Positions 1 through 35,146 of a stretch of 35,146 nucleotides of DNA are shown here, piece after piece. Source of the stretch: Bryobacterales bacterium (GTDB lineage Bacteria > Acidobacteriota > Terriglobia > Bryobacterales > Bryobacteraceae). The notes under the pieces were generated by a model that saw only the letters and a list, made by a program, of their open reading frames with translations, ran no database searches and had not been told where the DNA came from. Positions within the stretch are counted from its first letter, which is position 1. Every line of letters begins with the position of its first letter. The DNA is taken from contig PLEX01000147.1 in the NCBI GenBank assembly GCA_003136575.1, forward strand, positions 1 through 35,146, in the 5' to 3' direction. Made by a program: the position numbers and the translations under genes.

Positions 1-730
1 GGGCGGGGCGGGGATACCTTGGCTTCGGGGAAAGTGGTTCAACTCCGGAAAAAGCCGGTTACGGTAGGGATACCGGTTGCTCGGCCCTCCGTGCGGACCC
101 GTGCCTGCGCCGCTAACGCAGACGGTTCTTACCTCTGGTTCTGGCGTCAAAACACACATTGGTGTACGGTTGCCGGATTTGGACCCCTGGCAACTGGGCC
201 CCGAGTTGTCCAGAAAATCGTTTTCACGTCCACAGGCTTCTTTGACTCCGCTGTCGTAGCTGCTTCCCCGGCTTTCATTCGGCTGCCTCATCGCTATTAC
301 GTCGTACGACTCCCCGCCAGCGTTCATATGGGCCTTACGCTCTTCGCTTTCTCCCACCAAACCGTCGCCGTGCGGCAACGGATGCTAAATAACGGGGCCT
401 CTCGGTTCTCGTGCGTGAGGTTTCTATACATGCACGGGGTCTGCGCCTCCGAAGAGCCGGCTGCGCACTCGCGTTTTCCGCGCGCTGCGGTGTTGCCTTC
501 CGGTTGGCCTGACACCGTCGGCACTCTGATTTGGCTATTTTGGAGTTCATCAACTTCAGGGATACCCAGCCTGCATATGCCCCTGTTCAACGCTCACGAC
601 CGCCCTCATTGCTCGGGCTCAGAATGGTTCGCTACTCCTTACTCCTTATGACTCTTTCATTCACTGTTTCACGGTCCACGTTGTTCGCTGCTTCATTCAG
701 GGTTTCCATATTCCAGCGCAACACGTCCGA
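1..730 (-). mobile_element. probable 5' part of a group II intron, running off the left edge
   Basis: Read on the minus strand, this stretch carries broken-frame text that resembles the open-frame leader found upstream of many bacterial group II intron maturases, for example HENREAPLFS followed in another frame by GGESYDV and RQPNESRG. The plus-strand 210-residue open frame at 19-651 looks like the spurious antisense 'protein' often annotated over such introns. No reverse transcriptase domain is visible, so the maturase would lie beyond base 1. The intron 5' end is uncertain: a GTGCG start is available at 468 on the minus strand, but the similarity seems to continue to about 700-730. Identification rests on remembered family text only. 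Confidence 0.35.
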
Positions 731-775
731 ACGGCCTCCAGGCGCATCTTATTGAGAAGATAGAGAAAGATCGCT

Positions 776-1789
776 GTGACTCTCGAATTGCTCCACGCCG
801 TTACAGGCGGCTACTCACTTACCGAACGGCAAGCCGAATCGGCCATGCGCAGCCTCCTCGCGGGCGAGTCAACGCCCGTGCTGACTGCCGCTTTCCTCAC
901 CGCGCTTCGAATGAAAGGCGAGACTGTCGACGAACTCACCGGATTTGCCCGTGCCATGCGCGACGCTTCGACTCCTCTGCCGATCGATCCCGGCGCGCGT
1001 CCGTTATTAGATACGTGCGGGACGGGCGGCGGGGGCAAGGGTACATTCAACATTTCCACCGTGACGGCGATCGTGGTGGCTGGCGCAGGGGTACGCGTCG
1101 CCAAGCATGGCAACCGGTCGATCTCAAGCCAGTGTGGCAGCGCGGATCTTCTGGAAGCTCTCGGCGTTCGCACGCACGTTACGCCCGAGGTAGCTGCCGC
1201 GGCGATCCGCGACGCGGGAATCGGCTTTTTGTTCGCGCCTGCGTTTCACAGCGCGATGAAACACGTCCAGCCGGTGCGGCTGGAACTCAAGATGCGGACG
1301 GCGTTCAATTATCTGGGGCCGTTGTCGAATCCGGCGCGAGCGGAAGTACAAGTGACGGGTACGTGGTCCGACGACGCCGCGGAGAAGATCGCCGGCGCGC
1401 TCGCCCGATTGGGACTGGAGCGCGGGTATGTGGTGCACGGGGCGGACGGTCTGGGCGAGTTGACCGTAACGGGCCCGGCGCTGGTGTTCGAGGTTCGCGC
1501 AGGTTCAGTGACGCGAATGACCCTTTCGCCGGAAGATTTTGGATTGCCGCGTCATCCCTTCGAATCGCTGCTGGGAGGCGATGCGAACGTGAACCGGGCG
1601 ATGGCGGAATCGATTCTGGCGGGCGAACGCGGCGCTCCGCGCGATATTGTGATGATGAATTCTTCGCTCGCGCTGGTAGCCGCGGGCAAGGCCGAGAACT
1701 GGAAGGCGGGCGTTTCGCTGGCGGCTGTGTCGATCGATTCGGGCGCGGCGAAAGAGAAGCTCGCCGCTTTGCGCAGGGCGACGGCATGA
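776..1789 (+). CDS. trpD: anthranilate phosphoribosyltransferase
   Basis: TrpD transfers the phosphoribosyl group of PRPP to anthranilate, the second step of tryptophan synthesis, in the cytoplasm. The 337-residue protein has the usual family length and starts at GTG 776. The PRPP site is clear: the glycine-rich DTCGTGGGG at residues 79-87, NIST at 93-96 and KHGNR at 110-114, followed by GSADLLEALG at 121-130. No other trp gene is in the window, so this copy stands outside a trp operon here. Its stop overlaps the start of the downstream lipoprotein gene (ATGA), which implies translational coupling with a protein of unrelated function. Confidence 0.97.
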   Translation: MTLELLHAVTGGYSLTERQAESAMRSLLAGESTPVLTAAFLTALRMKGETVDELTGFARAMRDASTPLPIDPGARPLLDTCGTGGGGKGTFNISTVTAIVVAGAGVRVAKHGNRSISSQCGSADLLEALGVRTHVTPEVAAAAIRDAGIGFLFAPAFHSAMKHVQPVRLELKMRTAFNYLGPLSNPARAEVQVTGTWSDDAAEKIAGALARLGLERGYVVHGADGLGELTVTGPALVFEVRAGSVTRMTLSPEDFGLPRHPFESLLGGDANVNRAMAESILAGERGAPRDIVMMNSSLALVAAGKAENWKAGVSLAAVSIDSGAAKEKLAALRRATA

Positions 1790-3009
1790 GTTCGGGCGGG
1801 GGACGAGTGCCGTGGTTTGCTGTTGCGGCCGCAATGATTCTGGCGGCTCTGACGCTGGCTGGCTGCGGCAAGCCCGAGCCCGAATACGAGCCCGCTATCG
1901 GTGAAGCGTTCATCGGACCCGCGACACTGAACCTGCGGAAAGACATCGACACGAAGTCGGCCAGCGTGGGTATCGTCCATCACGGCGACCGCGTGGAGAT
2001 CGTCGCGCAACGGCGTCTCTGGTACAAAGTGCGCACGGATAAGGGACTGGAAGGCTGGACGGACGACCGGCAGTTGCTCGATTCCGCGCAGATGAAGAGG
2101 TTGCAGAAGCTTGCGGAGGAAACCGCCGGACTGCCTTCGCAGGGCAAGGCGACCACTTACGACGTTCTCAATGTCCACACCGAGCCGAACCGCAATTCCG
2201 CAAGCTTCCTTCAGGTGAAAGAGAAGGAAACGTTCGATGTGATTACGCATCGGATCGTTCCGAAGGCGGCGAGGCAGCCGAAGCGGCGGTTAATCAAGCC
2301 CAGGCCGAAGTCGACTGCGCCGAAGAAATCCGGTAAGAAGAACGATTCGATCGTGCCTTTGCCTCCGCCGCCACCCGCGCCCGCGCCTCCGGTCGACTGG
2401 ATCGCGCTGTCGAAGGAACGCGGGGTCGAAGCAGAGGCCGATACGCCGCCCGTGGCGCAGGACGATTGGACGCTGATCCGCACAGCGAACGGCCAGAGCG
2501 GGTGGGTGCTGACGAGCCGAGTTTATATGTCGATTCCCGACGATGTCGCGCAGTATGCCGAGGGGCATCGGATCGTGGCTTATTTTTCCATCGGCACGGT
2601 GGAAGACCATGGCGAGAAGAAAGATATCTGGCTGTGGACGACTGCAGAATCGCTGGGGCAGGATCACGATTTCGACAGCTACCGGGTGTTCACCTGGAGC
2701 CTGAATCATCATCGTTATGAGACGGCGTATATTCAGCGGCGCGAGCGCGGGTATTTGCCGGTGATTGCGAAGCAGGGGGAGTTTTCGGTCTGCGTGGAGG
2801 ATAAGGAGGGCGCGCGCGTAAGGAAGGCGTACACGCTGACGGGAAATACTGTGCGTCCGGCCGGCGTGAGGCCGTGCGAAGTGCGGGCGGAGACGGAGAC
2901 CGAGGCGGTGGTGGAGAAGCCGATTGAACTGCATACGCCGGTAGCGGCGAAGAGGACCAGCTACCTGGAGGCGGTACGCGCGAAAGTTGAGAAATGGTTC
3001 GGTAAGTAG
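1786..3009 (+). CDS. SH3-domain lipoprotein
   Basis: This is a 407-residue putative lipoprotein. The start ATG at 1786 overlaps the trpD stop as ATGA; it gives a basic N-terminus, a hydrophobic stretch and a lipobox LAGC with the lipidated Cys at residue 27. Two bacterial SH3-like modules follow, at about 38-100 (with NLRKDIDTKSASVG and GLEGWTDDRQLL) and 125-160. A basic and proline-rich linker lies at about 161-202 (PPPPPPAPAPP). A third SH3-like piece at 227-248 includes the motif SGWV. The last 150 residues, beginning GHRIVAYFSIG, match no fold I recognise. SH3 modules in exported bacterial proteins often bind cell wall or other proteins; the real partner is unknown. Confidence 0.85.
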   Translation: MSSGGGRVPWFAVAAAMILAALTLAGCGKPEPEYEPAIGEAFIGPATLNLRKDIDTKSASVGIVHHGDRVEIVAQRRLWYKVRTDKGLEGWTDDRQLLDSAQMKRLQKLAEETAGLPSQGKATTYDVLNVHTEPNRNSASFLQVKEKETFDVITHRIVPKAARQPKRRLIKPRPKSTAPKKSGKKNDSIVPLPPPPPAPAPPVDWIALSKERGVEAEADTPPVAQDDWTLIRTANGQSGWVLTSRVYMSIPDDVAQYAEGHRIVAYFSIGTVEDHGEKKDIWLWTTAESLGQDHDFDSYRVFTWSLNHHRYETAYIQRRERGYLPVIAKQGEFSVCVEDKEGARVRKAYTLTGNTVRPAGVRPCEVRAETETEAVVEKPIELHTPVAAKRTSYLEAVRAKVEKWFGK

Positions 3010-3037
3010 GCGGCGAGGCGCATCAGGCCTCCGCCGC
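3010..3037 (+). terminator. stem-loop after the trpD-lipoprotein pair
   Basis: Directly after the stop codon at 3007-3009, GCGGCG (3010-3015) pairs with CGCCGC (3032-3037) and AGGC (3016-3019) with GCCT (3027-3030), with one bulged C at 3031 and a 7-base loop. There is no T tract, so this is a candidate terminator or mRNA 3' stabiliser. It sits between two convergent transcription units. Confidence 0.4.
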
Positions 3038-3130
3038 GACATGGTTCGTTCAGTCGGGCACACCGGAAGTGCGGGTCGGTGCGGCTCAATCCCTTCGGAA
3101 GAGACGCAAACGGTTAAAAATGGCGGTCTC

Positions 3131-3469
3131 TCAGCCTGCCCGTTTCAGTCCGAAGCGAATGGCTTTCTTGAGCACGGTCTGATACTTGCTTCCCGTTTCG
3201 GATGCAATGTCCTTAGCCCGCTCTATGTCGGCGATCGGAAGGCGGATCGACACCGGGCGCGTGGCATTGGCCTTCGCCTGTTCGAGCAGTTTTCTCAGAG
3301 CGGCGGGAGCGGATCGTGGTATCTTCGATCCGGACGAGTGAACCAGCGTGCCTTGTTTCAGCGCCCGTTCAAACTCGCGCTGAGTCTGTCTGCGTCCCTC
3401 GGGGCTTGCGTACCAGTCAATCCCGGACCTGGATGCTGGTTTATTTAGCTTTGTCAATTTCCGGGCCAT
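3131..3469 (-). CDS. BrnA/CopG-like antitoxin
   Basis: A 112-residue protein rich in basic residues. The C-terminal part, RPVSIRLPIADIERAKDIA and onward, has the pattern of a CopG/BrnA ribbon-helix-helix DNA-binding domain (about residues 68-108). The N-terminal part carries a WYASPEGRRQTQREFERAL segment of the kind that wraps the toxin. It overlaps the upstream BrnT-type toxin gene by 29 bases on the same strand, the usual toxin-first order of brnTA modules. Expected role: neutralise the toxin and repress the shared promoter. Whether it is strictly BrnA or a neighbouring CopG-type antitoxin cannot be settled here. Confidence 0.8.
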   Translation of the reverse strand: MARKLTKLNKPASRSGIDWYASPEGRRQTQREFERALKQGTLVHSSGSKIPRSAPAALRKLLEQAKANATRPVSIRLPIADIERAKDIASETGSKYQTVLKKAIRFGLKRAG

Positions 3470-3734
3470 AGATCTTTCTCTCCTTTTGGTTCATGGTGTG
3501 GGCAGTGACCGGACGCAATCGTTCATGTCGAATCGTGAACACAACGACCAGATACCGTCCCGCCGCCGACCTGCCCAACAACTTCCACCGGTTTTCGCCG
3601 TCCGCCTCCCGGGCGGGAATAATTACATGAGACCGTTCAAAGGCTTCCTCGACCTCTGCCGGTTCGACGCGATGCCGGGCAACATGGCCGACATTGTGCA
3701 CATCCCAGTCGAAGCCGCTAACGTTGCCGAACAA
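3441..3734 (-). CDS. brnT: BrnT-type (DUF497) ribonuclease toxin
   Basis: A 97-residue protein with the DUF497/BrnT pattern: FDWDVHNVGHVARHRV near the N-terminus, EVEEAFERSHVI, then LLGRSAAGRYLVVVFTIR and RPVTAHTMNQKERKIY. Family members have a RelE-like fold and cleave RNA, arresting growth until bound by BrnA. The start used is a TTG at 3734 immediately downstream of a TATACT box; no ATG lies nearer than the conserved FDWD segment, so the TTG start is reasonable. It is the first gene of a two-gene module and overlaps its antitoxin. Confidence 0.85.
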   Translation of the reverse strand: MFGNVSGFDWDVHNVGHVARHRVEPAEVEEAFERSHVIIPAREADGENRWKLLGRSAAGRYLVVVFTIRHERLRPVTAHTMNQKERKIYGPEIDKAK

Positions 3735-3740
3735 ACGACT

Positions 3741-3750
3741 AGTATATACA
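3741..3750 (-). promoter_or_regulatory. TATACT -10 box and palindrome before brnT
   Basis: On the minus strand TATACT (3746-3741) ends 6 bases before the TTG start of the toxin gene, and it overlaps the 8-base palindrome GTATATAC (3742-3749). No good -35 was found. The position suggests a near-leaderless message with an operator at the -10, in keeping with autoregulation by the antitoxin. Confidence 0.4.
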
Positions 3751-3815
3751 ATGTTCGTACATACGTCGGATGTGCCGATCGGATCGTCTTTCGGGTTGCG
3801 CTGCGGCGACGGCCT

Positions 3816-4142
3816 TCACGTCAGTTCGTCCGGCCTCGCCCGTTGACGCGCTCCGTGCCGAATGGTCAGGACGTGAACCGTCTTGCGCGGGTCATCGATC
3901 TCGAGGATAACCCGGTACACGTGAGGCCTGCTTCCGCAAAGCAAGTGCCGAAGCGAACTTTTCGCCGCGCGGGTTTCCGGCGCCTGAGGACAACGACGCG
4001 GCATTTTTCCGAGAGTATATATGGCCCGTTCGAGGCGATTGAACCAACGCGCGGCAGCCGTGGGCTCTTCCGCGTGAATCCACCGATAGAGATCTACGAG
4101 ATCGCGTGCCGCCCGCGTTGACATCTCAACGCGGAATTCCAT
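3816..4142 (-). CDS. RelE/ParE-family toxin
   Basis: The 108-residue protein starts at ATG 4142 (MEFRVEMSTRAARDL). A longer open frame reaches 4229, but its extra N-terminus only shadows the antitoxin gene. The pattern is ParE/RelE: an initial beta strand, a helical hairpin DLVDLYRWI...ARWFNRLERAIYTL, then PRRCPQAPE and the C-terminal strands SSLRHLLCGSRPHVYRVILEI and TVHVLTIRHGARQR with the typical basic end. Such toxins inhibit gyrase (ParE) or cleave mRNA on the ribosome (RelE); the target cannot be told from sequence. It overlaps the antitoxin gene by 17 bases. Confidence 0.85.
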   Translation of the reverse strand: MEFRVEMSTRAARDLVDLYRWIHAEEPTAAARWFNRLERAIYTLGKMPRRCPQAPETRAAKSSLRHLLCGSRPHVYRVILEIDDPRKTVHVLTIRHGARQRARPDELT

Positions 4143-4416
4143 ACCGGCGACGAACTTCGTCGAATACCTCCCGAGCCGGACGGGTGCGGCCTTGGTGGAC
4201 GTCGAGGAGCCCCTGCCGGATCGCCTCATTCACATCCGCGCGGGCGGCTATGTCGAGTAGCCGCTGGTAGGATTCCGCGTCCCGAATCACGAGTTCCGCT
4301 TTCCCCTTTACGGTCAGGACGACTGGCTGCCGGGTTTTCCGCAACTGCTTCATGAATTGCGCCGGATTGCGCCGGAAGGTCGTGACGGAATGTATATCCC
4401 GCGTAATGTCGAGCAT
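4126..4416 (-). CDS. Phd/YefM-family antitoxin
   Basis: A 96-residue antitoxin. The N-terminal half MLDITRDIHSVTTFRRNP and QPVVLTVKGKAELVIRD is the Phd/YefM DNA-binding domain, with the typical phrase 'VVLTVKGKAELVI'. The C-terminal tail, with VNEAIRQGLLDVHQGRTRPA and EVFDEVRRRYGIPR, is the toxin-binding arm. It precedes and overlaps the RelE/ParE toxin gene, the normal antitoxin-first order. An 11-base palindrome 9 bases upstream of the start is a likely autoregulatory operator. Confidence 0.88.
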   Translation of the reverse strand: MLDITRDIHSVTTFRRNPAQFMKQLRKTRQPVVLTVKGKAELVIRDAESYQRLLDIAARADVNEAIRQGLLDVHQGRTRPAREVFDEVRRRYGIPR

Positions 4417-4424
4417 GTAAAGTC

Positions 4425-4435
4425 CACTCAGAGTG
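4425..4435. promoter_or_regulatory. palindrome upstream of the Phd-type antitoxin
   Basis: CACTC-A-GAGTG is a perfect inverted repeat starting 9 bases upstream of the antitoxin start codon. Position and symmetry fit an operator bound by the Phd dimer, but an 11-base palindrome is weak evidence by itself. Confidence 0.35.
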
Positions 4436-4525
4436 TGGCACCTTGTTTAGGGCCGACGCTGCGGATTGGCTCCACGGATTGGTCTCCTCTCGCCGCGCAC
4501 CTGGGAGTAATCCATTCTTTCTTGC

Positions 4526-4725
4526 TCACCGAAAGTTTTCGATCATCATCAGATCGGCACCGGAACTGACGCTTCTGCTAACGAGGATACTTTTCTGGTC
4601 CGGGGACACGCTCAGCCCCTGATAAGCGACACCCTCGATCTTCGTCGGCACTTTGCTCGTGTTGCCCGAAAACCGGAAGAACTCCAGAGGATAAGATCTT
4701 TGGGTTTTTGGCGGCAGGCGAAGAC
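4526..4725 (-). pseudogene. C-terminal remnant of a Ser/Thr kinase with TolB/WD40-like propeller
   Basis: The frame RLPPKTQRSYPLEFFRFSG...QGLSVSPDQKSILVSR...GADLMMIENFR matches the last propeller blade that ends many acidobacterial Ser/Thr kinases: a GLSVSPDG-type blade and a terminal 'DLMLVENFR'. The N-terminal kinase lobe lies on the same strand at 5462-5878. The whole middle of the gene (rest of kinase domain, membrane segment, most of the propeller) is missing and an opposite-strand PEP-CTERM gene lies in its place. The first ten or so residues of the open frame do not look like propeller and may belong to the insert. That both ends come from one gene is inference. Confidence 0.6.
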
Positions 4726-4861
4726 TGCGAATTGAGGAAGCAAAAACAGCTCCCAAAGAGGAAGAACCGACCGGAAGAGATCGAACGAGGGCAATTGGAT
4801 GTATACTGGCATGGTGCCGGGTGCCAAAGGAAATCCCGGCACAAAGGGAGGCAATACCAAC

Positions 4862-5520
4862 ATGCTAAGGACCCGGCTCGTGCTGCTCACGATGGCTCTG
4901 GGCCGCGCATTCATCTGCCACGCTGACATAGCCATAAATTTCAACGGGTTGCCAGACGGCTATACTCTGGCGAATTATGATGGCTTGACTTGGCAGAACA
5001 CTGAGGTCGTTTCCGATCTGTCCGGTTACGACTACGCTGTCCCCACTACGGGAGGGGCGATGACGCAACCGGTAGAGTTCTCGGCACCGCCAGGACAAAC
5101 GTTCACGTTGGTTTCCATAATGCTTGGCGGTCCGGAAGTGGATGATGACGGTCCTGAGGGTGGATACGACTACGTTACAGTTTACGGCTTAGACGCTTCC
5201 GGAAACCAACTGGGTTTTGACCGGGTTGATATGATTCGGACCCGTCTGGGGGTCTTTTTTATCAGTCCTACCCCCCCTATCTGATTGGATGGTCCGGCGT
5301 GCATTCCGTCGCGATCTATCATAGGTTTCAGTACTTTGGGGTTTATGGCGAGATGTCTGGTGTCGGCCTGGAGCAAGTCACGATTTCTGATCTTAACGCG
5401 CCAGAGCCCTCGTACCTCGTTTTGGTGTTATTTGGGATGGCCGGCATGATTGTCGCCAAGCTCAGTTGCGGCCGCGGCGGCCGCAGCCAGCGCGCCCGGC
5501 TACCTGGCTGCCGATCTTGA
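4862..5520 (+). pseudogene. PEP-CTERM secreted protein, frameshifted
   Basis: The protein starts at ATG 4862, 10 bases after GGAGG, with a signal peptide-like N-terminus (MLRTRLVLLTMALGRAFICHA). The first 141 residues form a beta-rich extracellular domain (FNGLPDGYTLANYDGL, YDYVTVYGLDASGN). The frame stops at 5281-5283, but the -1 frame continues as YLIGWSGVHSVAIYHRFQYF and ends in a PEP-CTERM sorting tail: PEPS, hydrophobic YLVLVLFGMAGMIVA, then basic residues. The switch lies at a run of seven C (5271-5277); eight would restore one frame, so it may be a sequencing error or slippage. PEP-CTERM proteins are processed by exosortase; none is in this window. The gene sits between the two ends of a kinase gene on the other strand. 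Confidence 0.7.
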
Positions 5521-5878
5521 ATACCTCGCCGATCCGTATGCCGCCATGGGGAATAAGGCGATCCAGCGCCTTGCCCGGCAAGTACTCCATGACAATGAAG
5601 GGTGTGCCGTCATGCGCCGAAATCTCATGGATCATGACGATATTGGGGTGGTTCAGCGCGGATGCGCTGCGCGCCTCCTGCGTGAAGCGCCTGAGACGAT
5701 CCGCGTCTCCGAGCTTGTCCGGAGGGAGTAACTTAACGGCCACATAGCGGTTGAGTGCAGTGTCACGCGCCTTATAGACCACACCCATGCCGCCTTCGCC
5801 GAGCTTCTCGACGATTTCGTAGTGGCCGATGTCGTGCCGAGCATGAGTACTCAGTATAGTACCGGATGATCGGACCAT
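5462..5878 (-). pseudogene. N-terminal fragment of a eukaryotic-type Ser/Thr protein kinase
   Basis: Starting at ATG 5878, the frame gives a kinase N-lobe: glycine loop GEGGMGVVYKARD, VAVKLL with the ATP-binding Lys, the helix-C region RFTQEARSASALNHPNIV, the hinge-like FIVMEYLPGKALDRLI, then IRIGEVFKIGSQVAG. Family members continue 'ALAAAHAAGIVHRDLKP'; here the frame slips by one base after QVAG (the alternative frame reads ALAAAAAA) and the HRDLKP catalytic loop is absent. The fragment therefore cannot be an active kinase. The break near 5470-5485 coincides with the 3' end of the PEP-CTERM gene. Confidence 0.85.
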
Positions 5879-5950
5879 TCTATGGTCGCTGGGAAGTTGG
5901 GCTTCCAGGCGGAGCCGGGGACTGGCGCGACCCAGCCGCGGTATCGGAAG

Positions 5951-7993
5951 CTACTGCCGCAGATGTTTGCTCAGCGCGAAGAAGAACGTCCTCCCATACT
6001 CCGGAAGGGTATCGACCAGCGGCGTCAGGCCGGTCGGGTCCGAGTAGGCGAAGTTCGTCAGGTTCCGGACGCCGGTTCGGAATTCAAGCCCCTGCGGCAA
6101 TCTGGCGTTGAACGTCGCCTCGGGAACAAATACGGGTCCGAGTATTGCGCCCGCCAGCGTGCCGCGGTCGCTCATCGAAACCAATCCGGCGGAGAGAGTC
6201 ACATTAGGGGACCAGAGAGGCGAACTCAGCAGCAACTTGCCGATATTGCAGGGCGAGTTGGCCGGAGTCGAGCCGGAGAGATTCGCTCGCTGTTTCTGGA
6301 AACTTGCCGAAACCTCCAGCTTTGAAAAGAGGGTGCCACTGACTTCCGCGGAAGCGCCCGTGCCCAGAAACTCACTGGCGTTCTGAAACTGAATGGCGCC
6401 GCTCGAAAGATAGACGGGAACGATCACTCCCTTGTCGTCGATATGATAGGCCGAGACGGTCGCCTTCCAGGAGCGGAACAGCCGGCGCTGCGCTTCCACC
6501 TGGAAGGTATCGGCGATTTCCGGCTTCAGAGCCGTGTTCGCCACATTCTGCGACCCATCCGCGAAGAACAATTCATTGGCGTTGGGATTGCGGAACCCGC
6601 GGCCATAAAGGAACTTGAGAGAAGACTTGTCGTCCGGTTGGAACACGACGGCGGCTCGGGGAGAAAAAGCGCTGCTGCGATAGTAAGACCAGTCGTAACG
6701 TCCGCCGAGGTTGAAGCTCCAGCGCTTTCCGAGGCTCCACTCCTCCTGCAGAAAGCCCGCCAGGTAACGGTCCGGCTTGTTGATATACGTGTCCTGAATG
6801 TAAACGGGCTGCACGTCGGCTTCGCTCTGCAACGCCCGTAGATCGATCTTGACTTCCGATCCGGCCGTCAGGAAGCCCTTAAGTCTCCTGAAAGAAAGCC
6901 ACGGAAACCGATAATTCACCTGACTGCCGACCCAGTCGCCGGCGTCGAACTCATGGTTGACGTCGATCTGGCTGGCGGCGGCCTGGCCGGTGATAGTCGT
7001 GCTCGAATTATCGCCGCTGTTATCCAACGGGTAGTAGTAGATTCCGTGATACTCGTATTGGTCGAAGAAGGTTCTCCAGTGGAACGTGCCCCCGGTCTTC
7101 GTTTTCCGCGTGTATTGGAGATCGACGAACAGGCGCTGGTCCGTCGCCCGCGTCCCCGGGTCGTTAAATACCGCATCGCCCCAGGAAATCGGCTGCACTT
7201 TTTCCCGCGAACCGGCCAGTGACAGAAGTTCCCAGTGCCCGGCCTTGAAGTCGGCGAAGAAACGATAGCCGCGGGATGCATCCATGTTCACCGCCACGCC
7301 GTTGTTTGTCGCTGGCGTATCGTAGGCTGAAACGAAAATGTCGTTCGCTCCAGTGGTGTTGAATGCCGTCCCTGACAGAAGAAGGGAACTGTCGCCAAGG
7401 TGGATGGCCTGGGTGATTGTTACCTTCTTTTCTCCGAGAGTATCTCCTTCCGTCAGCACGGAGGTACCGTGTTCCCGCGCCGGGTCCTTCGTGATCACAT
7501 TGATTGTTGCAAGAATCCCGTTGCTGCCGTAAAGGGCGGATGACGGACCGCGAACTATTTCGATGCGGCCCACCAGCGACATGTCGAGCGCGAAGTCGTC
7601 GCCGAAGTAATTGGCCGACCCGAAAACGTTGTCGGTCATTGTATGGCCGTTCACGAGCACCAGAATTCGCGTAGCCCAGTCGCCGGGGACGGAGAAGCCG
7701 GCGACGCCAAGATTGTAGTACGTATGATCGTAGGCCAGATAGAAGCCGACAACGTGGTTCAGTGCTTCGCCGAGAGTGCGGTAGCCAAATCTGCGAATCT
7801 CTTCGGCGGTAACGACCGTCACGACTCCGGGGGCTTTGACGGCGCTCTCATTATGCAGAGAAGCTGTCTGCACCTGAAGTTTCGCTAGATCCTCCAGCGA
7901 GAGCGAAGTCAAATCCGGGTTCTGCGCGGTCGCGGATATGACGGAAATTGCCAGTAACGCAGTTATTGGCCAGGCCTTACAGGTTTGCAGCAT
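5951..7993 (-). CDS. TonB-dependent outer-membrane receptor
   Basis: A 680-residue receptor; the start ATG 7993 gives a signal peptide ending ISATAQ, and 61 upstream in-frame residues are discarded. After LSLEDLAKLQV comes the plug domain (about 45-150): VVTVVTAEEIRRFG, VNGHTMTD, IEIVRGPSSALYGSNGILATINVITKDP. The rest is a beta barrel with a TonB receptor box (GVRNLTNFAYSDPTG, YGRTFFFALS) near the C-terminus. The short 'SLEDLxxLxV' N-terminus is typical of receptors encoded next to YfiR and sensor-kinase genes. It is divergent from exactly such an operon across 237 bases; I found no riboswitch there. The ligand is unknown and transport may be secondary to signalling. Confidence 0.93.
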   Translation of the reverse strand: MLQTCKAWPITALLAISVISATAQNPDLTSLSLEDLAKLQVQTASLHNESAVKAPGVVTVVTAEEIRRFGYRTLGEALNHVVGFYLAYDHTYYNLGVAGFSVPGDWATRILVLVNGHTMTDNVFGSANYFGDDFALDMSLVGRIEIVRGPSSALYGSNGILATINVITKDPAREHGTSVLTEGDTLGEKKVTITQAIHLGDSSLLLSGTAFNTTGANDIFVSAYDTPATNNGVAVNMDASRGYRFFADFKAGHWELLSLAGSREKVQPISWGDAVFNDPGTRATDQRLFVDLQYTRKTKTGGTFHWRTFFDQYEYHGIYYYPLDNSGDNSSTTITGQAAASQIDVNHEFDAGDWVGSQVNYRFPWLSFRRLKGFLTAGSEVKIDLRALQSEADVQPVYIQDTYINKPDRYLAGFLQEEWSLGKRWSFNLGGRYDWSYYRSSAFSPRAAVVFQPDDKSSLKFLYGRGFRNPNANELFFADGSQNVANTALKPEIADTFQVEAQRRLFRSWKATVSAYHIDDKGVIVPVYLSSGAIQFQNASEFLGTGASAEVSGTLFSKLEVSASFQKQRANLSGSTPANSPCNIGKLLLSSPLWSPNVTLSAGLVSMSDRGTLAGAILGPVFVPEATFNARLPQGLEFRTGVRNLTNFAYSDPTGLTPLVDTLPEYGRTFFFALSKHLRQ

Positions 7994-8230
7994 AGGTTCA
8001 CGTAGCAATCGGCATATCGGCCGGAAATCCAGCGGCTTGAGCGGCATTCCGGGAACTCCCCGCGGGATCGTCATACTACGCCCGCCAGCCTTCAACGGGC
8101 GAGAGCCGGGAGATTGGCCGATTGCGGTGTTCGCGCATCGGCCGGCGACGGCCCGGAAGCCTGGTCCGGCTGTCATATGCGAACTATTCCTTTGGGATCA
8201 ACATTATCGTGCGGAATGCCGATAGGTTCA

Positions 8231-10315
8231 ATGGTGAGCCCCGGAACGGAATCCAAAATACCGGCTAAGGAATGCGTTCTTGTCGTCGACGACGAGGAAA
8301 TGAACCGGAATGTGTTGTCGCGGCGCCTTGAACGAAGCGGATTCGAGGTCGAGGTTGCCCATAGCGGTGCCGACGCCCTGAGAAAAACGGGGGAACGGGC
8401 ATACGATCTGGTTCTGCTGGACCAGATGATGCCCGGAAAATCCGGTTCGGACGTGCTCCGGGAACTCCGGAACCAATACTCCGAATCCGTTCTTCCGGTC
8501 ATCATGGTGACGGCCGTCGCGGACAGCGGCCGGGTGGCGGAAGCTCTGGAACTGGGGGCCAACGACTACATCACCAAGCCTTTGGATTTCACGGTGGCTC
8601 TGGCTCGCATCCGTGCTCAACTGTCGCGAAAGCAGGCTGAGACGGCGCGGCGTCAGAGCGACGAACGGTACCAACTGGCCGCACGGGCCGCCAATGACGG
8701 CCTGTGGGACTGGGACCTTATTTCCAATCAGGTTTACTACTCGACGAGGTGGAAAAGTATGGCGGGGTTATCCGACGGCGAAGTCGGAAATTCGCCGGAA
8801 GAGTGGTTTTCCCGGGTCCATGCCGACGATGTGGTTGCTCTGCGGGCCGCCATGCAGCAGCATATGGACGGCGAATCGGACTGTTTTGAATCGGACTACC
8901 GGGTCCGGCAAAAGGATGGGCATTACAGGTGGATGACCGGCCGGGGCAGCGCTCTGCGGAACTCCGATGGCAAGCTGGTTAGAATCGCGGGATCGCAAAG
9001 CGACGCCACGCGCAGAAAGACGGTGGACGAACTGACGGGTTTACCCAACCGTCTTCTGTTCAACGAGCGTCTGGAAGAGGCACTCAAACGGTCCCGGACC
9101 AATCCCGAAAGCCGGTTTGCGGTATATTTTGTCGACCTTGACCGTTTCAAGGTGGTCAACGACACCATGGGGCATCTCGCCGGCGACCAAATGCTGGTGG
9201 AATTCGCCAACCGGTTGCGTTCGGTGTCCGCCGGCACGAATTCACTCGTGGCGCGATTGGGCGGCGACGAGTTCGCGCTGTTGCAGGAAATCGCGGGCGG
9301 CAGCGAGCAAGCCGCGGCGTTCGGCGACGCGCTGGTTGGGGCGATGTTGCCGGCATTCCTTCCGGGAGGAAGGGAATTCTTCACCACCACCAGCGTTGGA
9401 ATCGCCCTTTCTTCGGAGGCGCATACTTCGGCCGATGCCCTGATTCGCGACGCCGATATCGCGATGTATGCGGCAAAGTCCCGCGGCCGGGGCCGATGGG
9501 CCATTTTCGACGATTCCATGCGCAGGAACGCTCTCGACCGCCTGGAGATCGAACTGGATCTGCGGACGGCTCTCGCCAAGGGCCAATTCGTTGTCCATTA
9601 TCAGCCGAGAGTGGATCTTGAGACGAAAAGAATCCGGGGATTCGAAGCTCTGCTCCGCTGGAAGCACCCGCGCCGCGGCCTGATCCTGCCAGACGAGTTT
9701 ATTCCCGTTGCCGAGGATACGGGCATGATCCGCGAGATTGGGTTGTGGGTACTGGGCGAAGCGTGCGAACAGATGCGCCGGTGGCAGCAACAATTCCCGG
9801 ACAAGCCCTGGCTCGACGTCGCCGTCAATGTCTCGCCCGTTCAACTGCGCGATTCGGCGCTGGTTCAGCAGGTCGCTCAGATTCTCAACGAGACGGGCCT
9901 CGAACCGTCCGGTCTGCAGATTGAAATCACCGAGAGCACGCTTCTCTCGGATATCGAAGAAACCCGGGAGTTGCTGCTTGCGCTGAAAGCGCTGGGCGTC
10001 GGACTAAAGCTCGACGATTTCGCCACCGGCTATTCCTGCCTGCGTTACCTCCACCGTCTCCCCTTCGACACGATCAAGATCGACCGCTCGTTTATTCGGA
10101 GTCTTGAAAACGGCGATGTCGAATCGAGAGAACTTGTGAATACCGTTCTATCCATGGCGCAGGGCCTCAGTCTTGGCGTCATTGCGGAAGGAATCGAGAG
10201 TCAGGCGACAGCCGATTTGCTGAACGATATGGGGTGCAGATTCGGACAGGGATTTCACTTTTCCGCCGCTGTGTCCGTAGAAGACGCCACGGCTCTGCTT
10301 CGTGATAAAGGGTAG
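8231..10315 (+). CDS. response regulator with REC, PAS, GGDEF and EAL domains
   Basis: A 694-residue protein from ATG 8231 (ATG 8216 is also possible). The receiver domain spans about 14-130, with acidic pair D20/D21, phospho-acceptor D64 and K116. A PAS domain (about 145-260) includes WDWDLISNQVYYSTRWKSM. The GGDEF domain (about 265-425) has an intact GGDEF at 344-348, but the RxxD inhibitory site expected at 335-338 is missing. The EAL domain (about 435-690) keeps EALLR at 472-476, VNVSPVQLR, EITES, LDDFATGYS, IKIDRSF and AEGIES. It could therefore both make and break c-di-GMP, with REC phosphorylation by the kinase two genes downstream as the likely switch. Confidence 0.93.
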   Translation: MVSPGTESKIPAKECVLVVDDEEMNRNVLSRRLERSGFEVEVAHSGADALRKTGERAYDLVLLDQMMPGKSGSDVLRELRNQYSESVLPVIMVTAVADSGRVAEALELGANDYITKPLDFTVALARIRAQLSRKQAETARRQSDERYQLAARAANDGLWDWDLISNQVYYSTRWKSMAGLSDGEVGNSPEEWFSRVHADDVVALRAAMQQHMDGESDCFESDYRVRQKDGHYRWMTGRGSALRNSDGKLVRIAGSQSDATRRKTVDELTGLPNRLLFNERLEEALKRSRTNPESRFAVYFVDLDRFKVVNDTMGHLAGDQMLVEFANRLRSVSAGTNSLVARLGGDEFALLQEIAGGSEQAAAFGDALVGAMLPAFLPGGREFFTTTSVGIALSSEAHTSADALIRDADIAMYAAKSRGRGRWAIFDDSMRRNALDRLEIELDLRTALAKGQFVVHYQPRVDLETKRIRGFEALLRWKHPRRGLILPDEFIPVAEDTGMIREIGLWVLGEACEQMRRWQQQFPDKPWLDVAVNVSPVQLRDSALVQQVAQILNETGLEPSGLQIEITESTLLSDIEETRELLLALKALGVGLKLDDFATGYSCLRYLHRLPFDTIKIDRSFIRSLENGDVESRELVNTVLSMAQGLSLGVIAEGIESQATADLLNDMGCRFGQGFHFSAAVSVEDATALLRDKG

Positions 10316-10342
10316 GTCCCGGGCGCGATCCGGGAACGCAAC

Positions 10343-10897
10343 ATGATGCGGAGGCTGGCCAGATCGCTGGTGATCGTTGCCGCGGCCTTGTCGCTGGCAG
10401 CGCTGGCGGGCGCCGATGCGGCCGACGAATACGAACTGAAGGCGGCGATGTACGTCAACCTGCTTCGCCTGGTCGAATGGCCGGCGGGAAGATTGGCCGA
10501 CCCCGCCTCGCCGCTGGTGATCGGAGTTGCGGGTTCCGAGGACATGGCCCGGGCTCTCGACGCGATCGCCGCCCGCAAGAGCGCATCGACTGGCCGCCGG
10601 ATTACCGTGAAACGAATCGCGGGCATGGCGGGCATAGAGGAATGTAATTCGCTTTTCATCGGGGGCGGCGACCGCAAGCGGATTGAGGGAACGCTGGCGG
10701 CCGTTTCGAAGAATCCGGTCCTGACCGTGGGAGAAAGCGATCGCTTCATCTCTCTTGGCGGCATGATCGACCTTGCGCTGAAAGACGACGACCGGGTACA
10801 AATCGAAGTCAATCTGGATGCCGCGCACAATGCCCGTCTGGAGATCAGTTCCCAAGTGTTGAAAATCGCGGTCATCAAAGCGGGCGGTGGAAAATGA
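10343..10897 (+). CDS. YfiR-family periplasmic protein (DUF4154)
   Basis: A 184-residue secreted protein: the signal peptide MMRRLARSLVIVAAALSLAA is followed by the YfiR signature DEYELKAAMYVNLLRLVEWP. Later family landmarks are VIGVAGSEDMARALDAIA, NSLFIGGGDRKRIEGTLA, LTVGESDRFISLGGMIDLAL and the closing QVLKIAVI. In Pseudomonas, YfiR is a periplasmic repressor of the diguanylate cyclase YfiN. Here it lies 27 bases after the GGDEF-EAL gene and overlaps the kinase gene (ATGA), so it more likely restrains or senses for the membrane kinase. The missing YfiB role may be filled by the divergent TonB receptor (inference). Confidence 0.9.
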   Translation: MMRRLARSLVIVAAALSLAALAGADAADEYELKAAMYVNLLRLVEWPAGRLADPASPLVIGVAGSEDMARALDAIAARKSASTGRRITVKRIAGMAGIEECNSLFIGGGDRKRIEGTLAAVSKNPVLTVGESDRFISLGGMIDLALKDDDRVQIEVNLDAAHNARLEISSQVLKIAVIKAGGGK

Positions 10898-12513
10898 CAA
10901 TCCCCCCGTCCGGCATTCCTCGGCGTGGCATCCCCCGATTTGCCGACCTTGCGCTCGGCAGGAAACTCACGCTTCTTTTTACCGTGGTTTCAGGCACCGC
11001 TCTGGCCTTGTTTGCCGGAGCTCTTTGGGAGTACCAGTCCGAGGCCTATCGTCGGGAATTGCGGCAGGAAATGTCGACGCTGTCGAAAACTCTCGCCGAT
11101 AGCGGCGCGGCGGCGCTGGCATTCCGCGACAACCGGTCGGCGGCGGAGACCCTCGCCGTGCTGCGCGCCGAACCGAGAGTTTCCGCCGCGTGCCTCTATC
11201 GAACCGGAGATGTCCGGTCGGCGTCTTACCCCGCGGCAATGCGTGAAAGCGTTTGCCCCTCCAAGCCAGGGCCGGACGGGATTATCTTCAGCGATCGGGC
11301 ATTGACCATCGTGCAGACATCGCGGCTGCAGGGCGATGCGGTGGGCCAGCTGTGGATGTCGGTCGATCTGGCGGATCTGTATCTGCAACTGCGGCGGCTC
11401 GGTCTCATCTGCATGGGCGCCCTGGCGATTGCATTGCTGCTTGCAGCCATCGTGGCGTCCCTTCTGCAGCGGCTGATATCGGGCCCGATTCTGGGCCTTG
11501 CGGCCGTGGCCAGCCGCGTTTCGATTGACGGAGACTATTCGATCCGCGCCCGCCGGGTATCGGAAGACGAACTCGGCGTTCTGGTAGAGAAATTCAACGA
11601 AATGATGGAGCAGATCTACCAGCGCGACCTCGCGCTGGAGAGGGCTCATGACGAACTCGAGGAACGCGTCCGCGACCGGACGAGGGAGTTGAGCGACGAA
11701 ATCGCCACGCGCCGGATCGTGGAGCAGGACCTGCTGACCGCGAAGGAAGCAGCCGAGGAGAGCAATCGCGCCAAGGGCGCGTTTCTGGCCACGATGAGCC
11801 ACGAACTCCGGACACCGCTGAATGCGATCATCGGTTACACCGAAATCCTCGCGGAGGACGCCACAGCGGAAGGCAATGGGCAAGTGCTCGCGGACCTCGA
11901 TTGCGTGTTGAGCGCCGCCAGGCATTTGCTGAGCTTGATCAACGACATACTGGACTTTTCGAAGATCGAAGCGGGTCGAATGGAAATTCATCCCGAGCCG
12001 GCGACGGCGCGCAGCGTCATTGCCGACGTGCCGGCGATGCTTCAGCCGCTCGCCAGAAAGAACGCCAACGAATTCGTGACGGATCTGCCGGACGAGGACT
12101 ACGTGGTCAATGTGGACGCCATGCGCTTCCGGCAGAGCCTGATTAATCTGCTGAGCAATGCCTGTAAGTTCACGGAGCACGGAAGGGTTTCTCTGGGAGT
12201 CGGACGGGAGGTATCCGAGAGCGGCAATTGGATTTGCTTTGAAGTGCGGGACACCGGGCCGGGAATCGCGCGCGATGGTATCGAAAAACTGTTCAAGCCT
12301 TTCTCACAAGTGGATTCCTCGGCGACACGCAGACACGGAGGCACGGGCCTTGGGCTGGCGATCAGCCAGCGGTTCTGCCGTCTGATGGGTGGAGAAATCA
12401 GCGTGGAGAGCGAACCGGGGAAAGGGTCGACCTTCACGATCCGGCTGCCAGAATACCAAGATGGGGCCGTAGCTCCGACCATGGTGAACTCCGATATGGC
12501 GAGTGTCGATTGA
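10894..12513 (+). CDS. membrane sensor histidine kinase (CHASE8-like, HAMP)
   Basis: A 539-residue kinase. Membrane helices at about 26-46 and 168-190 enclose a periplasmic domain of about 120 residues that has the CHASE8-like pattern LADSGAAALAFRDNRSAAETLAVL. HAMP is at 190-243 and a coiled coil (RAHDELEERVRDRTRELSDE) at 248-290. The HisKA domain has phospho-acceptor H303 in SHELRTPLN. The ATPase domain has N422 (LINLLSNACKF), DTGPG at 453-457 and GTGLGLAI at 483-490. There is no fused receiver, so the partner is probably the REC-GGDEF-EAL protein two genes upstream. Translation is coupled to yfiR through the ATGA overlap. Confidence 0.93.
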   Translation: MTIPPSGIPRRGIPRFADLALGRKLTLLFTVVSGTALALFAGALWEYQSEAYRRELRQEMSTLSKTLADSGAAALAFRDNRSAAETLAVLRAEPRVSAACLYRTGDVRSASYPAAMRESVCPSKPGPDGIIFSDRALTIVQTSRLQGDAVGQLWMSVDLADLYLQLRRLGLICMGALAIALLLAAIVASLLQRLISGPILGLAAVASRVSIDGDYSIRARRVSEDELGVLVEKFNEMMEQIYQRDLALERAHDELEERVRDRTRELSDEIATRRIVEQDLLTAKEAAEESNRAKGAFLATMSHELRTPLNAIIGYTEILAEDATAEGNGQVLADLDCVLSAARHLLSLINDILDFSKIEAGRMEIHPEPATARSVIADVPAMLQPLARKNANEFVTDLPDEDYVVNVDAMRFRQSLINLLSNACKFTEHGRVSLGVGREVSESGNWICFEVRDTGPGIARDGIEKLFKPFSQVDSSATRRHGGTGLGLAISQRFCRLMGGEISVESEPGKGSTFTIRLPEYQDGAVAPTMVNSDMASVD

Positions 12514-12517
12514 AATG

Positions 12518-12547
12518 CGGCTGAGGCATTCCTCTCCCGCTCAGCCG
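12518..12547 (+). terminator. stem-loop after the histidine kinase gene
   Basis: CGGCTGAG (12518-12525) and CTCAGCCG (12540-12547) form a perfect 8-base-pair stem with a 14-base loop, five bases after the kinase stop. No T run follows. It could end the signalling operon or separate it from the ferredoxin gene that starts 12 bases later. Confidence 0.4.
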
Positions 12548-12559
12548 GTATCATGAGAT

Positions 12560-12997
12560 GTGATGGACAGCGTGACTCCTGGCCATAGCCACGATGGTCC
12601 CGAGAACCAGGTTCGCAAGCTGGAGCCGATGTCGCATGGACGAACCGATCTTCGGAAGCGCAAGCCCAGGACGGTTGCCGTCATAAACGACTACTGCACC
12701 GGATGCGCGGGCGCTCCCGTGTGTATCGTCTATTGCCCCGTCGATATGTGCATGTTCTGGGTGCCCGACGATACTCATCCGCCGTTCGGCAAGGTTCAGG
12801 TGGACAAGTCCACTTGCATCGGTTGCGCCAAATGCGCGACCAAAGGTCCGGACGGCATTTTTCTGGATGGTTGCCCGTGGGACGCTATCGAAATGGTCGC
12901 CACGGGCGAATGGGAAGCCAAACGCGGAGTTGCTTTGCGGGAGATACCGGATCCGTCGGACAACGGTTCGGAATTCGTTCCGGAAATCTACGTTTGA
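12560..12997 (+). CDS. 2[4Fe-4S] ferredoxin
   Basis: A 145-residue ferredoxin with two cluster motifs. The first set is C46-x2-C49-x5-C55-x3-C59-P, the second C86-x2-C89-x2-C92-x12-C105-P; both carry the Cys-Pro close typical of 4Fe-4S ferredoxins. The first motif has two extra residues between its second and third Cys (CTGCAGAPVC), and the loop before the last Cys of the second motif is long (KGPDGIFLDG). The 45-residue N-terminus is basic and has no signal, so the protein is cytoplasmic. The start may be GTG 12560, ATG 12563 or ATG 12629. It converges on the bc-complex operon with an 18-base gap; a role in the same electron-transfer chain is only suggested by position. Confidence 0.85.
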   Translation: MMDSVTPGHSHDGPENQVRKLEPMSHGRTDLRKRKPRTVAVINDYCTGCAGAPVCIVYCPVDMCMFWVPDDTHPPFGKVQVDKSTCIGCAKCATKGPDGIFLDGCPWDAIEMVATGEWEAKRGVALREIPDPSDNGSEFVPEIYV

Positions 12998-13015
12998 TCG
13001 ACGCCGAGCGCGAGA

Positions 13016-16000
13016 TCATTTAGCGCCCCGCGCCGAGGGCGTGCGCGGCATCATTCCGACCAGGCGGCGTTGTTCGTCCGTCGTCATCGACAGCATGTAA
13101 CGGACAAGCAATTGCGCGTGGTCTCCCGGGTAACTCTGCGCGTCTTTGGGAATCTGTCCCGCCAGTACCCAGCGATCGCCGTTGCGCCGGAACAGCTGAG
13201 ACGGCATCGCCGTTCCCGGACTGATGGTCTGCGGGTCGAGAATCCAGCGCAGGGTCCATCCCGGCTTCAGGCGATCCTTCGCCTCCAGGAAATTCGGCGC
13301 GGAAGCCTGCCGGTCGTGATTCGGATCGCCGTACAAATGGCATTGCAGGCAGGGCGCGCCGGGCGCACTGAACAGCGCTCTCGCCACCTGACGCTCCCGG
13401 TCGTCGAGCGGCTCGATCCTGGCCTGCGTTGCGGCTGCGGATTGCCCCGAGATCGCTTCAAAGAAACGTACAAGGACATTAATTTCGTTCTGCGAAAAAC
13501 GAAAAGTAGGCATCCGCGCCCGCAAGTATGTCCGCACACCGTTGCCTTCGGAGCGCTCTTCGTCAAGCGCCGGGTTCGCCAGGAACTGCGCAAGCCATGC
13601 CGGCGAAACACGCGCGCCTTCTTCGATCAGCGACGGCGGCAGCTGGTCTTTCGTATCCGGATCGGCGTAGAGCGGCAATCCGCTGAGCACGGAGCTCTGT
13701 CCGATCTGGATCGAGTGGCAGCCCATGCAATTGTATTTCTTAATCAGCCACCAGCCATCCTGTATATCTTTTTTCGCGCCTTCCGGGTTGTAGCGGAGCG
13801 AGTCCGGGATCGTGCGGAACTCGCCGTGCGTCGACGTATCCAGGCTGCCAAGCATGAAGGTAGTCAACGCCCGCAGATCCTCCGCCGAGAGGTCGATGGC
13901 CGGCATTTTCAACCGGTCCTGCGGGGCCTTTTCGCGATTAGTGTCGTAAATGGCCGGGTTCTGGAGCTTGTGCTCAATGAAGCCTTTTGTGCTGTACCAG
14001 CCGTCGTGTTTGGCCGGTCCCTCGAGCAGCCCGAAATCCAGTTGCTCGATCGGCTTACTCGCCCAGGTTGTGAGTTCAGTTGCGGATTGGCGGGCGTCTT
14101 CAAAGCCCTGGATCTCATGGCAGTTGGCGCACCCGTAGCGGCTCACCAGTGCGCGGCCCGCGACGGCGAGCTTCGGGTCGTCCATGTACCGTACATCGGC
14201 CGGATTTGCCGAAGGATGCGACAGCCCCGTCAGATACGTCGCAATGTCCTGCGCTTCCTGGAGGGTGAGCCGCAGGCTGGGCATCACGGTCATATTCTGA
14301 ATCTGCAGTTCGGTGCCGTCGTTCGGGCATTTGGAATGGTTCTCGTCGAAGACCCACGGCTGGCCGTGCCGGGCATAGTCTTCCGGCGTCAGATCGCGCT
14401 GTTCGAGAGGGCAAAACGGCCGCGTTCGCCGACGGGGATCCTGCACCCACCGGACAATATAGTCGTAGCTGGCTTTCTCGCCGATGCGCGTCAGATTCGC
14501 CGCAGACTCTCCGCCCATGCGGCCGGCGCCTTCGCCGATGGAATGGCATGCAAGGCAGCCGCGCGTCTCGAAAAGTTCCTTGCCGTGTGCCGCCTCGCCC
14601 GATTTCTGTTGCTCGGGGCGGGGACCGTCCCATGCGGTTTGCCAGATGAACGCCGCGAGCGCGCGCACTTCGGAATCAGGGAGGCGAAAGCGTGGCATGC
14701 GCGGAAACGGGTTCACCGAGCGCGGATCGGCGAGCCATTGCGGAATCCATTCTTTGCGCAGCTTCAGGCGCGCGTCCTTCAGGTTCGGACCTGCTTTCTT
14801 CACATCCCGCTGGATCGAGCGAACGGTGCCTTCGAGCGCATCCAGCTTAGCGTCGATCTGGCTGGCCTTCAGCAGGAGAGCGTCCGCCGCGGCGTAGTGC
14901 TTTTTCGTCTCCTCGTTCGACTCGGCCTGGTCACCCTGTTTGGTTTCGATGTCGCGATCAATGCGGTCCTGCTCCTGCTGCCTAGTGAGGGACCGGACCT
15001 GCCGCCGCGTTTCGGCGAGAGCGTCGGCTTCCCGATCGAAGCCCTCGAAACGATGGCAACCGGCGCAGCCTTTCAGCTGGAATAGATCTTTGCCGCGGGA
15101 GAGCGTCGGGGCGTCTTCGAGCACGCGATCCCTCACATGGCATTGTTGACAGCCGCTCTCGCGATCGGCCGGGGCGAACATCGGCCACTGCCAGTGCGGA
15201 TAGTTTCCATGCGCTTCCTTCACGCTCGAAACCGCCACTCCATTGCCGTTGTGGCATGGAGTGCAGCCGAAGCGCGCTGGATCGTGGATATCGAGCAACT
15301 CGCGCTTCGGATGGCTGACGAAAACCCGCTGGCCTCCCGTGTCCGCCGCCGTCAGCTGAACCGGTTCCCTGATGCCGAGATGGCAGGACTCGCAGCGATC
15401 CACCAGGCCGGAGTCTTCCACGTATATCTGACGGATCCCGACTTCAAACCCGTCCAGCTTTCGCAGCAATCCATCTATCTGCGCCGGGCTCGCTCCGGTT
15501 CTGTTCCGACGCAGGAATTCGTTCAATCGCGCGCGCACATCTTCGGCGGGCTTTGTTGCGGCGGCGTGTTTCGCCACGAGTTCCGCTTCGCGTTGCTTCA
15601 GCGCGTTGAAGGATTGTTGAAGGTGGTCGAGATCGCCCTCGCGGCGGGCCTGTTCGATTGCGGATCGGATGGACGCTTTTCCCTGCGGAGTAGCCGCGTG
15701 ATCGAGTTGATATTCCAGCGCGGCCACCTTCGCGCGGGCGTCTTCGAATGGTTTTTCTATCGCCGAAAGCCGTTGCCTGACGCCGCTCAGTTCGCGGTCG
15801 ATTGCTTTCAAGATTTCCGCTGCGCCGGCTTCGGCGGCTTTGATCTGCTGCTCCAACGACTGCGCGTCCGGGGATTCCCGGAGTTGTTTCTCCGTCGCCG
15901 CCTGCGCCGGTTCCACACTTTTCAGATAGCGGGTGTATGTCTGCACAAAGCGCCGTTGATAAGCCTTCCATGGCCGGTCGCCCCAGACTTCGGCGTAGAG

Positions 16001-16117
16001 CGCCCAGGCGAGGGCCAGGATCAGGAGGATGGCGGAGACCATGATCGGGCCGCTCAGCGAGTGGCTGATAATGGGATCGGGTTCGCCCTCGGGCGTCGGC
16101 GTAGTGTCTTGCGGCAT
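13016..16117 (-). CDS. octahaem membrane-anchored cytochrome c of the bc-type complex
   Basis: A 1033-residue protein with one N-terminal membrane helix (about 23-43) and no cleavable signal. It has eight CxxCH haem sites, starting at residues 242, 285, 323, 351, 521, 663, 797 and 923. A long charged, coiled-coil-like segment covers about 70-205, and a second (about 361-450) splits haems 4 and 5. Several haem modules carry a distal Met in MPxLR/MPxF context, as in mono-haem cytochrome c domains. Two non-haem Cys-Pro pairs, C569 and C597 (FCPLE, KCPNDG), could hold a metal. It is the last gene of the cupredoxin-Rieske-cytochrome b operon, 21 bases after the subunit IV gene, so it presumably takes electrons from the Rieske centre in the periplasm. 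Confidence 0.93.
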   Translation of the reverse strand: MPQDTTPTPEGEPDPIISHSLSGPIMVSAILLILALAWALYAEVWGDRPWKAYQRRFVQTYTRYLKSVEPAQAATEKQLRESPDAQSLEQQIKAAEAGAAEILKAIDRELSGVRQRLSAIEKPFEDARAKVAALEYQLDHAATPQGKASIRSAIEQARREGDLDHLQQSFNALKQREAELVAKHAAATKPAEDVRARLNEFLRRNRTGASPAQIDGLLRKLDGFEVGIRQIYVEDSGLVDRCESCHLGIREPVQLTAADTGGQRVFVSHPKRELLDIHDPARFGCTPCHNGNGVAVSSVKEAHGNYPHWQWPMFAPADRESGCQQCHVRDRVLEDAPTLSRGKDLFQLKGCAGCHRFEGFDREADALAETRRQVRSLTRQQEQDRIDRDIETKQGDQAESNEETKKHYAAADALLLKASQIDAKLDALEGTVRSIQRDVKKAGPNLKDARLKLRKEWIPQWLADPRSVNPFPRMPRFRLPDSEVRALAAFIWQTAWDGPRPEQQKSGEAAHGKELFETRGCLACHSIGEGAGRMGGESAANLTRIGEKASYDYIVRWVQDPRRRTRPFCPLEQRDLTPEDYARHGQPWVFDENHSKCPNDGTELQIQNMTVMPSLRLTLQEAQDIATYLTGLSHPSANPADVRYMDDPKLAVAGRALVSRYGCANCHEIQGFEDARQSATELTTWASKPIEQLDFGLLEGPAKHDGWYSTKGFIEHKLQNPAIYDTNREKAPQDRLKMPAIDLSAEDLRALTTFMLGSLDTSTHGEFRTIPDSLRYNPEGAKKDIQDGWWLIKKYNCMGCHSIQIGQSSVLSGLPLYADPDTKDQLPPSLIEEGARVSPAWLAQFLANPALDEERSEGNGVRTYLRARMPTFRFSQNEINVLVRFFEAISGQSAAATQARIEPLDDRERQVARALFSAPGAPCLQCHLYGDPNHDRQASAPNFLEAKDRLKPGWTLRWILDPQTISPGTAMPSQLFRRNGDRWVLAGQIPKDAQSYPGDHAQLLVRYMLSMTTDEQRRLVGMMPRTPSARGAK

Positions 16118-16138
16118 CGCAATCAGCAGCGCTAAGCG

Positions 16139-17074
16139 CTAAATGTTAAACCAGGGCGTCACCAAAACGTATTGAATGCGAAATACCAGACGCAGGATCA
16201 TCTTCGCCGGAAGGCCCGCGAGAATCGTGATCGCGAAAAACTGAAACACAAGATACTGAAGCGGGCTGGTGCGCTCGAATATCTTGCGGTCGAGCGGCCT
16301 GCGCGTGACGAGCCATTGGATCGCTTTCCCCGCAAGCCAATAGAAGAGCCCCAGCGCCGCAAGGCCCACTACTCCTCCCAGCCAGGGATTCACGATTCCC
16401 AGCACGCCCGCCAAATTGCGGTTCACTTCATATGTCACTCGGGCGTGGTCCCAGGTTTGCCCGGGCCAGAACCACATCCATCCGGGGCCGCGCAGAAAAG
16501 TGCCGATAAAAATCAGCATCAGCCACAGAAAGAACCCGACGCCGAAGCCCCACAACGCCACCCCTCGCTGGCGAAGCGTATAGTAGCCCGAACCCAGCGG
16601 ATTGCTGTCGATGTACGGAAACGCCAGCAAGCCCGTGATAATCAGCACCGGCAGCGCAACGCCGGCGAACCACGGATCGAAGTAGACCAGCATCTCCTGA
16701 AGGCCGACGAAATACCAGGGCGCTTTTGCCGGATTCATCGAGTAGTTCGGATTGGCCGGTTCTTCAAGCGGCGCGTTGATCGCGATCGCCCAGACCAGCA
16801 ACAGCACGGTCACGATCAGAGCGGCGAGGAATTCGATCCGCAGCAGATACGGCCAGACCGGCAATTCGCGATCCCATCCTCGCCGGTATGGCTGTGGTTT
16901 CCGGTGATGCGTTGCGGCCTGCGCGGGGTCGGCCTCGAGTTCCGAGATGAGCCGGTCCGTGGCGCGCGCCTGACGCCACCCGAACCACACAAAAAACGGC
17001 ACCACAAGCGCCAGTCCCACGATGGGCACGTTATCCGGTTGCGAAACGATTTCCCCAATCTGCCGCCAGTCCAT
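16139..17074 (-). CDS. cytochrome b C-terminal subunit (subunit IV/PetD-like)
   Basis: A 311-residue membrane protein from ATG 17074; the longer open frame upstream shadows the cytochrome b6 gene. An N-terminal helix (VPIVGLALVVPFFVWFGW) and a basic loop precede the region equivalent to subunit IV: NPAKAPWYFVGLQEMLVYF, then several further helices. The quinol-site motif PEWY appears as APWY, lacking the usual Glu, as in several bacterial split-b complexes. Two or three extra C-terminal helices make it longer than plant subunit IV (about 160 residues). It starts 5 bases after the b6 gene stop and forms the quinol site with that subunit and the Rieske protein. Confidence 0.9.
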   Translation of the reverse strand: MDWRQIGEIVSQPDNVPIVGLALVVPFFVWFGWRQARATDRLISELEADPAQAATHHRKPQPYRRGWDRELPVWPYLLRIEFLAALIVTVLLLVWAIAINAPLEEPANPNYSMNPAKAPWYFVGLQEMLVYFDPWFAGVALPVLIITGLLAFPYIDSNPLGSGYYTLRQRGVALWGFGVGFFLWLMLIFIGTFLRGPGWMWFWPGQTWDHARVTYEVNRNLAGVLGIVNPWLGGVVGLAALGLFYWLAGKAIQWLVTRRPLDRKIFERTSPLQYLVFQFFAITILAGLPAKMILRLVFRIQYVLVTPWFNI

Positions 17075-17079
17075 ATCGA

Positions 17080-17928
17080 TCAGCGCTCCGGTTCCGGCTT
17101 GATCTCGGATTCCAGAACAACGGGCGCGGGTCCGGAAATGCCGCCATCCTTGCGCACTCGCCAGAAGTGCACTCCCATAAAGACGACGGCGATCAGAGGG
17201 ATCGCCACGCAATGCCAGATATAAGCCCGCAACAGCGCGGCCGAATCCACTATGGTTCCGCCCAGCATCGCGAAGCGAACGTCGTTTGCCTGCGTCATCC
17301 CCAGTTGCGGGCCGAACGGGCCTTCGTGTCCCACCAGCGGCGTGGCACACGCCATGTTCGTGCCCACGGTCACAGCCCAGAAGCCCAACTGATCGTCGGG
17401 CAACAGATAGCCCGTAAACGACAACAACAGCGTGAACACCAGCAGAAGCACGCCCACGCACCAGTTGAATTCGCGCGGCTTCTTATACGCTCCGGTGAGC
17501 ACGACGCGAAGCATGTGCAGCCAGACCGTAATCACCATCAGATGACCAGCCCAGCGATGTGCATTGCGCAGCAGCCGTCCAAAAGGCACGTCATGTTCGA
17601 GATAGAGAATGTCGCGGTACGCCTGCACTTTGGTCGGGTGGTAGTAGAACATGAGCAACGCGCCGGTCAGCGTAAGAATCGTAAACAGATAAAAGCTGAT
17701 ACCGCCCATGCCCCAGGTATAGCTGTAGCGCACAGCGTCGCGATTGATCTTGCCGGGATGCAGATGCAGGAAAACGTTGCCGACGGTGCCGAGCGCGCGC
17801 GTCCGCGGATCCTTGCGCTCGTGCTTCACCCGAAAAATCGATTTCCAGATCTGCGTTTTTTGCGGCGTCTTCAGAATTGCCCGCAGGCCGTTAATCCCGC
17901 TCCGGATTCCATCGCGCAAACCGGGCAT
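17080..17928 (-). CDS. cytochrome b, b6-type N-terminal half
   Basis: A 282-residue, four-helix subunit that binds two b haems and, with subunit IV, oxidises quinol. The haem ligands are H124 and H138 (14 apart) in RNAHRWAGHLMVITVWLHMLRV-like helix B, and H239 and H254 (15 apart) in helix D. The 15-residue spacing is the b6 type; mitochondrial-type cytochrome b has 14. Other family marks are FYYHPT, GAYKKPREFNW, TGYLLPDDQLGFWAV and HFWRVRK followed by GISGP. By remembered alignment the Cys that binds the extra c-type haem of plant b6 is G73 here, so that haem is probably absent. The gene is 4 bases after the Rieske gene stop. Confidence 0.93.
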   Translation of the reverse strand: MPGLRDGIRSGINGLRAILKTPQKTQIWKSIFRVKHERKDPRTRALGTVGNVFLHLHPGKINRDAVRYSYTWGMGGISFYLFTILTLTGALLMFYYHPTKVQAYRDILYLEHDVPFGRLLRNAHRWAGHLMVITVWLHMLRVVLTGAYKKPREFNWCVGVLLLVFTLLLSFTGYLLPDDQLGFWAVTVGTNMACATPLVGHEGPFGPQLGMTQANDVRFAMLGGTIVDSAALLRAYIWHCVAIPLIAVVFMGVHFWRVRKDGGISGPAPVVLESEIKPEPER

Positions 17929-17932
17929 TGGC

Positions 17933-18496
17933 CTATCCTCTCCCGCCAGAAACGGTCACAAAGGATTGCGGGTGGTTGAACTCGCATCCTCCGTTTGGAG
18001 GGCATACAAACAAGCGACTCACGTCCACAACGACCTGCCCTTCGGAATCGACCTCAACATGCGCGCGATCCATGGGGCGCGGCGCGGGGCCTTCGAAGTT
18101 TCGCCCCTCCATGTCGTAGCCGCTGCCGTGACAAGGGCACTTGAACTTGTTTTCCGATTCGATCCAGTTGGGCGTGCACCCCAGATGCGTGCACTTCGCG
18201 AGGATCACAAAAAGCCGGTCCGGTTCGCGCACCACCCATACGCGATGCGATTGCCGGAAGCGTTCGTCGACTCCGAGGCCGAAATCCGAGACCTGCCCGA
18301 TGCGAAACGTCGTGCCGGGTTCAAACAGCGCGCGCGGGAAAAAGAACCTGATAAACATCAGGACGCTCGCACCGAGAAAAGCGCACACGGCGGTCCAGGT
18401 AATGCGGCGGCGCGTGATATACGGATCGGGCGCAACGGAAGCAGGCATCGGTGGTTCAGGTTTGCGCGCGGCCGTCACATATTCCCTTGCGGGCAC
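17933..18496 (-). CDS. Rieske [2Fe-2S] subunit of the bc-type complex
   Basis: A 187-residue protein with one N-terminal membrane helix (about 34-54) and a soluble Rieske domain. Cluster ligands are C102 and H104 in CTHLGC and C120 and H123 in CPCHGSGY; C107 and C122 form the usual disulfide. The helix is preceded by a basic stretch (ITRRRITW), not a strict twin-arginine motif. It starts at GTG 18496, one base after the cupredoxin stop (TGA-C-GTG), so translation is probably coupled. It carries electrons from quinol to the cytochrome c or cupredoxin partner encoded in the same operon. Confidence 0.95.
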   Translation of the reverse strand: MPAREYVTAARKPEPPMPASVAPDPYITRRRITWTAVCAFLGASVLMFIRFFFPRALFEPGTTFRIGQVSDFGLGVDERFRQSHRVWVVREPDRLFVILAKCTHLGCTPNWIESENKFKCPCHGSGYDMEGRNFEGPAPRPMDRAHVEVDSEGQVVVDVSRLFVCPPNGGCEFNHPQSFVTVSGGRG

Positions 18497-18497
18497 G

Positions 18498-19229
18498 TCA
18501 TCCTTTAAAGGTGAAGTCCGCGCGCGCGCCCGTTCTGACTTTCAAGGTCTGCGTTCCGAACTTCTCCTGCCAGGCTTCAATTGTATATTCTCCCGGCGGC
18601 AGGCCTTTGATAACGAAAGTGCCATCCTTGCCGGTGACCGCGAAGAAAGGATTCGACAATACGTTGATGTACATCTGCATCCAGCGGTGGATGTTGCACC
18701 TCACCGGCATTCCGATCTCGAACTTCGGAAACTTGGTCAGTTGAATTGAACCTTTGTCCTGAGCCACGTTCCAGTCGCGGTTGACGGCCGGCATGGCGTG
18801 AACGTTGTGGCTCGCCGCGTCGCTGTTCAGAAACTGCACAGGCTGATTGACCATGACGGCGATCACGTGCGGCAGAAACATGCACCCGCTTTGATCCACT
18901 TTCACCGGCGTTGCCGGAACCGGGTATTGTTTGTTCGGCAAGCCGTCTTTGACGTAAACGAGAACGTTCTGCAAGGTATGACCGGAGTTCACGACCACCT
19001 CCTGAGACATGATGCCCGCAGGATGCTTCTTATCGCAATCGGGTTCGGAATTCAGGCTGTGGTGTTTCAGGACAGGCGGCGGTCCGCTGTAAAGGATTTT
19101 GCCTGTGATCGAGTCGGATGCGACGGCTTTCGGGAACGCGCCGGGCGCGTCCGTTTTTGAAGTCTGCGCGAGAAGCACTGCGCTGGCCAGGGCGAGCGAC
19201 GCCAGAGTTATCTGAGTTTTTCGCGTCAT
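18498..19229 (-). CDS. exported cupredoxin-like copper protein
   Basis: A 243-residue protein from ATG 19229 with a signal peptide (LASLALASAVLLAQ). The middle domain reads like a cupredoxin: a possible His ligand in SHNVHAMP (H141), then C178-x2-H181 with M186 five residues later, the spacing of plastocyanin (M184 is the alternative). The C-terminal part (TGKDGTFVIKGLPPGEYTIEAWQEKFGT) is a carboxypeptidase-regulatory-like beta domain. It is the first gene of the bc-complex operon, which suggests a soluble electron carrier dedicated to that complex, working alongside or instead of the octahaem cytochrome. Copper binding is inferred from the residue pattern. Confidence 0.8.
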   Translation of the reverse strand: MTRKTQITLASLALASAVLLAQTSKTDAPGAFPKAVASDSITGKILYSGPPPVLKHHSLNSEPDCDKKHPAGIMSQEVVVNSGHTLQNVLVYVKDGLPNKQYPVPATPVKVDQSGCMFLPHVIAVMVNQPVQFLNSDAASHNVHAMPAVNRDWNVAQDKGSIQLTKFPKFEIGMPVRCNIHRWMQMYINVLSNPFFAVTGKDGTFVIKGLPPGEYTIEAWQEKFGTQTLKVRTGARADFTFKG

Positions 19230-19376
19230 AAGGTAGAAACCACTGGAGCAATCGGCGTTCCAAAGGGTATGCCGCCGAATTTGCCGTAACGCCATAGTTG
19301 GCTTCTGCATCGTCAGAGTATGCGCGCCAGCCAGCGCCAACCGTGGGAGTTTGCCATGAGGATACTTACAACTTGA

Positions 19377-20643
19377 CAGAAACCGCACCTTCAGAATTAC
19401 ACCGATCACGTCAATCCTCAGTGGGTCCGGCTGCTCGACTTGCTGCAATTGAATTCGGAGTACACTCGCTGCGAAGGCGTGGAACTGACCACGACCGATG
19501 GTCGCACGATCCTCGATTTTCTCTCCGGCTATTGCGTTCACAAAGCAGGCCACAACCATCCGGAGATTATCGGGCAGTTACAGCAGGAACGGGCGCGACG
19601 CGGCCCGGCGATGTTGCAGAGCCACGTCCCGGACCTGGCGGGAGAACTCGCGAAGCGCATTTGCGGGCTGGCGGGCGGCAAGTTGCACAAAGCTTTCTTC
19701 GCCTGTTCCGGCAGCGAAGGAGTAGAAAGCGCGATTAAGTTCGCGCGGGCCGCAACGGGAAGGAGCGGGCTTCTGATGGGAGACGATTTCTGGCGCGGCA
19801 AGTTCGGCGCGGTGCTGCCTGGCACCTGCGCCATTCCACTCAACGACCTTTCCGCCGTGGATAAACAGCTGGCGACCAAACAATGCGCGGCTTTTTTCGC
19901 GGAGCCCATTCAATCGGAAGCCCGGAATCCGCCTGCCGGATCCCGGTTATCTGAAAGGCGCCCAGAATTTGTGTGCGCGATATGGCACAGTCTTCGTTCT
20001 GGACGAAGTGCAGACTGGCATGGACCGAACGGGCAGACTTCTGGCGGCGCATCACTGTGGCGTCGAACCCGATATCGCAATTCTGGCTAAAGCTCTCAGC
20101 GGCGGACTCGTTCCGTGCAGCGCGGTTCTTATGTCGGACCGCATCTACGAGGCGGTTTACGATTCGCTGAAGCGTTCGAGCGTCCACACGTCCACTTTCA
20201 GCGAGAACTCCATGTCCATGCGGGCGGGCCTGGCGACACTCGATGTCGTTGAGCGGGAAAATCTCGTCGAGCGATCACTCGTTATGGGTGAGGTGTTGCG
20301 GCAGCGGCTGCGGGAAGCGCTGGCCGGCTACGAAATGGTCGCCGACGTTCGCGGCATCGGGATGATGTCGGGGATCGAATTTCAGGCGCCGAAGCAACTG
20401 CGGCGCGCGGCGTTGGAAGCTTTCCGTCATATCCACGAGGGAATGTTCCGGCAGATTGTCATGATGCGCCTTTACCGCGACCACAACATTCTGACGCGGA
20501 TCTGCGGCAACAACTTCATGGTTCTGAAGGTTGCGCCACCGTTGGTGGTTACCGAGGAATAGATCGAACGGTTTGTTTACGCGGCGCGCGACGTTGTCGA
20601 CCTGATGCACAATTCGGCGTCGTTCTGGACCGATTTGCTCTGA
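19377..20643 (+). pseudogene. class III aminotransferase (HpnO-like), broken
   Basis: Homology begins at about YTDHVNPQWVRLLDLLQLN in a frame open only from 19377, with no start codon before TTG 19440. It continues through GYCVHKAGHNHP, FFACSGSEGVESAIKFARAATGR and AFFAEPIQSEA. Four lesions are visible: loss of the 5' start, an in-frame gap of roughly 15 residues after RSGLL where relatives have an AFHGLT segment, a +1 shift at CCC 19921-19923, and a TAG at 20560-20562 followed by a well-kept tail (IERFVYAARDVVDLMHNS) to 20643. The PLP lysine survives (LAKALSGG). Relatives act on amino groups of acyclic substrates; the HpnO hopanoid assignment is tentative. Confidence 0.85.
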
Positions 20644-20661
20644 ATGTTTGAGTTGGTGCCT

Positions 20662-20696
20662 GCGCGCGGGACGGAACCCGGCGTCCCGGAACGCGC
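20662..20696 (+). terminator. long GC-rich hairpin after the aminotransferase pseudogene
   Basis: CGGGACG (20667-20673) pairs with CGTCCCG (20682-20688) around an 8-base loop, extended by GCGCG (20662-20666) with CGCGC (20692-20696) across a 3-base internal bulge. It lies 18 bases after the old stop codon. There is no T tract. Confidence 0.4.
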
Positions 20697-20781
20697 GGCG
20701 GTCCGTGCGGAGGGGGCGTTCTGATCGGCGCTAAACAAGAATAGCGAAACTGACGATATCAGAGATGAAAGGTGAAACACA

Positions 20782-20949
20782 ATGCACATCTCGCCGACAT
20801 CGAACCTCAATACCGTTTTCAACGGCCCTGCCGGACCAACTCCGGCGCCGAAGACTCCGCCGTCATCGACGACGGCAGATACGCTGAACCTCAGCCCGGC
20901 CGTCCAGTCGAAGTTGAAGGATGCGGATGGCGACGGCGACGGCCATTAG
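20782..20949 (+). CDS. 55-residue peptide with C-terminal DGDGDG
   Basis: A small gene starting at ATG 20782 behind a good ribosome-binding site (AAAGGTG, 8 bases upstream). The peptide begins MHISPTSNLNTVFNGPAG, is rich in Pro/Thr/Ser, then has DTLNLSPAVQSKLKDADGDG and ends GDGH. The 'DTLNLSPAVQSKLKDADGDG' tail resembles short hypothetical peptides I associate with acidobacterial genomes. The Asp/Gly end looks like half a calcium loop, but one such motif is not proof of binding. No signal peptide or membrane helix. It converges on the dihaem cytochrome gene. Function unknown. Confidence 0.6.
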   Translation: MHISPTSNLNTVFNGPAGPTPAPKTPPSSTTADTLNLSPAVQSKLKDADGDGDGH

Positions 20950-21006
20950 AGCGGCTACACCGGCAACCAGTACCGGTCGGTCCGCTCCAGGGCCATCTTC
21001 ACGCGA

Positions 21007-22197
21007 TTATTTCGGCTTCGAAAACCGCGCATCATCCAAAGCAACGTTGACCTTCGCATCGGCAACCTTGTAGGTGTCGAGCACGTTCCACGTTGTCAGC
21101 TTGATTTCGAAGGGCACTTTGAGATCGCCCGCAGCGCGGTAGTCAGCGTAGTCAACTTGCTCGCGAAGTTGCCCCAGCGGCGTGCGCGTGGTCAGCACGC
21201 GGCGCAGCAGCAGGCCCGATGCGGAATCGAAATAGAACTGGTCCGTGAGGACGCCCGCGCGGCCGGTGAGGACGGTCGTATCCTTCCCGTTGATTTGCAT
21301 GGGACGTCCGCCGCCCGCCTGCAGATTGGCGTACTTCTCTTTGAGGTGAAGCGCGGTGCCCGCATCGTTCAGCCGCAACGCCTGATCCAGCGGGAAACCG
21401 GTGAGGTCGGAAACCTTCGTGCCTGCCTGCTCCCATCCCGCGGAGCCGTCATAACCATGAATGCTCGCCTCGGGAGTGGACTGCCGGGCTTCGCGGTACT
21501 TGCCTTGTTTTTCCTCGATGCTGAACCCCGCCGACTGGCCGGCGCGGTTGGTTACGGTGCCGGTCATCGAAAGAGATTGAAGTTTTTCAAGTGAAGCGCG
21601 CCCGCCAACGGCGTCGACGTACTTACCGATAACGTCGTCCACTGGCGGCGCTGGCGCGCGTTGTCCCCGCCCGCCGCCGGAAAACCCGGCTGCGCCCTGA
21701 GGATTTCCGCCAGCCGGCCGCGCCGGGGGAGTCATCTGAGCTATCTGTTCGGGCGTCAACATTTCCGCCATGGGCAGGCCAACCGGCTGATTGTGCCCTG
21801 CGTGGCACGTTGCGCACTGAACCTGGATCCCGTAATTCGCGGCATTGATGCCATTCACCATTTTCATCATCTGGCGAGCCGTTTGTTTGCTGCGCTTGTC
21901 GTCCTTCTCATAAGACCACTCGCCCGAGGGTTCCTGAACGTGGCAATCGATGCACCGCATATTGACGGCAGCCGCTACATAGCGCATCGTGACGTCCAAC
22001 TGGTCTGCAGGCACGTTAGTCAGCGCCTGGATGTTCTTGTACTTCTCGTTCGCCATTGGTCCCGACGGCAGCGCCGGTGGCTGACCGCCGCCACGGCCCT
22101 GAGGCGGCTGTGCGTGCAGTCCCCCGGCAAAGACGACCAACGCGGCGATCGTCAGATAAACGTGGATTCGGCACGTTCCGGCTTCTTTAAACCCCAT
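21007..22197 (-). CDS. reaction-centre-type dihaem cytochrome c with LolA-like tail
   Basis: A 396-residue exported protein; ATG 22197 is chosen because GGAGG lies 7 bases upstream and a signal peptide follows (IHVYLTIAALVVFAGGLHAQ). The N-terminal domain belongs to the photosynthetic-reaction-centre cytochrome c subunit family: YKNIQALTNVPADQLDVTMR, haem sites CIDCH (82-86) and CATCH (128-132), KQTARQMMKMVNGIN between. The family is frequent in non-photosynthetic Acidobacteriota. A Gly/Pro-rich linker (about 152-185) leads to a second domain, VIGKYVDAVGGRASLEKLQSL and on, of the LolA/outer-membrane lipoprotein-sorting type. Likely a periplasmic electron carrier; the role of the tail is unknown. 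Confidence 0.88.
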   Translation of the reverse strand: MGFKEAGTCRIHVYLTIAALVVFAGGLHAQPPQGRGGGQPPALPSGPMANEKYKNIQALTNVPADQLDVTMRYVAAAVNMRCIDCHVQEPSGEWSYEKDDKRSKQTARQMMKMVNGINAANYGIQVQCATCHAGHNQPVGLPMAEMLTPEQIAQMTPPARPAGGNPQGAAGFSGGGRGQRAPAPPVDDVIGKYVDAVGGRASLEKLQSLSMTGTVTNRAGQSAGFSIEEKQGKYREARQSTPEASIHGYDGSAGWEQAGTKVSDLTGFPLDQALRLNDAGTALHLKEKYANLQAGGGRPMQINGKDTTVLTGRAGVLTDQFYFDSASGLLLRRVLTTRTPLGQLREQVDYADYRAAGDLKVPFEIKLTTWNVLDTYKVADAKVNVALDDARFSKPK

Positions 22198-22467
22198 TCC
22201 ACATCCTCCCGAAAACTCCGAAGACCTATCAGTTTCAGATTTTACAACAGGCTCGCCGATTGCGTGTCGTGAAGCCGAATCGTCCCACAGTGGCGAGCGT
22301 GGGCGACCGAGGAAACACATCAACGTCCGAACTCGCGCAAGACAGCATTGGGCAGCCATCGCGGCCGGCCGCCACAGAGGCCGGATTTCTATACCGGTCT
22401 CGACGCGGCCGCGCTTCGCGGCAGCGGGCCGACAGGCGACCGAAGTGGGTCGGCGACCCCGTCCGGC

Positions 22468-22473
22468 TATAAT
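22468..22473 (+). promoter_or_regulatory. TATAAT box 11 bases before a start codon
   Basis: TATAAT ends 11 bases before ATG 22485. Transcription would begin at about 22480, leaving only about five leader bases. No recognisable -35 is seen about 17 bases upstream. The 12-mer CCGGCTATAATT recurs exactly at 26842-26853. Confidence 0.55.
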
Positions 22474-22484
22474 TGAAAAAGTCA

Positions 22485-23288
22485 ATGAAGCGCTCGGTGA
22501 AAAGCAGGCAAACGCGTCTGGCGCTGACAGGCCTGCTCCTGCTCGCCGCGCCCGTCGTCGTGTTCGCACAAACGGACGAGATTCAGGTCTATGACGCCGC
22601 GATCGCCGATCAGGGCGTATTCAACGTCATGGTCCACAGCAATTTCACGCTGGCGGGGAGGAAGACGGCGGACTTCCCCGGCGGCATCATTCCCAATCAT
22701 TCGGTCAACGGCGCGGTGGAATGGGCCTATGGCGTCACCGACTGGATGGAACAGGGGCTTTATTTTCCCGTCTACAGCGCCTTTTCCGATGGACGCGATG
22801 GCACGCTGAATGGATTCAAGATCCGCGAGCTGTTCGTCAAGCCGCACGCCGACGAGCAGACGTTCTTCTACGGCGTTAATTTCGAGTTCAGCGTCAACTA
22901 TAAGTACTGGGAGTCCCGACACATCACTTCTGAAATCCGTCCGATCATCGGCCTGCACCTCAAGCCCTGGGACATCATAGTTAACCCGATCGTGGATACA
23001 AACTATACCGGGGGGCCGGGGAATCTGGAGTTTGTTCCCGCGACACGAGTCGCATACAACCTGAACGATAAGTGGGCCGTTGCTTTGGAGTCCTACTCCG
23101 ATTTCGGAACGCTGCGCCACTTTAATGCGGCGCACGATCAGTTCCAGGAAGGCTGGCTGACCATCGACCACCAGGGCAAGGTCATCAACATCGAAACCGG
23201 CATTGGCATCGGTTACACCGCCGACTCCGACAAAATAACTCTCAAGCTGATGGTCTCGCGGGACATCAATCCGAAGTCCAAACCGTGA
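22485..23288 (+). CDS. outer-membrane beta-barrel-like protein, unknown
   Basis: A 267-residue protein from ATG 22485 (a TTG at 22473 would overlap the -10 box). A signal peptide (TRLALTGLLLLAAPVVVFAQ) is followed by alternating strands rich in Tyr, Trp and Phe: WAYGVTDWMEQGLYFPVYSAF, TFFYGVNFEFSVNYKYWE, EIRPIIGLHLKPWDIIVNP, then RVAYNLNDKWAVALESYSD and INIETGIGIGYTADSDKITL. The layout is like small 'meta-pathway' or transporter-type outer-membrane barrels, but the C-terminus does not end in Phe and I recognise no exact family. It is divergent from the dihaem cytochrome gene. Confidence 0.75.
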   Translation: MKRSVKSRQTRLALTGLLLLAAPVVVFAQTDEIQVYDAAIADQGVFNVMVHSNFTLAGRKTADFPGGIIPNHSVNGAVEWAYGVTDWMEQGLYFPVYSAFSDGRDGTLNGFKIRELFVKPHADEQTFFYGVNFEFSVNYKYWESRHITSEIRPIIGLHLKPWDIIVNPIVDTNYTGGPGNLEFVPATRVAYNLNDKWAVALESYSDFGTLRHFNAAHDQFQEGWLTIDHQGKVINIETGIGIGYTADSDKITLKLMVSRDINPKSKP

Positions 23289-23410
23289 AACAATTGAAAC
23301 GGTGCGCTCCGCTCGAATTAATACGAGGCAGGGGGCAAACGGCCGGCAGGATGCACATCCCCCAGCCCGATTCGCCTTCAGCATTTCTTCGGAATTACGT
23401 CGGCCACTTC

Positions 23411-23425
23411 AGTCCATAGTGGACT
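23411..23425. promoter_or_regulatory. 15-base palindrome upstream of the FAD oxidoreductase pseudogene
   Basis: AGTCCA-TAG-TGGACT is a perfect 6+6 inverted repeat, 71 bases before the start of the broken FAD oxidoreductase gene. It could be a regulator site left from when the gene was active; no regulator gene is nearby. Confidence 0.3.
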
Positions 23426-23495
23426 CGGCTTTCACAGGGTCGGCCCTCGACGGAACCAGTCTCGTCTATCGCCCGGAAAGCTATCGATTTTAGAC

Positions 23496-24418
23496 ATGTC
23501 AAGTCCGGATGTATTCGTAATAGGCGGCGGTCCGGCGGGGCTTGCGGCGGCCATCGCGGCCAGCCGGCGGGGCCTGCGCGTCGTGGTCGCCGATGGCGAA
23601 CGCGCGCCGATCGATAAACCCTGCGGAGAAGGTCTGATGCCGGATTCGCGGCTGCTGGCCACACAACTCGGACTGTAGATCCCCGAATCGATGGGATACG
23701 GGTTCCAGGGGATTCGTTTCCACGGCGCCGGACGCTCGGTGGCGGCGGATATTTCGGGAGGTTGTGGCATCGGCATACGCCGCACGACGCGCACCTCGCG
23801 CTTGGCAGGATGGATTGTCGGCGCGGACGGCTCCTCATCGTTGGTCCGCCGGTGGGCGGCGCTCAACGAGGTCGCGGCGAGATCGCGCCGGTATGCATAC
23901 CGGCAGCACTTCGCGGTTCGGCCGTGGTCCAACTATATGGAAATATACTGGGGCGATGGCTGTATGTCACCCCGGTCGATGCGAATGAAGTCTGTGTGGC
24001 GTTGGTTTCCCGCGGCCCCGAACTCCCGCTGGGAGAAGCTTTGAATCGTTATTTTCCCCCGCTCCGCGAGCGTTTGCCATACGGGTCCGAAGGAAGCCGC
24101 GAACGGGGCGCGGCCACCGGGAACGTGCGCCTGCGCGCGGTGGCCCGCGGTAATGTCGCGCTCATCGGCGACGCATCCGGCTCCGTAGACGCCATCGCCG
24201 GCGAAGGCATCTGCCTCAGTTTCCGGCAGGCCGAAGTTCTCGCCGAAGCCATGGCCCGGGGCGATCTCTCGACTTACAATCGCCGGCATCCGTGGCTGGC
24301 GCTTCGCCCGCATCTGATGGCGAGAACCATGCTCCAGCTGGATCGCGGCCAGTGGATTCAGAATTGGGCGATGAGCTTGCTTTCCTCGCAGCCCCGGATC
24401 TTCCGGCAATTACTGTAG
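23496..24418 (+). pseudogene. FAD-dependent oxidoreductase (geranylgeranyl-reductase-like), broken
   Basis: From ATG 23496 the frame gives the Rossmann FAD motif VIGGGPAGLAAAIAASRRGL and the PCGEGLMP segment, which are the marks of the geranylgeranyl-reductase/halogenase-like flavoprotein family. It then meets TAG at 23676-23678 (probably CAG originally) and continues in frame. An in-frame gap follows after GIGIRRTTRT, where relatives have about 40 more residues before the 'IGADG' motif, seen here as VGADGSSSLVRRWA. Near 23960 the frame shifts by one base; the other frame carries LYVTPVDANEVCVALVSRG, the second FAD motif NVALIGDASGSVDAIAGEG, and the C-terminus to 24418. Three independent lesions rule out a working enzyme. 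Confidence 0.88.
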
Positions 24419-24429
24419 GTACACGTCGC

Positions 24430-24994
24430 ATGAAAATAACTTACGCAATTCTGTCTCTGGCCGCCATCGCGATTCCGGCGTTCGCTGCGGATTACAGCTT
24501 CGAGCTGAAGCCGGAGAGCACAAAAGTGCAGTTCACGCTCAGCGACCCTCTGCACACTGTCCACGGCTCGTTCAGCCTGAAGCGCGGCCAGATCGATTTC
24601 AATACGGATACCGGCCGGGCCGCGAGGCAGGTGGTGGTTGACGTCGCCGGCGGCAACAGCGGCAGCGATGCGCGCGATTCCCGGATGCACGCCAACGTTC
24701 TTGAGTCGAAGAAATACCCGGAAGCCGCGTTTGTGCCGGACCGCGTCCAAGGCGCCTGAACGCGTCCGGAACGTCGAATTTGAAAGTGCACGGCACGTTT
24801 ACGATCCACGGCGCTTCGCACGAGCTGACGATGGATGTCAAAGCGGATGGCTCCGGTGATCAGATCCACGCCCCGATGGGCTTCGATATGCCTGACGTCG
24901 CTTGGGGTATGAAGGATCCGGGCAACTTCTGCTGAAGGTGAGCAAGACGGTGCAAATGTCGATTGAAACCGGCGGCCCGCTAAAAAAGCGGTAG
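24430..24994 (+). pseudogene. YceI-family lipid-binding protein, two frameshifts
   Basis: Starting at ATG 24430, 11 bases after the FAD pseudogene, the frame has a signal peptide (MKITYAILSLAAIAIPAFAA) and the YceI pattern YSFELKPESTKVQFTLSDPL, HTVHGSFSLKRGQIDF and DSRMHANVLESKKYPEAAF. It stops at 24757-24759. The -1 frame continues NASGTSNLKVHGTFTIHGAS...HELTMDVKADG...VAWGMKDPGNF to a stop at 24933. A second -1 shift restores LLKVSKTVQMSIETGG to 24994. Both changes are single-base losses. YceI proteins are periplasmic barrels that bind isoprenoid chains; pairing with an isoprenoid-reductase-like flavoprotein is suggestive, but both genes are dead here. Confidence 0.88.
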
Positions 24995-25072
24995 TCTCGA
25001 TACAGCCCGCCCGCTAAGGCCGGACCGCGGCACCCATCCCCGCAAACGACTCGCCTGGTTAGCCCTAAGCCA

Positions 25073-25090
25073 GGTGCGCCCGGTGCGCCC
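25073..25090. repeat. two tandem 9-base repeats at the epimerase promoter
   Basis: GGTGCGCCC occurs twice in tandem, ending two bases before the TATAAT box at 25093-25098. It overlaps where the -35 and spacer would be, so it may be a regulator site. It could also be a simple local duplication. Confidence 0.45.
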
Positions 25091-25092
25091 GA

Positions 25093-25098
25093 TATAAT
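25093..25098 (+). promoter_or_regulatory. TATAAT box 9 bases before the epimerase start
   Basis: TATAAT ends 9 bases before ATG 25108. The expected transcription start, about 25105, leaves almost no leader, and no ribosome-binding sequence is visible. No -35 consensus is seen. Confidence 0.55.
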
Positions 25099-25107
25099 CA
25101 CGCTGGT

Positions 25108-25953
25108 ATGAAATTCGGCGCGAATACGTTGATCTGGTCGGGGGAATACGACAGTCGGGTTCAGAGGCTGCTCCCCGCTATCAAAGAGAATGGGTTTGAC
25201 GGAATCGAATTCCCGCTATTCCGTCTCGAAGGATTCGACGCCGCGGCCGTGCGCAAAGACACTGAAGCGGCTGGCCTCGAATGCACCGTGGCCTCGGCGC
25301 TGACAGGCGGCTTGAGCCTGATAAGCGACGATGCCGACACGCGCGCCAAAGCCCGGCAGCAACTGAAAGACAAACTGAATGCCGCCACCGAAGCCGGCGC
25401 CAAAGTCTTTTGCGGCCCAATGTACAGCCCGGTGGGATATCTGCCCGGCAGACGCCGGACAGCGGACGAATGGAAGCAAGCGGTCGAAGGCTTTCATTCC
25501 ATGGGAGAGACGCTGACCGCCAACGGTATGGTACTCGCCATCGAACCGCTCAATCGGTTTGAAACCTATTTTCTGAACACGGCAGCCGATGCGGCCCGGC
25601 TCTGCGATCAGATCGATCACCCGAATATCGGAATCCTCTTCGACACCTTCCACGCGAACATCGAAGAGAAAGATATTGCCGCGGGGATACGCACCGTCGG
25701 CAGGCATCTGCGCCACGTGCATACCTGCGAGAACGATCGCGGCATACCCGGCAGCGGCCATGTCGAATGGTCCGGCGTGTTTCAGGCTCTGCGCGACCTT
25801 CGATACGATGGCTGGTTGACGATCGAGAGCTTCGGTTTTAACATCGGAGACATCAGCGCGGCGGCCGCAATCTGGCGCGATATCGAAAAGACGCCGGAGT
25901 CCATCGCGTTCGAGGGCGTGAAGTTCCTGAAGGAAAATGTTCGGCGCGATTGA
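25108..25953 (+). CDS. ketose 3-epimerase (D-allulose/tagatose 3-epimerase-like)
   Basis: A 281-residue TIM-barrel protein of the sugar phosphate isomerase/AP-endonuclease-2 fold. The metal ligands of D-psicose 3-epimerase (E152, D185, H211, E246 in the Agrobacterium enzyme) have exact counterparts here with identical spacing: E146, D179, H205 and E240. The substrate residues E158, H188 and R217 correspond to E152, H182 and R211. This supports C3 epimerisation of a free ketose, for example D-allulose to D-fructose, rather than a mere fold relative. The next gene, overlapping by 17 bases, is a ROK sugar kinase, giving a plausible epimerise-then-phosphorylate pathway. There is no signal peptide, so the enzyme is cytoplasmic. 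Confidence 0.85.
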   Translation: MKFGANTLIWSGEYDSRVQRLLPAIKENGFDGIEFPLFRLEGFDAAAVRKDTEAAGLECTVASALTGGLSLISDDADTRAKARQQLKDKLNAATEAGAKVFCGPMYSPVGYLPGRRRTADEWKQAVEGFHSMGETLTANGMVLAIEPLNRFETYFLNTAADAARLCDQIDHPNIGILFDTFHANIEEKDIAAGIRTVGRHLRHVHTCENDRGIPGSGHVEWSGVFQALRDLRYDGWLTIESFGFNIGDISAAAAIWRDIEKTPESIAFEGVKFLKENVRRD

Positions 25954-26800
25954 AGCCGGGGGGACGAAGTTCGTTTGCGGTGTCGGCAGAGGGCCGGCGG
26001 ATCTGAGCACCGTTCACCTCCCCACCGGCGCTCCCGAGCCGACGATTGACGCGGTCGTCTCCTTTTTACGCGAAGCCGGCAGCGGAAGCCTGACCGCCAT
26101 TGGCATCGGCTCGTTCGGCCCCATCTGCACCGACCGGCATTCGCCGGAGTGGGGACATATCACATCGACCCCGAAACTGGCGTGGCGCAATTGCGATCTT
26201 GCCGGACCGATTCAGGCGGCTCTCGGCGTTCCGGTGGGCTTCGATACGGATGTGAACGCGGCGGCGCTGGGCGAGGCGCGCTGGGGAGCCGCACGCGAGT
26301 TCTCGGACTGTCTCTACCTGACGATTGGGACTGGCATCGGCGGTGGCGCGATCGTTGCAGGCGATGTCGTACACGGCATGTCGCATCCGGAAATGGGGCA
26401 CATCCGCATTCCGCACGATACGGCGGCGGATCCCTTTCCCGGCAGTTGCCCGTACCACAGAGATTGCCTGGAAGGACTGGCGTCCGGCCCATCAATTGAG
26501 GCGCGATGGGGAATTCGGGCGGAGGAATTGCCGGTGGATCACCCGGCGTGGGCGCTGGAGGCTCGCTATCTCGCGCTTGCAGTTGTCAATTTCGTTTGCA
26601 CGTTGTCTTCGGCGCGGGTGATTCTGGGTGGCGGCGTGATGAAGCAGGCGAATCTATTTCCGAGGATCAGGTCGGAAGCGGAACGGCTGACGAACGGGTA
26701 CATAACGTTGCCTGAAATCGTGCCGCCGGAACTCGGCGACCGCGCCGGTGTTTGCGGTGCCCTGGTGCTGGCCGAACGGGCGGCCGGTCACGGTCGATGA
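25937..26800 (+). CDS. ROK-family sugar kinase, probable fructokinase
   Basis: A 287-residue kinase overlapping the epimerase gene by 17 bases. N-terminal phosphate loop: GAIEAGGTKFVCGVG. The sugar site is GFDTDVNAAALGE with catalytic D105. A second phosphate loop, GTGIGGG, is at 131-137. The ROK zinc site is H155 (PEMGHIRIP) with C171, H174 and C177 in SCPYHRDCLEG. The 'EAGGTKFVCGVG' start and the SCPYHxDCLEG zinc knuckle are typical of bacterial fructokinases in this family. Coupled to the epimerase, it likely traps the fructose formed as fructose 6-phosphate. Confidence 0.92.
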   Translation: MFGAIEAGGTKFVCGVGRGPADLSTVHLPTGAPEPTIDAVVSFLREAGSGSLTAIGIGSFGPICTDRHSPEWGHITSTPKLAWRNCDLAGPIQAALGVPVGFDTDVNAAALGEARWGAAREFSDCLYLTIGTGIGGGAIVAGDVVHGMSHPEMGHIRIPHDTAADPFPGSCPYHRDCLEGLASGPSIEARWGIRAEELPVDHPAWALEARYLALAVVNFVCTLSSARVILGGGVMKQANLFPRIRSEAERLTNGYITLPEIVPPELGDRAGVCGALVLAERAAGHGR

Positions 26801-27248
26801 CGGGACACCACCCGCGCGGCACCGAACCGAGTCGGCTTCACCGGCTATAATTGCCGCAGCACCAACACCGCGTTCAACCCTCCGGACGCGAGCGAATTCG
26901 ACGTGGCGCACTCCCCAAACTGACTTGCCAAGACACCGAAGTCCATTCACTTCAAGAAACCCCGCAGCAGAAGCCGACCAACTTGCGGAACCTTAAGGAC
27001 GAAGTAAGGAAGCCACTGATCGCCTACCGCGCCAACCTCGAAGCGCGGGTCGAGAACTCACAAGCGAGTGAGACTGGGAAAAATGAAGCGGACCTCTCTG
27101 GCCACACGCCTAAATCCAAAGCATCCACTCCCCGAATGCCTAGGTTAAGCTCTCGTGACCCGTAGTCCGGAGTCTTCGCGGAGATCGGCATATCGACTCC
27201 CCGATAAATGAATAAATCGATGAAGTTCCGAGGTATTGCCCCGAGGTA
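26801..27248. other. 448-base gap with an orphan promoter-like box
   Basis: No convincing gene is seen in any frame; the open frame at 26851-27165 has no recognisable domain. The CCGGCTATAATT 12-mer at 26842-26853 matches the promoter box before the barrel gene but has no gene at the right distance. The stretch ends in a 13-base tandem duplication at the malic-enzyme fragment. It probably holds eroded sequence from the rearrangements seen on its right. Confidence 0.5.
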
Positions 27249-27253
27249 TTGCC
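27228..27253. repeat. exact 13-base tandem duplication
   Basis: CCGAGGTATTGCC is present twice in direct succession (27228-27240 and 27241-27253). The second copy covers the TTG start region of the malic enzyme fragment. It may be a duplication scar from transposition or repair. Confidence 0.7.
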
Positions 27254-27463
27254 TGTGAAACGAGGCGAAGATGCGCCGGAATATCATTCCTCCTTCCCTG
27301 CCGGCAAGATCGCCGTCACTTCCACGAAGGCGTGCCTGACCCAGCGCGATTTAAACCTGGCCTACACGCCAGGCGTAACCGCGCCGTGTCTTGAAATCCA
27401 TCGCGACCCTGACCTCGCTTACAAATACACGGCGAAGGCCAATCTGGTGGCGGTTGAGCCCCG
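27249..27463 (+). pseudogene. maeB: N-terminal fragment of NADP-malic enzyme (MaeB)
   Basis: The first 71 codons from TTG 27249 encode the start of a large malic enzyme: VKRGEDAPEYHSS, GKIAVTSTKACLTQRDLNLA, YTPGVTAPCLEIHRDPDLAY and KYTAKANLVAV. MaeB enzymes are about 750 residues and carry a malic domain plus a phosphotransacetylase-like tail; here homology ends abruptly at LVAV and transposase-like sequence follows in the same frame. The catalytic parts are absent, so this is a truncated remnant. A GTG at 27255 is an alternative start. Confidence 0.88.
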
Positions 27464-28037
27464 TCGGGTGGCCCAAAGCAGCCATTGCGCAAGGTGCCGG
27501 AGACCAACGCGATTTTTTGGCGCCATGCATGGCATCAACCGTGTGGCCGACGCGGACGAAGGAACGGTTCGGTTGTCGCTGGACACCAAGGCTCTGGTAC
27601 GCATCGGCCTGCTGAGTCGCGGCGGCAAGAGCCGGCAGGCGCAAAAGGCGTTGGACCACGATCTGGAACCTATAGCCAAGCTGACGCCCTTGCTATCCAT
27701 CGCCCGACACGGCGGAAACGTGGCTGAGGTTCACCACCGGAAGCGCCATGGCGGACTTCATGGCGGACCGCCTGCAAGCGATCTGGCCGACACTCAAAAA
27801 AACGGTTGTGCTCCACATACCCTTGTGATCAACGCGGGCAACGGGCCTGAGAACAACACCGGCCGCATCCAGTGGACCAAGCGGCTGGTGGAGTTACGCG
27901 GCGAACATCAGGTCACGGTGAAATTAGCCTGCTATCCGCCCTATCACAGCAAATACAATCCGGTGGAATGCGTCCTCGGCGTACAGGAGAACTACTGGAA
28001 CGGCGATCCGCTGGAAACGGCAAACCACGCCTTTTAG
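27464..28037 (+). pseudogene. ISAzo13-family transposase remnant
   Basis: The segment matches the central and C-terminal parts of ISAzo13-type transposases. The order is RKVPETNAIF (frame 2), NRVADADEGTVRLSLDTKAL and IGLLSRGGKSRQ and QKALDHDLEPIAKLTPL (frame 0), ETWLRFTTGSAMADFMADRL and QAIWPTLKK (frame 2), then TLVINAGNGPENNTGRIQW and ACYPPYHSKYNPVEC and ENYWNGDPLETANHAF (frame 0). At least three frame changes and the missing N-terminus make it inactive. It joins the malic enzyme fragment in frame. No terminal inverted repeats were recognised. Confidence 0.88.
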
Positions 28038-28106
28038 ACTAGTACTTGCCGTAAGCAATCTGATGCAAATGAGTCAAGTTTAAGCGGCGAGTCGTCCCTG
28101 CCTGCA

Positions 28107-28441
28107 TCAGGCATCGATTTCGGGAGCGAGTCTGTCGAGTGCGGTTCGCAGGAAAGATGCGTCAGGCGGCGCCTCCCGCATGATTTGGGCGAGTTTGGGT
28201 CTCAGCAGGCGTGCATAGGTTCTGGAAAAGAAAAGCGCGATCCTCAGCCCATCGGACATGAGTTGATATCGGTGGCTGTGCGGAATGCGTTCAATGATGC
28301 CGTGCAGACGAAGGCGGCGAAGGTCGTAAGTCATCCTCCCGATGGGTAATTCACGAGGTCGGGGCCCAGCCATTGCGCCAGCAGAGTGCGCATTTCGCCG
28401 TTGTTGAACCCACGCAACTGGAGACTGAAGGAGGTGCTTGT
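28107..28441 (-). pseudogene. winged-helix protein fragment, frameshifted
   Basis: Two minus-strand frames join into one protein: SFSLQLRGFNNGEMRTLLAQ and WLGPDLVNYPSG in one, then RMTYDLRRLRLHGIIERIPH and SHRYQLMSDGLRIALFFSRTY in the other, ending PEIDA. The break is at about 28340 (one base). 'GRMTYDLRRLRLHGLIERIPHTHRY' is a recurrent winged-helix-like C-terminal domain in proteins I remember as uncharacterised and often near insertion sequences. No start codon or N-terminal domain is present. It lies next to the transposase remnant and is probably part of the same mobile debris. Confidence 0.6.
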
Positions 28442-28642
28442 ATGGACCTTCTGATGCTGTTCGTCTTCTTGATGCCTCCACTGATCGGGAAACGCCGAAC
28501 CAAACTCAAGATCGACATCAATCTCTAATTTGCCCGATGGAGGCTGGCATGTGCGACATGCGGGCCTCCAGAACATCGATATACAACGAAATCGGCGCCG
28601 CGAAAACAGGAAATGCGGGAGCCGCCGAAGAAATCGGCCCAG

Positions 28643-29218
28643 TCAGCGAACGCGGCCGATCTTTTCAAACGGCCAGTAAACCAGTACCGCCTTACCGTAG
28701 ATCAGCGGACGATCCACGAACCCCCAGCTTCGGCTGTCGCTTGAGGAATTGCGGTGGTCGCCCAGCACGAAGTATTCGTCGGGAGGCACGTATTGTGGCG
28801 GCCTCGAATCGTGGTCGCGGTATTCGTCGATCACGTATGGCTCGTCCAGTCTCTCGCGGTTCACGTAGACATCGCCCTCCAGGATTTCCACGCGGTCGCC
28901 GGGAAGCCCCACCACCCGTTTAATGAAGGATTGGCTTGGGTCGCGCGGGTAGTGAAATACGACTAAATCGCCCCGATGAATATTGTTCGCCCCCAGCTTG
29001 TATTCGTATTTATTGACGAAAATGCGCTCCTGATCGGTCAGGCCGGGCATCATGCTGGTCCCTTCCACCTTAACCGGCTGATAAATGAACACGATAAGAA
29101 TAACGGCCAGAGCGACCGAAATCGCAACATCGCGCAACAGCGATACTGCCCCGAGACCGGTGGCTGGCCTGGCAGGCGCGGTCGCGGGCGCTTCGAAACT
29201 GTCCTGTGGTGATTCCAT
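28643..29218 (-). CDS. lepB: signal peptidase I
   Basis: A 191-residue type I leader peptidase, which cuts signal peptides from exported proteins at the outer face of the cytoplasmic membrane. After a cytoplasmic N-terminus, one membrane helix (about 29-47, RDVAISVALAVILIVFIYQP) leads to box B with the catalytic Ser, S55 in VEGTSMMPGL. The general base is K100 in FIKRVVGLPGD. Box E is YFVLGDHRNSSSDSRSWG. All active-site parts are intact. ATG 29218 follows a TATAAT at 29258-29253 with about 28 leader bases. Several exported proteins in the window would be its substrates. Confidence 0.96.
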   Translation of the reverse strand: MESPQDSFEAPATAPARPATGLGAVSLLRDVAISVALAVILIVFIYQPVKVEGTSMMPGLTDQERIFVNKYEYKLGANNIHRGDLVVFHYPRDPSQSFIKRVVGLPGDRVEILEGDVYVNRERLDEPYVIDEYRDHDSRPPQYVPPDEYFVLGDHRNSSSDSRSWGFVDRPLIYGKAVLVYWPFEKIGRVR

Positions 29219-29252
29219 AAGCTAATCCGATCCAGGTGCGGGTGGTGAATCA

Positions 29253-29258
29253 ATTATA
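29253..29258 (-). promoter_or_regulatory. TATAAT box upstream of lepB
   Basis: TATAAT on the minus strand, 34 bases before the lepB start codon. This is a normal leader length, unlike the near-leaderless cases in the window. No -35 consensus is seen at the usual spacing. Confidence 0.45.
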
Positions 29259-29412
29259 AAGCGTCGGCGGTTGCGGCGCTTTCTCATCCCCATGCCAAGT
29301 CGCACCGTTCGCGACAATGCGCATGCTCCATTCAATAAAGACGCGTGTGACGGAAAACGGTCTCGATTTGCCGATATGCGTGGCGACACCACGTCGGGGT
29401 ACTGCCAACGGC

Positions 29413-30075
29413 TCACCAGCTGTACCGCTCTTCCGACCATGGATTGCCCCGCATGTGATAGCCGTTGCTTTCCCAGAATCCGGGCCGGTCGGACGCGATC
29501 AGTTCAACCCCGGAAAGCCATTTCGCGCTTTTCCATGCGTAGAGCCGCGGAACTATCAGCCTCGCAGGCCCGCCGTGGTCGCGCGAAATCGGTTCGCCAT
29601 CGTGCTCCGTGGCGACCAGGACGTCCTCTTCGAGGAAATCGGCCAGCGGCACATTCGTCGTGAACTTGCCGTCATAACCGTGAGCGAGTACGAACCCGGC
29701 CTCTGGCAGTGCGCCTCCCGCCATTGCCAGCAACTTCCGCGTGGAGACTCCTGTCCAGGTGTTGCCGAGACGGCTCCAGCGCGTGACGCAGTGAAAATCC
29801 GAAAATACCCGCACCCGGGGCAATTTTCCGAATTCGCGCCAGTTCCATTCCACCGGATGCCGGACCAGGCCGAAAATCCGGAGCTTCCACGTGTCGGGAT
29901 TGATTACCGGAGGACCGCTCGCGTCAAGCACGGGCCACTTCTTCGTCCGCGACTGACCAGCGGGGATCCGGTTCGCTCGTTTCGTATCCGGACTGACGAT
30001 AACGTCCGGCGCGGCGTCCGCCGGTGACGGAATATTATCCGCCTGATCTTTCAGTCTGTCCATAAAAAAGCTCAT
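29413..30075 (-). CDS. sulfite-oxidase-fold molybdopterin oxidoreductase, cytosolic type
   Basis: A 220-residue molybdopterin enzyme domain. The signature is SDFHCVTRWSRLGNTWTGV with the molybdenum-binding Cys at 96. Other family marks are WKLRIFGLVRHPVEWNWREF, GYDGKFTTNVPLADFLEEDV, EHDGEPISRDHGGPARLIVP and the terminal region WLSGVELIASDRPGFWESNG YHMRG. There is no Tat signal and no heme or dimerisation domain, so it is the short, cytoplasmic 'sulfite oxidase-like' type, distinct from exported MsrP. The start could be ATG 30075 or ATG 30063. Its electron partner is unknown. Confidence 0.9.
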   Translation of the reverse strand: MSFFMDRLKDQADNIPSPADAAPDVIVSPDTKRANRIPAGQSRTKKWPVLDASGPPVINPDTWKLRIFGLVRHPVEWNWREFGKLPRVRVFSDFHCVTRWSRLGNTWTGVSTRKLLAMAGGALPEAGFVLAHGYDGKFTTNVPLADFLEEDVLVATEHDGEPISRDHGGPARLIVPRLYAWKSAKWLSGVELIASDRPGFWESNGYHMRGNPWSEERYSW

Positions 30076-30361
30076 TTCATTGATCGGAAGAGTACCGGCC
30101 AACAATCTGTTTGCGCGCCACGCCGCTTGACGCTACTATATTAACCAGCGAGCCCGTAATTGGCCGACGGCGCCGTCTGGCTGGAAAGCAGCCGCGCGGG
30201 GCGATCGGTCGCGAGTCAGACTCAGTTTGCGGGCGTTTGCTCAGGAGCGCAATCCGGGAATCAGGATGACGCAAGCGAGGCACCGCCGACAAACGAGTCT
30301 CACCGGAAACCGCGCCAGGACTGGCCCTGCCGCCCGGCTTAAACAGATGTTTCAGAATTCC

Positions 30362-31681
30362 ATGTCGCCGCGCGTGGTGGCCCGTAAGCTTGACGCGATC
30401 AGCCGGACTGCGACCCGGCCTCGCGTCGCGCGTGGCTCCCGGTCCGCGGCCGCAGCCCTTTTCTCCGCACAATTCGTTGCATGCGTGTTCGGCTTCCTTA
30501 CGGAGGCACATGCGCAACATCTCCTGCACACCACCGACGACGTAGCCGGGGTCAATCTGCTTCCGGGCGACGCTGCGGTCCTGGACATGGAAGAAGTAAA
30601 AAAAGATCTTCCATGCACCGTGACATCCATCAAGCCGGTGCTCGGCTTCGATCTGCGCTTCCATGCCGGCTATGAGATTTCCCTTCCTCTAAGGGAACTC
30701 GCAGGCAGCGGCCAGACGCTGACCGTGATGTTCTCAGTAACGCCGAATTCGGCGAAAGACAGCCCCCGTTATTTTTCGCAAAAGTTCAAAGTGCCGGAGA
30801 TCCCGGACGACGCGGGCGGCAAGACGCTTCTCGGGGGCGAGTTCGACATCGGCGAAGGCACCTATCACATCCGGTGGCTGATGCGGGACCGTCAGGAGCG
30901 AGTCTGCTCCTCCAACTGGGACATCAACGCCGCGTTGAACGGCAGAGATCAGGAAATGAAAATGAACATCAGGCCGGAAGATGTCGAAGCTTCCGAACCT
31001 GAGTTCTTCAAACCCGAACCGCCGGTTTCGCGGAAGTCCGATGGCGACCCGCTGAAAGTCAAGGTTCTGATCAACTATGCTCCGCAGGAGAGCGCGGCCG
31101 CAGCTATGGCTCCGCTGGATGCGAGCGCGTTGGTTTCCATTCTCCGCACGATTGCCCGCGAACCCCGGATCATGAAGTTCAGCGTGGTCGCGTTCAACAT
31201 GAACGAACAGCGCGTGGTTTATCGCGGCGATAATCTCGATGAGATCGACTTTCCCGGCCTTGGCCACCAACTGAGTTCGCTTAGGCTGGGAATGGTGGAT
31301 TACAAACAACTTGCGGATCGCCACAGCCCGACCGATTTCCTGACCCGCCTCGTACAGGACGAACTGGTTGGAACTCCCGCCGACGCTGTAATCTTCGCCG
31401 GGCCGAAAGCCTTTTTAGATGAACCAGTTCCACCGGAAACCTTAAAGGATATTGGAGCTATCGGCTACCCTCTTTTTTATATGAACTACATGACGGTTCC
31501 GCCGGGCGGGTGGAGCGATACTACACCGTGGCGCGATGCTATCGGCACCGTCGTGAAACGTCTGCGTGGCTTCGAATATACGATCACGAGGCCACGGGAC
31601 TTGTGGACGGCATGGACGGATATCATGAGCCATATCGTAAAAGTGAAACTTGCAAGCACTGCGACAGCGTCATCCCATTAG
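30362..31681 (+). CDS. conserved secreted protein of unknown function
   Basis: The open frame begins at 30227, but ATG 30362 best places a signal peptide (basic run, then AAAALFSAQFVACVFGFLTEAHAQ); the protein is then about 439 residues. A first half of beta character (GYEISLPLRELAGSGQTLTV, YFSQKFKVPEIPDDAGGKTL, GTYHIRWLMRDRQERVCSSN) is followed by an alpha/beta half with KVKVLINYAPQES and RIMKFSVVAFNMNEQRVVYR and ADAVIFAGP. The second half resembles a Rossmann or von Willebrand-like sheet, without a clear MIDAS motif. I have seen this type in acidobacterial genomes without a known role. The exported methyltransferase gene starts 2 bases after its stop. Confidence 0.75.
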   Translation: MSPRVVARKLDAISRTATRPRVARGSRSAAAALFSAQFVACVFGFLTEAHAQHLLHTTDDVAGVNLLPGDAAVLDMEEVKKDLPCTVTSIKPVLGFDLRFHAGYEISLPLRELAGSGQTLTVMFSVTPNSAKDSPRYFSQKFKVPEIPDDAGGKTLLGGEFDIGEGTYHIRWLMRDRQERVCSSNWDINAALNGRDQEMKMNIRPEDVEASEPEFFKPEPPVSRKSDGDPLKVKVLINYAPQESAAAAMAPLDASALVSILRTIAREPRIMKFSVVAFNMNEQRVVYRGDNLDEIDFPGLGHQLSSLRLGMVDYKQLADRHSPTDFLTRLVQDELVGTPADAVIFAGPKAFLDEPVPPETLKDIGAIGYPLFYMNYMTVPPGGWSDTTPWRDAIGTVVKRLRGFEYTITRPRDLWTAWTDIMSHIVKVKLASTATASSH

Positions 31682-31683
31682 CC

Positions 31684-32295
31684 ATGCAATTTCCCTTCTT
31701 ACGGGTTTTAAGCGGGGTGCTGGCGGCCGGAACCGCTGTATTGGCAACTGTGGCGGCCGGGACTGTGCTATCGACGTCAGCCGCGGCGCAGCACTTTACC
31801 GACCCCGACACTCTCGCGCCGTATTATCCGTCGCCCCAGGCCGTGGTGGAGAGGATGCTCGCGCTCGCCGACCTTAAACCGGATGACACGGTTTACGATC
31901 TGGGATGCGGAGATGGCCGTATCGTCATTACAGCCGCAACGAAGTTCTCCGCGCGCGCGGTGGGCGTTGAGATTCGGAGCGATATTTACAAGTCGACACT
32001 CGGTCGAGTGGCCTCGCTCGGGTTAAGCGATCGGGTGAAGATAGTCCGCGGCGACGCCCTAAAAACGAATCTTCGGCCGGCTGACGTGGTTACTCTGTAT
32101 CTGCTCACGAGTTCCAACGAGCGGCTGCGGCCGATTCTGGAGGCCCAACTCAAGCCGGGTGCGCGAGTCGTTTCACACGATTACGAGATTCGATCGTGGA
32201 AACCCGAGCAAACCGAGAGAATCATGGTCGACGGCCGGTTCCACACGATCTACGTCTATCGAATGGGCTCCGAAAAAGACACAAAGCGGAAATAG
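31684..32295 (+). CDS. exported class I SAM-dependent methyltransferase (FAM173-like)
   Basis: A 203-residue protein from ATG 31684, two bases after the preceding stop. It opens with a hydrophobic N-terminus (FLRVLSGVLAAGTAVLATVA) ending TSAAAQ, a signal peptide or anchor. The methyltransferase domain follows: PYYPSPQAVVERMLALADL, SAM motif I YDLGCGDGRIVITAA (72-78 core), acidic E96 of motif II, IVRGDAL, and VVTLYLL in the position of motif IV. The 'VPY.PSP..VVERML' lead-in is that of the FAM173 (ANTKMT/ATPSCKMT) lysine methyltransferase group. An exported SAM enzyme is odd because SAM is cytoplasmic; the N-terminus may instead anchor it facing inward. Confidence 0.85.
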   Translation: MQFPFLRVLSGVLAAGTAVLATVAAGTVLSTSAAAQHFTDPDTLAPYYPSPQAVVERMLALADLKPDDTVYDLGCGDGRIVITAATKFSARAVGVEIRSDIYKSTLGRVASLGLSDRVKIVRGDALKTNLRPADVVTLYLLTSSNERLRPILEAQLKPGARVVSHDYEIRSWKPEQTERIMVDGRFHTIYVYRMGSEKDTKRK

Positions 32296-32301
32296 TCTCG
32301 G

Positions 32302-32751
32302 TCAGAGTCGTATCTGTCCGCGCTCAAAATCCAGAAGTCTGCGTTTCATTTCCACGCCGTAAGCATATCCGGTCAGGGATCCGTTGGCTCCGATGACCCG
32401 GTGGCACGGTACGACAATGGCGATCGGATTTGTCGCATTGGCCCGCCCTACCGCCCGCGCCGCGCCCTCGCTCCCCACGCGCCGCGCGAGTTCGGCGTAG
32501 CTTATGGTCTCTCCGTAAGGGATCCGGATCAACTCGTCCCAAATTCGCTTCTGGAATTCGGTGCCGTCCGGAGCCATCGGGAGATCGAACGTCTTTCTCT
32601 CGCCTGCAAAATACTCCGCGAGTTGTCTGGCCACAGCCCGATTCCCTGCCCCGTTTTGGAGGCCGCTGCCGGCGCCAAATTTCAGTTCCGTGAGCGCCCT
32701 TTCGGCATTCACCGTTGCCTGCAACGGACCCAATGGCGTTTCAATCGTCAT
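32302..32751 (-). CDS. ogt: methylated-DNA--protein-cysteine S-methyltransferase
   Basis: A 149-residue suicide repair protein that removes methyl groups from O6-methylguanine. The active-site motif is PCHRV at 115-119 with acceptor C116; the HTH recognition segment IPYGETISYAELARRVGS with the arginine finger region RAVGRANATNPI precedes it. N-terminal domain is short, as in Ogt-type rather than full Ada proteins. It overlaps the upstream ada-alkA fusion gene by 11 bases, giving a complete alkylation repair operon. Because the fused gene lacks this domain, the pair supplies what Ada alone does in Escherichia coli. Confidence 0.95.
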   Translation of the reverse strand: MTIETPLGPLQATVNAERALTELKFGAGSGLQNGAGNRAVARQLAEYFAGERKTFDLPMAPDGTEFQKRIWDELIRIPYGETISYAELARRVGSEGAARAVGRANATNPIAIVVPCHRVIGANGSLTGYAYGVEMKRRLLDFERGQIRL

Positions 32752-34213
32752 GTTTCGTTTCTCCTCGTTCGTTATTCAGGCTCGCCCAGACGTGGCACGC
32801 AGCCAGGCTCCGAAACGGCGAAAACTTCGCCAACGCGGTCTTGACGCCGTCTTCGTCCGGGCGCTCTGCCGATCCATCGCTTCCCGCAAATCCGGCAAGA
32901 CCCCGAGCCAGGCCTGCGTCGCCCGCAGGTAAACAGTCGGCAAACCCAGCGCCCCGCAAAAAGACGTATTGGACAGTCCACGGACCCACCCCGCGAATGG
33001 CGCCCAACATGCGCGCGGCATGACGAACGGAAAGATTCCGGATTCGATCGACGGGCGCGTCTCCGTTCGCAACGGCTCGCGCGGCGGCCAGCAGATATTC
33101 CGCCTTCGAGGTTGAGAATTTCAGTTTCCGCAGGAACTCGATATCGACGTTCGCTAAAACGCTAGCCGCGGGAAAGGCTCGGAGCCCACTGGCCTCGTGC
33201 TGGCGGCCCAACGCTTCGATCAGCCCTCGCCGTAACCCAACTGCCGCCTGAAGGCTGATCTGCTGGCCCATGATGGCCCATCCCAAAGCCTCCCACGCCT
33301 CCGGAGTGAGGGGTATCCGCAAACCCCGCTGGCATCGAATCAGACCGCCGAGCAATTCATCTTGCGCGAATTGACGCTCGAACGATGCCGCATCGGAATC
33401 GAGTCCCAGCATCCGAACGACGGCCCGATGCGCGGCGTAACAACATCCCCTGTCGGTCGAGCAGACGGCGGTTCCTCCGCTGAAGACGATATCGACGGCG
33501 ATCGCCTTGCCGTCGACCTCAAAGCACTTCGTAAAGCCGTCGCCGCGAACGCGCTCGCTGACGCTTTCCCTGTCACGGCCGAAGAAATCGAGAATTTCTC
33601 GTTTTCGATATCCTTTCGGCAGACGCAGGATGAAGCAGTTCGTTCGCTCCAGGTTCGACCACGCCGCCGGAGTCAAGCCGGTGTGCGCGGAGAACTGTTG
33701 GTGAAAGGCCGATGCGCTGCCATAGCCGGCGGACGCCGCCGCCTCGGCCGGCTTCATCCCGTTTTCGAGTAATTGGCAAACGAAACCAATCCTGACGCGG
33801 CGGAGAAATGTGCCGGGCGATTCGTGGGCGTGTTCGCGAAACAGCTCATTTAGCGCGGTCCGGCTTAGGCCCGCCGCTTTCGCCAGGTCGTCAATGCCGT
33901 GGAATGCCGGTGGATTGTTCCGCGCTCGCGCCGCTGTTTGTTCGAACAGGGTTTCGTGAAATTCTTCACCCCGATAGAACGAGTCCGGGCGGCATCGGAA
34001 GCAGGGGCGAAGACCGCTGTGCCGGGCTTCGTCCGGGCTGTGAAAGAACCGGACGTTTTCGCGCCTTGGCCGCTTGGCGGGGCACGAAGGGAGGCAGTAG
34101 ATACCGGTTGTGAGAACGCCGGTCAGAAACTTACCGTCGTCGGCATGGTCGCGCAACAGGAACCGCTGGTAAAGCGCGTCGTCGTTCCACTTCACGATCC
34201 GTGCAGCAGGCAT
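32741..34213 (-). CDS. Ada regulator fused to AlkA DNA glycosylase
   Basis: A 490-residue two-part protein. Residues 1-80 are the Ada zinc domain with C40, C44, C71 and C74; C40 (GIYCLPSC) is the phosphotriester methyl acceptor that switches Ada into an activator. Residues 103-185 are an AraC-type double HTH (DDLAKAAGLSRTALNELFRE; AAASAGYGSASAFHQQFSAH). From about 195 comes the AlkA N-terminal domain (FILRLPKGYRKREILDFFGR), then the HhH-GPD glycosylase with LGAIRGVGPWTVQYVFLRG and catalytic D432 (GDAGL). It removes alkylated bases and probably activates its own operon on methylation. The C-terminal Ada O6-methylguanine domain is replaced by the separate ogt gene. Confidence 0.95.
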   Translation of the reverse strand: MPAARIVKWNDDALYQRFLLRDHADDGKFLTGVLTTGIYCLPSCPAKRPRRENVRFFHSPDEARHSGLRPCFRCRPDSFYRGEEFHETLFEQTAARARNNPPAFHGIDDLAKAAGLSRTALNELFREHAHESPGTFLRRVRIGFVCQLLENGMKPAEAAASAGYGSASAFHQQFSAHTGLTPAAWSNLERTNCFILRLPKGYRKREILDFFGRDRESVSERVRGDGFTKCFEVDGKAIAVDIVFSGGTAVCSTDRGCCYAAHRAVVRMLGLDSDAASFERQFAQDELLGGLIRCQRGLRIPLTPEAWEALGWAIMGQQISLQAAVGLRRGLIEALGRQHEASGLRAFPAASVLANVDIEFLRKLKFSTSKAEYLLAAARAVANGDAPVDRIRNLSVRHAARMLGAIRGVGPWTVQYVFLRGAGFADCLPAGDAGLARGLAGFAGSDGSAERPDEDGVKTALAKFSPFRSLAACHVWASLNNERGETKHDD

Positions 34214-34268
34214 GATCCGATCTTAGACCGGCCGCGAGCGGTGTGTCGTCCGGAATTGGCCGTTCAAA

Positions 34269-34709
34269 TCACTTCACTTCAAGATTGATTACCGGTTCGG
34301 GCTTCGTATCGAACGAACTCAATCGGTGGGGCGTGCTGGCCTTCCCGCTGAATTGCGCCCTCACCTCGTAGTCTACGTCTTTGCTCAGACCTGCGAAAAA
34401 GTACTCGCCTTTATCCTTAGTGATGAACGAGCGCACCTGGAGCGTCCGCGTGTTCTTAAGTTGCACGACGGCCCCGGCCACGGGCTTGCCATCGGCATCC
34501 GTTACCACGCCCTTCAGAGGCCGTTCGACAGCGGCTTTCTTCTGATCCTGCTTGCTGGGAACGCCGTCGTTCTCGCCTTTGCTCATCACAAACGCGGGAG
34601 GGCCGTTGCCGTTCAAATCCGAAGCCTTCGGATCAGTGTTCTGGCAAAAAGCGGGCGTCACGACGGCGAAAGCGACCGCCGGAAATAATAGAGCGATTCT
34701 GTTTGACAT
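34269..34709 (-). CDS. small secreted carboxypeptidase-regulatory-like protein
   Basis: A 146-residue exported protein. A signal peptide (MSNRIALLFPAVAFAVVTPA) and a polar linker (about 24-62) lead to one beta-sandwich domain of the CarboxypepD_reg/CNA-B type: LKGVVTDADGKPVAGAVVQL, TLQVRSFITKDKGEYFFAGL, DYEVRAQFSGKAS. Start ATG 34709 has GGAGG 12 bases upstream and TAAAAT beyond that. Such single-domain proteins are abundant in Acidobacteriota; the role is unknown, perhaps surface binding. Confidence 0.85.
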   Translation of the reverse strand: MSNRIALLFPAVAFAVVTPAFCQNTDPKASDLNGNGPPAFVMSKGENDGVPSKQDQKKAAVERPLKGVVTDADGKPVAGAVVQLKNTRTLQVRSFITKDKGEYFFAGLSKDVDYEVRAQFSGKASTPHRLSSFDTKPEPVINLEVK

Positions 34710-34777
34710 TCGATAATCCTGCCTCCGATTTTAACGCCGAACACCGTAGTCCGGCCAGCCAGCGGTACTGCGGCGAA

Positions 34778-35146
34778 TCAAACCCACCAGGCCGCGACCG
34801 GCTTGTCCCGAATCACGAGCGAATCGAGGAATTTCACCGCCTTGGTCAGTCCCTCTTCGGGCGACATCAGCGTGTCTTCATGCTCGACGGACAGTACGTA
34901 GTCGTAATTGAACATCCGCAGCGTGGAAATAAATTCGCTCCACCACTCGGCGCCATGCCCGTAGCCGCAGGTGCGGAAGATCCAGCTGCGATTCCGCTCG
35001 TCGGTATACAGTTTGGTATCGAGTACGCCGGTCTTCGGCAGATTGCGTTCGTAGATCTGCGTGTCCTTCGCGTGGACGTGGTAGATGCAATCGTCGAGCA
35101 CGCGGACTGCGGCGATCGGGTCGATTCCCTGCCAGAACATGTGGCT
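34778..35146 (-). CDS. sugar phosphate isomerase/epimerase, partial (C-terminus)
   Basis: The C-terminal 122 codons of a TIM-barrel sugar isomerase/epimerase; the frame is open through the right edge (SHMFWQGIDPIAAVRVL). The segment includes DDCIYHVHAKDTQIYERN, GHGAEWWSEFISTLRMFNYD and LSVEHEDTLMSPEEG, with the metal-ligand-type H in VHAKD and E in SVEHED. The pattern is of the large acidobacterial/planctomycete group of xylose-isomerase-like TIM barrels. It is not a close relative of the ketose 3-epimerase at 25108. Substrate unknown. Confidence 0.88.
   Translation of the reverse strand, partial: SHMFWQGIDPIAAVRVLDDCIYHVHAKDTQIYERNLPKTGVLDTKLYTDERNRSWIFRTCGYGHGAEWWSEFISTLRMFNYDYVLSVEHEDTLMSPEEGLTKAVKFLDSLVIRDKPVAAWWV

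Follow-up and report, generated by a model that had tools for sequence, protein, structure and literature searches.

A candidate Yfi-type trans-envelope module comprising a TonB-dependent receptor, a YfiR-like protein, a sensor kinase and a c-di-GMP regulator in a Bryobacterales bacterium

In the YfiBNR system of Pseudomonas aeruginosa and the equivalent YfiR-DgcN-YfiB system of Escherichia coli, the known target of the periplasmic protein YfiR is YfiN, a CHASE8 sensor joined to a GGDEF domain, and the outer-membrane partner is the OmpA-like lipoprotein YfiB. TonB-dependent receptors of the FecA/FpvA type signal by a different route, namely via an anti-sigma factor. Divergent YfiR-YfiN[PAS] systems, in which the sensor is carried by a kinase, an HPT or a GGDEF-EAL protein, are described from distant species in passages of Malone 2012 (PMC3375315), almost all of them without YfiB, and the alignment of distant yfiNR pairs in its Figure S5 includes, according to the legend, Acidobacteria bacterium Ellin345; versions of the system with a kinase or a GGDEF-EAL output are thus already known from that work. 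The term TonB does not occur in the main text of that paper, and its section 12 and excerpted passages contain neither receptor, collar nor separate regulator. A further precedent is the NCBIfam trio NF053590, NF053591 and NF053592 (TOL_0244 receptor, TOL_0243 YfiR-like protein and histidine kinase near YfiR-like), which covers the same three families as the locus described below and includes no model for a c-di-GMP regulator. The name of the kinase model describes it as YfiR-like protein-associated, and the locus tags in the names of the other two models are adjacent. TOL_0244 of Thalassolituus, the namesake of the receptor model, and OmpS of Alcanivorax dieselolei are, like the receptor studied here, TonB receptors, and passages on them report that they detect or rise on alkanes (PMC6304351, PMC5174103, PMC9788540). 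A search of an open-licence literature library did not recover any paper that connects TonB receptors with YfiR, and in passages of PMC9611778 both are mentioned without the two being linked.

The window, i.e. the whole 35,146-nucleotide stretch of contig PLEX01000147.1 that was analyzed, contains a locus with several of these elements. Pfam searches bear out the gene set that the earlier note had read from it: a divergent TonB-dependent receptor with plug and barrel (5951..7993, minus strand; PF07715, 66 bits; PF00593, 98-99 bits), a REC-PAS-GGDEF-EAL response regulator (8177..10315, plus strand; Response_reg, PAS_3, GGDEF and EAL), a YfiR-like periplasmic protein (10343..10897, plus strand) and a sensor histidine kinase of TM-CHASE8-TM-HAMP-HisKA-HATPase architecture (10894..12513, plus strand). 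The latter three form an apparent operon, with a gap of 27 bp between the regulator stop and the yfiR start and a 4-bp overlap of yfiR with the kinase gene. As read from the sequence, the receptor ORF spans 5951-8176 on the minus strand with its likely start at a Met near 7993, and the regulator start lies somewhere in 8177-8231, the longest ORF beginning at 8114. Domain searches of the whole window found no second histidine kinase and no receiver domain other than the REC domain of the regulator. As in YfiBNR, the locus combines a YfiR fold with a CHASE8 sensor bearing the AAL-x-F/AAVVF motif, and the gene for the candidate outer-membrane partner adjoins those for YfiR and the sensor; unlike in YfiBNR, this partner is a TonB receptor rather than an OmpA-like lipoprotein, and the sensor carries HisKA-HATPase instead of GGDEF, the latter domain residing on the separate regulator.

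The identity of the YfiR-like protein is supported by the DUF4154 (YfiR/HmsC-like) profile of Pfam (118 bits versus 24.9), by a narrow pass of NF053591 (126 bits; cut-off 125) and by a signal-peptide-like stretch at residues 4-28. Its predicted model (pLDDT 92.9) matches P. aeruginosa YfiR structures (4yn7, 4yna, 4zhu and others) with TM scores of 0.78-0.83. Passages of PMC4655355 and PMC4887326 assign YfiB binding by P. aeruginosa YfiR to a C-terminal block, which includes several of the best conserved positions among 157 YfiR relatives. Matching by eye places an Ile at the equivalent of P. aeruginosa Phe151, and shows that among the five P. aeruginosa pocket residues given in passages on that protein (L166, I169, V176, P178 and L181) one falls at a variable position here (window residue 158) and two are changed (A161 and S170). 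A single-protein YfiR scan of GTDB contigs gave no match, and a plasmid search gave two distant ones.

The kinase possesses two membrane-like stretches flanking a periplasmic domain and intact catalytic motifs, and lacks a receiver domain of its own. Its sensor is homologous to that of E. coli DgcN/YfiN along nearly its whole length (196 columns, E 8.7e-14); therefore a phosphorelay stands in the place of YfiN, as had been proposed from the initial reading. The alignment with DgcN places the counterpart of the YfiN 'AAVVF' motif, a proposed binding site for YfiR, at AALAFRD (11110..11130, plus strand). Of 154 sensor rows taken from YfiR-bearing loci, 138 have the Phe of this AAL-x-F motif, as do 4 of 7 from loci without a YfiR match. 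Against NF053592 the kinase scores 178.9 bits as a protein and 181.7 in the genome, slightly below the cut-off of 194, and E. coli DgcN scores 81 bits, likewise below it. The kinase adjoins YfiR despite this sub-threshold score. The best 50 fold matches listed for the sensor are generic PAS/Cache-type sensors (for example WalK, CitA and a LapD relative), and no periplasmic structure of YfiN is among them. Gene fusions of YfiR to the sensor or to the receptor, sought as evidence of contact, were not found.

The neighbourhood is widely conserved. Within 4.5 kb of 57 YfiR genes with complete flanks from the phylum, a plug receptor is present in 49, a YfiN-type sensor in 53 (that is, absent in 4) and both in 45; the corresponding counts for 43 such genes in a named multi-phylum set are 38, 41 and 37. 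With a background of about one plug receptor per 305 kb (179 in approximately 55 Mb from ten genomes), a receptor would be expected near YfiR by chance in only about 3% of cases. Receptor, YfiR and YfiN-type sensor recur together across many bacterial phyla, and the module is best regarded as a genuine variant of the Yfi system with a wide distribution. The neighbourhood conservation on which the earlier note had staked its proposal thus exists for receptor, YfiR and kinase, but not, as a general rule, for the fourth family: c-di-GMP enzymes lie nearby in a minority of cases, namely 16/77 sites in the phylum and 11/76 in the named set. Tree agreement is strongest between YfiR and sensor (r 0.77), followed by YfiR and plug (r 0.49) and sensor and plug (r 0.43), and when the fit to a protein's own partner was compared with that to the partner of another copy in the same genome, the own partner was favored in 20/24, 17/20 and 9/12 comparisons, respectively; both patterns are also expected from plain linkage. 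The suggestion that the receptor may replace YfiB fits a phmmer result: with the E. coli YfiB sequence as query (E up to 1), no YfiB/OmpA-like gene was detected within 5.9 kb of a YfiR in the stretches searched, with the qualification that a single-sequence search may miss distant OmpA domains and that many stretches searched are shorter than 5.9 kb. This search recovered the E. coli control and one other ORF, 5.9 kb from YfiR in locus L005 (E 0.0015).

The receptor was considered as a FecA-type signalling receptor, with which it would share the role of signal transducer, and this assignment was rejected: a Pfam scan to E = 10, in which the HMMER filters discard most matches above about 0.1, found plug and barrel only and no STN domain, and the signal is proposed to pass instead to YfiR and the kinase. 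The 'signalling-type' label initially given to its N-terminus therefore falls, but the short N-terminus itself proves to be a conserved element, a collar of the form SLEDLM-x-x-EVTS common to YfiR-linked receptors. In the window this collar, DLTSLSLEDLAKLQVQTASLHNESAVKAPGVVTVV (7811..7930, minus strand), lies in the TonB-box region and constitutes a candidate YfiR-docking segment. Its score is 54.7 bits against a profile from whose training set it was omitted and 53.4 bits against profile A4, of whose 27 rows it is one. In ten YfiR-bearing genomes 16 of 18 strong collar matches adjoin yfiR, and ten YfiR-free genomes with 234 plug receptors contain none. A first hand-written motif was too strict, matching 37/129 linked and 0/20 unlinked receptors, and was superseded by the cross-validated profile. 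At a loose threshold of 8 bits, 128 of 130 held-out linked receptors pass, as do 8 of 20 unlinked ones because the profile takes in a piece of the plug; hence, weight was placed on strong scores and genome-wide counts. Against the TOL_0244 model (NF053590) the receptor reaches 94.8 bits over residues 88-258 of the long ORF, far below the cut-off of 645.

Taken together, the composition of the locus and the breadth of its conservation, the YfiN-type sensor, the catalytic motifs and, in the genomes searched, the occurrence of the collar mostly beside yfiR lead us to favor, with some confidence, a Yfi-type signalling chain running from the outer membrane through YfiR and the kinase to c-di-GMP; the earlier reading of the locus as a trans-envelope c-di-GMP module is, as a whole, partly supported. 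By analogy with the repression of YfiN by YfiR in Pseudomonas, free YfiR would dock on the CHASE8 sensor via the AAL-x-F motif and set the activity of the kinase. Ligand binding or the pull of TonB might then expose the receptor collar in the periplasm, and the exposed collar, as a putative docking site for YfiR, would draw it off the kinase in the manner of YfiB. The kinase would consequently alter the phosphorylation of the REC-PAS-GGDEF-EAL protein and hence c-di-GMP, probably mainly through the EAL phosphodiesterase of the regulator. In such a chain the receptor would be an exchangeable input part, and the half behind the sensor an exchangeable output, be it a kinase, a hybrid kinase or a GGDEF-EAL unit fused to the same sensor. 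The cysteine and pocket changes of the window YfiR, the Phe motif kept in sensors from loci without a YfiR match, the failure to find fusions and the YfiR loci with no receptor or no sensor nearby weigh against this chain.

A rather unlikely alternative is that YfiR and the kinase constitute a self-contained periplasmic sensor of redox state or small molecules, with the receptor acting as a supplier through which the ligand enters, or as a regulated target, in either case without contacting YfiR. Passages on Pseudomonas YfiR report small-molecule binding in its pocket (PMC4887326) and propose a response to the periplasmic redox state (PMC3375315). Passages of PMC6304351 give a sevenfold higher level of TOL_0244 on n-C28 alkane relative to Tween 80 and suggest that the protein serves in uptake, and 8 of the 57 full-flank phylum loci, including the close relative L102, have no nearby plug receptor. 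However, P. aeruginosa YfiR has two cysteine pairs, of which the window protein has neither, its domain containing a single Cys; across the 157 YfiR rows, Cys exceeds 8% in no columns but the two that form the first pair, and this pair is complete in 58. Moreover, the collar belongs to the receptor itself and tracks YfiR in the genomes searched; a merely regulated transporter would have no need of one.

The regulator has catalytic motifs in its REC, GGDEF and EAL domains and lacks an RxxD I-site in GGDEF. Most modules terminate in a kinase, often a hybrid one, and a second module in the same genome (L004) has the same sensor type fused to PAS-GGDEF-EAL. At each of the six Acidobacteriota sites where a REC-PAS-GGDEF-EAL protein is encoded nearby, the kinase is without a receiver of its own, which fits the favored chain, and at two of them (L057 and L091) a separate receiver gene stands between kinase and regulator, which does not. 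A rule that separate c-di-GMP regulators occur only with receiver-less kinases held in the phylum survey (6/24 versus 1/36, p = 0.013), and was dropped upon its failure in the named set, where REC-GGDEF or REC-GGDEF-EAL regulators adjoin 4/32 plain and 5/34 hybrid kinases (pooled p = 0.18). Homologues of the regulator occur in two same-genus loci, L102 (69% identity) and L103 (64%), where the receptor is replaced or has moved, and in L102 a second kinase immediately precedes the regulator. The scarcity of c-di-GMP enzymes at phylum sites, the missing plain-kinase association in the named set and the second kinase of L102 would suit a bystander regulator, with the kinase serving another regulator and the GGDEF-EAL protein being controlled otherwise, an improbable explanation given that regulator, YfiR and kinase stay clustered at 58-69% identity in the window and these two loci although the receptor changes, that the regulator lies so close to yfiR and that no other receiver domain was found on searching the whole window.

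A passage of PMC3375315 from 2012 singles out the signals sensed by YfiR-type systems as a key question still to be answered. If TonB receptors usually fill the place of the outer-membrane partner, these systems would gain a ligand-binding input, and signalling by such receptors would no longer be confined to the sigma-factor route. Phosphorelays, and in some genomes c-di-GMP, would also be linked to the detection of nutrients or hydrocarbons outside the cell, and the collar, as a short sequence tag, would make the contact between receptor and YfiR directly testable. We further put forward, as a tentative generalization, that collar-bearing receptors serve a widespread receptor-YfiR-YfiN-sensor system as interchangeable input cartridges, and that their collar, in the TonB-box region, may dock in the YfiR pocket used by YfiB, so that a bound ligand or the pull of TonB would directly release the inner-membrane sensor. 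If this holds, YfiR-coupled receptors, even unlinked ones, would be recognizable in any genome from about 40 residues.

The four proteins of the module in the window, namely a TonB receptor (5951-7993, minus strand), a REC-PAS-GGDEF-EAL regulator (8177-10315), a YfiR-like protein (10343-10897) and a histidine kinase (10894-12513), were confirmed with Pfam. On the plus strand the regulator gene is followed after a 27-bp gap by yfiR, which is overlapped by 4 bp by the kinase gene, and the receptor gene is divergent from this set. Residues 4-28 of YfiR resemble a signal peptide, and membrane-like stretches of the kinase (residues 24-45 and 164-200) flank its periplasmic domain. A sequence motif check recovered the catalytic motifs of the REC, GGDEF, EAL and kinase domains and found no GGDEF inhibitory site in the regulator. 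The top NCBIfam models for its GGDEF-EAL half are mostly phosphodiesterases, and from these matches, every one of which lies under its cut-off, we would guess at a phosphodiesterase output. The module is bordered by an N-terminal Ser/Thr protein kinase fragment just past the receptor (5462-5878, minus strand; positions 1-107 of the 263 of Pfam Pkinase) and, at 12560-16117, by a ferredoxin-like gene (Pfam matches under cut-off) and by a protein of 1033 aa in which Pfam recognises cytochrome c domains. Elsewhere, the window, which is contig 44 in a draft genome of 6.6 Mb, contains a Group II intron D1-D4-6 match (437-655, minus strand; 90.9 bits) and a single ORF (27249-28037, plus strand) that joins part of a malic enzyme N-terminus to part of a DDE transposase, as would be left by an insertion into a malic enzyme gene.

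The association of YfiR with a plug-domain TonB receptor and a YfiN-type sensor, the periplasmic CHASE8 half of the kinase, extends far beyond the window. YfiR matches were collected from 149 genomes of the phylum (28 positive) and 61 close genomes (22 positive), the window's own genome being included in both. At the resulting 77 phylum sites (74 plus three of the own genome, none left out), a plug receptor lies no more than 4.5 kb away in 62 cases, a sensor is present in 69 and both in 55. Among the 57 sites flanked by 4.5 kb or more on each side, these numbers are 49, 53 and 45. A named set of 76, comprising the best 80 of 444 relatives in GTDB contigs minus four duplicates, gave 68, 71 and 65, and its 43 full-flank members 38, 41 and 37; by record title it includes Acidobacteria, Verrucomicrobia, Nitrospirae, Desulfobacterales, Ignavibacteriae and Planctomycetota, among others. 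Ten of the genomes contain 179 plug genes in about 55 Mb, so that about 3% of sites would be expected to have one that close by chance. The neighbourhood of receptor, YfiR and kinase, three of the four parts that the earlier note had read as one module, is thus conserved across genomes.

The outputs attached to this trio are varied. The sensor is carried by a kinase at 60 of the 77 phylum sites (36 being hybrid kinases with a receiver) and is fused to GGDEF(-EAL) at 8. A separate GGDEF/EAL ORF lies near 8 sites, six of which encode REC-PAS-GGDEF-EAL (the window, L055, L057, L091, L102 and L103); at L057 and L091 the kinase and regulator genes are set apart by a stand-alone receiver gene. The own genome has a second module with the sensor fused to PAS-GGDEF-EAL (L004) and a third with a hybrid kinase (L005). 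The flow from outer membrane through YfiR and kinase to c-di-GMP, proposed in the earlier note, would therefore be a single variant of a broader trio and is not supported as a rule, a c-di-GMP enzyme of any kind occurring at only 16 of the 77 sites.

The predicted structure of the window YfiR (mean pLDDT 92.9) matches P. aeruginosa YfiR structures with TM 0.78-0.83, and the PDB chains retrieved with a profile of 32 relatives (E ≤ 0.01) were all YfiR. Between the kinase sensor profile and E. coli DgcN/YfiN an alignment of 196 columns was obtained (E 8.7e-14); DgcN carries CHASE8 (116 bits) and scores 81 bits against the NCBI 'HK near YfiR-like' model, short of its cut-off of 194. The YfiN 'AAVVF' motif, proposed by Malone et al. 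2012 (PMC3375315) to bind YfiR, has as its sensor counterpart A-A-L-x-F-x-D (AALAFRD in the window), with the Phe kept in 138 of 154 sensor rows from YfiR-bearing loci, four duplicate loci included. Among seven rows from loci without a YfiR match, the Phe is kept in four and lost in two, with the motif not covered in one; hence, the motif by itself is no mark of YfiR dependence.

YfiR-adjacent receptors share an N-terminal stretch, the collar (consensus DLTELSLEELMNVEVTSASKKEQKLSEAPAAVYVIT; window 7811-7930, minus strand), which by eye falls in the TonB-box region. Profiles built from half of 130 linked receptors scored the held-out halves at medians of 62.9 and 65.2 bits. Of the 20 strongest unlinked plug matches, only L206 of the own genome scored comparably (65-67 bits), the next best being below 35. 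A 27-collar profile was then searched in 20 whole genomes, linkage being judged by position relative to the 24 YfiR genes listed for the ten YfiR-bearing ones. These ten yielded 18 matches of at least 39.9 bits (six being rows of the profile), 16 of which adjoin a YfiR gene; the remaining two are L206 and a displaced window-receptor relative in G001. They also yielded 11 weaker matches (19-30.5 bits), two of them linked (G065:C278 and G175:C7) and eight of the other nine in G175. In the ten YfiR-free genomes, which all belong to the family of the window and together contain 234 plug receptors, there was one match (19.4 bits). As 6 of the 24 YfiR genes lack an adjacent collar match and 2 have only a weak one, the tag is common, not universal. 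One collar-bearing receptor of the own genome (L220:7453-9492, contig 215) lies on a 13.7-kb contig without YfiR, divergent from a gene that we take to be a tannase/feruloyl esterase, and may signal via one of the three YfiR copies elsewhere in the genome. The same contig encodes a 1223-aa protein (L220:67-3738), presumably SIR2-like at its start, which is a possible defence gene.

Within the genus, the receptor looks like an exchangeable part of the module. The regulator, YfiR and kinase of the window are 64%, 58% and 64% identical to those of L103 (G013), whereas the receptors share 29% identity over residues 73-263 only, and in L103 the receptor gene is placed between regulator and yfiR in their orientation rather than divergently. 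The corresponding values for L102 (G001) are 69%, 60% and 68%; the stretch read there, which reaches the contig end after about 3.5 kb on one side and extends for 17 kb on the other, contains no plug receptor. G001 also has a receptor related to that of the window (72% identity), whose reading frame is interrupted by a stop codon; it lies on contig 25 (L221:5366-7312), where no YfiR was found, the YfiR sets of G001 being on other contigs. A 54% relative in G003, truncated at the end of its contig, adjoins a YfiR that is next to a sensor fused to PAS-GGDEF-EAL. A second kinase (L102:7901-10057; HAMP-GAF-HisKA-HATPase, weak Cache) directly precedes the L102 regulator; its catalytic half shares 55% identity with the window kinase, as if the two had arisen by duplication. 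Tree agreement, for which 73 of the 77 sites were entered (L106-L109 left out) ahead of the test's own length filter, was r 0.77 for YfiR-sensor (65 sites), 0.49 for YfiR-plug (58) and 0.43 for sensor-plug (51), each reached by 0 of 2000 permutations; the lower YfiR-plug than YfiR-sensor value is in keeping with receptor exchange. In within-genome comparisons with the partner of another copy, the own partner gave the better fit in 20/24 (YfiR-sensor), 17/20 (YfiR-plug) and 9/12 (sensor-plug) cases. Such agreement could be explained by linkage alone and is no proof of contact.

NCBIfam already names the receptor, YfiR-like protein and kinase, and a 2012 paper (PMC3375315) describes YfiR-YfiN systems with kinase or GGDEF-EAL outputs, nearly all of them lacking YfiB; no paper joining TonB receptors to YfiR was found in an open-licence collection of papers. 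Within the reach of these tools, the new elements are the counts of receptors set against a background rate, the collar together with its tracking of YfiR, the exchange of receptors inside the genus, and the module version that has its REC-PAS-GGDEF-EAL regulator as a separate protein. The namesake TOL_0244, raised sevenfold on n-C28 alkane relative to Tween 80 and likened to the alkane-sensing receptor OmpS (PMC6304351), offers a hint as to ligands; the window receptor is too distant from it for an alkane ligand to be transferred.

In Pseudomonas, the C-terminal surface and pocket of YfiR are where YfiB captures it, and this region is proposed to serve YfiN as well (PMC4655355, PMC4887326). 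Although no YfiB was found nearby, several of the most conserved positions in an alignment of 157 rows (four duplicate loci counted) fall in the matching block of the window YfiR (residues 157-176, NLDAAHNARLEISSQVLKIA). Of the five P. aeruginosa pocket positions, window 158 is variable, while A161 and S170 are conserved as other residues. By analogy, we infer that the collar stands in YfiB's place and would take its part in capturing YfiR.
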